Shown: piece after piece, positions 1 to 64,000 of the stretch | Position numbering within the stretch: position 1 is the first letter of the stretch | How the letters are laid out: each line of letters starts with the position of its first letter | Assembly: GCA_019120315.1 (NCBI GenBank) | Contig: DWVJ01000034.1 | Location: 121,455-185,454 of the forward strand | DNA from: Candidatus Ruminococcus avistercoris | Lineage (GTDB): Bacteria; Bacillota; Clostridia; Lachnospirales; Lachnospiraceae | DNA length: 64,000 nt | Direction of reading: 5' to 3' | Made by a program: the position numbers and the translations under genes | The notes under the pieces: generated by a model | Told to the model about the DNA's origin: nothing | What the model saw: the letters and a program-made list of their open reading frames with translations, nothing else | The model's database searches: none

Positions 1-1
1 A

Positions 2-960
2 CTGACACCAGGACCGCTGACCACCACAGAAACGGTGAAACAGGAGATGATGACGGATCACTGTACCTGGGATGACGATTACAAACAGATTACGCAGAAA
101 ATAAACTGCTGATCATAGCCAACGGCGCTTACGGAGAGCGTATGACAGATATCGCCGGTCACGCGGGGCTTAAATTTGCCGTTTACCGGGAGCATTACGA
201 TCAGATTCCCCGGGCAAAAAGGGTAAAAGAGATCCTGGAGCAGGATCCTGAAATCACCCATGTGGCCATGGTACACAGTGAGACCACTTCCGGGATTCTC
301 AATGACATTGAGGCGGTGGGGAAAGTGGTAAAGGCTGCCGGCAAAGTATTCATCGTGGACGCCATGAGCAGCTTTGGCGGCATGGAAATTCCCGTAAAAG
401 ACTGGGGGATTGATTTTATCATCAGCAGCGCGAACAAATGTATCCAGGGTGTTCCCGGATTTTCCTTTATCATTGCCAGAAAGGATCTGCTGAAGGTCAG
501 CGAGGGCAAAGCAAGAAGCCTTTCTCTGGATCTCTATGACCAGTGGAAAACCATGGAGGCGGACGGCAAATGGAGATTCACCTCACCGACCCATGTGGTG
601 CTGGCATTTGCCAAAGCTATGGAGGAACTGGAAGAAGAAGGAGGCATTCCGGCCCGCCATCAGCGCTATGCGGACAATAACCGTCTGCTGATCGAAAAGA
701 TGAAAGAAATGGGGATCCGGCCTTATATTGATGCAGAGCACCAGGGCCCCATCATCACCACCTTTTTCTACCCGGAACATGCGGACTTTTCATTCCAGGA
801 GATGTACGATTACATCAAAGAAAGGGGCTACGCCATTTATCCGGGCAAGGTAACGGAGGCGGATACCTTCCGTATCGGTAATATCGGAGAGATCTACAGG
901 GAGGATATCGAGAAGCTCTGCAGCCTGATGAAAGATTTTTTGGAAGAAAGGAACAGATAA
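2..960 (+). pseudogene. phnW: 2-aminoethylphosphonate--pyruvate transaminase, disrupted by internal deletion and frameshift (5' end at window edge)
   Basis: Frame from nt 2 reads [36 protein letters not shown], the typical PhnW N-terminus; from about nt 110 another frame continues [20 protein letters not shown]...SSANKCIQGVPGFSF... to the stop at 960. The segment between them, including the GSGTF region, is missing. Confidence 0.8.
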
Positions 961-963
961 ATC

Positions 964-1737
964 ATGGAAAACAGAAAGATTGACGGGGTAATTTTTGACT
1001 GGGCGGGAACCACAGTGGATTACGGAAGCTTCGCGCCGGTGCAGGCCTTCGTGGAGGTCTTTAAACATTTTGGCATCGAACCCACCATGGAGGAAGTGAG
1101 AAAACCCATGGGCATGCTGAAAATCGACCATATCCGTACCATGCTGAAGATGGAGAGAATCACAAAATGCTGGCAGGAGAAGTACGGCTGCGTTCCCGCA
1201 GACGATGACGCACAGAAGCTGTACGGTCATTTTGAGGAAAAACTGCTTTCTATTCTGGATCGTTTTGCCGATCCCAAGCCCGGTGTGGTGAGGACCGTGC
1301 AGGCGCTGAGAGAGCGGGGCATCGTCATCGGTTCCACCACCGGATATAATGACAAAATGATGGAAATTGTGGCGCCGCAGGCTGCAAAAAACGGATATGA
1401 GCCGGACTGCATGGTGACGCCTGACAGCGTGGGCGGTATGGGTAGGCCTTATCCTTATATGATTTTCCGCAACATGGAAGCGTTAAAGCTGCCGGATGTA
1501 CACCGGGTGATCAAAGTGGGAGATACCATTTCGGATATCAAAGAGGGGAAACAGGCCGGTGTGATCAGTGTTGGCGTGATTGTGGGCAGTTCCCAGATGG
1601 GACTGACAAAGGAAGAATATGAGGCTCTTTCACCGGAAGAAAAACAGGAGAAGTGCGGGAAGGTGAAAGCGGAATTTCTGGAGGCAGGGGCAGATCATGT
1701 GATTTTGAATATGGAAGATCTGCTAAAAATGTTCTGA
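964..1737 (+). CDS. phnX: phosphonoacetaldehyde hydrolase (HAD family)
   Basis: MENRKIDGVIFDWAGTTVDYGSFAPVQAF..., HAD DWAGT motif and PhnX-like sequence; directly follows phnW. Confidence 0.93.
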   Translation: MENRKIDGVIFDWAGTTVDYGSFAPVQAFVEVFKHFGIEPTMEEVRKPMGMLKIDHIRTMLKMERITKCWQEKYGCVPADDDAQKLYGHFEEKLLSILDRFADPKPGVVRTVQALRERGIVIGSTTGYNDKMMEIVAPQAAKNGYEPDCMVTPDSVGGMGRPYPYMIFRNMEALKLPDVHRVIKVGDTISDIKEGKQAGVISVGVIVGSSQMGLTKEEYEALSPEEKQEKCGKVKAEFLEAGADHVILNMEDLLKMF

Positions 1738-1797
1738 CCGTTTACAAATCAGAGAAAAAATGATATGATAGTCCAAAAATACGAAGGAAGGTAGCTT

Positions 1798-2133
1798 ATG
1801 CGCAACGACAGATTTTCTTACATTTTGAGGACTGTTGCAGGACTTTATCTGATTTACCTGTCTTATAATATTCTGACTGCAGTGATGAGGGGAGAAACCG
1901 GCAACCATACGCTTTTTGTTACCATTGCGGCGGTGATATTCATTATAGCCGGAGCGGCGCTGGCGATTTTCGGCGGCCGGGGACTGATCATGATGAGTAA
2001 AAATCCTCCGGAAGAAGAGACGGAGGAAGAGGATTCTGAAATCGACGATGTGGAGGAAGTTCAGGAGGAAGAGCCGGAAACCATTGCAGCAAAGGAAGCT
2101 GTGCCGGAAGAGACAGAAGAAAAAGAACAGTAA
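1798..2133 (+). CDS. small membrane protein with two hydrophobic segments and a highly acidic C-terminal tail
   Basis: ORF; TM-like segments followed by EEETEEEDSEIDDVEEVQEEEPE. Confidence 0.6.
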   Translation: MRNDRFSYILRTVAGLYLIYLSYNILTAVMRGETGNHTLFVTIAAVIFIIAGAALAIFGGRGLIMMSKNPPEEETEEEDSEIDDVEEVQEEEPETIAAKEAVPEETEEKEQ

Positions 2134-2138
2134 TAGCA

Positions 2139-2177
2139 AAGTGGTGCATTCTCTGAAAGGAGCTGCATCACTTTTTT
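2139..2177 (+). terminator. intrinsic terminator after the 1798-2133 ORF
   Basis: AAGTGGTGCA ... TGCATCACTT hairpin followed by T-run. Confidence 0.65.
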
Positions 2178-2202
2178 AACGTTTTGTCCTGAGAAATAAA
2201 AC

Positions 2203-2240
2203 ATCCGGGTTGGCGGGGCGTTTTCCTGGCCAACCCGGAT
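2203..2240 (-). terminator. hairpin terminator of iolB-like gene
   Basis: perfect 12-bp stem ATCCGGGTTGGC / GCCAACCCGGAT just past the iolB-like stop codon. Confidence 0.6.
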
Positions 2241-2262
2241 ATTTCTGACTGATTTTAATAAC

Positions 2263-3069
2263 TTATTTCAGCGTATCCAGACTCTCGCCGTCCCAGATCT
2301 TGGCGTTGGGATCCAGCATCCATTTATGGGTTTCATCGTCGATACGTGTTTTCTCCCAGGGATTTCCCGGCAGATGACGGATACCCCAGGTATAGCAAAG
2401 AGCATATCCAGGGCAGGCAACCATGGGATGGGGCTTTTCGGTGATAACCGCAAGACCATTATGCTTGATTTCTGTCACTTCACCGTTGATCCAGCCGGCG
2501 CCGTATCCGATGGGTTTGTCGAAGCGGAAGAAGTAAACTTCCGGCTGCGGATGCCAGTGAGGCGGATAGCTTGACCATTTACCGGGAAGATTGACAACCT
2601 CTCCCAGAACCATGTTGGAATACGGAGCGTTTTCGTAGTCGAAGCAGGTTCTTACGTTTCTTCTGGTCGTGCCCTGCAGTTCGTCCACACCGCGCGCCCA
2701 GGTGTCGGTATCCTCCGGCATATACATTTTCGCTTCGAATTTGCGGTCGTTCATGGTTTTCTGTACGTAGAATACACTGCTGTCATGCGCTGTGATGGTA
2801 CAGCTGTCTCCGGCGCAAAGATGCAGGCAGTAGGGATTGTAATCAAAGGGGTTGGGACGATCCATTTCAACGGTTTTTCCGTCGTATTCCACTTTCGCTT
2901 TTCCTTCAAACATAATCCATGCCATTTCTTTTTCTGTCTCATGGAAAGAATAGGTATCGCCGGCTTCCATTACCAGAAGCCCTACATCCATCATGGCTTT
3001 GATACCTTCGCCCTCGTTCAGGTTCAAATATTCATTGTAGCCGCGAACGGGTTCTTTTTGAACATACAT
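2263..3069 (-). CDS. iolB: 5-deoxy-glucuronate isomerase (IolB-like)
   Basis: IolB-like cupin sequence: RNVRTCFDYENAPYSNMVLGEVVNLPGKWSSYPPHWHPQPEVYFFRF. Confidence 0.88.
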   Translation of the reverse strand: MYVQKEPVRGYNEYLNLNEGEGIKAMMDVGLLVMEAGDTYSFHETEKEMAWIMFEGKAKVEYDGKTVEMDRPNPFDYNPYCLHLCAGDSCTITAHDSSVFYVQKTMNDRKFEAKMYMPEDTDTWARGVDELQGTTRRNVRTCFDYENAPYSNMVLGEVVNLPGKWSSYPPHWHPQPEVYFFRFDKPIGYGAGWINGEVTEIKHNGLAVITEKPHPMVACPGYALCYTWGIRHLPGNPWEKTRIDDETHKWMLDPNAKIWDGESLDTLK

Positions 3070-3155
3070 TCTGCATACCTCCCTTAATATGTAATATCAG
3101 TATTACTGTATCTATTTTGACAGATAATTAAAGAGCCGTCAAGTGTAAAATCAGA

Positions 3156-3677
3156 TTAACGGCGGCGCTTTCGCCTTTTTTTCTTTTTGCCGCCGCTGCC
3201 AAGCAAAGCGGTGAAGCAGACGATGCGAACCAGCATGATTCCAAAGAATGCCCCCACGCAGTCGATGGCCACATCCCGTTTTGAGGGTCCGCGGCCCTCC
3301 ACCATGGATTGGTGGAATTCATCGGTACAGGCAAAACCAAAGCAGATGATTCCGGCCACCACAAGAAGAGGAAAACCCCGCAGGCCGTAAACATAAAAAG
3401 GAAAGGAGATGGCGATGGCCAGCAGGAAATATTCCGTCATGTGGGCGGCTTTACGGACTGGTCCGTGGATCTGCTCGATATAGTAGTCCACTCCCATATC
3501 GGAAATATCCTTGTCCAGGATCTCGGCGCCGATGGTTACGATGTGATAGCTGACTTTGTAGCTGAGTTCGCCGGACACCTGGCCGCTCTGGGATGAAAAG
3601 GAGAATATGACGTACATCATCAGCAGAGCGGGCAGAAAGGACAGGGGTTTCAGTAAAAAAATAATCAATCGTTTCAT
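3156..3677 (-). CDS. VanZ-like family membrane protein
   Basis: VanZ pattern: FSFSSQSG ... RKAAHMTEYFLLA ... DEFHQSMVEGRGPSKRDVAIDCVGAFFG. Confidence 0.85.
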   Translation of the reverse strand: MKRLIIFLLKPLSFLPALLMMYVIFSFSSQSGQVSGELSYKVSYHIVTIGAEILDKDISDMGVDYYIEQIHGPVRKAAHMTEYFLLAIAISFPFYVYGLRGFPLLVVAGIICFGFACTDEFHQSMVEGRGPSKRDVAIDCVGAFFGIMLVRIVCFTALLGSGGKKKKRRKRRR

Positions 3678-3854
3678 AGACGGTTCCTCCTGTTTATATG
3701 CCGCCTACTATAGCACGATTGGCGGGCGATGTCAAAAGCAGATTTCGCCGCCTGTTTTGTGGAGGCGGTCACTTGAATTCGTTATAGCGCCATGGTATCA
3801 TAAGGTTAAAAAGTTTTGTTGCAGATTCAGACAGAAAGAACGAGGAAAAGTAAA

Positions 3855-4703
3855 ATGAGCTTGGCAGACAGACTGTTTATTGATATGTGCAGCGATATCA
3901 TAGAGAACGGCTGCAGTACAGAAGGAGAGAAGGTGCGTCCGGTCTGGGAAGACGGAACGCCCGCCTATACCATCAAAAAGTTCGGCGTGGTCAACCGTTA
4001 TGATCTGACGAAAGAATTTCCGGCTATTACTCTGCGAAGGACGGCTTTAAAAAGCGCCTTTGACGAGATACTTTGGATTTGGCAGAAAAAATCCAATAAT
4101 ATCAAGGATCTGAACAGCCATATCTGGGACAGCTGGGCTGATGAAGAGGGATCCATAGGGAAAGCCTACGGCTATCAGCTGGGAGTGAAACATCAGTATC
4201 GGGAAGGGATGATGGATCAGGTGGACAGAGTGCTTTACGATCTGAAGGAAAATCCATACAGCCGCCGTATTATGACAAATATCTATGTCCATCAGGATCT
4301 CCATGAGATGAACCTGTACCCCTGCGCCTATTCCATGACCTTCAATGTGACGCAGGAAAAAGGCGGCGGTCAGCTGATACTGAACGGAGTGCTGAATCAG
4401 CGTTCTCAGGACGTTCTGGCGGCCAACAACTGGAATGTCTGCCAGTATGCCCTGCTGCTGATGATGATTGCGCAGGTCAGCGATATGAAAGCGGGGCAGC
4501 TGCTCCATGTGATTGCGGACGCCCACATCTACGACCGACATATTCCCATCGTGAAAGAACTGATCAGACGGCCTGCTTACGATGCGCCCAAGGTGTGGCT
4601 GAACCCGCAGGTGAAGGACTTCTATCAGTTTACGGTGGAGGATCTCCATGTGGAAGACTATGTGACTGGTCCGCAGATTAAAAATATTCCCATTGCAGTA
4701 TAG
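3855..4703 (+). CDS. thyA: thymidylate synthase
   Basis: LRRTALKSAFDEILWIWQ, YPCAYSMTFNV, VLNQRSQDVLAANNWNVCQYALL motifs; start set at internal ATG (MSLADRL). Confidence 0.96.
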   Translation: MSLADRLFIDMCSDIIENGCSTEGEKVRPVWEDGTPAYTIKKFGVVNRYDLTKEFPAITLRRTALKSAFDEILWIWQKKSNNIKDLNSHIWDSWADEEGSIGKAYGYQLGVKHQYREGMMDQVDRVLYDLKENPYSRRIMTNIYVHQDLHEMNLYPCAYSMTFNVTQEKGGGQLILNGVLNQRSQDVLAANNWNVCQYALLLMMIAQVSDMKAGQLLHVIADAHIYDRHIPIVKELIRRPAYDAPKVWLNPQVKDFYQFTVEDLHVEDYVTGPQIKNIPIAV

Positions 4704-4717
4704 AAAGGAAGACCGTT

Positions 4718-5209
4718 ATGAATATGATTTTGTCGGCAGATCAGAACTGGGGAATCGGCTGTAACAATAAGCTGCTGGTTTCCATTCCCTCAGATATGAA
4801 ATTTTTCCGTCAGGAAACCACCGGAAAGGTGGTGGTGATGGGCAGAAAGACGCTGGAAAGCTTTCCGGGAGGCATGCCGTTAAAAAACCGGATCAATATC
4901 GTGTTGACGAAAGATGCCGGGTACGACGCCAAAGGCGCGGTGACAGTACATTCCAAAGAAGAACTTTTGGAGGAACTGAAAAAATATAACGATGAGGATG
5001 TTTATGTGATCGGAGGGGGAGAAGTCTATCATATGATGCTTCCCTACTGTGACACCATCCATGTGACAAAGATTGATTTTGCCTACCAGGCAGATACTTT
5101 TTTCCCAAATCTGGATCAGATGCCGGAGTGGGAGATCACGGCTTCCAGCGAGGAGCAGACATATTTTGACCTGGAATACACCTTTTTGAAATACGAGAGA
5201 AAGAAATGA
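4718..5209 (+). CDS. folA: dihydrofolate reductase
   Basis: MNMILSADQNWGIGCNNKLLVSIPSDMKFFRQETTGKVVVMGRKTLESFPGG. Confidence 0.95.
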   Translation: MNMILSADQNWGIGCNNKLLVSIPSDMKFFRQETTGKVVVMGRKTLESFPGGMPLKNRINIVLTKDAGYDAKGAVTVHSKEELLEELKKYNDEDVYVIGGGEVYHMMLPYCDTIHVTKIDFAYQADTFFPNLDQMPEWEITASSEEQTYFDLEYTFLKYERKK

Positions 5210-6444
5210 AAAATAACGATTGGTATGATCTGGGAGAACAGATCAAAGATATGGTGCAGTCGGCAGTCGACTCTCAGGATTTTCGAAAACTGAATCAGAC
5301 GGTTTCGGGCGTCATCAACCAGGCGGTCAGTTCTGCCGCCGACAGCGTGAAAAAAGGGATGGAGAAGGCGGAAGAAGCTTTCGAAACCCGCAGCGCACAG
5401 TATTATGAAAAATATCCCAATAAAGAAATCAAGGGCGACTTTAAAAAGGCCAATTACAGCAGTACGCTGCAGAGAAAGAGGGGATATGACACGACACGTT
5501 TCGCTTCAAGATCCGGCGGCGCCGGGATCGTGATGGCGGTGCTGGGATTTGTACTTGGCGGCGTCTTTGGCATCACGGCGCTGGCCATGGGGATGATCGG
5601 CCTTCTGACTTTGGCCGGGCCGCTGCTGGCCACGACTGTCTTTCTGGGAGCTTTGTTTCTGGCAGGCATGATCGTGGGCGGAAAGGGCGTTTCCCTCTGG
5701 AGCCGGGCAAAAAGGTTTAAACGGTATGTGAAAAAGCTGGATGGCAGGGAATTCTGCCAGGTCAGTGAACTTGCCCCTCTGGCGGGGAAATCTCCCGCCG
5801 CTACGGCAAAGGATTTGAAAATCATGATTAAAAAGGGCATGTTTCTCCAGGGCCATCTGGACGAGCAGGGCTCCTGCCTGATGGTGACGGAAAATGCCTG
5901 GGAGCAGTATCAGGCAGCCTTGCGGGCAAAAAGAGAGCGGGAGGCCAAAGCCACAGAGTGGGAGCGGCGGATGAATGATCCCGGCCGCAGTGAAGAATGT
6001 AAAGCTATACTGCGGGAAGGCCAGGAATATATACGGCGGATCCACAGAGCCAACGATGATATTCCCGATCCTGTGATGTCGGAAAAACTCTCCCGCCTGG
6101 AAGGAATCATGATCCGGATTTTCCAACAGGTGGAAAAAGATCCGGATGTGGCCGGGGAACTGCACAAATTTATGAATTATTATCTGCCCACCACCACCAA
6201 GCTGGTGGACGCCTACCAGGAACTTTATGACCAGCCGGCAGCGGGAGAAAACATGGCAGGGACGAAAAAGGAGATCGAGGATACGCTGGACACCATCAAC
6301 TTTGCCTTTGAAAAGCTGCTGGATCGTTTTTTCCAGGACACAGCCTGGGATATTTCCACGGATATTACGGTGATGAAAACCATGCTGGCCCAGGAGGGAC
6401 TGATGGACGACAGCCTGAAAAAATCCACATCCAAGAAAGGATAG
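5206..6444 (+). CDS. XpaC-like (5-bromo-4-chloroindolyl phosphate hydrolysis) family membrane protein
   Basis: two TM segments followed by KRYVKKLDGREFCQVSELAPLAGKSPAATAKDLKIMIKKGMFLQGHLDEQG; paired with TelA-like gene. Confidence 0.75.
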   Translation: MKNNDWYDLGEQIKDMVQSAVDSQDFRKLNQTVSGVINQAVSSAADSVKKGMEKAEEAFETRSAQYYEKYPNKEIKGDFKKANYSSTLQRKRGYDTTRFASRSGGAGIVMAVLGFVLGGVFGITALAMGMIGLLTLAGPLLATTVFLGALFLAGMIVGGKGVSLWSRAKRFKRYVKKLDGREFCQVSELAPLAGKSPAATAKDLKIMIKKGMFLQGHLDEQGSCLMVTENAWEQYQAALRAKREREAKATEWERRMNDPGRSEECKAILREGQEYIRRIHRANDDIPDPVMSEKLSRLEGIMIRIFQQVEKDPDVAGELHKFMNYYLPTTTKLVDAYQELYDQPAAGENMAGTKKEIEDTLDTINFAFEKLLDRFFQDTAWDISTDITVMKTMLAQEGLMDDSLKKSTSKKG

Positions 6445-6450
6445 AAAACT

Positions 6451-7596
6451 ATGAGTGAAGAAATGAAAAAAACAGCGGTTACACCCAGTCTGACTTTTGG
6501 AGTCATGGAAGAATCCGATCTTCTCCCTTCGGCGCAGGAGGAGAGTCCAAAGCCGGAACCGATGGAGGAGGAAGCAACCCTTACGGAAGAAGAAAAGAAA
6601 ATGGTGGAAGAGTTTGTCGGGCAGATTGACCTTGGAAATTCCGGGGCGATCCTGCAGTATGGCGCTGCCACTCAGAAAAAGATGGCGGATTTTTCAGCCG
6701 ATACGCTGGAGAATGTCCGCACCAAAGATCTGGGAGAGGTGGGAGATCTGCTCACGGAAGTGGTGACGGAACTGAAAAATTTCGATGTGGATGAAGAAGA
6801 AAAGGGTATCCTGGGATTTTTCAAAAAAACATCCAATAAGCTAAACGCCATGAAGACCAGATATGAGAAGGCGCAGGTCAATGTGGATAAGATCTGCAGC
6901 GTGCTAGAGCAGCATCAGATTCAGCTGATGAAAGATATCGCCATGCTGGACAAGATGTATGAACTCAACCTTGCCTATTATAAAGAACTGACCATGTATA
7001 TTCTGGCCGGAAAGAAAAAGCTAAAAAAGACCAGGGAACAGGAACTGCCGGCGCTGGTGGAAAAAGCCAGAAAAAGCGGGTTTCCTGAAGACGCCCAGGC
7101 GGCAAAAGATCTGGAGAACCTGTGTGAACGGTTCGAGAAAAAGATCCACGATCTGGAACTGACCCGGATGATTTCCGTTCAGACGGCGCCCCAGCTGCGT
7201 CTCGTCCAGAGCAGCGACAACGTGATGGTGGAAAAAATCCAGTCCACCATCGTCAATACCATCCCTCTGTGGAAAAGTCAGATGGTGATCGCCCTGGGGG
7301 TGGCCCATTCCACGCAGGCGGCAAAAGCCCAGCAGCAGGTGACGGACATGACCAATGAACTGCTGAAGAAAAACGCGGCCAGCTTAAAGACCGCTACGGT
7401 GGAGAGCGCGAAAGCGGCAGAGCGGGGAATTGTGGACATGGAAACATTAAAAGCGACCAACGAATCTCTGATCACAACATTGGATGAGGTGATGAAAATC
7501 CAGACGGAGGGACGGGAGAAACGCCAGGCTGCCGAGACAGAGCTGCGTGCCATGGAGGAACAGCTGAAAGAAAAACTTCTGGAAATTAGAAGATAA
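6451..7596 (+). CDS. toxic anion resistance protein (TelA family)
   Basis: TelA-like coiled-coil sequence: GILGFFKKTSNKLNAMKTRYEKAQVNVDKI... APQLRLVQSSDNVMVEKIQSTIVNTIPLWKSQMVIAL. Confidence 0.88.
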   Translation: MSEEMKKTAVTPSLTFGVMEESDLLPSAQEESPKPEPMEEEATLTEEEKKMVEEFVGQIDLGNSGAILQYGAATQKKMADFSADTLENVRTKDLGEVGDLLTEVVTELKNFDVDEEEKGILGFFKKTSNKLNAMKTRYEKAQVNVDKICSVLEQHQIQLMKDIAMLDKMYELNLAYYKELTMYILAGKKKLKKTREQELPALVEKARKSGFPEDAQAAKDLENLCERFEKKIHDLELTRMISVQTAPQLRLVQSSDNVMVEKIQSTIVNTIPLWKSQMVIALGVAHSTQAAKAQQQVTDMTNELLKKNAASLKTATVESAKAAERGIVDMETLKATNESLITTLDEVMKIQTEGREKRQAAETELRAMEEQLKEKLLEIRR

Positions 7597-7608
7597 GAGG
7601 TAAGACAG

Positions 7609-8667
7609 ATGGACAGACGAAAAACAAAAATCATACAGATCGGGAACCGTTTCATCGGCGGCGGCAATACCATTTTGATCCAGTCCATGACCAATACGAA
7701 GACGGAGGATGTGAAAAGTACGGTAGATCAGATTCAGGCGCTGACGGCCGCCGGCTGTGAGATCATCCGCTGCGCTGTCCCGACCATGGAGGCGGCCAGA
7801 GCGATCGGGAAGATCAAAAAGGAGATTTCCATTCCTCTGGTAGCAGATATTCATTTTGATTATAAGCTGGCCATTGCCGCCATTGAGAACGGAGCCGACA
7901 AAATCCGGATCAACCCGGGAAACATCGGCGGAAAGGAGAAAATAAAAGCGGTGGTGGACGCGGCCAGGGAACGGGGGATTCCCATCCGCGTGGGAGTCAA
8001 CAGCGGTTCCCTGGAAAAAGAACTGGTGGAGAAATACCACGGCGTGACGGCGGAAGGTCTGGTGGAAAGTGCGCTGGATAAAGTACATATCATTGAAGAA
8101 CTGGGATATGACAATCTGGTTATCAGTATCAAGTCTTCCGACGTGATGATGTGCGCCAGAGCCCATGAGATGATTTCGCGCCGCACTTCTTATCCCCTTC
8201 ACGTGGGAATCACGGAGGCGGGCACGCTGTATTCCGGGAATATCAAGTCGGCTGTGGGCCTGGCAGTGATCCTCTATCAGGGTATCGGCGATACGATCCG
8301 GGTATCTCTTACCGGTGATCCGCTGGAGGAAATCAAATCGGCCAAATGTATTTTAAAAACACTGGGTCTGCGAAAAGGCGGCGTGGAAGTGGTGTCCTGT
8401 CCCACCTGCGGCCGCACGCAGATCGATCTCATCGGCCTGGCTAATCAGGTGGAGGATATGGTACAGGATATTCCTCTGGACATCAAAGTGGCCGTTATGG
8501 GATGCGTGGTCAACGGACCGGGAGAGGCAAAAGAAGCGGATATCGGAATCGCCGGGGGAAAAGGAGAAGGCTTGCTGATCAAAAAGGGGGAGATTATCCG
8601 AAAAGTTCCGGAAGACAAATTGTTATCCGCTTTGCGCCAGGAACTGATAAACTGGAAGGATGCATGA
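7609..8667 (+). CDS. ispG: flavodoxin-dependent (E)-4-hydroxy-3-methylbut-2-enyl-diphosphate synthase
   Basis: PLVADIHFDYKLAIAAIENGADKIRINPGNIG; SCPTCGRTQIDL; CVVNGPGEAKEADIG. Confidence 0.96.
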   Translation: MDRRKTKIIQIGNRFIGGGNTILIQSMTNTKTEDVKSTVDQIQALTAAGCEIIRCAVPTMEAARAIGKIKKEISIPLVADIHFDYKLAIAAIENGADKIRINPGNIGGKEKIKAVVDAARERGIPIRVGVNSGSLEKELVEKYHGVTAEGLVESALDKVHIIEELGYDNLVISIKSSDVMMCARAHEMISRRTSYPLHVGITEAGTLYSGNIKSAVGLAVILYQGIGDTIRVSLTGDPLEEIKSAKCILKTLGLRKGGVEVVSCPTCGRTQIDLIGLANQVEDMVQDIPLDIKVAVMGCVVNGPGEAKEADIGIAGGKGEGLLIKKGEIIRKVPEDKLLSALRQELINWKDA

Positions 8668-11600
8668 TGGAGAAAAAGTTTTTTGACGTATTTCCCAAGC
8701 TGCTGATTGACGGAGAGCTGAAAGATTATGTGGAAGAAGCCAAAGTGACGCGGGTGACTTCCAATCCTTCGAAGACCCGCCTGCGGGTTTATCTCAACAG
8801 CCGTCAGTGGATTCATAAAAAGAATATCTATGCGTTGGAACGTTCGATCCGGGAACAGTTTTTCCCGGGTCTTCCCATGGAAATCAAAATTATCGAAGAT
8901 TTCCAGCTGTCCCGCCAGTATACGCCGGAAAATTTCTGGGAGGTTTATCGGGACAGTCTGCTGCTGGAATTAAAGGAATACAGCGCGGTGCTCTATAATC
9001 TGCTGATCCAGGGAAAACTGGAGTTTGAAGGGCAGGAGTCTTTGAGGATCACGCTGCCGGACACGGTGATTTCCCGGGAGCGGGGGGAAGAGCTGGAGCG
9101 GATTCTGGACAAGGTATTTTGCGAACGGTGCCACTTTGCCCTGCAGATTTCTGTGGAATATGTACAGGCAAAGGAAAGCCGCGCCAGGATCAACAGCGAA
9201 CAAAAAATTCAGGAGGAGGCCCGCCACCTTCAGGAGACGGCCGATGCTGCCAGAGAACAGGCGGCCATGGAAGAGGTCAAAGGTTCCACGAAGGAGACGA
9301 AGGAAAAACAAGCCCCCGGGAAAACCCGTGAGAACGGGAAAAAACAGCAGACACAAAATAAATCCTTCCGCGGACGGCAGTCCCGTCCGGGTATCCGCCG
9401 CAGCGCCAATCCTGATGTGATCTATGGAAGAGATTTTGAGGAAGACGCTGCCGTCACCATTGACAGCATTGCCGGAGAAATGGGAGATGTGGTGATCCGG
9501 GGAAAGATCCTGTCGGTGGATTCCCGGGAAATCCGCAATGAAAAGACCATTCTCATGTTCAACGTCACAGACTTTACCGACACCATCACAGTGAAAATGT
9601 TTCTCCCAAACGCTCAGGTGGCGGAAGCGGCGGAACAGATCAAAAAAGGCGCTTTTGTAAAAATCAAAGGCGTCACCATCGTGGATAAATTTGACCATGA
9701 ACTGACCATCGGTTCCGTCATCGGCATCAAAAAAATACCGGATTTTACCACCAGCCGGGTGGATACCAGCCCGGTAAAAAGAGTGGAACTGCACTGTCAT
9801 ACGAAAATGAGCGATATGGACGGGGTGACCGATGCGGCCGCACTGGTAAAAAGAGCCTACTCCTGGGGGCATCCGGCCATCGCCATCACCGACCACGGGG
9901 TGGTACAGTCATTCCCGGAGGCCAACCATGCACTGGAGGATATCGACCGGGCCTACCGGGATCAATATGCAAAAGACCATCCCGATGTGAGCAAAGAAGA
10001 ATTGAAAAAGATTTCCAGTCCCTTTAAGGTGATCTACGGTATGGAGGCCTATCTGGTGGATGATCTGAAGGGAATCGTGGAAAACGGCAAAGGGCAGAGT
10101 CTGGACGGTTCCTTTGTGGTATTTGACATTGAAACTACGGGATTTAGTCCCGCAGCCAACAAAATCATCGAGATCGGCGCCGTGCGGGTGGAGGAAGGAA
10201 AGATCACTGACAGGTTTTCTTCTTTTGTCAATCCGCAGGTTCCCATCTCCTTTAAAATAGAAAACCTCACCGGGATCAATGACTCCATGGTGGTCAATGA
10301 ACGCACCATCGATCAGGTGCTGCCGGAATTTCTGGAGTTTTCCAGAGGAGCAGTTATGGTGGCTCACAACGCGTCCTTTGATATGAGCTTTATCGAAAAG
10401 AACTGTCGGGATATTGGATATGAAACGGATTTCACTTCCGTGGATACGGTGGGAATGGCCCGCTTCCTGCTGCCAGGCCTGAACCGGTTCAAGCTGGATA
10501 CGGTGGCCAAGGCGCTGGGTGTGCCTCTTTTGAATCATCACCGTGCTGTGGACGATGCGGCCTGCACGGCGGAGATTTTCGTACGCTTTCTCAAGATGCT
10601 TAAGGAACGGGAGATCGACAATCTGGACAGTCTGAATGCGCAGGGGCAGGTTTCTGTCCATACCTTAAAAAAGCTGCCCACCTATCATGCCATCATACTG
10701 GCCAGAAACGATATCGGCCGCGTCAATCTGTACCGGTTGGTGTCCCGTTCTCACCTGGAGTTCTATAACCGCCGGCCCCGGCTGCCCAAAAGCGTGTTTC
10801 TGCAGCACCGGGAAGGGTTGATCATCGGTTCTGCCTGCGAGGCGGGGGAACTGTATCAGGCCCTTTTGCGGGGAGCGCCGGAGCAGGAGATCGCTCGGCT
10901 GGTGCAGTTTTACGATTATCTGGAGATTCAGCCCCTAGGAAATAACGCCTTTATGCTCCGGGAGGATCGGGATGATGTGAAGAGCGAGGAAGATTTAAAA
11001 GAACTGAACAGAAAAATTGTGCGGCTGGGCGAACAGTTTCAAAAACCAGTGGCGGCTACCTGCGACGTCCATTTCATGGATCCCCAGGATGAAGTTTACC
11101 GCCGCATTATCATGACGGGAAAGGGATTTGCCGACGCGGATCAGCAGGCGCCGCTGTTTCTTAGGACCACGGAGGAGATGCTGGGAGAGTTCGAATATCT
11201 GGGAGCAAAAAAAGCGGAAGAAGTGGTGATCGAAAATCCGGCGAAGATCGCGGCCATGTGCGAGAAGATTTCGCCTATCCGCAAAGGAAAATTTCCGCCG
11301 GTGATCGAGGATTCCGATAAAACGCTGCGGGAAATCTGCTACAACCGGGCTCATGAGATTTACGGAGAAACGCTGCCAAAAATCGTTCAGGAGCGTCTGG
11401 AACGGGAATTGAACTCCATTATCTCCAACGGCTACGCGGTGATGTATATCATCGCCCAGAAATTGGTGTGGAAGTCCAATGAGGACGGCTATCTGGTGGG
11501 CTCCAGGGGATCGGTAGGTTCTTCCTTCGTGGCCACCATGGCCGGTATCACGGAGGTGAATCCCCTGTCTCCTCATTATTATTGCGAGAAATGTCATTAC

Positions 11601-13190
11601 TATGATTTCGACTCCGACGAGGTGAAAGCCTACGCCGGAAAAGCCGGCTGTGACATGCCGGATAAAAACTGTCCCGTCTGCGGCACGCCCCTGAAAAAAG
11701 AAGGGTTTGACATTCCTTTCGAAACGTTCCTGGGCTTTAAAGGCAACAAGGAGCCGGATATCGACCTGAACTTTTCCGGCGATTACCAGGGCAAGGCGCA
11801 TAAATATACGGAGGTTATCTTTGGCGCAGGCCAGACCTTCCGTGCCGGGACCATCGGTACGCTGGCGGCCAAGACGGCTTTTGGCTATGTGAAAAAATAT
11901 TATGAGGAACACGGTATTCATAAAAGAAACTGTGAGGTGGACCGGATCGTGGAAGGATGTACCGGCATCCGCCGTACCACGGGACAGCACCCCGGCGGTA
12001 TCATCGTTCTGCCCATCGGGGAAGATATCAACTCCTTCACGCCGGTGCAGCATCCGGCCAACGATGTGAATACGGATATCATCACCACCCATTTTGATTA
12101 CCATTCCATCGATGAGAATCTGCTGAAGCTGGATATACTGGGGCACGATGATCCCACCATGATTCGTATGCTGGAGGATCTGACAGGATTGGATGCCAAG
12201 ACCATCCCCCTGGACAATAAAGAGGTGATGAGTCTGTTCAAGAGCACAAAGGAGCTGGGTATCACGCCGGAGGATATCGGCGGCTGCCCCCTGGGCTGCC
12301 TGGGTATCCCGGAGTTTGGAACCGATTTCGTTATCCAGATGCTGCAGGATACCAAACCTCAGACTTTTTCCGACCTGGTAAGGATCTCCGGACTGTCCCA
12401 CGGAACCGATGTGTGGCTGGGCAATGCTCAGACGCTGATCCAGGAGGGCAAGGCCACCATTTCCACCGCCATCTGTACCCGTGACGATATCATGACGTAC
12501 CTGATCCAGAAAGGGGTGGAGAGTGAACAGGCTTTCACCATCATGGAGAGCGTCCGCAAAGGCAAAGGACTGAAACCGGAATGGGAAGAAGAGATGAAGG
12601 CCCATGATGTGCCGGACTGGTATATCTGGTCCTGCAAGAAGATCAAGTATATGTTCCCCAAGGCTCATGCGGCGGCCTATGTCATGATGGCTTACCGGAT
12701 CGCCTACTATAAAATTTTTTACCCGCTGGCCTACTATGCGGCCTACTTTAGTATCCGCGCCTCTGCCTTTTCCTATGAACTGATGTGTATGGGGAGGGAG
12801 CGGCTGGAATATCACATGGAAGAATACCGGAAACGTTCTGACAGCTTGACCAACAAGGAGCAGGATACGGTGAAGGATATGAAGATTGTCCAGGAAATGT
12901 ACGCCAGAGGATTTGAATTTACACCGGTGGATCTCTACCGGGCGCAGGCGCACCGGTTCCAGATCGTGGACGGAAAACTGATGCCGGCCTTGGATACCAT
13001 AGAAGGGCTGGGCGACAAGGCGGCGGACGCCGTGGTGCTGGCGGCCAGGGACGGAAAGTTTCTGTCCAAAGATGATCTGCGCAATCGCACCAAGATCAGC
13101 AAAACGGTCATCGATCTGATGGATGAGCTGAATCTTCTGGGAGATATCCCCGATTCCAATCAGATTTCCATCTTTGACTTTAAAGGATAA
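8664..13190 (+). CDS. polC: DNA polymerase III alpha subunit, PolC type
   Basis: PHP domain (VELHCHTKMSDMDGVTDAA) with inserted DnaQ-like exonuclease (VVFDIETTGFSP) and PolC catalytic core (GYLVGSRGSVGSSFVATM, EPDIDLNFSGDYQ); start set at ATG 8664 rather than upstream in the ispG-overlapping extension. Confidence 0.96.
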   Translation: MMEKKFFDVFPKLLIDGELKDYVEEAKVTRVTSNPSKTRLRVYLNSRQWIHKKNIYALERSIREQFFPGLPMEIKIIEDFQLSRQYTPENFWEVYRDSLLLELKEYSAVLYNLLIQGKLEFEGQESLRITLPDTVISRERGEELERILDKVFCERCHFALQISVEYVQAKESRARINSEQKIQEEARHLQETADAAREQAAMEEVKGSTKETKEKQAPGKTRENGKKQQTQNKSFRGRQSRPGIRRSANPDVIYGRDFEEDAAVTIDSIAGEMGDVVIRGKILSVDSREIRNEKTILMFNVTDFTDTITVKMFLPNAQVAEAAEQIKKGAFVKIKGVTIVDKFDHELTIGSVIGIKKIPDFTTSRVDTSPVKRVELHCHTKMSDMDGVTDAAALVKRAYSWGHPAIAITDHGVVQSFPEANHALEDIDRAYRDQYAKDHPDVSKEELKKISSPFKVIYGMEAYLVDDLKGIVENGKGQSLDGSFVVFDIETTGFSPAANKIIEIGAVRVEEGKITDRFSSFVNPQVPISFKIENLTGINDSMVVNERTIDQVLPEFLEFSRGAVMVAHNASFDMSFIEKNCRDIGYETDFTSVDTVGMARFLLPGLNRFKLDTVAKALGVPLLNHHRAVDDAACTAEIFVRFLKMLKEREIDNLDSLNAQGQVSVHTLKKLPTYHAIILARNDIGRVNLYRLVSRSHLEFYNRRPRLPKSVFLQHREGLIIGSACEAGELYQALLRGAPEQEIARLVQFYDYLEIQPLGNNAFMLREDRDDVKSEEDLKELNRKIVRLGEQFQKPVAATCDVHFMDPQDEVYRRIIMTGKGFADADQQAPLFLRTTEEMLGEFEYLGAKKAEEVVIENPAKIAAMCEKISPIRKGKFPPVIEDSDKTLREICYNRAHEIYGETLPKIVQERLERELNSIISNGYAVMYIIAQKLVWKSNEDGYLVGSRGSVGSSFVATMAGITEVNPLSPHYYCEKCHYYDFDSDEVKAYAGKAGCDMPDKNCPVCGTPLKKEGFDIPFETFLGFKGNKEPDIDLNFSGDYQGKAHKYTEVIFGAGQTFRAGTIGTLAAKTAFGYVKKYYEEHGIHKRNCEVDRIVEGCTGIRRTTGQHPGGIIVLPIGEDINSFTPVQHPANDVNTDIITTHFDYHSIDENLLKLDILGHDDPTMIRMLEDLTGLDAKTIPLDNKEVMSLFKSTKELGITPEDIGGCPLGCLGIPEFGTDFVIQMLQDTKPQTFSDLVRISGLSHGTDVWLGNAQTLIQEGKATISTAICTRDDIMTYLIQKGVESEQAFTIMESVRKGKGLKPEWEEEMKAHDVPDWYIWSCKKIKYMFPKAHAAAYVMMAYRIAYYKIFYPLAYYAAYFSIRASAFSYELMCMGRERLEYHMEEYRKRSDSLTNKEQDTVKDMKIVQEMYARGFEFTPVDLYRAQAHRFQIVDGKLMPALDTIEGLGDKAADAVVLAARDGKFLSKDDLRNRTKISKTVIDLMDELNLLGDIPDSNQISIFDFKG

Positions 13191-13227
13191 GAAAAAGGTC
13201 TGCCAAAAGCAGACCTTTTTCTTATCC
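13185..13227. terminator. bidirectional terminator shared by convergent polC and cobD-like genes
   Basis: perfect 19-bp inverted repeat GGATAAGAAAAAGGTCTGC caaaa GCAGACCTTTTTCTTATCC. Confidence 0.85.
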
Positions 13228-14319
13228 GAGCAGTTCTTTGAAGGCTTCCAGCAGCCGGTCGTTCTGCTCCGGCTTCATCATGCAGAAGCGGACGTATTTA
13301 TCATCCAGGAAGGGGAAGGTGGAGCAGTCGCGGATCATCATGCATTGACGGATGCAGTGATCAAAGAGCTGATCCGAGGTGACGTCTTCCTTCAAAATCC
13401 GCATGAGGATGAAATTGGCAAAAGGACGGTAGACCTTCACCGTATCCCAGGAAGACAGTTCTTCGAATATGCGTGCTCTCTCCCCGCTGATCAGATGGGC
13501 GGTCTGGGCAATATATTCCTGATCCTGAAACATCAGACGGCCGGCGATCTCCGCCAGAGAATTGATGGTCCAGGGGTTTTTGCGGGTATTGATGGCTTTG
13601 CACACATCCCGGTTGCCCGTGACGGCGTAGCCCAGCCGCAGCCCCGGAGCGGCAAAAAATTTAGAGGTGCCCCGCAGGATAATCAGGTTGTTGTAGTTAT
13701 TGGTGAGCGGGATGGAGGTTACCCGTTCTTCCTTGGGGGCAAATTCCGCATAAGTTTCATCCACCATCACGAAAATGCCATACTGCAGACAGGTATCCAG
13801 GATACGGCGCATCTGCGTGCGGTTGATGGCGGTGGATGTGGGGTTGTTGGGGTTGCAAAGGATCAGAAGATCCAGTGAGTCGTTGAGGTGACTGCAGAAA
13901 TCTTCCGTGTTCAGGGAAAATCCGTCTTTTTCTTTCAGCGGATAGTAATTGACAGTGCCGCCCTCCAGGGAAACCTCCCGCTCGTATTCTGAATAGGTGG
14001 GGCCCAGGATCATTGCCTTTTTGGGACGCTGGGTCTGAATGAATAAAGAGATCAGCTCGGTGGAACCGTTTCCCACGATGATGTTCTCGATCTGGCTGTC
14101 GGTGTAGCGGGCGATACAGGCGCGCAGCGCTTTATATTCCCGGTCCGGGTAGGTGGTGATGGCATCCAGATTTTCCGCCAGTGTGTTTCGCAGGGCGAAG
14201 GAGATCCCCAGGGGATTGACGTTGGCGCTGAAGCTTACGATGTCTTCCTTGTTAATATGATAAATGGTTTCTATCTTTTCCAGGTCGCTGCCATGGAAAT
14301 GATCTTTATGCTGTAACAT
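13222..14319 (-). CDS. aminotransferase class I/II, threonine-phosphate decarboxylase (CobD)-like
   Basis: DIVSFSANVNPLG, IIVGNGSTELI, LLILCNPNNPTS, GTSKFFAAPGLRLGYAV; likely start at second Met (MLQHKDHFHG). Confidence 0.8.
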   Translation of the reverse strand: MLQHKDHFHGSDLEKIETIYHINKEDIVSFSANVNPLGISFALRNTLAENLDAITTYPDREYKALRACIARYTDSQIENIIVGNGSTELISLFIQTQRPKKAMILGPTYSEYEREVSLEGGTVNYYPLKEKDGFSLNTEDFCSHLNDSLDLLILCNPNNPTSTAINRTQMRRILDTCLQYGIFVMVDETYAEFAPKEERVTSIPLTNNYNNLIILRGTSKFFAAPGLRLGYAVTGNRDVCKAINTRKNPWTINSLAEIAGRLMFQDQEYIAQTAHLISGERARIFEELSSWDTVKVYRPFANFILMRILKEDVTSDQLFDHCIRQCMMIRDCSTFPFLDDKYVRFCMMKPEQNDRLLEAFKELLG

Positions 14320-14429
14320 ATCTGTCCTTTCCGCAGCCGTGCAGGTTGCATCCAAAGTTTTTGTAGTGTATAATTCATTATAGCGTTTGAAAAAGAATAG
14401 TCAATAGCAGAAAATACAGGTAGAAACGA

Positions 14430-17400
14430 ATGAAAAAAAGAGTAGAGCAACTGATTAACGGAACGTTTGAATATACCCATCCGGGATTTGATATATCAAA
14501 GACATCCATCGACCTGGTACTGGCAGAAGGAGAACAGCACAGAGACGAGATCGTCTTTGGGGCGCAGGACGGCAGTTCCATCCGCGGGATGCTGGTTTCC
14601 AATGATCGCCGGATCCTTCTGTCGGAGGACCGGTTTCAGGGGAAAATCATCCACGTAATCTATGAGATAGACACGAGAGGATTGCGTCCCGGGGACAGAG
14701 GTCATGGAAGTATCGTCATCATGAGCGATATCGGACAGGCGGTGATACCGGTTCATTATGAGGTCGGAAAAGGGCAGGTCAATTCCACCAGAGGCACGCT
14801 GAAGAATCTGGATGATTTTACAGCTCTGGCCAGGGAGGATTACCGGGAGGCTTTCCGCATTTTCACCGGAAAGGATTTTTTGAATTTCCCGGAAGAAGAA
14901 AAAGAAAACTGCCGGTCACTGTATAAAGGCATGGCTCACAACCCGGTAACTTACCAGCACATGGAAGAATTCCTCATCGGCGCCGGGAGGAAAGAGCCGG
15001 TGCGGCTTTCTCTGGACAAGGATTATAAAGAATCGCTGAAACTGGATGGTTCTATGAAGGATACCCTCTATATATACCGCAGTACCTGGGGATATCTGCG
15101 GGCCGAGGTGGAGACGGAGGGGGATTTCCTGGAGGTGGATAAGAAGATCATCACTTCCGAGGATTTCATCGGCAGCGTATTCGGCCTGGAGTATATCATA
15201 CTGCGGGACCGCCTTGGCAAAGGGAAACGGTATGGCAAGATCCGTATCCATACTGTTTACGGACAGCTGCAGTTTGAGATCGTGGCTTCCGCGGCGAATG
15301 AATATGAAATCAGCATGCACCGTTTCGAAAACCGGATTCGCAGGGATCTGACCAGAAGCTGGCTGGACCGCAGCATGGAGAAGACAGACAGCCGTCAGTT
15401 CCAGGAGCAAACGGATCAGATATTAAAGGAACTGAAAAACTCAGGCAGCTATAACGCCATGATGCAGCTGTATGAAGCGTGGGTCTGCCTGGAAACCGGC
15501 GAGCGGGCCAAGGCGGAGGAGCTGATCGCACAGCTGGCGGACAGAACCTTTCAGGCGTCGGAGAGTCAGGAGGAAGCCGCCTATCTGTATCTGGCCAGAC
15601 AGACGGGACTGCGTCAGCAGGATACGATGGAATACAGGGAACGGATCCGCTCTCTGTACCGGAGAAATCCCAGAAGTCTGGTGATCCTCTATGTGCTTCT
15701 TCGCGATGAGGAAATCAGCCATTCCCCGGTGAAGCAGATGAATCTTCTGGAACAGCAGTTTGAAATGGGAGTCGCCAGTCCCGTTCTCTATCTTATGGCC
15801 TGCCGGGTACTGCAGGAGGATGTCGGTCAGTTTCGTAAGCTGACGCCCTTTATGGTTCAGGTGCTGGCCTTCGCCGGCCGCCATCAGATGATGACGAAAG
15901 AACTGGGAATGCGCATCGCCCATCTGGCCTCCCATGAAAAGACCTTCCGTCCCGGTGTGTACCGGATTCTCTGTGAAGCCTACAAGGTGTGTCCGGGGAA
16001 AGATGTGGTGGAGGCCGTCTGCAGGCTGGTGATGCTGGGACAGCCGGGGAAGAAAGAATATTTTAAATGGTACGCGCGGGCGGTGGATCTGGATATCCGC
16101 ATCACCCGTCTGTACGAATTTTACATAGAAACCATGAGCCGTCATTATCAGGAAGCGCTTCCCAGGGCGGTGCGTCTGTATTTTTCCTATCAGAATACCC
16201 TGAGCAGTGAGCGCAAAGCCTTTATCTATGCCCGTGTCATCCGGGACAAGGCGCAGGATATGCAGACCTACCTGGCTTACCGGGAAGCCATGGAGACGTT
16301 TGCCCATAAAAGCCTGGCAGAAAAGCGGATCAACGAAGATTATGCCGTTCTCTACCAGGAGTTTATCACCGAAGTGAGGGATCAGGATCAGGCCAGGGAC
16401 TTCGCGTTTGTGATGTTTACCCACCGTCTGTACAGCGACGATCCCAAAGTGCGCAATGTGGTGGTGTGTCATGGAGCGCTGAAGGAGGAGCAGAGCTATC
16501 CCTGCCGGGACGGAGTGGCATATATTAATCTTTACGCTTCGGATGCGCAGATCTTCTTTGAAGACGCCAAGCATCGCCGTTATGTGGCCACCGTGGATTA
16601 TAATCTGCAGAAACTGATGGAGGAAAAAGAGCCGGCACGTCAGTGTATGGCTTACAATATTGCCGATCCCGGTCTTTTGCTGTATATCTGCGGAAGCGAC
16701 CCTATGAAGACGGAAGTGAGCGTAAGAAATATGGGCAGCTTCCAGCTGGTAGCCGACTCCGAAGCCTTTGAGGAGGATTACCGGCGTAAAGTACGCAGGA
16801 AGCTTCTGGATTATTACGATAAAAATGCAGGGGATGATACCCTCAATGAATACCTTGGACGACTGGATTATGAGGAATTTTACAAGGTGGATTACCTCCT
16901 GCTGCAGGATATTTTGATCCGCCACGGGTTTGTCCGGGAGTCTTTTGATCTGATCCAGAAATACGGTTATGAAGGAATCGATATGACGGCGCTGTTCAAA
17001 CTTTGCCGCCGTCTGATTTTGGACAGTCAGTTTACGGAAAACGAAGAACTGCTTTATCTGGCTTATTACGTGATGGAGCAGGGAAAATACGACGAGGTTC
17101 TTTTAGGATATTTAAGAGACAGCTATATGGGACCGGTGGAAAATATGGTCCTGATCTGGGAACGGTTAAAGGGTTTTCAGATGGACGGATACACCTTGGA
17201 GGAGGAAATTTTGCTCCTGGCCATGTATGCCAGGGTAAATTTCCCCAAATTTGCCAAAGTGCTGGAAAGTTATGTGAAAAACAGAGGCAAGGAAGCGGTG
17301 ATCGCCGCCGCCTTTACCTTCCTCTCTTACGGATACTTTCTGGAAGATATCCGCATCGACATGTTTGTGTTTAAGGGGCTGGAAAGCTTTTATGAAGATG

Positions 17401-17969
17401 GAAGCGATCTGGATCTGATCTGCTGGCTGGCGCTGCTGAAGCGTTACCGTTTTTGCAAAAAGCTTAATACGTATCAGAAGGAAAATGTAAAAGGGATTTT
17501 AAACCTCTGCCGCAGGGAGAATCTGCGATTTGCTTTTTTCAAAGAGCTGCCCCAGGAACTGACACGCGGGATGCAGCTGGAGGACAAGATTTTTGTGGAG
17601 AAACGGTTTGCTCCGGACGCCCGGGTGACGCTGCATTTTGCCATTACAGGAGAGGGCGCGGAGCCGGTGTATAAAAGCGAACCGATGAAGAAGGGATTCC
17701 ACGGCGTGTTTGTCAGAGAATTCCTGCTGTTCTACGGAGAACGGCTCACTTACTATCTGACGGTGGAGCAGAAGGAAAAAAGCTTTCGCACCGAGGAAGA
17801 GGAGGTTTGGATGGAATCGGTTTCCGATTCCGGAACTACCCGCTACGACATGATCAATCAGATGCTGGCATACCGAAAGATGGGAAACGACCGGGAGTGC
17901 CAAAATATCATGAAAAAATACCGCCGCATGGAACAGGTGACGGAGCGGCTGTTTAAAATGATACCGTGA
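14430..17969 (+). CDS. DUF5717-like large protein: N-terminal beta-sandwich-like repeats, central alpha-solenoid, C-terminal beta domain
   Basis: 1179-aa ORF; two similar N-terminal segments ending HGSIVIMSDIGQAVIPVHYEVG and YGKIRIHTVYGQLQFEIVASA, then helical repeats. Confidence 0.75.
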   Translation: MKKRVEQLINGTFEYTHPGFDISKTSIDLVLAEGEQHRDEIVFGAQDGSSIRGMLVSNDRRILLSEDRFQGKIIHVIYEIDTRGLRPGDRGHGSIVIMSDIGQAVIPVHYEVGKGQVNSTRGTLKNLDDFTALAREDYREAFRIFTGKDFLNFPEEEKENCRSLYKGMAHNPVTYQHMEEFLIGAGRKEPVRLSLDKDYKESLKLDGSMKDTLYIYRSTWGYLRAEVETEGDFLEVDKKIITSEDFIGSVFGLEYIILRDRLGKGKRYGKIRIHTVYGQLQFEIVASAANEYEISMHRFENRIRRDLTRSWLDRSMEKTDSRQFQEQTDQILKELKNSGSYNAMMQLYEAWVCLETGERAKAEELIAQLADRTFQASESQEEAAYLYLARQTGLRQQDTMEYRERIRSLYRRNPRSLVILYVLLRDEEISHSPVKQMNLLEQQFEMGVASPVLYLMACRVLQEDVGQFRKLTPFMVQVLAFAGRHQMMTKELGMRIAHLASHEKTFRPGVYRILCEAYKVCPGKDVVEAVCRLVMLGQPGKKEYFKWYARAVDLDIRITRLYEFYIETMSRHYQEALPRAVRLYFSYQNTLSSERKAFIYARVIRDKAQDMQTYLAYREAMETFAHKSLAEKRINEDYAVLYQEFITEVRDQDQARDFAFVMFTHRLYSDDPKVRNVVVCHGALKEEQSYPCRDGVAYINLYASDAQIFFEDAKHRRYVATVDYNLQKLMEEKEPARQCMAYNIADPGLLLYICGSDPMKTEVSVRNMGSFQLVADSEAFEEDYRRKVRRKLLDYYDKNAGDDTLNEYLGRLDYEEFYKVDYLLLQDILIRHGFVRESFDLIQKYGYEGIDMTALFKLCRRLILDSQFTENEELLYLAYYVMEQGKYDEVLLGYLRDSYMGPVENMVLIWERLKGFQMDGYTLEEEILLLAMYARVNFPKFAKVLESYVKNRGKEAVIAAAFTFLSYGYFLEDIRIDMFVFKGLESFYEDGSDLDLICWLALLKRYRFCKKLNTYQKENVKGILNLCRRENLRFAFFKELPQELTRGMQLEDKIFVEKRFAPDARVTLHFAITGEGAEPVYKSEPMKKGFHGVFVREFLLFYGERLTYYLTVEQKEKSFRTEEEEVWMESVSDSGTTRYDMINQMLAYRKMGNDRECQNIMKKYRRMEQVTERLFKMIP

Positions 17970-17994
17970 GTCCGGATCGATGGGAGGCTAATAA

Positions 17995-19242
17995 ATGAAT
18001 GAAGTCAGAAATATAATCGTAGGGTTCGAGATGGGAGAAAAGACTTCCCAGATCTGCTACTTTGACAGGACGGAGGGAGAGCCGGTTTCTCTTTCTGTGA
18101 TTGCCGGACAGAGTCAGTATGCGTTCCCCACCTGCATCAGCAAAAAGCCGGGGGAGGCGGTCTATCATTACGGAGTGGAAGCGGAGTATTTTGCCGCTCA
18201 TCAGGATGAAATTCTCATCGACCGGCTGTTGGAGCGCTGTCTTTTGGAGGAACCGGTGCAGGTGGAGGACCAGATGGTCAAACCTTCCTCTCTGGCGGCG
18301 ATTTTTCTGGGACAGGCATTGGGAATGCTGGGGGCAAATAATCTGTCCAAAAATATTTCCGGTATCATGGTGACCGTTCCCCGTCTGACCAGACCGCTGG
18401 TGGAAAATCTGCGGGAGGCCTTTCAGATTCTGCAGTTTCCGCCAGGAAGATGCTTTCTGCAGACTTATGATGAAAGTTTTTACTACTATACTATTTCGCA
18501 GAAACCAGAATTTTGGAGCCGGAAAGTGGGACTTTTTACCTTCGAAGGGGACGAGGTGGCGTTTCGCTGCCTGGATGTCAACCGTCAGGTCAGACCGGCG
18601 GAGGCTTTTGTAAAAGCCGGAAAACGGGCCGGGCTTTCCCTGGACAAAGAGCAAAGAGACGTGGATTTCTGCAAAATGATTCAGGAATCTTTTGGCAGCG
18701 AGATGTATTCCGGCGTTTTCCTGGTGGGCAGCGGATTCGACCGGGAGTGGGCGGTACGTTCCGTTCCCATGCTGTGCAAAAACCATCGCCATGTATTTTA
18801 CGGCAATAATCTGTACTGCAAAGGAGCCTGTTACGGAGCCAGAGAAAAGGTGGAAGGCCGTCAGGTCAAGGATCTGGTTTACCGGGGGGAGGATATCGTG
18901 ACCGGCATGCTGGGCATGGAAATGCTGGTGTCCGGCGTTCATACTTATTATCCGCTGGTGGAGCCGGGAATCCACTGGTATGAGGCAAAAAAGGAGTTTG
19001 AGATTCTGCTGGAGGATACGGCAGATCTGGTGTTCCTTGCCGGAGAACCAAAATCCGCCCAGCTGCAGCGATACAGCATGTCCCTTCCGGGACTGCCCCA
19101 CAGACCGCCCAAGGCAACCCGTCTTCGGATCAGCCTGGAGTTTGAATCCTTAAGCCGTATCCATATCCGGGTGACGGACCTGGGACTGGGAGAGTTGTTT
19201 CCCGCAAGCGGCCTGGAATGGAACGAGACGCTGGTACAGTAA
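17995..19242 (+). CDS. DUF5716-like protein with Hsp70/actin-like ATPase fold signatures
   Basis: IIVGFEMGEKTSQICYFD, ISGIMVTVPRLTRPLVENLREAFQIL, GVFLVGSGFDREWAVRSVPMLCKNHRHVFYGNNLYCKGACYGA parallel Hsp70 phosphate-1, VPA and adenosine motifs. Confidence 0.7.
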   Translation: MNEVRNIIVGFEMGEKTSQICYFDRTEGEPVSLSVIAGQSQYAFPTCISKKPGEAVYHYGVEAEYFAAHQDEILIDRLLERCLLEEPVQVEDQMVKPSSLAAIFLGQALGMLGANNLSKNISGIMVTVPRLTRPLVENLREAFQILQFPPGRCFLQTYDESFYYYTISQKPEFWSRKVGLFTFEGDEVAFRCLDVNRQVRPAEAFVKAGKRAGLSLDKEQRDVDFCKMIQESFGSEMYSGVFLVGSGFDREWAVRSVPMLCKNHRHVFYGNNLYCKGACYGAREKVEGRQVKDLVYRGEDIVTGMLGMEMLVSGVHTYYPLVEPGIHWYEAKKEFEILLEDTADLVFLAGEPKSAQLQRYSMSLPGLPHRPPKATRLRISLEFESLSRIHIRVTDLGLGELFPASGLEWNETLVQ

Positions 19243-19254
19243 AGGAGGAACGGG

Positions 19255-20034
19255 ATGATCGGTTATCGCTTATGTCAGACGAAAAAAGCAAAAAATCCTT
19301 ATTTCATCGAAAATATCAGCACCAACATCTACACGATGGAAGAACTGTGCTTCTATATGAGTCAGAATCTCTATCTGCTGGATGAGACCATTCTCAATGG
19401 GGGGCTGATCCTTTGGCTGAAAGAGGAACTGGGGCTGACGGCCCTGGCCAGGAGGCTGGAGAAGCTGCTGGAGGACAAAGCATCCATGGCAGAGCTGATT
19501 CTGCCTGTCATGAAAGAAATTCAGTATCTGAACCAGGCGGAGCAAAAAGCGCTGCAGCAGAATCTGAAGCAGATGGAAGAGCAGCCTGCGCTGATGCGAA
19601 GAAAAAAGAAAGGCGATTATCTGGTGGGATACCGCAAATACGGCAACGCCCTGCGGGTGTACGGCGATGCGCTCAAAGACGCCCGGGAGGATCCCCAGGC
19701 GGAACCGGCTTTTTGCGGCAGCGTGCTGCACAATATGGGATGCGCCTATGCCCGTCTCTTTCAGATGGAGGAGGCGCTGTCCTGTTTCAAACAGGCCAAT
19801 GAACTGCTGCACAGCAGAACATCTCTGAAAAGTTATCTTTCGGCGATCTATCTGCTGAAATCCAGGGAAGAGTTTCAGGAGAAGGCCGGGCAGGAGAAGG
19901 CGGACGATACGCTGATCTGTGAGATCGAAGGGGAAGTACTCCGGGAAGAAAAAGATGGGGCGGCGGACGGGGAAGTCACCGATGAGATGCTGACGTCCAT
20001 GACGGAGGAATACCATAAAAATACAGGATGGTAA
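19255..20034 (+). CDS. TPR-containing protein, third gene of the DUF5717/DUF5716 cluster
   Basis: GSVLHNMGCAYARLFQMEEALSCFKQANELLHS is TPR-like; short intergenic spacing to previous gene. Confidence 0.65.
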   Translation: MIGYRLCQTKKAKNPYFIENISTNIYTMEELCFYMSQNLYLLDETILNGGLILWLKEELGLTALARRLEKLLEDKASMAELILPVMKEIQYLNQAEQKALQQNLKQMEEQPALMRRKKKGDYLVGYRKYGNALRVYGDALKDAREDPQAEPAFCGSVLHNMGCAYARLFQMEEALSCFKQANELLHSRTSLKSYLSAIYLLKSREEFQEKAGQEKADDTLICEIEGEVLREEKDGAADGEVTDEMLTSMTEEYHKNTGW

Positions 20035-20043
20035 GCCGGCCGG

Positions 20044-20072
20044 TTGACATGACTGGTCTGGTATGGTAATAT
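20044..20072 (+). promoter_or_regulatory. sigma70-type promoter for amino acid ABC operon
   Basis: TTGACA - 17 nt - TAATAT. Confidence 0.65.
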
Positions 20073-20134
20073 AAAATGCATGGTTTAGCATAGCAGAGTG
20101 TTACCATAGGAAACTATATCGGGAGGACGATCAA

Positions 20135-21010
20135 GTGAAAAAGAAATTAATCAGTATGATGTTGACGGCTGTGATGGCGTTTTCTTTGCTGGCCGGCTGC
20201 GGAGCAAAGGAAGAAGCCGAGCCGGAAGCACAGGAGAACACCGCCCAGGCCGACAAAGAGCAGGCGGAGGAACCGGCCGAACAGGAGGAATCTTCTGAGG
20301 AGAAAACTACCTTTACCGTCGGGTTCGACGCGGAGTATCCGCCTTACGGATACATGGACGAAAACGGCGAGTATACCGGATTTGACTTGGAACTGGCCCA
20401 GGCGGTCTGCGATCTGGAAGGATGGGAACTGGTGAAAACTCCCATTTCATGGGATTCCAAGGATATGGAACTGGAATCCGGCACCATCGACTGTATCTGG
20501 AACGGATTTACCATGAACGGCCGTGAGGACGACTATACCTGGTCCGATCCCTATGTGGACAACAGCCAGGTGATGGTGGTCGCTGAAAACTCCGGTATCG
20601 AAACCTTTGACGATCTGGCAGGCAAGGTGGTAGGCGTACAGGCGGCGTCTGCGGCGCTGCAGCTTCTTCAGGATGAGGAAGGCCAGAAAGCGCTGGCGGA
20701 TACCTTCGGTGCGCTGCAGGAGTTTGCCGATTACAACAGCGCCTTCGTGGAACTGCAGGCAGGATCGGTACAGGCTGTGGCCATGGATATCGGCGTGGCT
20801 CAGTATCAGATCAAGACCAGAGGAGAAGGCTTTAAGATCATGGATGAAAAGCTGAATTCCGAGAAATATGCCATCGGATTCAAGCTGGGCAATGAAGAAC
20901 TGCGGGATAAGGTGAACGCTGATCTGCAGACTCTTCTGGCGGATGGAACCTTCGATGAACTGGCAGAAAAATATGAACTGTCGGATATGGTTTGTCTGGA
21001 AGCAAAATAA
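20135..21010 (+). CDS. amino acid ABC transporter substrate-binding lipoprotein (family 3)
   Basis: lipobox SLLAGCG; FTVGFDAEYPPYGYMDENGEYTGFDLELAQAVC. Confidence 0.93.
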   Translation: MKKKLISMMLTAVMAFSLLAGCGAKEEAEPEAQENTAQADKEQAEEPAEQEESSEEKTTFTVGFDAEYPPYGYMDENGEYTGFDLELAQAVCDLEGWELVKTPISWDSKDMELESGTIDCIWNGFTMNGREDDYTWSDPYVDNSQVMVVAENSGIETFDDLAGKVVGVQAASAALQLLQDEEGQKALADTFGALQEFADYNSAFVELQAGSVQAVAMDIGVAQYQIKTRGEGFKIMDEKLNSEKYAIGFKLGNEELRDKVNADLQTLLADGTFDELAEKYELSDMVCLEAK

Positions 21011-21103
21011 GAGGCGGTGCATAACCCCCCGGATTTGCCGCAAAAAGCGGCAGGTTGCGGGGGGTATTCTCGCCGTATGGGAAAAGAAAGGAATACAAAG
21101 GAT

Positions 21104-21754
21104 ATGGAATTTTCAGTTATGCTGGGACAGCTGGCCGAAGGTATGGTGAAGTCCATCGGGATCTTCGCGCTGACGCTGCTTTTTTCCCTCCCCCTGGGTC
21201 TTTTAGTCTCCTTTGGGCGCATGGCCAAAAACAGGGTGATCAGCACGGTTTTCAAAATTTATATTTCCATCATGAGAGGGACGCCGCTGATGCTGCAGCT
21301 GCTGGTGGTATTCTACGGGCCTTTTTATCTGTTCGGGGCCAATATCGGCGGCATGTACCGCTTTATTGCCATTATTCTGGGCTTCTCATTGAATTATGCG
21401 GCTTATTTTGCCGAGATTTACCGTTCGGGAATCGAATCCATGCCCCGCGGGCAGTACGAGGCGGCCAAAGTGTTGGGTTACAACGGGCGGCAGACCTTCC
21501 TGAAGATTATCCTGCCGCAGGTGATAAAGAGAATCCTGCCGGCGGTGACCAATGAGGTGATCACCCTGGTCAAGGATACGTCCCTGGCCTTTGCCCTGGC
21601 ATATATGGAGATGTTTACCGTCGCCAAACAGATCGCCGCGGCCAACACTACCTTCATGCCCTTTGTCGTGGCGGGCGTATTCTACTACGTATTCAACCTG
21701 CTGGTGGCCGTGGTGATGGAAGCCATCGAGAAAAAGCTGAATTACTATCATTAG
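21104..21754 (+). CDS. amino acid ABC transporter permease
   Basis: MRGTPLMLQLLVVFYG ... EIYRSGIESMPRGQYEAAKVLGY; start set at ATG 21104 with upstream GAAAGG. Confidence 0.92.
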   Translation: MEFSVMLGQLAEGMVKSIGIFALTLLFSLPLGLLVSFGRMAKNRVISTVFKIYISIMRGTPLMLQLLVVFYGPFYLFGANIGGMYRFIAIILGFSLNYAAYFAEIYRSGIESMPRGQYEAAKVLGYNGRQTFLKIILPQVIKRILPAVTNEVITLVKDTSLAFALAYMEMFTVAKQIAAANTTFMPFVVAGVFYYVFNLLVAVVMEAIEKKLNYYH

Positions 21755-21763
21755 GAGGAAGCC

Positions 21764-22522
21764 ATGAATCTGTTGGAAATGAATCATATCAGGAAAACGT
21801 TTGACGATCTGGAAGTGATAAAAGACATTTCTCTGTCCGTGAAGGAAGGCGAGATCCTTTCCATCATCGGCCCGTCCGGATCGGGGAAATCCACGCTGCT
21901 GCGCTGCGCCACCATGCTGGAGGAGATCGACGGCGGCGAGATTCTCTATATGGGAGAGCGGGCGGCCTGGATGGAAGGAAAGAAGGCCTGCCATCCGGGA
22001 AAAGCCCAGATGAAACGGCTGCAGGAGTATTTCGGGCTGGTGTTTCAAAGCTTCAATCTTTTTCCCCATTACAGCGTGATGAAAAATCTCACCGATGCAC
22101 CCATCAATATCCAGAAGAGAAATAAAGAAGAGGTGTACCGGGAGGCCAGGGAGCTGCTGGCCAAAATGGGACTGGAGGACAAGGAAGACGCCTATCCCTG
22201 TCAGCTGTCCGGAGGCCAGTGCCAGCGTGTGGCCATCGCCAGGGCCCTGGCGCTCAACCCCAAGATCATGTTTTTCGACGAGCCCACCTCCGCCCTGGAC
22301 CCGGAGCTGACCGGCGAGGTGCTCAAAGTGATCCGCTCCCTTGCGGATCTGCACATCACCATGGTGATCGTCACCCATGAGATGTCCTTTGCCAGGGAGA
22401 TCTCCGACCGGGTGATCTTCATGGACAAAGGCGTGGTGGCGCTGGAAGGAACGCCGGAAGAGGTCTTTACCTCCAGTCATAACCGGATGCAGGAGTTTCT
22501 GGGGAAATTCCGGCAGCATTAG
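21764..22522 (+). CDS. amino acid ABC transporter ATP-binding protein
   Basis: Walker [10 protein letters not shown], signature LSGGQCQR, Walker [16 protein letters not shown]. Confidence 0.94.
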
Positions 22523-22540
22523 GAGGAGACAAAAGCAGGC

Positions 22541-22569
22541 TTGCTTTTAAAAAAGAGGTAGGCTATAAT
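22541..22569 (+). promoter_or_regulatory. promoter for purB
   Basis: TTGCTT - 17 nt - TATAAT. Confidence 0.6.
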
Positions 22570-22615
22570 CAGAAAAAAGGCGATAAGTCGCCGGAAGAGG
22601 AGAGAGAACACAGGT

Positions 22616-24049
22616 ATGAGTACAGACAGATACGTAAGCCCCTTGTCAGAACGGTATGCCAGCAGAAAGATGCAGTATATCTTTTCACCGGATATGAAGT
22701 TCCGGACCTGGAGAAAGCTGTGGATTGCTCTGGCGGAGACTGAAAAGGAACTGGGGCTCCCCATAACGCAGGAACAGATCGATGAATTAAAAGCCAATGC
22801 GGAAAATATCAATTACGATGTGGCGAAAGAACGGGAGAAAAAGGTGCGTCACGACGTGATGTCCCATGTGTATGCCTACGGCGTACAGTGTCCCAAGGCG
22901 AAAGGAATCATCCATCTTGGAGCGACATCCTGCTACGTGGGAGACAACACCGATGTGATCGTGATGACGGAAGCGCTGAAGCTGGTGAAGAAAAAACTGA
23001 TCAACGTGCTGGCTGAACTGAAAGATTTTGCCGGTCAGTATAAAGCCCTTCCCACACTGGCGTTCACCCATTTCCAGCCGGCTCAGCCGACGACGGTGGG
23101 CAAGCGTGCCACACTTTGGATGAATGAATTTCTGATGGATCTGGAGGATCTGGAATATGTGCTGGGCGGCATGAAGCTGCTGGGCTCCAAGGGTACCACC
23201 GGCACCCAGGCCAGCTTCCAGGAACTGTTTGACGGAGATCAGGAGAAGATCGACCAGATCGATCCCATGATCGCCCAGAAGATGGGATTTAAGGAGTGTG
23301 TTCCCGTTTCCGGACAGACCTATTCCCGGAAGGTGGATACCCGCGTGCTTAACGTACTGGCAGGCATTGCCGCCAGCGCTCACAAGTTTTCCAATGATAT
23401 TCGTCTTTTGCAGCATCTGAAAGAGGTGGAAGAGCCCTTTGAGAAAAACCAGATCGGTTCCTCGGCCATGGCTTATAAGAGAAATCCCATGCGCAGCGAG
23501 CGGATCGCTTCTTTGGCCCGTTACGTGATGATCGACGCGCTGAATCCGGCTATCACTTCCGCTACCCAATGGTTTGAGCGTACGCTGGACGATTCCGCAA
23601 ATAAGCGGCTGAGTATTCCGGAAGCATTCCTGGCGGTGGACGGCATCCTGGATCTCTGTCTGAATGTGGTGGACGGACTGGTGGTTTATCCCAAGGTGAT
23701 TGAAAAACGGCTGATGGCGGAACTGCCTTTCATGGCTACGGAAAATATCATGATGGATGCGGTGAAAGCCGGCGGAGACCGGCAGGAACTTCACGAGAGG
23801 ATCCGGGAGCTGTCCATGGTGGCGGCGCGGCATGTGAAAGCGGAAGGAAAAGACAACGATCTGCTGGAACTGATCGCCGCGGACGACGCCTTCAACCTGA
23901 CGCTGGAGGAACTGAAAAAGACCATGGATCCCTCCAAATATACCGGCAGGGCCGCCCTGCAGGTGGATGCGTTCCTGGAAAACTGCATCAATCCTGTTCT
24001 GGAGGCAAACAAAGAGCTTCTGGGCGTGACGGCGGAAATCAACGTATAA
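22616..24049 (+). CDS. purB: adenylosuccinate lyase
   Basis: FTHFQPAQPTTVGKRATLW; QIGSSAMAYKRNPMRSERI signature. Confidence 0.96.
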   Translation: MSTDRYVSPLSERYASRKMQYIFSPDMKFRTWRKLWIALAETEKELGLPITQEQIDELKANAENINYDVAKEREKKVRHDVMSHVYAYGVQCPKAKGIIHLGATSCYVGDNTDVIVMTEALKLVKKKLINVLAELKDFAGQYKALPTLAFTHFQPAQPTTVGKRATLWMNEFLMDLEDLEYVLGGMKLLGSKGTTGTQASFQELFDGDQEKIDQIDPMIAQKMGFKECVPVSGQTYSRKVDTRVLNVLAGIAASAHKFSNDIRLLQHLKEVEEPFEKNQIGSSAMAYKRNPMRSERIASLARYVMIDALNPAITSATQWFERTLDDSANKRLSIPEAFLAVDGILDLCLNVVDGLVVYPKVIEKRLMAELPFMATENIMMDAVKAGGDRQELHERIRELSMVAARHVKAEGKDNDLLELIAADDAFNLTLEELKKTMDPSKYTGRAALQVDAFLENCINPVLEANKELLGVTAEINV

Positions 24050-24063
24050 CGGCAGAAATGACG

Positions 24064-24100
24064 GGACGCTGCAAAGGAGAAATTTTGCAGCGTCCTTTTT
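24064..24100 (+). terminator. intrinsic terminator after purB
   Basis: GGACGCTGCAAA ggagaaat TTTGCAGCGTCC TTTTT. Confidence 0.9.
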
Positions 24101-24125
24101 CAGCTGTAAAAAGGAGGAAAAAGAA

Positions 24126-25406
24126 ATGGAACGTAATACGGATCAGGGAAATCCGCTGGCGCTGCTGCCGATCCTGGTGTTTCTGATAATCTTTCTGGGA
24201 GCCGGCTGCATCACCGGAGATTTCTACAGCGTGCCGGCCATCGTGGGATTTCTCATCGCGCTGCTGGTGGGTTTTCTGCAAAACCGGAAAGTCAGTTTTC
24301 AGGAGAAAATCACACTGATTACCCAGGGGGTGGCTGATGAAAACATCGTGACCATGTGTCTGATCTTTCTGGTGGCCGGCGGCTTTTCCAAGGCGGTGGA
24401 TATGGCTGGCGGCGTGGAGAGTACGGTCAATCTGGGGCTGTCCATCATGCCTCCCAACGTGGCGGTGGCGGGGCTTTTTGTGATCAGCTGTTTTATCTCC
24501 GTATCCATGGGGACTTCCATGGGTACCATCGCAGCCATGGCGCCCATCGCCGTGGGGATCAGCGACAAAGCGGGAGTGGGCATGGCTGTCTGTGCCGGAG
24601 CCGTGATGGGGGGCGCCATGTTCGGAGATAATCTGTCCATGATTTCCGATACCACCATCGCGGCCGTCCGCACCCAGGGCGCCGAGATGAAGGATAAATT
24701 CCGGGAAAACTTTCTGATCGTACTGCCGGCTGCCGTCATCACCGTGATTCTGTTTCTGATCGTGCCCGGTTCCGGACAGGGAGCGTCCTTTGAAGGGCTG
24801 GAGTACAATGTGCTGAAGATCCTTCCCTATCTGGTGGTGCTGATCGGAGCTCTGATCGGAATCAATGTCTTTGTGGTGCTGATCAGCGGAATTGTGCTGT
24901 CTCTGTTGGTAGGAGTAGGGACTGGAGCCATTGCTCCGACTGAAATCTTCCAGGTGGTGGGGGACGGCGTCACTTCCATGTACGATATCACGGTGATATC
25001 CATCGTGGTGGCTTTCATCGTATCCCTGGTGCGCGCCCACGGAGGAATCCAGTATATTCTGGTGAAAATCAAGAAACGGGTCAGAGGGAAGCGGGGCGGC
25101 GAGCTGGGGATCGCTTTGCTGGTTTTGCTGGTGGACTGCTGTACGGCCAATAACACGGTGGCCATCGTCATGACCGGCCCCATCGCCAGAAACATCAGCG
25201 AAGAGTACGGGATCTCGCCCCGCAGGAGCGCTTCCCTGCTGGATATCTTCGCTTCGGTGGGGCAGGGGCTGATCCCTTACGGGGCCCAGCTTCTGTCGGC
25301 TGCCAGTCTCACCGGCCTGACGCCCTTTCAGATCCTGCCTTATATGTACTATCCCGTACTGATGGCCGTCAGCGCCCTGTTGTTCATTTTCCTGCGTAAG
25401 AGATAG
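24126..25406 (+). CDS. Na+/H+ antiporter NhaC-family transporter
   Basis: polytopic protein; GTSMGTIAAMAPIAVGI; GGAMFGDNLSMISDTTIAAVRTQG. Confidence 0.88.
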   Translation: MERNTDQGNPLALLPILVFLIIFLGAGCITGDFYSVPAIVGFLIALLVGFLQNRKVSFQEKITLITQGVADENIVTMCLIFLVAGGFSKAVDMAGGVESTVNLGLSIMPPNVAVAGLFVISCFISVSMGTSMGTIAAMAPIAVGISDKAGVGMAVCAGAVMGGAMFGDNLSMISDTTIAAVRTQGAEMKDKFRENFLIVLPAAVITVILFLIVPGSGQGASFEGLEYNVLKILPYLVVLIGALIGINVFVVLISGIVLSLLVGVGTGAIAPTEIFQVVGDGVTSMYDITVISIVVAFIVSLVRAHGGIQYILVKIKKRVRGKRGGELGIALLVLLVDCCTANNTVAIVMTGPIARNISEEYGISPRRSASLLDIFASVGQGLIPYGAQLLSAASLTGLTPFQILPYMYYPVLMAVSALLFIFLRKR

Positions 25407-25433
25407 AAAAAGCGGGAAAAATTCAATTAAGGT

Positions 25434-25462
25434 TTTACTTCTTTATCAGAATGTAGTATACT
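25434..25462 (+). promoter_or_regulatory. promoter for purA
   Basis: TTTACT - 17 nt - TATACT. Confidence 0.5.
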
Positions 25463-25536
25463 CAATACGGTAGTGATTTTACTGCGATCAAGAGCAAATG
25501 ACTCTGTTACAGAGAGAAGCTGGGAGGAAATAAAAA

Positions 25537-26811
25537 ATGGTAAAAGCTGTCGTCGGAGCAAACTGGGGTGACGAGGGAAAAGGCAAGATTACGGATATGC
25601 TTGGAAAGGAAGCCGACATCATCGTACGTTTCCAGGGCGGAGCCAATGCGGGCCATACGATTGTAAATAATTATGGAAAGTTCGCGCTGCATACACTTCC
25701 TTCGGGAGTATTTTACGATCATACCACCAGTGTGATCGGAAATGGCGTGGCTTTGCATGTTCCAACATTGATAAAAGAAATTCAGGGTCTGGTGGACCGG
25801 GGCGTGCCCAAACCGAAGATTCTGGTGTCTGACCGGGCGCAGATGGTGATGTCCTATCACATCCTCTTCGATCAGTATGAGGAGGAACGTCTGGCGGGCA
25901 AATCCTTCGGCTCCACCAAATCGGGCATCGCGCCCTTTTATTCCGATAAATATGCCAAGATCGGTTTTCAGGTGAGCGAGCTTTTTGACGAAGCGTCCCT
26001 GAAGGAAAAGGCAGAGCGGGTCTGCGTGACCAAGAACGTGATGCTGGAGCACCTGTATCACAAACCGGTTTTGAATCCGGAGGATATTTACAGAGAATTG
26101 CTGGAATACAAAGAGATGATCGCCCCCTATGTGTGCGATGTGTCTTCTTACCTGTGGAATGCCATCCAGGAGGGCAAAGAGATTCTGCTGGAGGGACAGC
26201 TGGGATCACTGAAGGATCCGGATCACGGAATCTATCCCATGGTAACATCCTCTTCCACGCTGGCTGCCTATGGCGCCATCGGAGCGGGGATCCCCCCTTA
26301 TGAGATTAAAAAAATCATCACGGTCTGCAAGGCTTATTCCAGCGCGGTGGGCGCAGGAGCCTTTGTGTCGGAGATCTTCGGCGAGGAAGCCGATGAACTG
26401 AGAAGAAGAGGCGGAGACGGCGGAGAGTACGGCGCCACCACAGGACGGCCCAGAAGAATGGGATGGTTCGACTGCGTAGCCTCCCGGTACGGATGCCGGA
26501 TACAGGGAACCACTGATGTGGCCTTCACCGTGCTGGACGTGCTGGGCTATCTGGACGAAATTCCGGTGTGCGTGGCCTACGATATCGATGGAAAGATCAC
26601 CACGGAATTCCCCACCACAGCGATGCTGGAGAAGGCAAAACCGGTGATCGAGAAGCTGCCGGGCTGGAAATGCGATATCCGGGGTATCAAAAAATACGAG
26701 GATCTTCCGGAAAACTGCCGCAGATATGTGGAGTTTGTGGAAGAAAAGATCGGATTCCCCATCACCATGGTTTCCAATGGACCGGGCAGAGAGGATATTA
26801 TCTATCGCTGA
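25537..26811 (+). CDS. purA: adenylosuccinate synthase
   Basis: VVGANWGDEGKGKITDML; GGANAGHTIV; LLEGQLGSLKDPDHGIYPMVTSSS. Confidence 0.96.
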   Translation: MVKAVVGANWGDEGKGKITDMLGKEADIIVRFQGGANAGHTIVNNYGKFALHTLPSGVFYDHTTSVIGNGVALHVPTLIKEIQGLVDRGVPKPKILVSDRAQMVMSYHILFDQYEEERLAGKSFGSTKSGIAPFYSDKYAKIGFQVSELFDEASLKEKAERVCVTKNVMLEHLYHKPVLNPEDIYRELLEYKEMIAPYVCDVSSYLWNAIQEGKEILLEGQLGSLKDPDHGIYPMVTSSSTLAAYGAIGAGIPPYEIKKIITVCKAYSSAVGAGAFVSEIFGEEADELRRRGGDGGEYGATTGRPRRMGWFDCVASRYGCRIQGTTDVAFTVLDVLGYLDEIPVCVAYDIDGKITTEFPTTAMLEKAKPVIEKLPGWKCDIRGIKKYEDLPENCRRYVEFVEEKIGFPITMVSNGPGREDIIYR

Positions 26812-26825
26812 GACGAAGAAAAATA

Positions 26826-26865
26826 AAAAATGTGCTGCAGAATCAAAGGCCTGCAGCACATTTTT
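26826..26865. terminator. bidirectional terminator between convergent purA and small membrane protein gene
   Basis: AAAAATGTGCTGCAG aatcaaaggc CTGCAGCACATTTTT perfect 15-bp stem. Confidence 0.9.
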
Positions 26866-27058
26866 ATTTTTTCCTGTCTTTCAGGTAGCGGTAAACCAGG
26901 ATGTAGCCGTAGATCAGTACGGGCACCGCAACCGTACAGAAGAGGGACGCCTTAAACCAGCCGTCGGCATCCGGACTGCCCGAGAGGGCGAAGAAAAAAG
27001 TGGCGCCGTACAAAAGGAGCAGCAGCAGCGCTCCCGCCAGAGCAAGAATGCGTTTCAT
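26864..27058 (-). CDS. small hydrophobic membrane protein
   Basis: MKRILALAGALLLLLLYGATFFFAL...VLIYGYILVYRYLKDRKK; ATG at 27058 preceded by GGGAGGAGAG on the minus strand. Confidence 0.6.
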   Translation of the reverse strand: MKRILALAGALLLLLLYGATFFFALSGSPDADGWFKASLFCTVAVPVLIYGYILVYRYLKDRKK

Positions 27059-27073
27059 ATATCTCTCTCCTCC

Positions 27074-27081
27074 CAAAATCC
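27074..27081. repeat. 8-bp target site duplication, left copy (CAAAATCC)
   Basis: identical CAAAATCC at 27074-27081 and 29005-29012 flanking the IS. Confidence 0.9.
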
Positions 27082-27224
27082 GGTAGTGTCAAATACTACC
27101 TGTTTTTTTGTATCTAAATTCTATAGAAACCTTGATTTTTAGGGAAATCTGCAATAAAAAGAGCATTGACCTCCCTTTTCTGGTATAATGTCTATCGCCA
27201 AACAAACACCCCAGAAAGGAGCCA

Positions 27225-28700
27225 ATGCTCATGGACATTATACTTTATCTTCTCACCATCATTCAATACCTTTATCAGTTGAATTGCTGGCTAATCACTT
27301 TTATCTGCAGATATATTCCTCTCAAGCAGTGGGCTTTTGACGACTCCCACTCTCCCAAATATCAGAAATTCAAAGTGGATGAACTCCCACGTATCAGAAC
27401 CTTTATCAAACAGGACTGGCAGTTCCTCCTTGAATACTATCTCTGGCGCTACGGCAAACCCCTGAAACCTGTCCGGCGGCGAAACGGAAAGTCCGTCCCT
27501 GAGGATATCCTCTGCCCCCTGTGCGGTGCCCCTCATCTCTTTATCTATGATAACAACGGCGGCAACGGCCAGTACCAGTGCAAAGTCTGCGGACAGACCT
27601 TCTCTTCCGGTGACCTTGTAACAACTCCCTTCCGCCTCTTATGCCCGCACTGCGGTCATTCCCTCTCCAGGATAAAGAGTCGGAAACATTTCGTCATCCA
27701 TAAATGTATCAATCCGAAATGCCCCTACTATCTTCACAATCTGAAGAAAGTCGACCAGGAAGACCTGAAAGAGGACTACGGGAAAAATAAATATAAACTC
27801 CACTACATCTACCGTGAATTCACGATAGATTTCTTCCGCATGGACTTAAACTCCCTGCCAAAGCATGCTTCTTCTCTCAGGTTCAGCAAACACAACGCCC
27901 ATGTCATGTCCCTGTGCCTGACCCTCCATATCAACCTCGGCCTGTCACTTCGTAAAACCAGCCAGGCTCTTAAGGATCTCTATAACATCCGCATCTCCCA
28001 TCAGCAGATCGCAAACTACTGCAAGACCGCCGCTGTATGCATCAAACCCTTTACCGACCAGTATCCCTACAGAAAAGGGAACACTTTCATCGCCGATGAA
28101 ACCTACATCAAAGTCCGCGGTGTGAAAACCTTTGTCTGGCTGATCATGAATGCCGCCTGCCGTTCCATCATCGGCTATCAGGTTTCTGACAATCGTGGCG
28201 TGGGGCCCTGCATCCTCGCCATGCGCATGGCCTTCCAGGGACTTAAGAGGCTGCCGGATCACTTTAAATTTGTTGCGGACGGCTACAGCGCTTACCCGCT
28301 TGCCGCAATGGAGTTTGCAAAGAAGTTTGGAAAAGATTTTACCTTTACGATCACCCAGGTCATTGGACTTACCAACGACGATGCTGTATCCAAAGACAAC
28401 CGCCCATTCAAACAGATCGTGGAACGGCTGAACCGCACGTATAAAGCTTCCTATCGGAAAACAAACGGCTTTGACAACATCGAAGGAGCCAACTATGATC
28501 TGGCTCTCTGGGTTGCTTATTATAACTTCCTGCGTCCTCATAAGCACAACCGTTATCGGGTGCTCAATGATGTGGAACTTCTCCATGGTGCTGACAATAT
28601 GCCAGGAAAATGGCAGCTCCTTATCTTTCTCGGTCAGCAGACAATCCTGCATATGCAGGAAAATAGCGCCGCGTCACGGGAGCGGGGCTGTTGTCAATAG
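27225..28700 (+). CDS. DDE transposase with N-terminal CxxC zinc-ribbon region
   Basis: CPLCGAP...CKVCGQT...CPHCGHS; catalytic IADETYIKVRG ... FVADGYSAY ... NRPFKQIVERLNRTYKASYRKTNGFDNIEGA. Confidence 0.9.
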   Translation: MLMDIILYLLTIIQYLYQLNCWLITFICRYIPLKQWAFDDSHSPKYQKFKVDELPRIRTFIKQDWQFLLEYYLWRYGKPLKPVRRRNGKSVPEDILCPLCGAPHLFIYDNNGGNGQYQCKVCGQTFSSGDLVTTPFRLLCPHCGHSLSRIKSRKHFVIHKCINPKCPYYLHNLKKVDQEDLKEDYGKNKYKLHYIYREFTIDFFRMDLNSLPKHASSLRFSKHNAHVMSLCLTLHINLGLSLRKTSQALKDLYNIRISHQQIANYCKTAAVCIKPFTDQYPYRKGNTFIADETYIKVRGVKTFVWLIMNAACRSIIGYQVSDNRGVGPCILAMRMAFQGLKRLPDHFKFVADGYSAYPLAAMEFAKKFGKDFTFTITQVIGLTNDDAVSKDNRPFKQIVERLNRTYKASYRKTNGFDNIEGANYDLALWVAYYNFLRPHKHNRYRVLNDVELLHGADNMPGKWQLLIFLGQQTILHMQENSAASRERGCCQ

Positions 28701-28794
28701 AACCGTGGAATACCGGAACAGTCGGCAGCGCCGGCTGTGAGGATATGCCGCGAAAGTCTGTTGACAAAAAGCCCACGGAGCATCCTGTCTGACA

Positions 28795-28907
28795 GGAAAG
28801 GGGCAACCGCACCCTTTCCCTGCCTTCCGGCGAGGACAGGTGCGGGCAGAGCCCGCTATTGAGTCAAGGGACTGGTCCCTTGCGGGTTCTCAGGGCAGCG
28901 CCCTGAG
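28795..28907 (+). ncRNA. hairpin-rich noncoding 3' tail of the IS (four consecutive hairpins)
   Basis: stems 28795-28802/28812-28819, GCGGGC/GCCCGC 28842-28856, CAAGGGAC/GTCCCTTG 28865-28882, CTCAGGGC/GCCCTGAG 28889-28907. Confidence 0.4.
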
Positions 28908-29004
28908 CCCTCGGAAGCTTTTCAATATCAATATCTGCAATTTTCAAGGTTCTTCTGAGCCTATTTTTTATGACTTATTTTTTCATAGATTACTTGACAC
29001 TACC

Positions 29005-29012
29005 CAAAATCC
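29005..29012. repeat. 8-bp target site duplication, right copy (CAAAATCC)
   Basis: see left copy. Confidence 0.9.
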
Positions 29013-29200
29013 TGTCAAGTTTCTGCCATGTTTTCTGACACTGAGTATAAGGGAAGGAAAGGGGCATGTCAACGGAAAAAGGGGAGAAGAAAAAAATTCA
29101 TAAAAATTTCATAGTCTGCTTTCTTGTAATTTCCCGGGAAAAGGAATAGAGTATAATCATTCGAAATAAACTGATACAAGAAAAAGGATGGAATGATAAA

Positions 29201-29593
29201 ATGCGTGAAAAATTCAGAAGGTTTATGACAGGACGGTATGGCGTGGATGATCTGGGGAGATTTACCCTGTATCTTTCCCTGGGGCTTTTGATCCTTTCTT
29301 TTTTTATCCGATACCGGATACTGTACATACTGGCGGTGGCGCTGCTGGCGATCTGTTATCTGCGGATGTTCTCACGGAATATTTCCCGCAGATACGAAGA
29401 AAATCAGAAGTTTCTGGCCTGGAAAACAAAAGTGACGGGCCGTTTTTTTACTGCCAGGAAACGCCATGCGGATAAGGAGCACCGCTATTTCCGCTGCCCT
29501 TCCTGCCGTCAGACGGTGCGGGTTCCGCGGGGGAAAGGAAAGATTTCCATCTCCTGTCCCAAATGCGGCGCGCAGTTTATCAAACGGACCTGA
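29201..29593 (+). CDS. membrane protein with C-terminal zinc ribbon
   Basis: hydrophobic segment plus YFRCPSCRQTVRVPRGKGKISISCPKCGAQF. Confidence 0.7.
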   Translation: MREKFRRFMTGRYGVDDLGRFTLYLSLGLLILSFFIRYRILYILAVALLAICYLRMFSRNISRRYEENQKFLAWKTKVTGRFFTARKRHADKEHRYFRCPSCRQTVRVPRGKGKISISCPKCGAQFIKRT

Positions 29594-29604
29594 GAGGATA
29601 ACAT

Positions 29605-30435
29605 ATGTTTGGATACGTTACGATTAACAGGGAAGAGCTGAAGATCAAGGATATGAGGCGGTACCAGTCTTTCTACTGCGGTATCTGCAGGGAGCTGAAA
29701 GACCGCCATGGCAGCCTGTCGCGGATCACGCTGACTTACGATATGACGTTCCTGGCGATTCTGCTGACCGGGCTGTATGAGGGGGAAAAGAAAGAGGGAT
29801 GCGGCCGCTGTCTTTTGCATCCGCTGAAAAAGCATCCCTACCTGCAGAATGCATATACGGCCTACGCGGCGGATATGAATCTGCTGCTGAGCTATTATAA
29901 TCTGCTGGATAACTGGTTTGATGAAAGAAAACCTCTATCCTATACGGCTGCCCGGGCTCTTCGGAAAGAGTTTCTGGCGGTATGTAAGCGATATCCCCGG
30001 CAGCACCGGGCGGTGAAACGGTATATGAAGCTGCTTGGCCGCTGCGAGCAAAAAAACAGCTGCAATCTGGACCGGGGCGCCGGACTGACCGGAGAGCTGA
30101 TGGGAGAGATCTTTGTGTACCGGCAGGACGCCTGGGAAGAGATTTTGCGCAGGCTTGGTTTTTTCATGGGGAAATTCATCTATCTGATGGATGCCTACGA
30201 CGATCTTGAAAAGGATATCCGCAAGGGGAATTATAATCCATGGGTGTTCACATGCCGGAGGGAGGATTTCATGAAGGACAGCGAGCAGATCCTGACCATG
30301 ATGATGAGCGAGTGCGCGCGGGAATTTGAAAAGCTGCCCATTGTGGAATATGTGGACATTCTGCGCAATGTGCTGTATTCTGGTATATGGACCAAATATG
30401 AAATTGTGAAACGAAAATACAGGGAGAATCACTGA
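29605..30435 (+). CDS. DUF5685-like protein; squalene/phytoene synthase-like Asp motifs plus two CxxC motifs
   Basis: CGIC...[34 protein letters not shown]. Confidence 0.7.
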
Positions 30436-31052
30436 TGGTAAATCCATATGAAGTGCTGGGGGTACCGGAAAACGCCAGCATGGATGAGATAAAAAAAGCC
30501 TACCGGAAGCTAAGCCGGCTGTACCATCCCGACGCCAACATCAATAATCCCAATAAAAAGCAGGCGGAGGAAAAGTTCAAGCAGGTGCAGGAGGCCTATA
30601 ATCAGATCATTGCCGCCAGGGAACGGGGAGAGACGGGCGGCTACGGCGGTTTTTACGGGCAGAGCGGTCAGACCTCCTACGGAAACGACGAAGAGGCTAT
30701 CAAGATGCAGGCGGCGGCCAATTATATCAACAGCCGTCATTTCCGGGAGGCGCTGAATGTGCTGAACGGGATGGGTGTCAGAAACGCACAGTGGTATTAC
30801 ATGCGGGCGGTGGCCCATGCGGGTCTGGGGAGCAACGTAAACGCCCTGGAGGACGCCAGGGAAGCGCTGCGGCGTGATCCACAGAATGCCCGGTACCGGA
30901 TGCTGGTCAGTCAGCTGGAGTCCGGCGGACAGTGGTATCAGACCATGGGCAGCGGCTACGGCTACGAGCGGCCGGATGAAAATATGGGCAACTGCTGCTG
31001 GCAGTGCCTGCTGGCCAATCTGCTGTGCAATTGCTGCTGCTGCCGGTGCTGA
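30435..31052 (+). CDS. J-domain (DnaJ-like) protein with TPR-like segment and cysteine-rich tail
   Basis: [34 protein letters not shown]-domain with HPD; C-terminus [19 protein letters not shown]. Confidence 0.9.
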
Positions 31053-31123
31053 GCCTGGGAGCGGATAAAAAAGAAATATTTTCAAAAAAGGTATAGAACG
31101 AAAAAGACGGGTCATACTATAGA

Positions 31124-31201
31124 TGTCGGCAGAGGGATGACACAGCCAGGTGTTGCTTTTTGCTGACACGAAGGGAAAGCCGTTGGATCCCCTCCAATGG
31201 C
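31124..31201 (+). ncRNA. candidate structured RNA with possible pseudoknot, downstream of the J-domain gene
   Basis: TGTCGGCA/TGCTGACA and GCCGTTGG/CCAATGGC stems; GGGAT (31134-31138) complementary to loop ATCCC (31187-31191). Confidence 0.35.
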
Positions 31202-31267
31202 AGGCGACCAATGATAAAAATTAATACTTATCCTCCCCTTAAAAAAATAAATATCGATTCATTCGGC

Positions 31268-31312
31268 AAAATGGCGGTTTTATCCCGGGAATCGGGTTTT
31301 ACGCCATTTTTT
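31268..31312 (+). terminator. intrinsic terminator upstream of the thiM promoter
   Basis: AAAATGGCG ... CGCCATTTTTT with inner CCCG/CGGG stem. Confidence 0.75.
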
Positions 31313-31349
31313 GCTGTGAGAAGATCAAAAGACAGAAAAAAGACGGCGG

Positions 31350-31378
31350 TTGCAAGGGGATAAAAAGGCTGATATAAT
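31350..31378 (+). promoter_or_regulatory. promoter for thi operon
   Basis: TTGCAA - 17 nt - TATAAT. Confidence 0.7.
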
Positions 31379-31413
31379 AAAAAAACAATGGAAAAATACG
31401 AGGTGAAAATCGA

Positions 31414-32229
31414 ATGAGTGTCATAAAAGATGCGGCAAATTTAAATACCAGAATGCGGGAAGTGGTTCCCCTGGTACATAATATTACCAATTATGTTACG
31501 GTCAACGACTGCGCCAACGCCCTGCTGGCCATCGGGGCGTCTCCCATCATGGCGGACGATATCCGGGAAGCTTCCGATATCACGGCGATATCTTCGGCTC
31601 TGGTGATCAATATCGGCACGCTCAATCAGCGCACGGTGGAGTCGATGATTGCATCCGGCAGGACGGCCAATCAGCTGGGCATTCCCGTGGTCTTTGATCC
31701 GGTGGGAGCCGGCGCCTCCGCCTTTCGCAACGAGACGGTGGAGCGGATCCTTCAGGAAGTAAAGATATCGATTTTAAGAGGCAATCTGTCAGAGGTTTCT
31801 TACGTGGCCGGATTGTCCGCCGCCGCCAAAGGCGTGGACGTATCCGAGGAGGATGCGGCCAATGATCCTGTGGATGCGGCCTGCCAGGCGGCCCGCCGTC
31901 TTGGCTGCACCGTCGGAGTGACGGGAGCGGTGGACATCGTGACAGACGGAAACAGAGTGGCGAAGATTCACAACGGCCATCCCTTGATGGCGAAAGTAAC
32001 CGGTACCGGATGCATGACCTCCGCCATCACCGCAGGCTACGCGGGCATGCAGGAGGATATGTGGACGGCGGCCACAGCAGGCATCCTCTCCATGGGACTG
32101 GCGGGAGAGATCGCTTACGGCCGGGTGGCCCATATGGGGACGGGAAGCTTCCGCACCGGCATCATCGACGGGCTGAGCAGCCTGAATGAAACTTTGATGG
32201 AGGAGATGGCGAAAGTTGAAGAAATGTGA
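31414..32229 (+). CDS. thiM: hydroxyethylthiazole kinase
   Basis: [46 protein letters not shown]. Confidence 0.95.
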
Positions 32230-32851
32230 TGTGGATTATACCTTATATCTGTGCACCGACAGGGATCTGATGAGCACCGACACCCTGGAGGAGGCGGTGA
32301 CCCAGGCTATCGAAGGGGGCTGTACCGTGATCCAGCTGCGGGAGAAAGACTGCTCCTCGCTGGATTTTTACCGTACCGCTTTAAATATCCGGGAAATTAC
32401 GCGAAAGTATCACATTCCCTTTATCATCAATGACCGGGTGGATATTGCTCTGGCGGTGGACGCGGACGGCGTGCACGTGGGGCAGAGCGATCTGCCGGCA
32501 AAGGAAGTACGCCGGATCCTGGGGCCGGATAAGATCCTGGGCGTGTCCGCCGCCCGTCTTAATGAGGCGAAAAAGGCGGTGGAGGACGGCGCCGACTATC
32601 TGGGGGTGGGAGCCATGTTTCCCACCGGCACTAAGACGGATGCCCGTCCGGTGACGATGGAAGAATTAAAAGAGATCCGCCGGGCGGTGAAGGCGCCCAT
32701 CGTGGTGATCGGCGGCATCAACCTGAATACGATGGATCAGTTCAAAGATACGGGCATCGACGGACTGGCGGTGGTTTCCGCCGTGATCGCAGCGGATGAT
32801 ATCAAGGAAGCGGCGAAAGAGATGGTGCGAAGATTCAGGGAGAACGGATGA
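32216..32851 (+). CDS. thiE: thiamine phosphate synthase
   Basis: [47 protein letters not shown]; overlaps thiM stop, TTG start. Confidence 0.94.
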
Positions 32852-33504
32852 TGAAGGAATTTACGGGAGCAATCTTTGATCTGGATGGAACGCTGCTGGA
32901 TTCCATGTGGGTGTGGGAACAGATCGATGTGGATTTTCTGTCCAGGCGGGGCATCGACCTGCCGGAAGATTATCTGAAAAAAATCACACCCATGGGGTTT
33001 GAGGCGGCGGCACGTTATACCATTGACCGTTTCGGACTGCAGGAACAGCCCCGGGATCTGATCGGGGAGTGGTATGCGATGGCGGAGGATTACTATAAGA
33101 CGAAAGTGGGTTTGAAGCCCCATGCGAAGGAGTTTCTGCGCTGCCTGGCGGATCAGGGCGTGCGTATCGGGGCGGCCACTTCTTCCGATTCCAGACTTTT
33201 TGAGCCGGCTCTGCGTCACAATAACATCCGGGACTATTTTACCTGCGTGACTACGGTGCGGGACGTCAGCCGGGGAAAAGGATTTCCGGACATCTATCTA
33301 TATACCGCGGGAAGGCTGGAAATCAGTCCCGCCCGCTGCGCCGTATTTGAAGATATCCCGGAGGGAATCCGGGGAGCGAAGGACGGCGGATTTATGACGG
33401 TGGGCGTGTACGATTCCTATTCCGGTCACGAAAAGGAAGAGATGATCGGTCTGTCTGACTATTATATTTATGATTATAAGGAACTTCTGGAGGTAGTAAG
33501 GTGA
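32848..33504 (+). CDS. HAD-family hydrolase (beta-phosphoglucomutase-like), possible thiamine-pathway phosphatase
   Basis: [21 protein letters not shown]; located between thiE and thiD. Confidence 0.88.
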
Positions 33505-34286
33505 AAATGAAAACAGTGCTGACCATAGCGGGCAGCGATTCCAGCGGCGGCGCCGGCATTCAGGCGGATATCAAAACCATCACGGCCCACGGACTTTATG
33601 CGTCCAGCGCGGTGACGGCGCTGACGGCTCAGAATACGACGGGAGTGTACGGGATCATGGAGGCGACGCCGGAATTTCTGGCCAGCCAGCTGGACTGCGT
33701 GTTTCAGGATATTTTTCCCGATGCGGTAAAGATCGGGATGGTATCTTCCGCGCCGCTGATTAAAGTGATCGCGGCCAAACTGAAAGAATACCAGGCCCGT
33801 CACATCGTGGTGGATCCGGTGATGGTGGCCACCAGCGGAGGCCGTCTGCTGGCCGATGACGCGGCGGATACGCTGATTAGAGAACTGATTCCCCTGGCCC
33901 AGGTGATCACCCCTAATATTCCCGAGGGCGAGGTACTGTGCGGCTTTTCCATCGAAACGCCGGAAGATATGGAACGGGCGGCAAAAGATATTGCCGGGAA
34001 AGCCGGCACAGCGGTTCTGCTAAAAGGCGGACATGAATTGAACGACGCCAATGATCTCCTGTGTGAGCAGGGATCCTGCCGGTGGTTTCGGGGAGAAAGG
34101 ATTGATAATCCCAATACCCACGGCACCGGCTGTACTTTGTCTTCGGCCATCGCCTGCGGATTGGCGAAGGGATTGCCTTTGCGGGACAGTGTGAAGGAGG
34201 CCAAAAATTATATTTCCGGGGCTCTGCGCTCTGGTCTTGACCTGGGAGCCGGTAGCGGCCCTTTGAATCATATATTTATGCTGTAG
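33501..34286 (+). CDS. thiD: hydroxymethylpyrimidine/phosphomethylpyrimidine kinase
   Basis: TIAGSDSSGGAGIQADIKTITAHGLYASSAVTALTAQNT; NPNTHGTGCTLSSAIA. Confidence 0.95.
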   Translation: MKMKTVLTIAGSDSSGGAGIQADIKTITAHGLYASSAVTALTAQNTTGVYGIMEATPEFLASQLDCVFQDIFPDAVKIGMVSSAPLIKVIAAKLKEYQARHIVVDPVMVATSGGRLLADDAADTLIRELIPLAQVITPNIPEGEVLCGFSIETPEDMERAAKDIAGKAGTAVLLKGGHELNDANDLLCEQGSCRWFRGERIDNPNTHGTGCTLSSAIACGLAKGLPLRDSVKEAKNYISGALRSGLDLGAGSGPLNHIFML

Positions 34287-34396
34287 GAAACGTATAAATT
34301 GGTTGAAAAAAAGCGGCGATTCGGTTATACTGGTAATCAGGCATCACTGGCGGAGTGATGAAAGCAAGAACGTTTGGAAAGAAAGAAGGTACGTGC

Positions 34397-34903
34397 ATGA
34401 GTTTATTAAAGCAATGGAGAGATATGGCATATGATCAGAAAGCAGACAGGGGAAAACTCCAGAAATTCTGGGCCGACTATTTTCTGATTGAAAAAAGAAT
34501 ATATGAGGAACTGCTGAAAAATCCCGATGAGGTGGTTACGGGAACGGTAAAAGAGCTGGCGGAGAAATATCACATCAGCGTCATGACTATGACCGGTTTC
34601 CTGGACGGCATCAACGACAGCTTAAAGACCCCAAATCCCATCGAGGAGATGGAGGAGGATACACAGGTAAATCTGGGATTTGACAAAGAGCTCCTTTATA
34701 AAAACATGGTAGACGCCAAAGCAGACTGGCTCTATGAGCTTCCTGCCTGGAAGGAAATCTTCTCCGATGAAAAGAGAAAAGCGCTCTATCTGGAGCAGAA
34801 AAAATCCGGCACCATCGTGAAGGGACCCAAGGTGGGAAGAAACGATCCCTGCCCCTGCGGAAGCGGCAAGAAATATAAACACTGCTGCGGACGGAACGCA
34901 TAG
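34397..34903 (+). CDS. SEC-C metal-binding motif protein
   Basis: C-terminal [24 protein letters not shown]; start set at internal ATG (MSLLKQ). Confidence 0.85.
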
Positions 34904-34940
34904 AGATAATCTAAAGAAAATATAAATTGCAGAGAAAGCC

Positions 34941-34999
34941 TTGACTTCCAGTCAGGGCTTTATTAATATATTAAGTGTATTAAGACAACTAGTACACTT
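34941..34999 (+). promoter_or_regulatory. promoter and putative operator of the GntR-ABC operon
   Basis: TTGACT - 17 nt - TAATAT followed by AAGTGTA (34973-34979) / TACACTT (34993-34999) inverted repeat. Confidence 0.6.
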
Positions 35000-35022
35000 G
35001 GTACGCAGGAAAGGAGGAGGAC

Positions 35023-35394
35023 ATGATTGTATTGGATTATCAGGACCGGCGGCCTCTGTATGAGCAGGTGTCCCAGAAGCTGCGGCAGATGATAGAAAAG
35101 GGCATACTGGCCAGGGATCAGCAGCTTCCTTCCGTCAGGAGTCTGGCCATGGAGCTTTCCATCAACCCCAACACCATTCAGCGGGCTTATGCGCTGTTGG
35201 AGAAGGAAGGATATATTTATCCGGTGAAGGGGAAAGGAAATTTTGTCTCTCCAAAGGAAAATTTCATGGAGGAGAGAAAGGCGGGATTCTTCCGGGAATT
35301 ACATGAACTTCTGGTAGAGGGGTTTGATATGGGAGTCACCCGTCGGCAGGTCTGCGAACAGATTGACAGTGTCTATAAGGAGGGGAGCCGATGA
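35023..35394 (+). CDS. GntR-family transcriptional regulator (YtrA-like)
   Basis: RRPLYEQVSQKLRQMIEKGILARDQQLPSVRSLAMELSINPNTIQRAYALLEKEGYIY. Confidence 0.92.
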   Translation: MIVLDYQDRRPLYEQVSQKLRQMIEKGILARDQQLPSVRSLAMELSINPNTIQRAYALLEKEGYIYPVKGKGNFVSPKENFMEERKAGFFRELHELLVEGFDMGVTRRQVCEQIDSVYKEGSR

Positions 35395-36293
35395 TAGAGG
35401 TAAAAAATGTCCACAAGCGGTTTGAAAAGATCGAAGCGCTGAAAGGGATGAGCACAGAAATCAGGGAAGGAGCCGTCTTCGGACTGGTGGGATCCAACGG
35501 AGCGGGAAAGAGTACTTTTCTTCGTATCCTAAGCGGCGTATTAAGACCCGACGAGGGGGAGGTACTGATCGACGGGATTCCGGTTTATGAGCGGATCGAG
35601 GCCAAAGAGAAGCTGTTTTTCATACCGGATGATCAATACTTTTTTCCCAACAGCTGCCCAAAGGATATGATGGAGTATTACAGTATCTTATATTCCGGCT
35701 TTGACCGGCGAAAATTTCTGGAGTATATGCAGCGGTTTGGCCTGGATCCCGGGAGGAAGCTGTCTACCTTTTCCAAAGGCATGAAGCGGCAGGTATCGGT
35801 CCTGCTGGGGATTTGCGCCGGCACCAAATATCTGCTGTGTGACGAAACCTTTGACGGCCTGGATCCGGTGATGCGTCAGGCGGTAAAAAGTATTTTTGTG
35901 TCGGAGATCATGGGAAGAGAATTCACGCCCATCATTGCTTCGCATAACTTAAGGGAACTGGAGGATATCTGCGACCATGTGGGGCTTCTGCATCAGGGCG
36001 GCATTCTCTTTTCCAAGGATCTGGAGGAGATGAAACACAATATCCAGAAAATACAGTGCGTGATACCCGATACGGCGCTGGAAGAGCAGCTGCTGAAAGA
36101 ACTGGATGTGCTTCAGTGTGTGCGCAGCGGTTCCCTTCTTACAATCACAGCCAGAGGGACCAAGATTGAAATCATGGAGCGGGTGGAAGACAAACAGCCG
36201 CTGTTCTGTGAGATCCTCCCGCTGACGCTGGAGGAGATATTTATCAGTGAAACGGAGGTAGCAGGCTATGACATCAAACATCTCATTTTTTAG
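35391..36293 (+). CDS. ABC transporter ATP-binding protein
   Basis: GLVGSNGAGKSTFLRILSG; FSKGMKRQVSVLLGICAGTKYLLCDETFDGLDP. Confidence 0.92.
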   Translation: MIEVKNVHKRFEKIEALKGMSTEIREGAVFGLVGSNGAGKSTFLRILSGVLRPDEGEVLIDGIPVYERIEAKEKLFFIPDDQYFFPNSCPKDMMEYYSILYSGFDRRKFLEYMQRFGLDPGRKLSTFSKGMKRQVSVLLGICAGTKYLLCDETFDGLDPVMRQAVKSIFVSEIMGREFTPIIASHNLRELEDICDHVGLLHQGGILFSKDLEEMKHNIQKIQCVIPDTALEEQLLKELDVLQCVRSGSLLTITARGTKIEIMERVEDKQPLFCEILPLTLEEIFISETEVAGYDIKHLIF

Positions 36294-38400
36294 TATGGTA
36301 AAAAATGATCTGAAACGGAGAATCTGGGCGATGGCTCTTTTGTTTCTGGGACTTTTCGCCGCTCTGCCTCTGGCAGGCATGATGTATACGGAAAGTCTGC
36401 AAAATCAGCTGGCGAACCGGATGCTGTCCTGGGAAAAGATGATAGCGGAACTGGCGGAATTTGTCGGACCGGTCAATTACGGCATGTTCGCTGTGGTCGT
36501 CGGCGCTTCTGTCCTGGCGGCCTTCACTGGGTTTTCTTTTCTGCAGTCTTCCAGAAAGCTGGATCTGTTTCACAGCATTCCGGTGACCAGGAAACGGCTG
36601 TTTTTCGTCCAGTATGTGAGCGGCATTCTGGCTTTTGTCATCCCGTATGCTCTCAGTCTGGTGCTGCTTTTGGTCGTTTGTATCGTAAAAACAGTATGTA
36701 CGGCGGCGGTGCTGGTGAGCCTGGTTATCAGAGCGGCGATGCATGTGCTGTATTTTCTGCTGCTGTATCATCTGGCGCTGATTGCCATCCTTCTGACCGG
36801 ACGTATCCTGGTCAGCTTTCTGGGACTGGGTGTGTTCTACGGATATGCTTTTCTGGTATGGCAGGTGGCGCTGGGGTATTTCCAGGAATTTTTCCAGACT
36901 TTCTATCCTGGAAATCAGGAGCTGGCTGGGAAAATTACGCAGATGTTTTCTCCGGCTTTTCTCTATTTGTCCCATATCCAGGCGTTTGAAGGAAAAGGGC
37001 TGCAAAGCGCCGCGGTTTTTGGAGAACACTGGAAGTATCTGCTGGTGCTGCTGGCGGAAATCCTTTTGTTTCTGGCAGTATCCTTCTGGCTGTACCAGAA
37101 GCGCCGCTCCGAAGCGGCGGGCCATTCCATGGCCTTTGAAAGATGCAAACCGGTGGTCAAAGTACTGCTGCTGACAGCTCTGTCGGGAGCCGGCGGGCTG
37201 ATTTTCTCCAGCCTTTCCGAAGGAAGAAAAACTGCCTGGATGGTGTTTGGCATCCTCTTTTGCGCTCTGGTATTCCACTGCGTGATCGAAGTGATCTACT
37301 CCTATGAATTCAGACAGGTACTTTCCCACCGGCTGACGCTGGTGATTCCCCTTGGCATCACCCTGGCGCTGGCGCTGGCTTTTCGTTTCGATTGGTTCGG
37401 ATACGATACTTTTTTGCCTTCTGTGGATCGTCTGGAGGGGATCAGCGTCTACCTGAACGGACTGGAAAAGGGGCGATACCTGGACGGGACGGATCAAAAC
37501 GGCATGAACAACATGGAGTACGCGCTGCAGACAGGCGAGATGACAAAAGATCTGCAGCCGGGCTATGAGCTGGCCGCAGCCGGTGTGCAAAATGAAAAAG
37601 AGGGACGCAAGAATCCTTCCGAAACCCAAAGCAGCAGTGTCTGGAATGAAGGCGATATCACGGTTGACGCCATCGTGGCCTATGATATGAGAAACGGCGG
37701 CCGGAAGATCCGTACCTATCAGCTGACGGCGGAACAGGTGGAACAGCTGCTTCCGGATCTGTACGAAGTGGAAGGATTCAAGGAGGGGCATAACACTATT
37801 TTGGGAGTCGATGTGGATACGCTGCAGTTCGACTATGTGGAAATGTATGACGCTTACCACAGCGGCAGGATCAATCTTGCTCCAGAAGATGCCAGGCAGC
37901 TGCTGCAGGCGTATCAGAAGGAACTGGCAGCCGCCTCTTACGAGGATCTCAAACCGGAGCAGATCGCCGGAGAACTGAGCTTTTACAGAAACAGCGATGG
38001 ACTGTCGGTCGATATCATTGTTTATGAAAGCTTCCAGGAGACGATGCAGCTTTTGGAAAAACTAGGTTATCCCATGCGAAAAACGCCGGACGAAAAGGAT
38101 ACGGTACGAATCGATATCTACAGTTATGAAGAGGAACTGTATGATAACATGGATGGGGAATATGATGCACCCACTGTGACCTTTGAAGGCAAAAAGGATA
38201 TGGGAGAGATTCTAAAGGCGGCGATATCCGACAAGGCGGCTTATTTTGAAATCGATCAGGACTATATGGCGACGGTGACCATCAATGAACAGGGAGGGCA
38301 GCAGAGCAATTATATACAGTCTACCTATTATTTCAAAAAGGGAGAAATACCGGAGTGTGTGACAAAAGCTTTCCGGGAATGGAAAGAAAATCAGCATTGA
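36268..38400 (+). CDS. ABC transporter permease (DUF6449-like C-terminal domain)
   Basis: multiple TM segments with a large soluble C-terminal half; overlaps ATPase gene. Confidence 0.75.
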   Translation: MTSNISFFSMVKNDLKRRIWAMALLFLGLFAALPLAGMMYTESLQNQLANRMLSWEKMIAELAEFVGPVNYGMFAVVVGASVLAAFTGFSFLQSSRKLDLFHSIPVTRKRLFFVQYVSGILAFVIPYALSLVLLLVVCIVKTVCTAAVLVSLVIRAAMHVLYFLLLYHLALIAILLTGRILVSFLGLGVFYGYAFLVWQVALGYFQEFFQTFYPGNQELAGKITQMFSPAFLYLSHIQAFEGKGLQSAAVFGEHWKYLLVLLAEILLFLAVSFWLYQKRRSEAAGHSMAFERCKPVVKVLLLTALSGAGGLIFSSLSEGRKTAWMVFGILFCALVFHCVIEVIYSYEFRQVLSHRLTLVIPLGITLALALAFRFDWFGYDTFLPSVDRLEGISVYLNGLEKGRYLDGTDQNGMNNMEYALQTGEMTKDLQPGYELAAAGVQNEKEGRKNPSETQSSSVWNEGDITVDAIVAYDMRNGGRKIRTYQLTAEQVEQLLPDLYEVEGFKEGHNTILGVDVDTLQFDYVEMYDAYHSGRINLAPEDARQLLQAYQKELAAASYEDLKPEQIAGELSFYRNSDGLSVDIIVYESFQETMQLLEKLGYPMRKTPDEKDTVRIDIYSYEEELYDNMDGEYDAPTVTFEGKKDMGEILKAAISDKAAYFEIDQDYMATVTINEQGGQQSNYIQSTYYFKKGEIPECVTKAFREWKENQH

Positions 38401-38425
38401 CAAATGAAAAAAAATCGGTTAGGAT
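38397..38425 (+). promoter_or_regulatory. promoter for T-box-thrS transcript, overlapping the preceding stop codon
   Basis: TTGACA - 17 nt - TAGGAT. Confidence 0.65.
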
Positions 38426-38439
38426 TACAGATAAGTTAA

Positions 38440-38675
38440 GAGACAACACGTTGACGAGACGAGTAGAATGACGGAACCTGCCAGAGAGGGATACGGCTGC
38501 TGGAAGTATCCTCAGGGGAAACATTTGAAAACTACCTCCGAGTGGCCCCAATCCGGCCCGGTGATTCCGTTATCATCCAATGAAGTGGTTCCGGCGCAAG
38601 CCGGGGCAATCAGGGTGGAACCGCGCATAGAGTCGTCCCTGTCTGCGAGAGCAGACGGGACGGCTTTCTTTTTGC
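38440..38675 (+). promoter_or_regulatory. T-box leader (tRNA-sensing riboswitch) of thrS
   Basis: AGTA-box-like GAGTAGAA, conserved T-box AGGGTGGAACCGCG (38612-38625), terminator GTCGTCCCTGTCTGC gaga GCAGACGGGACGGC TTTCTTTTT. Confidence 0.93.
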
Positions 38676-38722
38676 CAGAGCAGGAAAGTGTAAAAAAATA
38701 ATAGAAAAAAGGAGAGAGCATC

Positions 38723-40687
38723 ATGAAAATTACGTTAAAAGACGGATCAGTAAAAGAGTATCAGCAGTCCATGTCCGTGTATGACATTGCCAGAGATATC
38801 AGCGAAGGTTTGGCCAGAGCAGCCACAGCCGGAGAGGTGGACGGCCATGTGGTGGACCTGCGGACTGTGGTGGACAAAGACAGCGAAGTAAATATTCTGA
38901 CGGCGTCAGACAAAGAAGGGCTGGCGGCGCTGCGCCACACCACCTCCCACGTGCTGGCAGAGGCGGTCAAACGGCTGTATCCTCAGGCAAAACTGGCCAT
39001 CGGCCCTTCCATCGACACCGGTTTTTATTACGATTTTGACTGTCAGTCCTTTACCAGAGAAGATCTGGATGAAATCGAAAAAGAGATGAAAAAGGTGATC
39101 AAAGAGGGCGCGCAGATCAAACGGTTTACGCTGCCCAGAGAGGAAGCCATCGCTTTCATGAAGGAAAAAGACGAGCCCTACAAAGTGGAACTGATCGAGG
39201 ATCTGCCGGAAGACGCTGAAATCTCCTTCTATTCCCAGGGGGATTTCGTGGATCTGTGCGCCGGACCTCATCTGATGTCCACCAAGGGAATCAAGGCGTT
39301 CAAGCTGATCTCTTCTTCAGGAGCTTACTGGAGAGGCAGCGAGAAGAATAAAATGCTGACCCGCATCTACGGTACGGCCTATGCAAAGAAAGATGAGTTA
39401 AAGGAGCATATGCAGCGGCTGGAGGAGGCCAAGAAACGGGATCACAATAAACTGGGCCGCGAGATGGAGCTGTTCACCACCGTGGATGTGATCGGACAGG
39501 GTCTGCCGCTGATCATGCCAAAGGGCGTGACTATCATCCAGACGCTGCAGCGCTGGATTGAAGACGAGGAGGAAAAACGCGGTTATATCCGTACCAAGAC
39601 GCCGCTGATGGCCAAGAAAGACCTCTATGTGATCTCCGATCACTGGAATCATTATAAAGAAGGCATGTTTGTCCTGGGAGATGAAGAAAAGGACGATGAG
39701 GTTTTCGCCCTGCGTCCCATGACCTGTCCCTTCCAGTACTACGTATACAAGGCCACCCAGCACAGCTACCGGGAACTGCCCCTGCGTTACGGCGAGACTT
39801 CCACGCTGTTTCGGAATGAGGATTCCGGCGAGATGCACGGCCTGACCCGTGTCCGCCAGTTTACCATCTCCGAGGGTCACCTGATCCTGCGCCCGGATCA
39901 GGTGGAAGAGGAATTCAAAGGCTGCGTGGATCTGGCGAAATACTGCATGACCACCCTGGGTCTGCAGGATGACGTGACTTATCGTCTGTCTTTGTGGGAT
40001 CCCAACAACCAGGAGAAATATCTGGGTACAGAGGAAATGTGGAACGAAGTACAGGATACCATGCGTCAGATTTTAAATGATATCGGTCTTGAGTACACGG
40101 AGGAAGAAGGGGAAGCCGCCTTCTACGGCCCCAAGCTGGATATTCAGGCGAAAAATGTATACGGTAAAGAAGATACCATGATCACCATACAGCTGGATAT
40201 GTTCCTGGCGGAACGGTTCGATATGAACTATATCGACAGCGACGGGGAGAAGAAACGTCCCTATATCATTCACCGTACTTCCATGGGCTGCTATGAACGT
40301 ACTTTGGCCTGGCTGATTGAAAAATACGCGGGACTGTTCCCCACCTGGCTCTGTCCGGAGCAGGTACGGGTACTGCCCATTTCCGAGAAATATCAGGATT
40401 ACGCGGCGAAGGTGGAAGCGAAGCTGAAAGAAAACGGCATCCGCTGCAGCACCGACAACAGAAGTGAAAAAATCGGCTACAAGATCCGGGAAGCCCGGGT
40501 GCAGAAGGTTCCCTACATGCTGGTGGTAGGCGCCAAAGAGGAGGAAGAGGGCGTCGTATCCGTGAGAAGCCGTTATCTGGGCGACGAAGGACAGAAAAAC
40601 CTGGATACCTTTATCGATGACATCTGCCGTGAGATCCGGACGAAGGAAATCCGGAAAATCGAAGTGGAAAACGATCAGAATAAATAA
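38723..40687 (+). CDS. thrS: threonyl-tRNA synthetase
   Basis: TGS domain, LRHTTSHVLAEAVKRLYP, MTCPFQYYVYK, GCYERTLAWLIEKYAGLFPTWL. Confidence 0.96.
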   Translation: MKITLKDGSVKEYQQSMSVYDIARDISEGLARAATAGEVDGHVVDLRTVVDKDSEVNILTASDKEGLAALRHTTSHVLAEAVKRLYPQAKLAIGPSIDTGFYYDFDCQSFTREDLDEIEKEMKKVIKEGAQIKRFTLPREEAIAFMKEKDEPYKVELIEDLPEDAEISFYSQGDFVDLCAGPHLMSTKGIKAFKLISSSGAYWRGSEKNKMLTRIYGTAYAKKDELKEHMQRLEEAKKRDHNKLGREMELFTTVDVIGQGLPLIMPKGVTIIQTLQRWIEDEEEKRGYIRTKTPLMAKKDLYVISDHWNHYKEGMFVLGDEEKDDEVFALRPMTCPFQYYVYKATQHSYRELPLRYGETSTLFRNEDSGEMHGLTRVRQFTISEGHLILRPDQVEEEFKGCVDLAKYCMTTLGLQDDVTYRLSLWDPNNQEKYLGTEEMWNEVQDTMRQILNDIGLEYTEEEGEAAFYGPKLDIQAKNVYGKEDTMITIQLDMFLAERFDMNYIDSDGEKKRPYIIHRTSMGCYERTLAWLIEKYAGLFPTWLCPEQVRVLPISEKYQDYAAKVEAKLKENGIRCSTDNRSEKIGYKIREARVQKVPYMLVVGAKEEEEGVVSVRSRYLGDEGQKNLDTFIDDICREIRTKEIRKIEVENDQNK

Positions 40688-40751
40688 AAAAGAATAAACG
40701 ACAGAAAATCGACGCATACTACCGGAAAATGAAAAAAAGGAGGTAGTGTGT

Positions 40752-41075
40752 ATGCCGGCATTAACCTGTGCAGCAATCACATGTATTTACAACAAAGACG
40801 AACTGTGTTCCAAGGGAGATATCAAAGTAGGGGGCGAAGATGCCCGTCAGTCCGACGATACCTTCTGTGCCAGCTTTGTGGAGCGGGGAACGGACTCCGT
40901 CACCAACAGTACGGCAGGCGGCTGCGGATGTTCCACCATCGACATCTGCTGCGAAGCCTGCAGCTGTCAGTACAATGATCATCAGAACTGTACGGCCAGT
41001 CAGATCGACATCGAGGGCAGCAACGCCTGTGAATGTACTCAGACAGAATGCAGAAGTTTTTGCTGCAAAAACTGA
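40752..41075 (+). CDS. DUF1540-like cysteine-rich protein
   Basis: LTCAAITCIYNKDELCSKGDIKVGG repeated as CCEACSCQYNDHQNCTASQIDIEG; ATG after AGGAGG. Confidence 0.85.
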   Translation: MPALTCAAITCIYNKDELCSKGDIKVGGEDARQSDDTFCASFVERGTDSVTNSTAGGCGCSTIDICCEACSCQYNDHQNCTASQIDIEGSNACECTQTECRSFCCKN

Positions 41076-41171
41076 AACAGGAAAGAGACAAGGGCATCCC
41101 GCGGGTCTGACAGATCCGAAAGGGGATGCCCCTTTCATGCAAAACGCAGATGACATCAAAAGAAGAAGGAG

Positions 41172-41780
41172 ATGGTTCAGTGGCGCCGCAGGCTGCACCA
41201 GATACCGGAGACAGGACTTGACCTGCCCCAGACGGCAGCCTTTGTCAGGGAAAAACTGGACAGCTTCCAGATTCCCTATGACACGCTGGTGAATGGGAAC
41301 TGTATTGTGGCACATCTGGGGAAGGGCGAAGGATGCCTTCTGCTCCGGGCGGATATGGACGCGCTGCCCATGAAAGAAGAAACCGGCCTTCCTTTTGCCT
41401 CTCAGAATGACAATATGCATGCCTGCGGCCATGGTAATTCATGTGGATTCGACCAGGGCGACAGGAAACATTGCCTATGGTACCCAGTGTAATGCTTCCG
41501 TCTACGGATTTAAGATTACGTTGAAAGGCAAAGGGACGCACGGAGCCATGCCCCAGGACGGCATCGATCCCATCAATGCCGGCGTGCATCTTTATCTGGG
41601 CCTGCAGGAGCTGATTGCCAGAGAATGCAATCCCTGCCAGGATGTGGTTCTCACCATCGGACAGTTTTCGGCCGGAAATACCGCCAATGTGATTCCGAAC
41701 CAGACTGATTCAGCGAGAACGCCATCCCCATCGCAGCGGCAGTCTACGCCTGCGCGGCGCTGAGCTGGCAGCGGCAGTAA
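41172..41780 (+). pseudogene. M20 amidohydrolase/peptidase remnant with internal deletions and frameshifts
   Basis: frame 1 VQWRRRLHQIPETGLDLPQTA...LLLRADMDALPMKEETGLPFASQNDNMHACGHG; frame 2 NIAYGTQCNASVYGFKITLKGKGTHGAMPQDGIDPINA...GNTANVIPNQ; last frame SENAIPIAAAVYACAALSWQRQ*. Confidence 0.88.
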
Positions 41781-41907
41781 TCCGGTGGCCGGAGATGTTT
41801 GACACATCTTCGGCCTTTTCTATTCTCTGATGACAGAAAAGTCATTCTATCTATAAAACAATCCCTGATAAAGTAAAAATATATAAAAATAATTTTAATT
41901 TTTGTAT

Positions 41908-41917
41908 AAAACGTTTA
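41908..41917. promoter_or_regulatory. candidate LacI-family operator upstream of sugar ABC operon
   Basis: AAAACGTTTA, identical to the site in the promoter of the linked lacI-type gene. Confidence 0.55.
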
Positions 41918-41942
41918 AATGTGAAAAATGTACAAAAATCTA

Positions 41943-41970
41943 TTGACTTATGAAAAAATCTCGGTAAAAT
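41943..41970 (+). promoter_or_regulatory. promoter for sugar ABC operon
   Basis: TTGACT - 16 nt - TAAAAT in AT-rich region. Confidence 0.5.
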
Positions 41971-42054
41971 TAGATATAACATAAAAATAAATTAAAACAA
42001 AGTAAAAATGAAATGAAATTATAATAAAAAATATAAAACAAAGGAGGAAAGAGA

Positions 42055-43554
42055 GTGGATAATTTTATTCAGATACGGGGCGTATCAAAACAATTTTACG
42101 GCGTTTACGCACTCAAAGATATCAGTTTTGATATTGCCAAAGGCAGCGTGCACGCCATCATGGGTGAAAACGGCGCAGGAAAAAGCACGCTGATGAAAAT
42201 CCTGGGCGGTGTGTACCAGGCCGACGGCGGTACGATTTCCATCGACGGCACGGTACGTAATATCCGAAACGTACAGGATTCCGCAGCATGTGGAATCAGT
42301 GTAATTTATCAGGAATTTAATCTGGTTCCGGAACTGACGGTGGCGGAGAATATTTATATTTCCGATGTGCCGAAGAAGACGTTCCTGGGGATCGTGGAAA
42401 AGAAAAAACGCAGGGCTAAGGCGAAAGAGATACTGGACATGCTGGAAATCCAGGTGAATCCGGACGAATTCGTGAAAAATTTGTCCGTATCGGAAAAACA
42501 GATGGTGGAAATTGCCAAGGCGCTTTCCAGAAACGCCCAGATCATCATTATGGATGAACCGACGGCCGCTTTAAATGAAGAAGAAGTGCAAAAGCTGGAA
42601 GAGATTGTCGGTATGCTCAAAAGGGACGGCAAAACGATTCTGTATATTTCTCACCGGCTGAAAGAAGTGTTCGATATGACGGATACCGTAACCGTACTGC
42701 GAAATGGAGAGTACGTGGATACGCGGCCCACCAGCGAACTGACGGAAGGCGAGGTCATCCGGCTGATGGTTGGCCATGACGTGGATTATGAGGCGGTTCG
42801 TCCCAGCTATGTGCAGGAAGAGGTGTTGCTGCAGGTTGAGGATCTGACGCTGAAAAATGTATTTGAATCGGTTTCTTTTGAATTGCATAAAGGCGAGATC
42901 CTGGGCATGGCAGGCCTGATGGGATGCGGAAGAGAAGAAGTCCTTTCCGCCATATACGGACTTTTTGGCTATGACAGCGGAAGGATTCGTCTGGAAGGAA
43001 AGGACGTCCGCTTTAAAAATTCCAGAGACGCCATCGAACACGGGATCTGTTTTCTGACGGACGACAGAAAGGACGCGGGGATTTTCCCACAGATGTCGGT
43101 GGAGGAAAATATCACCATCATGTCCATCCGTTATCTGAAGAAAAAGGCAGGATTTTATATCAATCCCAGGGATGAAGCATCCCAGCTGGAGAAGATGACC
43201 AGGTTTATGAATATTAAGTATGCCAGGCCGGAACAGAAAATTTCTTACTTAAGCGGCGGAAATCAGCAGAAAGTGTTATTGGGAAGAGATCTTCTGCTGG
43301 ACAATAAGATTTTTATCATGCTGGAGCCCACTAGAGGAATCGACGTGGGAGCCAAGGAAGAAATTTACAATCTGCTGTATCAGCTGGCCAGGGGAGGCAT
43401 GGGAATTATCGCGGTGTTCTCTGATATGAATGAACTGATTCGTGTCTGTGACCGGGCGGTGGTATTCTGTGACGGGAAAATTACCGGGGCTTTATCAAGG
43501 GAAGAATTCAACAAAGAACGAATACTGACATACGCGGCGGGAAAGGGGGCCTGA
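42055..43554 (+). CDS. sugar ABC transporter ATP-binding protein (RbsA/MglA-like, two NBDs)
   Basis: GENGAGKSTLMKILGG; second half KISYLSGGNQQKVLLGRDLL; GTG start after AGGAGG. Confidence 0.93.
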   Translation: MDNFIQIRGVSKQFYGVYALKDISFDIAKGSVHAIMGENGAGKSTLMKILGGVYQADGGTISIDGTVRNIRNVQDSAACGISVIYQEFNLVPELTVAENIYISDVPKKTFLGIVEKKKRRAKAKEILDMLEIQVNPDEFVKNLSVSEKQMVEIAKALSRNAQIIIMDEPTAALNEEEVQKLEEIVGMLKRDGKTILYISHRLKEVFDMTDTVTVLRNGEYVDTRPTSELTEGEVIRLMVGHDVDYEAVRPSYVQEEVLLQVEDLTLKNVFESVSFELHKGEILGMAGLMGCGREEVLSAIYGLFGYDSGRIRLEGKDVRFKNSRDAIEHGICFLTDDRKDAGIFPQMSVEENITIMSIRYLKKKAGFYINPRDEASQLEKMTRFMNIKYARPEQKISYLSGGNQQKVLLGRDLLLDNKIFIMLEPTRGIDVGAKEEIYNLLYQLARGGMGIIAVFSDMNELIRVCDRAVVFCDGKITGALSREEFNKERILTYAAGKGA

Positions 43555-43561
43555 GGAACTC

Positions 43562-44524
43562 ATGAAACAGAAACTATCCAGGCAGAGTGAAAATATCAGT
43601 CTTGTGGCGGTGATCGTGGTACTGTTTATCATTTTCACCATTCTCCAGCCCAATATGATGACCCTGTTCAATATAAAAAACATTCTGGTACAGGTTTCCC
43701 TGACGGCGATTGCGGCGGCAGGCATGACCTTCGCCTATACAGCGGGAGTTTTTGATATGTCTGTAGGATCCATTCTGGCGCTGATCAGTGTGGTGGTTGC
43801 CAAAGTAGCCACCACGGCAGGGGTTGTCCCGGCCATTGGGGCGGCTTTCCTGATCGCGGTGGTTGTGGGGATTTTAAACGGACTGATCGTTACGAAACTG
43901 GGGATCCAGGCTTTTGCCGCTACGCTGGTCACGATGATTCTGATCCGGGGGATTGCGGTTTTGATGGCTGACGGCGCCGACGTACCGCTGTATTCTGTCA
44001 ATGCCATAAAATTTATTTCCTCTGGTACGATTCTGGGTATTCCCTTCCCGATTATCCTGACGGTTCTGGTCTATGCGGCTTCTTACTTTCTGTATTATAA
44101 GACAGAATTCGGTATGAAGATCCGAAGTGTGGGTTCCAACGGGGATGCTTCCAGGATATCCGGTATCCGGACAGACCGGATGATTACGGCGGCATTTGTC
44201 CTCACGGCAGTGACGGCTGTCTTTTCCAGTCTGATCAAGACGGCGCAGGTGATGTTTGGAAAAGCGACGATTGGAGAGGATTTTGCGCTGGATGTGATGA
44301 CCACCGTTATTCTTGGCGGAACGGTGATCACGGGAGGAAAGGGAAACCTGACCGGTACGCTGATTGCCTCCGTATTAATTGCCGTGATAAAAAATGGTCT
44401 GAATATCAACAACGTAAACTCATATTATCAGCAGCTGGCCATTGGCATTATTCTGATTTTTGCGCTGGTTTTCAACGGTATGAAGTCTATGAAAAATGCC
44501 AGGCAGATTCGACGGGAGGGATAA
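43562..44524 (+). CDS. sugar ABC transporter permease (RbsC-like)
   Basis: GMTFAYTAGVFDMSVGSILAL; GGTVITGGKGNLTGTLIA. Confidence 0.92.
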   Translation: MKQKLSRQSENISLVAVIVVLFIIFTILQPNMMTLFNIKNILVQVSLTAIAAAGMTFAYTAGVFDMSVGSILALISVVVAKVATTAGVVPAIGAAFLIAVVVGILNGLIVTKLGIQAFAATLVTMILIRGIAVLMADGADVPLYSVNAIKFISSGTILGIPFPIILTVLVYAASYFLYYKTEFGMKIRSVGSNGDASRISGIRTDRMITAAFVLTAVTAVFSSLIKTAQVMFGKATIGEDFALDVMTTVILGGTVITGGKGNLTGTLIASVLIAVIKNGLNINNVNSYYQQLAIGIILIFALVFNGMKSMKNARQIRREG

Positions 44525-44530
44525 AGAGAA

Positions 44531-45499
44531 ATGAAAAAGATCAATATAGGCAGACATATTGTTATACTGATTCTGATTGTATTGTGGGGAATCATGTTTA
44601 TCCTGAACGACAGTTTCCGGACCGGCGCCAATCTGGGGAGTATTCTTCGGGAAGCTTCTTCCACGGGAGTCGCGGCTCTGGGTATGACGTTTATCATTAT
44701 CATGGGAGATTTCGATCTTTCCATCGGTTCCATGCTGGCGCTGATCGGCATGATTATGGCGGGAAGCATGGACAGTATGGGACTGATTCCGGCATTGGTG
44801 TTTGGCTGCGGGGCCGGTCTGATCTGTGGTCTGGTGAATGGAATTATCATATCCTATTTCCATGTGCCGGCGTTTATCACCACCCTTGGAACGTATTACA
44901 GTTTTCGCGCTCTGGCCTATATTTTTAACAATGCCAACACGATCATCTGTACCGAATCTGCGTTCCTTAAGATGGGAACAGGCAGTGCAGCCGGCATTCC
45001 GATCCCTTTTCTGGTATTTCTGGTACTGGCGGCGGCGGGAGGCGTGGTGCTGAATCGTACCACCTACGGAAGGAATGTGAGGGCTTTGGGAAATTCAGAA
45101 AAAGCCTGTCAGATCAGCGGTATCGATACCAGAAAAGTACGGTGTATTGCCTTTGTACTGATGGGATTTTGTACAGCGGTTTCGGCCGTGATTGTGACGG
45201 CAAGACAGGCGTGTGCCAGCCCGGATGTGGCGGCAAACTTTCATTTTGATGCGATCACCATGGTGGTTCTTGGGGGAACAAAAATGACAGGAGGGGAGGG
45301 AAGTATTTTAAACACAGTGATTGCGGCGATTCTGTATGCCAGCGTATCCAATTGCCTGAATCTGTATCATGTGGATGCGCAGTGGCAGAGAGTCTGTATG
45401 GGATTGATTCTGCTGGCGGCATTTTCCTTTGATTTTATCCAGAAGACCGTTGGCAGAACCCGTAAAAACGTGCAGAAAAAAGCAGCGGAAAGTATGTAA
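44531..45499 (+). CDS. sugar ABC transporter permease (RbsC-like), second paralogue
   Basis: GMTFIIIMGDFDLSIGSMLALIG; GGTKMTGGEGSILNTVIA. Confidence 0.92.
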   Translation: MKKINIGRHIVILILIVLWGIMFILNDSFRTGANLGSILREASSTGVAALGMTFIIIMGDFDLSIGSMLALIGMIMAGSMDSMGLIPALVFGCGAGLICGLVNGIIISYFHVPAFITTLGTYYSFRALAYIFNNANTIICTESAFLKMGTGSAAGIPIPFLVFLVLAAAGGVVLNRTTYGRNVRALGNSEKACQISGIDTRKVRCIAFVLMGFCTAVSAVIVTARQACASPDVAANFHFDAITMVVLGGTKMTGGEGSILNTVIAAILYASVSNCLNLYHVDAQWQRVCMGLILLAAFSFDFIQKTVGRTRKNVQKKAAESM

Positions 45500-45524
45500 A
45501 ATATGTAAGAAAAGGAGAAGGTGT

Positions 45525-46556
45525 ATGAAAAACTTGAAAAAATTATTGGCGGTTGTATTAATGGTTGTCATGGCATTGCAGATTGCAGCCTGCGGAAGTT
45601 CTGAGGGAGAAAGTGACAGCGCTCCGGCAACAGAGGATGCACAGGACGAGTCCGCAGACAGCGAAGAGAAAACGGCATCATCCGGTGAATCTAAAGGAGT
45701 GATTGCTTATTCCTGTTATAATATGAGCTGGGAATATTACGTTACCCTGGCACAGGGCGTAAAGGAAGCGGCAGAGGAAGCAGGTTATGAATACGTGGAG
45801 CATGATCAGCAAAGCGACCAGAGTCTGATGATTCAGGGCTGTACTGATCTTTTGAATCAGGATATTGCCTGCCTGGTGCTGACACCCTGTAAACCGGAGG
45901 CGACAGCAAGCATCTATGAACTGGCGGAAGAAAAGGGCATACCGGTGATCCTGGTGGACATCAGTACAGAGGCGACAGGATATCTGGCTTGCCTGAAATC
46001 TGACAATTATGACGGCGGCGTCCTGGCCGGGAACTATGTTCTGGACAACCTGACCGATGCCCAGTCCAAAAAGGCAGCTATGATCACGGTGGATCCTTCC
46101 AATACCAATATTGTCAGAAGCGACGGATTTAAAGATACGCTGGAAGAAGGCGGCTGGACCATAGCGGCAGAATTATCCGGACAGTCTGAACCGGATATCG
46201 CATACTCCTGCATGCAGGACATCATCACAGCCAATCCGGATGTGGAAGTGGTATTCTGCAGCAACGACCCCATGGCAATCTCTGCTTCCCAGGCAATCGC
46301 GGATGCAGGACTGACCCCGGGGGAAGATGTAAAGGTGCTGGGATACGATGCACAGAGCAACGCATTTGAGCCCATTAAAAACGGCACGGTGCTGGGTACG
46401 GTAGCGCAGGATCCCTATGGCATGGGATCAGGAGCGGTAGACTGTTTCCTGAAGAATCTCAATGGGGAAGAACTGACCTATGATGATGAAGAAACGAAAA
46501 TCATTTATACGGATCAGTGGATCATCGATGCGAACAACGTAGAAGAATATGAATAA
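45525..46556 (+). CDS. sugar ABC transporter substrate-binding lipoprotein (RbsB-like)
   Basis: lipobox LQIAACGS; periplasmic binding protein sequence GVIAYSCYNMSWEYYVTLAQGVKEAAEEAGYE. Confidence 0.92.
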   Translation: MKNLKKLLAVVLMVVMALQIAACGSSEGESDSAPATEDAQDESADSEEKTASSGESKGVIAYSCYNMSWEYYVTLAQGVKEAAEEAGYEYVEHDQQSDQSLMIQGCTDLLNQDIACLVLTPCKPEATASIYELAEEKGIPVILVDISTEATGYLACLKSDNYDGGVLAGNYVLDNLTDAQSKKAAMITVDPSNTNIVRSDGFKDTLEEGGWTIAAELSGQSEPDIAYSCMQDIITANPDVEVVFCSNDPMAISASQAIADAGLTPGEDVKVLGYDAQSNAFEPIKNGTVLGTVAQDPYGMGSGAVDCFLKNLNGEELTYDDEETKIIYTDQWIIDANNVEEYE

Positions 46557-47382
46557 ACAGGAAGAATTCAAACTGGGAATCTGTATGTGGGGCTTTCCGG
46601 AAAAAGGAGTTTTGGGGCTGAGAACGGCCGGGGAAATGGGCTTCCAGGGCGCGGAGATCAGTCTGGGATCCTTTGAAGAGCATTATCCCATGTCGGATGA
46701 AAACGTGCAAAGAGAATACCGGGAAATCAGTCGGGAGTGCGGTATCACGCTTACCGCGCTTTCGGTGGAACATCTGAATCAGTATGGTCTGTCACATCCG
46801 ATGAATAGCAGAAGAGGAAAGATTGCGCTGGAAGGAAGCCGAATAGGGCTGGAAACAGCGGCCAGGATGGATATACCGGTTGTCCAGCTTCCCAGTTTTA
46901 ACAGTGGGGCGATTCGCACAGAGGAAGATTTTGAAAATACATGTGAAAAAATTGCGCTGCTCTGTGAAGAAGCGGAACAGTACGGAATCATCGTGGCGTC
47001 GGAAAATACCCTTTCTGTGGAAGATACGCTGCGTATGTTCGGAAAGATCGGATGCAAAAATTTCCGTCTGATGTTTGATTCCCAGAATTATTTTCTGGAT
47101 CACGGAGCAGATACGGCGCAGGTTTTGAGAGAGCTATATCCCTATGTGGAACAGATTCATCTAAAAGACGGTTACAACGGACAGATCAGCAGCGCGCTGC
47201 TTGGCAGGGGGGAGACGCATTTTTTGCAGACGGCGCGGGTGATCAGAGAAACTGCCTGTGCCCGGTGGCTTTTGCTGGAAAATTATTACGACCGGCCGCC
47301 GCTTAATCAGCTGTGTGCAGATCCGCTGGAACTGGTACGGACAGATATGAAAACGATAAAAACAGTTTTTGAAATGCAATAG
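46549..47382 (+). CDS. sugar phosphate isomerase/epimerase (xylose isomerase-like TIM barrel)
   Basis: LGICMWGFPEKGVLGLRTAGEMGFQGAEISLGS; VASENTLS...NFRLMFDSQNYF; overlaps previous gene. Confidence 0.85.
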   Translation: MNKQEEFKLGICMWGFPEKGVLGLRTAGEMGFQGAEISLGSFEEHYPMSDENVQREYREISRECGITLTALSVEHLNQYGLSHPMNSRRGKIALEGSRIGLETAARMDIPVVQLPSFNSGAIRTEEDFENTCEKIALLCEEAEQYGIIVASENTLSVEDTLRMFGKIGCKNFRLMFDSQNYFLDHGADTAQVLRELYPYVEQIHLKDGYNGQISSALLGRGETHFLQTARVIRETACARWLLLENYYDRPPLNQLCADPLELVRTDMKTIKTVFEMQ

Positions 47383-47394
47383 GAGGTGTTTGCT

Positions 47395-48432
47395 GTGGGA
47401 AAAATGTTGGCAGCGGTGTTTCAGGGAAATGGAGTATTAAAGCTTGAAGAGAGAGAAATTCCACAGATCATTCATCCGACAGATGTTCGGATTAAGGTGA
47501 CGGCCGCGGGAATCTGCGGAAGTGATCTGCATATCCTGCATGTTCCTCCGGCACAGTACGCAAAACCGGGGACACCCATGGGACACGAATTTTTTGGCGT
47601 AGTAGATGAGGTGGGAGCAGAGGTTACGCAGTATAAACCGGGCGACACGGTTGTGGTGGACAATATTCAGAAATGCCACGTGTGTGAATACTGCAGAAAC
47701 GGGATGGATAATCTGTGTCCGGATGCAGAAATATACGGGCAGACTCTGCCGGGAGGATTTGCTCAGTACGCTGTGATTCCGGAAGCGCAGCTGCTTCCCA
47801 TGCCGTCTGCGGTAAAACCGGAGCTGGCTGCACAGACGGAGCCGCTGGCCTGTGTCATGAACGGCATGAAAAAAATCAATCCCACGCCGGATGATAAGGT
47901 GCTGCTGTACGGCGCAGGCCCCATCGGCCTGACTTTCATCAGAGTACTCAAACTGTACGGCGTAAAAAATCTGGCAGTGTGTGAGATGGCTTCGGAACGA
48001 AAAGAATGGGCAAAAAAATGCGGAGCTGATCTGGTACTGGATTCTTCTCAGGATGACGTAAAGGAGGTACTGCAGGAAAAATGGGGCAGCCTGTGCGATA
48101 TCGTGATCGATGCGGTAGGGGCCGGAAGTATTTTCGGAGAAGCGGTTCATCTGCTGCAGGCCGGCGGCCGTCTGCTGATCTTTGGGCAGAATGCCAACGC
48201 CATGTCCCAGGTGCCGCCTGCCGTCATTACGCGGAATGAACTGACGGTAATGGGAACCTACTGTGCCCATCATACGTTTCCCACGGCAATCAAACTGCTG
48301 CAGGACGAGCGGCTGGGTCTGGAACAGATTGTCAGTCATAAACTGGAACTGAAAGATATTCTGACAGGAATTGAATTGCTGAAACAGCAGAAGGCATGCA
48401 GGGTGATCATTTATCCCAACGGTATTCAATGA
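47395..48432 (+). CDS. zinc-dependent medium-chain alcohol/polyol dehydrogenase
   Basis: AAGICGSDLHILH; GHEFFGVVDEVGAEV; KCHVCEYCRNGMDNLC; start codon uncertain (GTG 47395 or ATG 47404). Confidence 0.9.
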   Translation: MGKMLAAVFQGNGVLKLEEREIPQIIHPTDVRIKVTAAGICGSDLHILHVPPAQYAKPGTPMGHEFFGVVDEVGAEVTQYKPGDTVVVDNIQKCHVCEYCRNGMDNLCPDAEIYGQTLPGGFAQYAVIPEAQLLPMPSAVKPELAAQTEPLACVMNGMKKINPTPDDKVLLYGAGPIGLTFIRVLKLYGVKNLAVCEMASERKEWAKKCGADLVLDSSQDDVKEVLQEKWGSLCDIVIDAVGAGSIFGEAVHLLQAGGRLLIFGQNANAMSQVPPAVITRNELTVMGTYCAHHTFPTAIKLLQDERLGLEQIVSHKLELKDILTGIELLKQQKACRVIIYPNGIQ

Positions 48433-48458
48433 GAAATAAAGGGTGGGAAGGCTTGCAT

Positions 48459-48486
48459 TTGACAAGGAAAACGTTTATGCTAAAAT
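48459..48486 (+). promoter_or_regulatory. promoter of lacI-type gene with internal operator
   Basis: TTGACA - 16 nt - TAAAAT with AAAACGTTTA (48468-48477) in the spacer. Confidence 0.6.
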
Positions 48487-48513
48487 TATATGCGATAGAG
48501 GAGAACGTTGTGA

Positions 48514-49536
48514 ATGAAATGTACGATTAGAGATATTGCCAAAATGGCGGGTACCTCCCCATCCTCTGTTTCACTGGTCCTGAATAACAAACCGGGTGTC
48601 CGCAAAGAAATGCGTCAGCAGATTACGAAACTTCTGCAGGAAAATGGTTATACGCTAAGATCCCAGGAAAATGACGAAAAACAGGAGACAAAACGCATCG
48701 GGTTCATTTATTACAAAAGTTCCAACTGGATAGCCAGAAGAAAAGATAATTTTCTCCTGCGTATCCTGGATGGAGTGGAAAGCGCCTGTCAGAAGCAAAA
48801 CTGCGAATGTACAATGGTCAATGCCAATTATGACGACCTGGAAAGAGTACTGCAGGATATGACGAAGGGCAAGGTGGACGGAGTGATTTTTCTGGGGACA
48901 GAGTATGCTCACGATTCCAGAAAACTGACGGTAAACCTGGAAGTTCCCTTCCTGTGTATTGACCGGTACTTTGACGAAGAAGATTTCGACTGCATCAATA
49001 TTGACAATCTGCAGAGCCATTACCAGTCCATCCGCCATCTGATGGAGCTGGGGCACAGAAAAATCGGTTATCTGACCAGCAACCTGGAGAGCGGAGCGCT
49101 CCAGAACAGAAAAGAAGCTTTTTGCAGCGTGATGAACAAACTCGGTCTCAAGGTGTGGCCGGAACACATTATCTACCTTAGCCTGCTTCAGGAAGAAGCG
49201 GAAGAAAGCCTGGAACAGTATCTGGAAACATTTCAGGAACTGCCCACCGCATTTATTGCCTGTAATGATGTTATAGCGATCGCAGCCGTCGGCATGCTGC
49301 AGCGCGCCGGATACAAAGTTCCGGAGGATATCTCCGTTATCGGCTTTGACGACTCGGGCGTATGTGAGATGATTGTACCGCGTCTGACGACCATCCATGC
49401 TGATCTGGAACGGATGGGAAGTCTTGCAGTGGAAAGACTGAGAAACGTGATCGATCAGAAAGCTTCGGAAGTCCTGAAGATGACCATTGGAACAAGGCTG
49501 GTATGCAGGGAAACCACAGGACCGGCAAAAGAATAG
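48514..49536 (+). CDS. LacI-family transcriptional regulator
   Basis: TIRDIAKMAGTSPSSVSLVLNNKPGVRKEMRQQI HTH; SVIGFDDSGVCEMIVPRLTTI. Confidence 0.94.
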   Translation: MKCTIRDIAKMAGTSPSSVSLVLNNKPGVRKEMRQQITKLLQENGYTLRSQENDEKQETKRIGFIYYKSSNWIARRKDNFLLRILDGVESACQKQNCECTMVNANYDDLERVLQDMTKGKVDGVIFLGTEYAHDSRKLTVNLEVPFLCIDRYFDEEDFDCINIDNLQSHYQSIRHLMELGHRKIGYLTSNLESGALQNRKEAFCSVMNKLGLKVWPEHIIYLSLLQEEAEESLEQYLETFQELPTAFIACNDVIAIAAVGMLQRAGYKVPEDISVIGFDDSGVCEMIVPRLTTIHADLERMGSLAVERLRNVIDQKASEVLKMTIGTRLVCRETTGPAKE

Positions 49537-49591
49537 GCGGATGAAGGATAATTCCGTATGTACGGTTTTATCATAAAACGTGCAGGAATTG

Positions 49592-49635
49592 AAAAAGGGG
49601 AGGGTTACCGAACAAATCAGTGCGGTAACCCTCCC
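49592..49635 (-). terminator. terminator of minus-strand lipoprotein gene
   Basis: GGGAGGGTTACCG ... CGGTAACCCTCCC; T-run lies on the minus-strand side. Confidence 0.8.
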
Positions 49636-49639
49636 TTCA

Positions 49640-50344
49640 TTATGATACCTCAATCTCAAAAGACAGTTCCTCGCCTGCCAGCGCACTGTCAAAGACCAGC
49701 GTCCCTTTGGTGAAATCCGCGCTCACCTCAAAGGCAATCTGACCGGAACTGGACTGGCCTTTTTCAGCCGGCTCGGGCGATTTCAGGAAAGCGGCGTAGT
49801 AAGGGGTGCAGGCAGTATCGCCTTCCACCAGCTTAAAACTCATGCTGTCCAGCAAAAGCGCCTGGTCGGAGGAGTTGGTATAGGAGTAGTCGATTACCAC
49901 CACCTTCTCCGGATTGCTGGCGTTGTTTTCATCCCGCTCATCCGTCACCTGTGCTTTTTCTATGTTCAGTGTGCCAAGTTCCGCGCCGGATTCAGCGGTG
50001 ATCACGCAGTCCTGCTTCAGGGGCGCCGTATCGATGGCGGACAGATCCGGCACCTGGCTGTCTGTGGTGCCTTCTCCCTGGATTTCCTCCACCGGCGTCT
50101 GTTCTTCGCTGCTGTCTGCGGCAGGTTCGTTGGCATCCGGATCCGGGTCGGCGTTATCTGTGTCTTTGGCAGCGTCGCCGGAGTCTTCGGCTTCCGATTG
50201 ACTGTCCGTATCTGCAGCCGCCTGTGTCGGCGTCGGTGTGGCCGTATTCTCATTGGTATCTGTTTTCCCGCCGCCACATCCAAAGAGGGAAAACGCAAGA
50301 AGACTCACAAGAGTCAGTGTCATCAACAGTGCTTTTCTTTTCAT
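49640..50344 (-). CDS. lipoprotein with low-complexity acidic linker and C-terminal Ig-like (DUF4352/DUF5067-type) domain
   Basis: lipobox LLAFSLFGCGG; D/E/A/T-rich linker; start set at MKRKALL. Confidence 0.65.
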   Translation of the reverse strand: MKRKALLMTLTLVSLLAFSLFGCGGGKTDTNENTATPTPTQAAADTDSQSEAEDSGDAAKDTDNADPDPDANEPAADSSEEQTPVEEIQGEGTTDSQVPDLSAIDTAPLKQDCVITAESGAELGTLNIEKAQVTDERDENNASNPEKVVVIDYSYTNSSDQALLLDSMSFKLVEGDTACTPYYAAFLKSPEPAEKGQSSSGQIAFEVSADFTKGTLVFDSALAGEELSFEIEVS

Positions 50345-50499
50345 GAATTCATCATTCCTTTCTGAACAGAATTTCTGTTTCCATTGTATTGTACCAGCAC
50401 AGACCGGCTCGTGCAAGAAAAAGTGTTTGCTTTTCCTTTAAATGTGATATACTGTCATTAGCGCGAAAAGCGCCATTCATACAGAAGTGGAGGTTTCAC

Positions 50500-53427
50500 A
50501 TGAACGTTGAGAAGCTGAAAGAATATACGTTGTTAAAACAGGAGAAAATCGCGGATATCCGTTCCATGGGATATCTGCTGCGTCATGATAAAAGCGGGGC
50601 CAGAGTGATGGTTCTGGAAAATGATGATGAGAATAAGGTGTTCAACATCGCCTTTCGCACGCCGCCGGCGGACAGTACAGGGGTGCCCCACATTCTGGAG
50701 CACAGCGTGCTGTGCGGGTCCCGGAAATTTCCTCTGAAGGATCCCTTTGTGGAACTGGTGAAAGGGTCTTTGAATACCTTTCTCAATGCCATGACTTATC
50801 CGGATAAGACCATGTATCCCGTGGCCAGCTGCAATGATCAGGATTTCAGAAACCTGATGGACGTCTATCTGGATGCGGTGTTTTATCCCAATATTTATCA
50901 GAAGGAAGAGATTTTTCGTCAGGAAGGGTGGCATTATGAGCTGAAGGATGTGAAAGATCCCATTACTTATAACGGAGTGGTGTACAACGAGATGAAAGGT
51001 GTGTTTTCCTCGCCGGAAGAGATGATGGAGCGGGAGATCTTCAATACCCTTTTCCCCGATACGGCCTATGGAGTGGAGTCCGGCGGCGATCCCCAGGTGA
51101 TTCCGCAGCTGACGTATGAAGCTTTCCTGGATTTTCACCGCAGATATTATCATCCCTCCAACAGCTATATCTATCTCTATGGCGACATGGATATGGAAGA
51201 GCGGCTGACCTGGCTGGACAGAGAATACCTCAGCCATTTCGATACGTTTGAAGTGGATTCCCGGATTGCTTTGCAGCCATCTTTTGACCGGCCGGTGGAA
51301 AAGGAAATCTATTATCCCATCGGCGACAATGAACCGGAGGAGGACAACACCTATCTGACCTGGAACGTGGTGACGGGCGACGGGCTGGATGTGGAGCGCA
51401 ACACCGCCTTTGAAATCCTGGAGTACGCCCTTTTGTCGGCGCCGGGCGCGCCCCTGAAACAGGCCCTCCTGGACGCCGGAATCGGCAAGGATGTGATGGG
51501 TTCCTATGAGGATGGCATCCTGCAGCCTTTCTTTTCCATCGTGGCGAAGAATGCCAATGAAAAGGATCGGGAACGGTTTTGCAGTCTGATCGAAGAGACC
51601 CTTGCCAGTCTGGCAGAAAAGGGGATCAACCGCAAAGCGCTGGAAGCCGGCATCAACTATTTCGAATTCCGTTTCCGGGAGGCGGATTATTCCTCCTTCC
51701 CCAAGGGACTGATGTACGGTATCGACGTCTTTGACAGCTGGCTTTATGATGAGGACAAACCCTTTGATTATCTGCGTCAGCTGCAGATCTTCGACGGACT
51801 GAAAAAGAAAATGACAGAAGGGTACTTTGAGAATCTGGTGAAAACGTGTCTTTTGGGCAGCAGCCATCGGGCGGTACTCACCGTAAAACCGCAAAAGGGG
51901 CTGGCACGGGAAAGAGAAAAACAGCTGGAGGATCAGCTGGCGGCATATAAAGCTTCCTTAAATGAAGAACAGCTGCAGCAGCTGGCAAGGCAGACCAGGG
52001 CGCTGACGAAGTACCAGGAAGCGCCGGAGACGCCGGAGGCGCTGGCCTCCATTCCCATGCTGAAAAGGCAGGATATCAAAAGAGAAGGACCGAAACTTTA
52101 CAATGAAGAGTGCAGCCTGGATGATGTTCCGGTGCTGTATCATGAGATTCCCACCAACGGAATCAGCTATCTGATCCTTCTGTTTGATACGGACAAGGTT
52201 CCAAAGGAACTGATTCCCTATCTGGGACTGTTAAAGGCAGTGCTGGGTTACGTGGATACGGAGCACTACAGTTACGATGAACTGTTTAATGAAATCAACG
52301 CCAACTCCGGCGGAATCCTCTGCGGCATGCATATCCTGTCCCGGCCGGATGATCTGCAGTCCTGCCGCGGCATGTTCGGCATCAAGGCAAAATGTCTGTA
52401 TTCTCAGGTGGGATTCGTATTCCGGATGATCGAGGAGATCCTCACCACCTCCCGGCTGGATGATGAAAAAAGGCTGTATGAGATTATCGCCCAGCAGAAA
52501 TCCCGGCTGCAGATGGCCATACCGGGTTCCGGCCACACCTCGGCGGTTTCCCGGCTGACTTCCTATTATTCCCCCAGCGGCTGTCTGCAGGAGCAGATCA
52601 GCGGCATCGGTTACTATAAATTTATCGAAAAACTGGAAGAACAGTATGAAAGCTGCAAGGAAGAGATTATCGCCAACCTGAAAGAGCTGATGAAATATAT
52701 TTTCCGCCGGGAGAATTTTCATATTGATTACACGGCGGACCGGGAAGGTTTCCGGGTTTTGGAAGAAAGCATTCCGCAGCTTGACAGTATGCTCTGCAAC
52801 GAACCGGTGGAGGAACGAACCGTTTCCTTTGTCCCGGAAAAGAAAAACGAGGGCTTTATGACTTCGGGACAGGTACAGTATGTGGCGGTGGGCGGCAATT
52901 TCAAAAAAGCCGGCTATCCTTACACGGGAGCGCTGCAGATCCTGCGGATGATCATGAGTTACGACTATCTCTGGAACAATATCCGTGTCAAAGGCGGAGC
53001 CTACGGCTGCATGAGCGGGTTTAAACGCACCGGAGACGCCTACTTTGTGTCCTACCGGGATCCCCATCTGGAAAAAACCATTTCCGTCTACGAAGGCATT
53101 CCGGATTACCTGCGCAGCTTTACGGCGGATGAGAGGGAGATGACCAAGTATATCATCGGTACCGTCAGCGGACTGGATACGCCGCTTACCCCCCAGGGGA
53201 AAGGGATGCTCTCCTTCCACGCTTACTATGCGGGCGTGACACGGGAACAGATGCAAAAAGAAAGAGATGAGATCCTGAACGCGGATGAAAAAGATATACG
53301 CAGACTGGCGGATATCGTGGAGGCGGTGCTTGAGCAGGGCAATCTGTGCGTCATCGGCAGCGAAGCCGCCATTGAAAAGAATGAAGAAAGATTCCTGTCT
53401 GTAAAGCATCTGATCGGACAGGAATGA
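50500..53427 (+). CDS. insulinase (M16C) family metallopeptidase, presequence-protease-like
   Basis: GVPHILEHSVLCGSRKFPLKDPFVELVKGSLNTFLNAMTYPDKTMYPVAS (HxxEH). Confidence 0.93.
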   Translation: MNVEKLKEYTLLKQEKIADIRSMGYLLRHDKSGARVMVLENDDENKVFNIAFRTPPADSTGVPHILEHSVLCGSRKFPLKDPFVELVKGSLNTFLNAMTYPDKTMYPVASCNDQDFRNLMDVYLDAVFYPNIYQKEEIFRQEGWHYELKDVKDPITYNGVVYNEMKGVFSSPEEMMEREIFNTLFPDTAYGVESGGDPQVIPQLTYEAFLDFHRRYYHPSNSYIYLYGDMDMEERLTWLDREYLSHFDTFEVDSRIALQPSFDRPVEKEIYYPIGDNEPEEDNTYLTWNVVTGDGLDVERNTAFEILEYALLSAPGAPLKQALLDAGIGKDVMGSYEDGILQPFFSIVAKNANEKDRERFCSLIEETLASLAEKGINRKALEAGINYFEFRFREADYSSFPKGLMYGIDVFDSWLYDEDKPFDYLRQLQIFDGLKKKMTEGYFENLVKTCLLGSSHRAVLTVKPQKGLAREREKQLEDQLAAYKASLNEEQLQQLARQTRALTKYQEAPETPEALASIPMLKRQDIKREGPKLYNEECSLDDVPVLYHEIPTNGISYLILLFDTDKVPKELIPYLGLLKAVLGYVDTEHYSYDELFNEINANSGGILCGMHILSRPDDLQSCRGMFGIKAKCLYSQVGFVFRMIEEILTTSRLDDEKRLYEIIAQQKSRLQMAIPGSGHTSAVSRLTSYYSPSGCLQEQISGIGYYKFIEKLEEQYESCKEEIIANLKELMKYIFRRENFHIDYTADREGFRVLEESIPQLDSMLCNEPVEERTVSFVPEKKNEGFMTSGQVQYVAVGGNFKKAGYPYTGALQILRMIMSYDYLWNNIRVKGGAYGCMSGFKRTGDAYFVSYRDPHLEKTISVYEGIPDYLRSFTADEREMTKYIIGTVSGLDTPLTPQGKGMLSFHAYYAGVTREQMQKERDEILNADEKDIRRLADIVEAVLEQGNLCVIGSEAAIEKNEERFLSVKHLIGQE

Positions 53428-53439
53428 CGAGGATACAGT

Positions 53440-54348
53440 ATGGAAAAAAAGGAACATAAATCAGGATTTGCGGCCATCATCGGCCGGCCAAACGTGGGGA
53501 AATCCACCCTGATGAACCAGCTGGTGGGACAGAAGATCGCCATCACATCCAAAAAGCCCCAGACTACCCGCAATCGGATCCAGACGGTTTACACCTGCGA
53601 ACAGGGACAGATCATTTTCCTGGACACGCCGGGGATCCACAAAGCGAAAACCCGGCTGGGCGAGTACATGGTGGACGTGGCCTCCAGAACGCTCAAAGAT
53701 GTGGATGTGATCCTCTGGCTGGTGGAACCTTCCGACTATATTGGACCCGGCGACCGGCATATCGCCGGACAGCTGGGGAGCGTTCGCCTGCCGGTGATTC
53801 TGGTGATCAACAAAATCGATACGGTAAAAAAAGAAGAGATTCTGCCCTTTATCGACGCGTATCGGAAGCTGTATGATTTTGACGAAATCATTCCCGTCTC
53901 CGCGCTGCGGGGAATAAATACCGACGATATCATCGAGACGATTTTCAAATACCTGCCCTACGGCCCACGGTATTACGATGAGGATGTGGTTACCGATCAG
54001 CCGGTGCGCCAGATCGTGGCGGAGATTATCCGGGAGAAGGCGCTGCATGCGCTGGATGACGAAATCCCCCACGGTATCGCCGTCTCTGTGGATCTGATGA
54101 AAAAACGTCCCAGAGGTTCGGTCACCGACATCGATGCCACCATCGTCTGCGAGAAGGAGTCCCATAAAGGCATCATCATCGGCAAGCAGGGCGCCATGCT
54201 GAAAAAGATCGGCAGCAACGCCCGCTACGAGATCGAGCGTCTGGTGGAAGGAAAGGTCAATCTGAAGCTGTGGGTGAAGGTGAAAAAAGACTGGAGGGAC
54301 AGCGATTTTCTCATAAAAAATTTCGGCTACGACAGGAAAGAAGTATAG
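53440..54348 (+). CDS. era: GTPase Era
   Basis: IIGRPNVGKSTLMNQLVGQKIAITSKKPQTTRNRI; C-terminal KH domain. Confidence 0.96.
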   Translation: MEKKEHKSGFAAIIGRPNVGKSTLMNQLVGQKIAITSKKPQTTRNRIQTVYTCEQGQIIFLDTPGIHKAKTRLGEYMVDVASRTLKDVDVILWLVEPSDYIGPGDRHIAGQLGSVRLPVILVINKIDTVKKEEILPFIDAYRKLYDFDEIIPVSALRGINTDDIIETIFKYLPYGPRYYDEDVVTDQPVRQIVAEIIREKALHALDDEIPHGIAVSVDLMKKRPRGSVTDIDATIVCEKESHKGIIIGKQGAMLKKIGSNARYEIERLVEGKVNLKLWVKVKKDWRDSDFLIKNFGYDRKEV

Positions 54349-54354
54349 AAAACC

Positions 54355-55098
54355 ATGAATGGACCTGTAACGGTAAACGGCGTCGTCCTGCTGGCGGCGC
54401 CTTCGGGCGAATACGATAAACGGCTGGTACTGCTGACGAAGGAGAGGGGAAAGATCACCGCCTTTGCCAGGGGCGCCAGAAAAAGCAACAGTCCGCTGCT
54501 GGCGGCGGCCAATCCCTTTGTCTTCGCCACATTTTATGTCTATGAGGGGCGTACGGCCTACAATCTGTACCAGGCGGAGATCCATCACCATTTCACCGAT
54601 CTGGCCCGGGAGATACCGGGCGTGTACTACGGCTTTTACTTTCTGGAGTTCGCCGACTACTACGGCCGGGAAGGGGTGGACGGTTCCTCCATGGTCAATC
54701 TTCTGTTTGTGGCGCTGAAAAGTCTCGGGAATCCAAAGATATCCAATGAACTGGTGCGGTACGTCTACGAACTGAAGCTGATGGTGTTAAACGGGGAATA
54801 TCCCCAGGTGTTTGCCTGCGGCGGCTGCGGGACAAAAGAGGATCTGAGATATTTCAGCGTGGAGGAAAGCAGCGTATTCTGCGGTGGCTGCGGGGCGGCG
54901 CGCCGGAGGAAAATTCCGTTGTCCCCCTCCCTTCTTTATACGATCCAGTATGTTATCGCCGCTCCGCTGGAGAAACTTTATACCTTTACCGTCACCGATG
55001 AGGTGCTCTCATCCCTGGCTTCTTTAATGAAAGATTACGTGAAACGGTACACGGATAAAAGATTCAAAAGTCTGGAAATACTGGAAATGATGTGTTGA
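54355..55098 (+). CDS. recO: DNA repair protein RecO
   Basis: VNGVVLLAAPSGEYDKRLVLLTKERGKITAFARGARKSNSPLLAAANPF; CGGCG...CGGCG cluster; follows era. Confidence 0.93.
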   Translation: MNGPVTVNGVVLLAAPSGEYDKRLVLLTKERGKITAFARGARKSNSPLLAAANPFVFATFYVYEGRTAYNLYQAEIHHHFTDLAREIPGVYYGFYFLEFADYYGREGVDGSSMVNLLFVALKSLGNPKISNELVRYVYELKLMVLNGEYPQVFACGGCGTKEDLRYFSVEESSVFCGGCGAARRRKIPLSPSLLYTIQYVIAAPLEKLYTFTVTDEVLSSLASLMKDYVKRYTDKRFKSLEILEMMC

Positions 55099-55123
55099 AA
55101 ATATGGCCGTCTGCGGTTATAAT
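55095..55123 (+). promoter_or_regulatory. promoter overlapping the recO stop codon
   Basis: TTGAAA - 17 nt - TATAAT. Confidence 0.6.
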
Positions 55124-55156
55124 CTAGGATAGACTTAAGCTGAGGAGGCATATGTT

Positions 55157-55780
55157 GTGAAAAAATACATAGCGCTTTTGGCCGGCATATCCATCGTGCT
55201 TCTCACCGGCTGCGGCTCCGGGGCGGATCAAAGCACGGTTTCCATAGATGGAAAAGGCAAAGTGACGGCCATGACGGTGGAATCCTTTGACAAATCCTGG
55301 TATGATTTCGGGGAGCTGGAACAAACCGTTGACCAGGCAGTGGCCGACTACAACGGACAGCATGAAAAAAATTCTATCCGGGTCAAAACCTGCAAACAGG
55401 ATGAAAAAGCACAGACGGTCACCGTGACGCTGGAGTATGCGTCCTGCGAAGACTACCGGGCGTTCAATCAAAGAGAACTGTACCGGGGGACGGTAAAGGA
55501 AACACAGGAAGAATACGGCCTTCCGGAGGTGTTCCTGGACCGGAAAGAGAAAGAGGTGCAGGCGAAGGCGGTTCTGGCAGATCATCCCGACGCCCAGGCA
55601 ATCCTGCTGCAGGAGCCGGTGACGGTAAAGACGCCGGAAGAGATCCTGTATGTCAGCGGCAACGTAACGATCACGGGCGAGAACACGGCCCGGGTGGAGG
55701 ACGACGGGATGCAGGACAATGAAAACGCGGATACCAGCATCTATGAGTATGCCTATATCATATATCTCAATGAAAAATAA
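55157..55780 (+). CDS. uncharacterised lipoprotein
   Basis: lipobox IVLLTGCGS. Confidence 0.65.
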
Positions 55781-55800
55781 AGAAAAAGAGGAGAACAGTG

Positions 55801-57195
55801 ATGGAAAAAACAATGGACAAAATCGTCGCCCTGGCGAAATCCAGAGGATTCGTATATCCGGGGTCTGAAATCTACGGAGGACTGGCCAACACCTGGGATT
55901 ACGGCAATCTGGGCGTGGAACTGAAAAACAATGTTAAACGGGCCTGGTGGAAAAAATTTATCCAGGAAAATCCCTACAATGTAGGCGTGGACTGCGCGAT
56001 TTTGATGAATCCCCAGACCTGGGTGGCCTCCGGTCATCTGGGCGGATTCTCCGATCCGCTGATGGACTGCCGGGAATGCCACGAGCGTTTCCGTGCCGAC
56101 CAGCTGATCGAAAACTTCAGCAAGGAACACGGCATTACCCTGGAAACTTCTGTGGACGCCTGGAGCCAGGAGCAGATGCGGGACTTCATCGAGGAGCATC
56201 AGATTCCCTGTCCCACCTGCGGCAAACACAATTTTACCGATATCCGTCAGTTCAACCTGATGTTTAAGACTTTCCAGGGCGTGACAGAAGACGCAAAAAA
56301 TACCGTATACTTAAGACCGGAGACGGCGCAGGGTATCTTTGTCAATTTCAAGAATGTACAGAGAACCTCCCGCAAGAAGATTCCCTTTGGAATCGGACAG
56401 ATCGGAAAATCCTTCCGCAACGAGATCACACCCGGAAACTTCACCTTCCGTACCCGTGAGTTCGAGCAGATGGAACTGGAGTTTTTCTGTGAGCCGGATA
56501 CCGACCTGGAATGGTTTGCCTACTGGAAGAGTTTCTGCCTGAACTGGCTGAAAGAACTGGGATTAAAAGACGAGGAGATCCGGGTAAGAGATCATGAACC
56601 GGAGGAACTTTCCTTCTACAGCAAGGCCACCACAGACGTGGAATTTCTCTTCCCCTTCGGCTGGGGCGAGCTGTGGGGAATCGCCGACCGTACCGATTAT
56701 GACCTGACCCAGCATCAGAATACTTCCGGTCAGGATCTGACCTACTTTGACGATGAGAAAAAGATCAAATATGTTCCTTATGTAATCGAGCCCTCCCTGG
56801 GCGCCGACCGTATGGTGCTGGCCTTCCTGTGCAGCGCCTATGACGAGGAAGTGCTGGACGCCGAGAAAAACGATGTGCGTACCGTACTGCATTTCCACCC
56901 GGCGCTGGCTCCGGTGAAGGTGGGCGTGCTGCCCCTGTCCAAGAAACTGAACGAGGGCGCGCTTAAAATCTATGATATGCTCAGCAAAACCTACAACTGC
57001 GAATATGACGACAGAGGAAATATCGGCAAACGGTACCGCCGTCAGGATGAGATCGGTACGCCGTACTGTGTGACTTACGATTTTGAGTCGGAGACAGACG
57101 GCGCCGTGACGGTCCGCGACCGGGATACCATGGAGCAGGAGCGGATCAAAATTGAGGATCTGGAGAGTTATCTGGCTGAGAAATTGCGCTTTTGA
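55801..57195 (+). CDS. glyS: glycyl-tRNA synthetase (single-chain class II)
   Basis: [54 protein letters not shown]. Confidence 0.95.
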
Positions 57196-57205
57196 CGAAA
57201 AACTG

Positions 57206-57234
57206 TTGTCTAAAACTGCGGTTTTTGCTATAAT
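57206..57234 (+). promoter_or_regulatory. promoter for PFK gene
   Basis: TTGTCT - 17 nt - TATAAT. Confidence 0.6.
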
Positions 57235-57283
57235 CAATCGTGGAGAAGTGATATCTATTTAATCATTTAGGAGGAATATTACT

Positions 57284-58537
57284 ATGGCAAAGAAAAATAT
57301 TGTTGTAGGTCAGTCCGGCGGACCGACTGCTGTTATCAACTCCAGCCTTGCAGGCGTTATCGCAGCAGCCAGAGATCTGGGATATGACAAAATTTACGGC
57401 ATGCATCACGGAATCCAGGGATTTTTAAATGAAGATCTGGTGGATATTTCCGAGTATGTAAAGGACAAAAACGACATCGAAATGCTCAAGAGAACACCTT
57501 CCGCGTTTCTGGGATCCTGCCGTTTCAAACTGCCGAAGATCGAGGGCAACGAAGCGACTTACGACAAGATTTTTGAAATCATGGAAAAAAATGACATTGA
57601 ATGTCTGTTCTATATCGGCGGAAACGATTCTATGGACACCATCAAAATGCTTTCCGATTATGCCGAACTGAAAGGCAAAAAGCAAAGATTCATGGGTGTT
57701 CCCAAAACCATCGACAATGACCTGCCCATCACAGACCATACGCCGGGTTACGGTTCTGCCGCAAAATATATCGCATCCTCACTGAAAGAAGTGATCCGTG
57801 ACAACTCCAGCTTCGGTATCGAGAAACCGACCGTAGTGGTTGTGGAGATCATGGGACGTCACGCAGGATGGCTGACCGCTGCCGCAGCGCTCTCCAGAGG
57901 CGAGGACTGTGAAGGACCGGATATGATCTATCTGCCGGAGACCGATTTCGATATGGACGACTTCATGGCAAGAGTGAAAAAACTTTCTGAAGAGAAGAGC
58001 TCTGTTGTCATCGCCGTATCCGAAGGTATCAAACTGGCTGACGGCCGTTTCGTATGCGAGCTGGGAAGCGCTTCCGATTATGTGGACGCTTTCGGCCACA
58101 AACAGCTGTCCGGCTGCGCAGTGGTACTGGCTAACAAGATTCAGGCGGAACTGGGCCTGAAATCCCGCGCCATCGAGTACTCCACTCTGCAAAGAGCGGC
58201 AACTCACCTGGCATCTCTGACCGACATCAACGAAGCCTTCAACGCCGGCTACGAAGCCTGCAAGGCTGCTGATGACGGAAAGACCGGCATGATGGTTACC
58301 ATCGAAGTGGTAAACCGCGAGCCCTATCAGGTAACCTACAATATCTATGATATCCATGCCATTGCAAACGTGGAAAGACCGGTACCGGCCGAGTGGATTA
58401 CCAAAGACGGTACAGACTTAAGCGACGAGTATATCAAATATGCACGTCCGCTGATCATGGGCGAACTGCAGCCTGTGATGGTAGACGGTCTGCCAAGACA
58501 TCTGGTAATGAACAAATCTACCTACAGAAATAAATAA
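57284..58537 (+). CDS. pfp: 6-phosphofructokinase, predicted PPi-dependent
   Basis: GQSGGPTAVINSSL; IGGNDS; GVPKTIDNDLP; EIMGRHAGWLTAA; the GGND and PKTIDND residues fit the PPi-type clade. Confidence 0.88.
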   Translation: MAKKNIVVGQSGGPTAVINSSLAGVIAAARDLGYDKIYGMHHGIQGFLNEDLVDISEYVKDKNDIEMLKRTPSAFLGSCRFKLPKIEGNEATYDKIFEIMEKNDIECLFYIGGNDSMDTIKMLSDYAELKGKKQRFMGVPKTIDNDLPITDHTPGYGSAAKYIASSLKEVIRDNSSFGIEKPTVVVVEIMGRHAGWLTAAAALSRGEDCEGPDMIYLPETDFDMDDFMARVKKLSEEKSSVVIAVSEGIKLADGRFVCELGSASDYVDAFGHKQLSGCAVVLANKIQAELGLKSRAIEYSTLQRAATHLASLTDINEAFNAGYEACKAADDGKTGMMVTIEVVNREPYQVTYNIYDIHAIANVERPVPAEWITKDGTDLSDEYIKYARPLIMGELQPVMVDGLPRHLVMNKSTYRNK

Positions 58538-58549
58538 GCATCGTAGCGA

Positions 58550-58586
58550 AAATCCGCTGCCTGAGATCAGGCGGCGGATTTTTTTT
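58550..58586 (+). terminator. terminator of PFK gene
   Basis: AATCCGC t GCCT gagatc AGGC g GCGGATT TTTTTT. Confidence 0.85.
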
Positions 58587-58636
58587 ATTCAACACAGAAA
58601 TTTTGTTATAAATGCACAAGGATTAGCAGAATTTTC

Positions 58637-58664
58637 TTGACTGACCTGTCAGATATGTTAGAAT
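58637..58664 (+). promoter_or_regulatory. promoter for ppdK
   Basis: TTGACT - 16 nt - TAGAAT. Confidence 0.55.
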
Positions 58665-58698
58665 GAAAGATAGAAATACCCCTTAAGGAGGAAATTTA

Positions 58699-61329
58699 AT
58701 GGTAAAATGGGTTTATTTGTTCAAAGAAGGAAACGCTGACATGAGAAACCTGCTGGGCGGCAAAGGCGCCAACCTGGCGGAGATGACCAATCTGGGACTT
58801 CCGATTCCCCAGGGTTTTACAGTGACCACCGAAGCGTGCACCGACTATTATAAGAACGGAAAAGAGATCTCCCAGGAGATACAGGATCAGATTTTTGACG
58901 CGTTGAAAAAACTGGAGGAGCTGCAGGGCAAGACCTTCGGTGACGTGAACGATCCTTTGCTGGTGTCGGTGCGTTCCGGCGCCCGCGCTTCCATGCCCGG
59001 CATGATGGATACGATCCTGAATCTTGGCCTGAATGACGAGGCGGTGGAAGGATTTGCCAAAAAGACGGGAAATCCGCGCTTTGCCTATGACTCCTACCGC
59101 CGTTTTATCCAGATGTATTCCGACGTGGTAATGGAGGTACCAAAATCCTATTTCGAGAAGATCATCGACGAGGTGAAGGAGAAGAAAGGCATCACCTATG
59201 ACACCGAGATGACGGTGGAGGATCTGAAGGAGCTGGTAAACCGTTTTAAAGCAGTGTACAAAGACGCCATGAACGGAGAAGATTTCCCACAGGATGCGAA
59301 AGAGCAGCTGATGGGAGCGGTGAAGGCCGTGTTCCGTTCCTGGGATAACGACCGGGCCATCGTATACCGCCGGATGAACGACATCCCCGGCGACTGGGGA
59401 ACGGCGGTCAACGTACAGGCCATGGTATTCGGCAACATGGGCGATACCTCCGGAACCGGCGTGGCCTTTACCAGAAATCCGGCCACCGGAGAGAAAGGAA
59501 TCTTCGGAGAATATCTGATCAATGCCCAGGGCGAAGACGTGGTGGCAGGCGTGCGCACGCCCCAGCCCATCAGCCGCCTGGCTCAGGATCTGCCGGAATG
59601 CTACAAAGAATTTATGGATCTGGCCATGAAGCTGGAGAACCATTACCGGGATATGCAGGATATGGAATTCACCATCCAGGAGGGCAAGCTGTACTTCCTG
59701 CAGACCAGAAACGGCAAGCGGACGGCTCCTGCGGCACTGAAGATCGCCTGCGACCTGGTGGACGAGGGCATGATCACCGAAAAAGAAGCGGTGACCCGCA
59801 TCGAGGCCAAAGCGCTGGATCAACTTTTGCATCCCACCTTTGACAAAGATGCGCTGGCCAAGGGGACCCTGATCGGAAACGCGCTGCCGGCTTCTCCGGG
59901 TGCGGCGGCAGGAAAGGTTTACTTTACGGCAGAAGAAGCCAAGGCAGCCCATGAGGGCGGGGCACGGGTCATCCTGGTTCGTCAGGAAACCTCGCCGGAG
60001 GATATCGAAGGCATGCATGCATCGGAGGGGATTCTGACGGCCAGAGGCGGCATGACCTCCCACGCAGCCGTGGTGGCCAGAGGCATGGGTACGGCCTGCG
60101 TATCCGGCTGCGGCGAATTGAAAGTTTATGAGGAAGAAAAATATTTCCAGCTGGGTGATGTGACGGTGAAAGAGGGAGAGTACATTTCCCTGGACGGCAG
60201 CACCGGCAATATCTATCTGGGAGACATTCCTACCCAGGAAGCCTCCATCGGCGGCAACTTTGCCCGTATGATGGACTGGGCGGACAAGTACAGAAGACTG
60301 CGGGTACGGACCAACGCCGACACCCCGGCGGATACCCGCAATGCGGTGAAACTGGGCGCGGAAGGCATCGGACTGTGCCGTACGGAGCATATGTTCTTCG
60401 AGCCGGATCGGATTCCCAAGATCCGCAAGATGATCCTCTCCGACAGCCAGGAAGAGAGGGAAAAAGCCTTAAATGAGCTGATCCCCTACCAGAAGGGAGA
60501 CTTCAAGGCCATGTACGAGGCCCTGGAGGGAAGACCGATGACTGTGCGCTATCTGGATCCGCCCCTGCACGAGTTCGTTCCCACCACCGAGGAAGATATC
60601 GCCCAGATGGCACAGGAGATGGGTATCACCGAGGCGGAAGTACGGGCCAAATGCGACGAACTCCATGAGTTCAACCCCATGATGGGACACAGAGGCTGCC
60701 GTCTGGCGGTTACCTATCCGGAAATCGCCCGCATGCAGACCAGGGCGGTGATCGAGGCGGCCATTGAAGTCAAGGCGGAAAAAGGCTGGGATATCGTGCC
60801 GGAGATCATGATCCCGCTGGTTGGAGACAAGAAGGAACTGAAATTTGTCAAAGACGTGGTAGTGGAAACTGCGGAGCAGGTGAAGAAAGAAAAAGGTTCT
60901 GATATATCCTATCACATCGGCACCATGATCGAGATCCCGCGGGCGGCGCTGCTGGCCGGCGAGATTGCCGAAGAAGCTGAATTCTTCTCCTTTGGTACCA
61001 ACGACCTGACCCAGATGACCTTCGGTTTCTCCCGTGACGATGCCGGAAAATTCCTGGAAGCCTACTATAAGGCAAAGATCTACGAATCAGATCCCTTTGC
61101 CAGACTGGATCAAAGCGGTGTAGGCCAGCTGGTGGCGGATGCGGCCAGAAGAGGAAGACAGACCCGGCCGGATCTGAAGCTTGGCATCTGCGGCGAGCAC
61201 GGCGGAGATCCCAGTTCTGTGGAATTCTGCCATAAGATCGGCTTGGACTATGTGTCCTGCAGCCCCTACCGGGTACCCATTGCCCGTCTGGCGGCAGCAC
61301 AGGCAGCGATCAACAACAGCGAGGATTAA
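58699..61329 (+). CDS. ppdK: pyruvate, phosphate dikinase
   Basis: LLGGKGANLAEMTNLGLPIPQGFTVTTEAC; GGMTSHAAVVARGMGTACVSG. Confidence 0.96.
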   Translation: MVKWVYLFKEGNADMRNLLGGKGANLAEMTNLGLPIPQGFTVTTEACTDYYKNGKEISQEIQDQIFDALKKLEELQGKTFGDVNDPLLVSVRSGARASMPGMMDTILNLGLNDEAVEGFAKKTGNPRFAYDSYRRFIQMYSDVVMEVPKSYFEKIIDEVKEKKGITYDTEMTVEDLKELVNRFKAVYKDAMNGEDFPQDAKEQLMGAVKAVFRSWDNDRAIVYRRMNDIPGDWGTAVNVQAMVFGNMGDTSGTGVAFTRNPATGEKGIFGEYLINAQGEDVVAGVRTPQPISRLAQDLPECYKEFMDLAMKLENHYRDMQDMEFTIQEGKLYFLQTRNGKRTAPAALKIACDLVDEGMITEKEAVTRIEAKALDQLLHPTFDKDALAKGTLIGNALPASPGAAAGKVYFTAEEAKAAHEGGARVILVRQETSPEDIEGMHASEGILTARGGMTSHAAVVARGMGTACVSGCGELKVYEEEKYFQLGDVTVKEGEYISLDGSTGNIYLGDIPTQEASIGGNFARMMDWADKYRRLRVRTNADTPADTRNAVKLGAEGIGLCRTEHMFFEPDRIPKIRKMILSDSQEEREKALNELIPYQKGDFKAMYEALEGRPMTVRYLDPPLHEFVPTTEEDIAQMAQEMGITEAEVRAKCDELHEFNPMMGHRGCRLAVTYPEIARMQTRAVIEAAIEVKAEKGWDIVPEIMIPLVGDKKELKFVKDVVVETAEQVKKEKGSDISYHIGTMIEIPRAALLAGEIAEEAEFFSFGTNDLTQMTFGFSRDDAGKFLEAYYKAKIYESDPFARLDQSGVGQLVADAARRGRQTRPDLKLGICGEHGGDPSSVEFCHKIGLDYVSCSPYRVPIARLAAAQAAINNSED

Positions 61330-61385
61330 TCTTGCTTTTGATTTACTGCTGTCTTTTGAGCAGGAGGCGGTAAACGGATGAAGAT

Positions 61386-61418
61386 AAGCGTATCATTAGA
61401 GATAGTGATGCGCTTATT
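61386..61418. repeat. 33-bp direct repeat, copy 1 (also ppdK terminator hairpin)
   Basis: AAGCGTATCATTAGAGATAGTGATGCGCTTATT, identical to 62182-62214. Confidence 0.93.
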
Positions 61419-61506
61419 TTTTGCCAGGATTGCATATTTGAGCTGTTCTCCATTCCAGATACCGCAATCGCTTCCGTCCCCCTCTCCCTCTTTGCGGCTT
61501 CCTGGC

Positions 61507-61535
61507 TTGACCTGGTGGCATAAAATGAGTATAAT
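61507..61535 (+). promoter_or_regulatory. promoter of TA operon
   Basis: TTGACC - 17 nt - TATAAT, followed by imperfect palindrome TGGTTAGAATAATACTACCA (possible autoregulatory operator). Confidence 0.65.
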
Positions 61536-61578
61536 ATGGTTAGAATAATACTACCAAATACAAACGGGAGGTGTGGCA

Positions 61579-61866
61579 ATGATTATTCGTCCATCCGCAG
61601 CAATCCGCCAGAATTACAATGAGATTGCCGAAATGTGCAGAAAGACAGCAGAGCCGGTTTTCCTTACCAAGAATGGCGAGGGAGATTTAGTCGTTATGGA
61701 TATTGAAACCTTTAACCGCAGGGAGAAGATGCTGAAACTCCGTGAGGAACTGCTTGCAGTTGAGGAGGACAGGATGCACGGAAACAAAGGTTATTCTGTC
61801 GATGAAGTCGCAGCCATGATGCGCAGCGCAATCAAGGAGGCGACGGGTTGTGGAAAATCAGAGTAA
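61579..61866 (+). CDS. Phd/YefM-family antitoxin
   Basis: IIRPSAAIRQNYNEIAEMCRKTAEPVFLTKNGEGDLVVMDIETFNRRE. Confidence 0.9.
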   Translation: MIIRPSAAIRQNYNEIAEMCRKTAEPVFLTKNGEGDLVVMDIETFNRREKMLKLREELLAVEEDRMHGNKGYSVDEVAAMMRSAIKEATGCGKSE

Positions 61867-62167
61867 ATATCGTATCATCGTATCAGAGCAGACGACGCGG
61901 ATGCTTGTTTCCCACGCCGCTTTTTTGGCGCAGGTCAGTCTGGAAGCAGCGGAAAGGCTGACTGCGGAATTTGAAAAGACGGCAAATTCACTGGAAATCA
62001 TGCCCCAGAGATGCCCGTGGCTTTCCGGGGAATACATTCCTAAAAATGCCTACCGATTTATTTTGTTTGAAAAACGCTATATGATTATCTTTCAAATCAT
62101 AGACGATACCGTCTATGCGGATTATGTGGTGGATTGCAGGCAGGATTACGGATGGCTCATCCGCTGA
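61850..62167 (+). CDS. RelE/ParE-family toxin
   Basis: YRIIVSEQTTRMLVSHAAFLAQVSLEAAERLTAEFEKTANSLEIMPQRCPWL...YRFILFEKRYMIIFQIIDDTVYADYVVDCRQDY; overlaps antitoxin. Confidence 0.88.
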   Translation: MENQSKYRIIVSEQTTRMLVSHAAFLAQVSLEAAERLTAEFEKTANSLEIMPQRCPWLSGEYIPKNAYRFILFEKRYMIIFQIIDDTVYADYVVDCRQDYGWLIR

Positions 62168-62181
62168 CAACAAAATATCAG

Positions 62182-62214
62182 AAGCGTATCATTAGAGATA
62201 GTGATGCGCTTATT
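62182..62214. repeat. 33-bp direct repeat, copy 2 (TA operon terminator hairpin)
   Basis: identical to 61386-61418. Confidence 0.93.
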
Positions 62215-62426
62215 CTTTTTATATTGAACCGGGTTTTTTATAAAACTTCCGGAATCGGCAATAATAATATATATGATTAGTAAAATATTTTTTTATTGCC
62301 GATACGTGATATAATAACTGTAAATAGATGGAGGAAAGAGTGAAAAATAAAGTAGATTTTTGGACGCACCTATATAAGGGTTCATAAAAACCCTGATTTT
62401 AAGGCTATATAGCAATAAAATAAAGA

Positions 62427-63578
62427 TTAGTTATCGTTGCGCTTCACTAACTTAGAACTATCGTAACCAAGGCTTTCAAGATAAGCAAAAACATTGTCCT
62501 CATTGAGGACGACTTGCTCCACATGATTACGAGGATCCATCAATTCCTCGTAGTCAGTAGGACTGAAGGGTTTCTTTTCAGATACCATGTGATAAATGCA
62601 GACCACCATCATTGGTTTTAGGTAATCGCCTGCTTTGGAAATCCGGACAGACTTTTTCTTCCCGGCGGATTCGTTGTTGGCAGGCGCAAGCCCACACCAG
62701 GAACATAGATGTTTTGCATCATCAAAAATGTTCATATCAACACCTGTTTCCGCAAGAACAATGGTGGAGCTTAACTCGGTCATTCCGGGCATGGTACTGA
62801 CAAATTCCACAAACTCATAATAAGGCTTGATGCGGACATAGAGTTCCACTTCGGTCTGGGTAATCATATCGTCAAGATATTCCAGATGCCCACGGGCAAG
62901 TTCAAGCTTTTTAGCCTGGTCTGCTTCAATATTGTAGCCTCTGATTGCTTCGATGATTTCATCCGACTTGGCTCTCGCCCCTTTTTTTATGAGTTTGCGG
63001 ACAGCTTTTTCATCCATGGAAGCAGCGGTATGTTCTAACAGATAAGACATGATTTCAGTCGCTGTCCTGCCGAAGGGATCAGAAAGCACACTGGCAATGC
63101 CGACATTGGAAACGGTCATACAGTTTTGGATGCGGTTCTTTTCAGAAGATTTCATGCAGACCAGTTTGAAACGGTACCTGGCAAGTTCCCTGAGCTGGCG
63201 GAAATCCTTGGGAGGAATAAAAGAACATCTGACAAGATCAAATTTGTAGAGGTCGGCGATCCATTTGGAATCCTTTTTGTCCGTTTTCTTGCCTTTGATG
63301 GCTTTGACATATTTGGGATGTGTGAGGCAGACATCGATGTCATTTTCGAGATAATTAAAAATAGGAATCCAATACTTGCCAGTGGATTCCATACAAACAT
63401 GAAAGCAATTATTCTCGATGAGCCAGTTGTGAAACCTTTGGATATCCGAGTTGATGGTTGAAAAAGATTTTTGTTTGTATTCGGATATTCCATCATTGTT
63501 AGTGATTACGATGGTTGCAACGATAACATTTTTGTGGACATCAAGTCCACAGCAGATGGAGTATTTTAACTTCATCAT
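62427..63578 (-). CDS. IS110-family transposase (DEDD RuvC-like domain + Tnp_20 domain)
   Basis: CGLDVHKNVIVATIV; CMESTGKYWIPIFNYLE; KGKKTDKKDSKWIADL; STMPGMTELSSTIVLAETG; CSWCGLAPANNESAGKKKSVRISKAG; start set at MMKLKYS. Confidence 0.93.
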   Translation of the reverse strand: MMKLKYSICCGLDVHKNVIVATIVITNNDGISEYKQKSFSTINSDIQRFHNWLIENNCFHVCMESTGKYWIPIFNYLENDIDVCLTHPKYVKAIKGKKTDKKDSKWIADLYKFDLVRCSFIPPKDFRQLRELARYRFKLVCMKSSEKNRIQNCMTVSNVGIASVLSDPFGRTATEIMSYLLEHTAASMDEKAVRKLIKKGARAKSDEIIEAIRGYNIEADQAKKLELARGHLEYLDDMITQTEVELYVRIKPYYEFVEFVSTMPGMTELSSTIVLAETGVDMNIFDDAKHLCSWCGLAPANNESAGKKKSVRISKAGDYLKPMMVVCIYHMVSEKKPFSPTDYEELMDPRNHVEQVVLNEDNVFAYLESLGYDSSKLVKRNDN

Positions 63579-63589
63579 AAGTATCACCA

Positions 63590-63790
63590 CCTTAAGAAAA
63601 AAGGAATAGCAACAGTGACTGTCATCCTGCGACTGAATAAACATGGTTTATTACCAATGATAAGAGTCCGGGCTCAAAGTCCCACTTGTTTGTGCTTGAA
63701 AGGATGACGGCACATATAAGTATACGGGGTCGAAATAAATTCGCCACTCCTCCTTCCGTGCTCTGTAGTATATTGCTATTCCTTATAAGA
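63590..63790 (-). ncRNA. candidate IS110 bridge RNA locus (upstream of the transposase)
   Basis: nested inverted repeats AAGGAATAGCAA/TTGCTATTCCTT (63601-63612/63773-63784), GTCATCCT/AGGATGAC (63621-63628/63701-63708), AATAAAC/GTTTATT hairpin (63636-63652). Confidence 0.4.
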
Positions 63791-64000
63791 ATTATAGATC
63801 AAAGAGTGGAGGGGCACAACTTTTTTCATAACTTGTTTGTGCCTTGAGAGAAGCGAAAGGAATGGTAAAAAGTATGAAAGTATCTGTTCCGCAAAGACGG
63901 GGACAGATTCAAGCGAGATTTTTATGAAGTGGTTAGATGAGGTTCGCCAAAGCACATGGAAGAGATAAAACAGCATTGTGAAAAAGTCATACAGATACTC

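Follow-up and report, generated by a model that had tools for sequence, protein, structure and literature searches.

What can an Hsp70-like protein do when it sits between two repeat proteins and its nucleotide site has decayed? The question is raised by three ORFs in the 64,000-nucleotide stretch of DNA analyzed here (the window), all on the + strand and separated by intergenic gaps of 25 and 12 bases:

14430..17969, + strand: DUF5717 protein, 1179 residues, putative scaffold (Pfam PF18984 and PF18983; AlphaFold pLDDT 86, pTM 0.56)
17995..19242, + strand: DUF5716 pseudo-Hsp70, 415 residues (Pfam; AlphaFold pLDDT 91.2, pTM 0.87; top PDB match DnaK, E 9.9e-20)
19255..20034, + strand: TPR protein, 259 residues, with a weak TPR at about residues 128-185 (ORF and Pfam)

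The original prediction had described a three-gene cluster here and given the names DUF5717 and DUF5716, with no assigned function. The ORFs lie where they were predicted, the names agree with the Pfam matches, and the function is indeed unassigned. The large protein matches PF18984 (DUF5717_N; E 4e-248, 826 bits) and PF18983 (DUF5717; E 4e-88, 296 bits), each against a cut-off of 25, and the middle protein matches PF18980 (DUF5716_C; E 4e-93, 312 bits) against a curated cut-off of 34.7. The window proteins are full members of these families, whose Pfam descriptions mention neither a function nor a connection to Hsp70 nor the context of an operon. The TPR predicted for the downstream protein is seen as a weak match below the Pfam cut-off. 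Within the open-access literature searched, the term DUF5717 was absent, DUF5716 occurred in one unrelated paper, and no such operon or protein was described. A promoter and terminator scan gave only about twice the shuffled expectation and is not counted as evidence.

On the combined evidence of sequence, gene tree and model, DUF5716 is an Hsp70 pseudoenzyme consisting of a nucleotide-binding domain and an SBD-beta, without a lid or catalytic residues. The AlphaFold model follows the Hsp70 plan, and a structural search of the PDB with this model returned 320 matches at E <= 0.001, with DnaK at the top; the two-lobe Hsp70 fold expected of the middle protein is thus present. MreB, FtsA and actin were considered as the best fold and ruled out, the top 50 structural matches being nearly all Hsp70s. 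At the sequence level the curated HSP70/DnaK family models gave no match to the window's DUF5716 protein, and a search of PDB sequences gave weak matches only, among them one of residues 290-399 to the DnaK SBD (E 0.69), an assignment later confirmed. This domain is placed as follows:

18901..19239, + strand: SBD-beta domain, about residues 303-415, with no SBD-alpha lid after it (weak DnaK match, fold, alignment)

About 122 residues follow the linker in DUF5716, compared with 260 in the DnaK of the same genome. Nearly all members retain the SBD-beta and the D-x-G-x-G motif at its end, and an SBD profile built on Hsp70-B, an active relative described below, matches DUF5716 genes in other genera.

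The nucleotide site departs from that of a working Hsp70:

18022..18045, + strand: degenerate phosphate-1 loop GFEMGEKT (DnaK GIDLGTTN; alignment)
18529..18564, + strand: degenerate phosphate-2 loop GLFTFEGDEVAF (DnaK YDLGGGTFD; alignment)
18712..18834, + strand: retained adenosine-side region GVFLVGSGFD...KGACYGA, with G245, G277 and A278 nearly or fully invariant (alignment)

Every Hsp70-like motif that had been quoted for this protein is present, and the replacement of phosphate-2 is real, the loop aligning directly under its DnaK counterpart. In DnaK numbering, K70, E171, G198 and T199 are found in 0/20 DUF5716 members examined and D194 in 9/20, and subdomain IIB is deleted. We give almost no credence to a still-active ATPase with an unconventional site: D8 is kept in 17/20 members and one adenosine-loop glycine and the GA-pair glycine in 20/20, but loss of the four other residues in all 20 makes ATP hydrolysis unlikely, judging from the alignment, and the missing subdomain argues the same way. 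DUF5716 may nevertheless bind ATP without hydrolyzing it. The original prediction of a degenerate Hsp70-like ATPase working with two repeat scaffolds therefore holds for the degenerate Hsp70, the scaffolds and their joint conservation, but not for the ATPase.

The upstream protein had been predicted to have two N-terminal beta segments, helical repeats and a beta C-terminus, all of which are seen in its model:

14484..14801, + strand: first beta-sandwich, residues 19-124, ASH/MSP-like (model secondary structure; fold matches to ciliary ASH-type domains with low TM-scores)
15006..15290, + strand: second beta-sandwich, residues 193-287 (model)
15300..17573, + strand: alpha-solenoid, residues 291-1048 (model; matches to the TPR solenoids Ski3, Ctr9 and Naa15)
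16419-16613, + strand: beta insert within the alpha-solenoid, about residues 664-728 (model)
17589..17810, + strand: C-terminal beta domain, residues 1054-1127 (model)

A sequence search of the PDB with DUF5717 gave weak matches only.

The trio is carried by almost every genus of the window's family (apparently Lachnospiraceae), near-universally and in single copy. DUF5716 is present in 145/150 genomes of the family, and the three genes adjoin in nearly every family locus read, a few divergent or fused members being recognized only through direct alignments. This frequency and near-constant adjacency mark the trio as more than a chance grouping. None of 20 genomes of the order that lack DUF5716 carries DUF5717. 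Natural DUF5716-TPR fusions occur in 5 genera, which points to a physical complex. Taken together, co-inheritance, fixed gene order and fusions strongly indicate that DUF5717, DUF5716 and the TPR protein form one complex.

The ancestry of this complex emerges from the sister families, in which a 7-8 gene operon lies at the equivalent place, beside the same aminotransferase gene. Families with this motor-bearing machine include Defluviitaleaceae and Vallitaleaceae. The full operon encodes a DUF5717 homologue, a lidless Hsp70-A, a long coiled coil with a GrpE head, a pseudo-Hsp70, a lidless Hsp70-B, an Hsp70-VWA fusion and a TPR protein, and sometimes adds a membrane coiled-coil protein. Catalytic residues are complete in Hsp70-A, Hsp70-B and Hsp70-VWA and lost in the pseudo-Hsp70, as in DUF5716. 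In one such operon (L068) the large protein matches DUF5717_N (1.6e-84) and DUF5717 (9.6e-28), the pseudo-Hsp70 is hit by the DUF5716_C model (1.5e-26) as well as by HSP70 (1.4e-17), and the GrpE head exceeds the Pfam cut-off (PF01025, E 3e-13, 50.2 bits); the copy of the GrpE-headed protein at locus L076 has no Pfam match. The C-terminus of the GrpE-like profile matches GrpE-sized proteins elsewhere and, across the phylum outside the order, GrpE-sized proteins only.

In the gene tree DUF5716 forms a single clade (100/97) that lies within the pseudo-Hsp70 clade as sister to the pseudo-Hsp70 of a full-operon genome, G549 (100/100), and the pseudo-Hsp70 clade is in turn sister to Hsp70-B (100/100). 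An exclusive clade of outgroup pseudo-Hsp70s is rejected by the AU test (p 3e-5). In the rpoB tree the reduced-locus genomes form a single clade (100/100) whose sister is G549 (99/97), and the lineages around them carry the full operon. No Hsp70-B was found in 100 genomes of the window's family. DUF5716 thus descends from a pseudo-Hsp70 that was itself a duplicate of the active lidless Hsp70-B, as sequence, tree and model agree. That the window's family lost three ATPases and the GrpE-like protein while keeping the catalytically dead part is well supported by the agreement of gene and rpoB trees, and so is the trio's status as the reduced remnant of a larger multi-Hsp70 machine that persists in related families. 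Since this remnant is near-universal, the machine apparently continued to function once all its motor parts were gone.

The gene content of the full operon resembles that of GAP1-N2 GTPase-centred systems, which bring together Hsp70 and GrpE, a second Hsp70 that is reduced, and Ig/FNIII-type proteins joined to DnaJ or TPR; VWA proteins belong to a related theme (PMC7159879). A conflict or defence relic is nonetheless very unlikely: whereas those systems are patchy and accessory, the trio is a near-universal, single-copy, vertically inherited core locus of one family whose pseudo-Hsp70 keeps its SBD, and a Pfam scan found neither GAP1-N2 nor a GTPase among the seven genes of L068. The defence-system reading was rejected on PADLOC, which gave generic Hsp70-domain matches and one marginal TPR-protein match only.

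In 63/64 genomes that have it, a gene for a coiled-coil protein that carries a hydrophobic helix pair in its middle and has no convincing Pfam family lies directly downstream of the locus. It is absent from the window's genome, so that membrane linkage is not general. The SBD-beta, the ancestral operon with its three intact Hsp70s and GrpE-like protein, and this membrane protein of other genera had not featured in the original prediction.

Such a neighbor, together with the ASH-type and TPR scaffolds that DUF5717 matches and a DUF5716 fold kept despite sequence drift (27-28% mean pairwise identity in both domains), would suit a scaffold with a structural role only, in the envelope or cell body, in which the Hsp70 fold is an inherited interaction module without clients. 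We consider this rather improbable, because conservation of the SBD-beta and its end motif suggests that the domain has some use.

Yeast Ssz1 offers a parallel. This lidless Hsp70 of the ribosome-associated complex, which also has an SBD-beta, binds ATP without hydrolysis; it is stably associated with a partner that is not an Hsp70, and works with the active Hsp70 Ssb (PMC7083937). By analogy, the trio might recruit and direct the housekeeping DnaK-GrpE pair, which would have taken over from the dedicated Hsp70s and GrpE-like protein that were lost. All 60 family genomes searched contain a DnaK-type Hsp70, which, apart from one partial weaker match, is the only Hsp70 besides DUF5716 in the window's own genome. 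However, Pfam detects no DnaJ/J domain in the trio or the L068 genes, leaving nothing obvious to stimulate DnaK, and no DnaK-binding motif was found; we regard such a co-chaperone role as unlikely, though worth weighing. The partners of Ssz1 are a J protein and the ribosome, those of DUF5716 are DUF5717 and the TPR protein, and the comparison concerns manner of working, not descent. With DnaK itself DUF5716 shares the fold of both domains, with homology traced through the sister-family pseudo-Hsp70s, but lacks the catalytic residues, subdomain IIB and lid.

On balance, we favor a reduced Hsp70 machine that serves, independently of nucleotide, as a scaffold or holdase, possibly with a link to the membrane, and with a logic similar to that of Ssz1. 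There is good support for the fold, the pseudoenzyme status and the reduction of the locus; the mechanism is our inference. DUF5717 would be the large scaffold of a complex running without an ATP cycle, with the TPR protein docking on or near the lidless SBD-beta. A putative peptide-binding SBD-beta, its pocket residues read from an alignment of very divergent proteins, would weakly hold a peptide of a client or partner, in the manner of Ssz1. The assembly would be tied to the membrane where the downstream coiled-coil gene is present, and could act passively, as a holdase or as a scaffold for assembly, perhaps passing clients to the cell's DnaK. More tentatively, the ancestor of the window's family may have shed all the ATPases and the exchange factor of a dedicated machine that comprised three lidless Hsp70s (one VWA-fused), a GrpE-headed coiled coil and a pseudo-Hsp70, with DUF5717 as scaffold; the pseudo-Hsp70 core would then have become a near-universal nucleotide-independent protein-handling complex, membrane-located in many genera.

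A homology, fold and ancestry can now be given for two DUF families found near-universally in a major family of gut bacteria. The function of a lone pseudo-Hsp70 becomes a directly testable question, and the locus provides a natural experiment of a rare kind: a chaperone machine exists both with its motors, as in Defluviitaleaceae and Vallitaleaceae, and without them, and the two forms can be compared.

The three genes lie closely packed on a single strand at the positions originally predicted, and every Hsp70-like motif that had been quoted can be located in the 415-aa middle protein. Their surroundings are as follows.

8502-14355: polC (DNA polymerase III, 1562 aa) and a divergent class-I/II aminotransferase, upstream of the trio
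14430-17969, + strand: DUF5717 protein (1179 aa)
17995-19242, + strand: DUF5716 protein (415 aa)
19255-20034, + strand: TPR protein (259 aa)
20135-22522: amino-acid type ABC transporter (solute-binding protein, permease and ATPase), downstream of the trio

Pfam returns the family names originally given, with DUF5717_N and DUF5717 in the first protein and DUF5716_C in the second; the third does match a TPR family, but below threshold. Neither DUF carries a function in database annotation, and a full-text literature search on both names found a single paper, which mentions DUF5716 but not DUF5717 and deals with an unrelated subject. The downstream transporter genes are ordinary and do not adjoin the trio in every locus.

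The AlphaFold model of DUF5716 (with 31 relatives; pLDDT 91.2, pTM 0.87) bears out the Hsp70-like fold, since a Foldseek search of the PDB ranks DnaK first (4ani_C, E 9.9e-20), with alignments spanning both the nucleotide-binding domain and SBD-beta. The matches, which include the yeast pseudo-Hsp70 Ssz1, have TM-scores of about 0.4-0.6 and large rigid-body rmsd, as expected for two domains that are differently set.

Elsewhere in the order, in families other than that of the window, matches to DUF5716_C occur as tandem pairs, and the place of the trio is taken by an operon of 7-8 genes, exemplified by locus L068.

Gene 1: DUF5717 homologue, 1326 aa
Gene 2: Hsp70-A, 559 aa
Gene 3: 644-aa protein with a GrpE domain at its end (PF01025, E 3e-13)
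Gene 4: pseudo-Hsp70, 523 aa
Gene 5: Hsp70-B, 551 aa
Gene 6: Hsp70-VWA, 692 aa
Gene 7: TPR protein, 387 aa

The L068 pseudo-Hsp70 is matched by both DUF5716_C and HSP70, tying the two families together. The DUF5717 homologue is often two genes elsewhere, one Ig-like and one solenoid. All three remaining Hsp70s are lidless: Hsp70-A and Hsp70-B have 130-155 residues past the linker versus 260 in DnaK, and in Hsp70-VWA a VWA domain follows SBD-beta. The Hsp70-B SBD matches 80 named records, including Defluviitalea phaphyphila, Petrocella and Vallitaleaceae, a count of SBD matches, part of which were inspected for the whole operon. No GrpE-headed protein turned up beyond the order. Many of the full-operon loci share with the window the adjoining aminotransferase gene as a landmark. 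In genome G549 (L066:6208-9384), the full-operon sister of the window's family, Hsp70-VWA and TPR are both broken into two genes and the GrpE-like protein has just 279 aa, reflecting either MAG errors or a decaying locus.

An alignment including the DnaK of the window's own genome (DnaK numbering) shows that DUF5716 is an Hsp70 pseudoenzyme. Every Hsp70-A (18/18), Hsp70-B (19/19) and Hsp70-VWA (16/16) retains K70, E171, D194, the GGG loop and T199. Outgroup pseudo-Hsp70s retain K70, G198 and T199 in 0/19 each and E171 in 2/19. K70, E171, G198 and T199 are each found in 0/20 DUF5716 proteins, and the subdomain IIB stretch is deleted in 20/20; the original label of ATPase is not supported.

The trees show that DUF5716 descends from the pseudo-Hsp70 and that the operon was reduced. 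In the protein tree, which contains long branches, DUF5716 forms one clade (100/97), sister to the G549 pseudo-Hsp70 (100/100); together they nest inside the pseudo-Hsp70 clade, itself sister to Hsp70-B. A single clade of outgroup pseudo-Hsp70s is rejected (AU test, p 3e-5). An rpoB tree, built independently and rooted with three genomes from other orders of the class, unites the reduced genomes in a single clade (100/100) and places G549 as its sister (99/97); other full-operon lineages branch outside this pair. Several members of the order have no locus at all, and additional losses therefore took place. A search of 100 family genomes turned up no Hsp70-B elsewhere, its significant matches being solely the DUF5716 genes and one DnaK fragment. 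Coverage was narrower for the loss of Hsp70-A, Hsp70-VWA and the GrpE-like gene: the search for Hsp70s in general spanned 60 genomes, and that for the GrpE-like gene four family genomes. Some genera among the 60 carry extra, unclassified Hsp70s. One family genome has an Hsp70 domain in a 1328-aa open frame outside the trio locus (G049:C10:343332-344822). The window's genome yielded only DnaK and one partial weak match; rpoB could not be located in its draft assembly either, so some absences there may be assembly gaps.

Sampling the family at one genome per genus, we found DUF5716 in 145/150 genomes, nearly always as a single copy. The family is taken to be Lachnospiraceae on the strength of the original description, the Pfam families and the named records from sister families. 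Three of the remaining five keep DUF5717, at least two of them being fragmented on short or broken contigs; neither gene was found in the other two (G029, G091). A phylum-wide sample has DUF5717 in 5/399 genomes, all in the window's family. A typical pair of DUF5716 and DUF5717 in a MAG of another family, f146 (G668:C40), is absent from its family mates and is probably contamination or misbinning.

DUF5716 and the TPR protein are a single protein in 5/145 genera (alignment-supported open frames of about 690-727 aa), with one or two origins. A further gene, absent from the window's genome, encodes a ~390-aa coiled-coil protein with no fitting Pfam family, whose central hydrophobic stretch reads by eye as two membrane helices (for example L046:10521-11702, L069:4692-5852 and equivalents). 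It is the next gene after the TPR gene in 63/64 family genomes having it and also in five outgroup loci, which makes it an old member of the locus. In three genera it contains in-frame stops (G082:C48:5169-6344, G127:C1:441305-442441, G110:C18:443-1399), as if under loss there.

The DUF5717 model (pLDDT 86.4, pTM 0.56) is reliable in local structure and not in global arrangement. It contains the two N-terminal beta segments (as beta-sandwiches), helical repeats (a long solenoid with a beta insert) and C-terminal beta domain originally described. By structure it comes closest to ASH-type domains from ciliary proteins and to TPR solenoids; the low TM-scores of these matches suggest a likeness of parts and not membership.

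A complex of the three products is indicated. Within it, the SBD-beta of DUF5716 may hold a client or partner independently of nucleotide, with the TPR protein sitting near the position of the missing lid and DUF5717 serving as a possible scaffold. The nearest working model for DUF5716 is Ssz1, which is lidless, binds ATP without hydrolysing it and makes weak contacts to nascent chains (PMC7083937). The nearest parallel in composition is provided by GTPase systems with Hsp70, GrpE and TPR proteins (PMC7159879), which differ in having a GTPase and in their patchy spread. The locus is an Hsp70-derived machine cut down to its pseudo-Hsp70 core. It is genuine and well conserved, and holds more of interest than the first description suggested.
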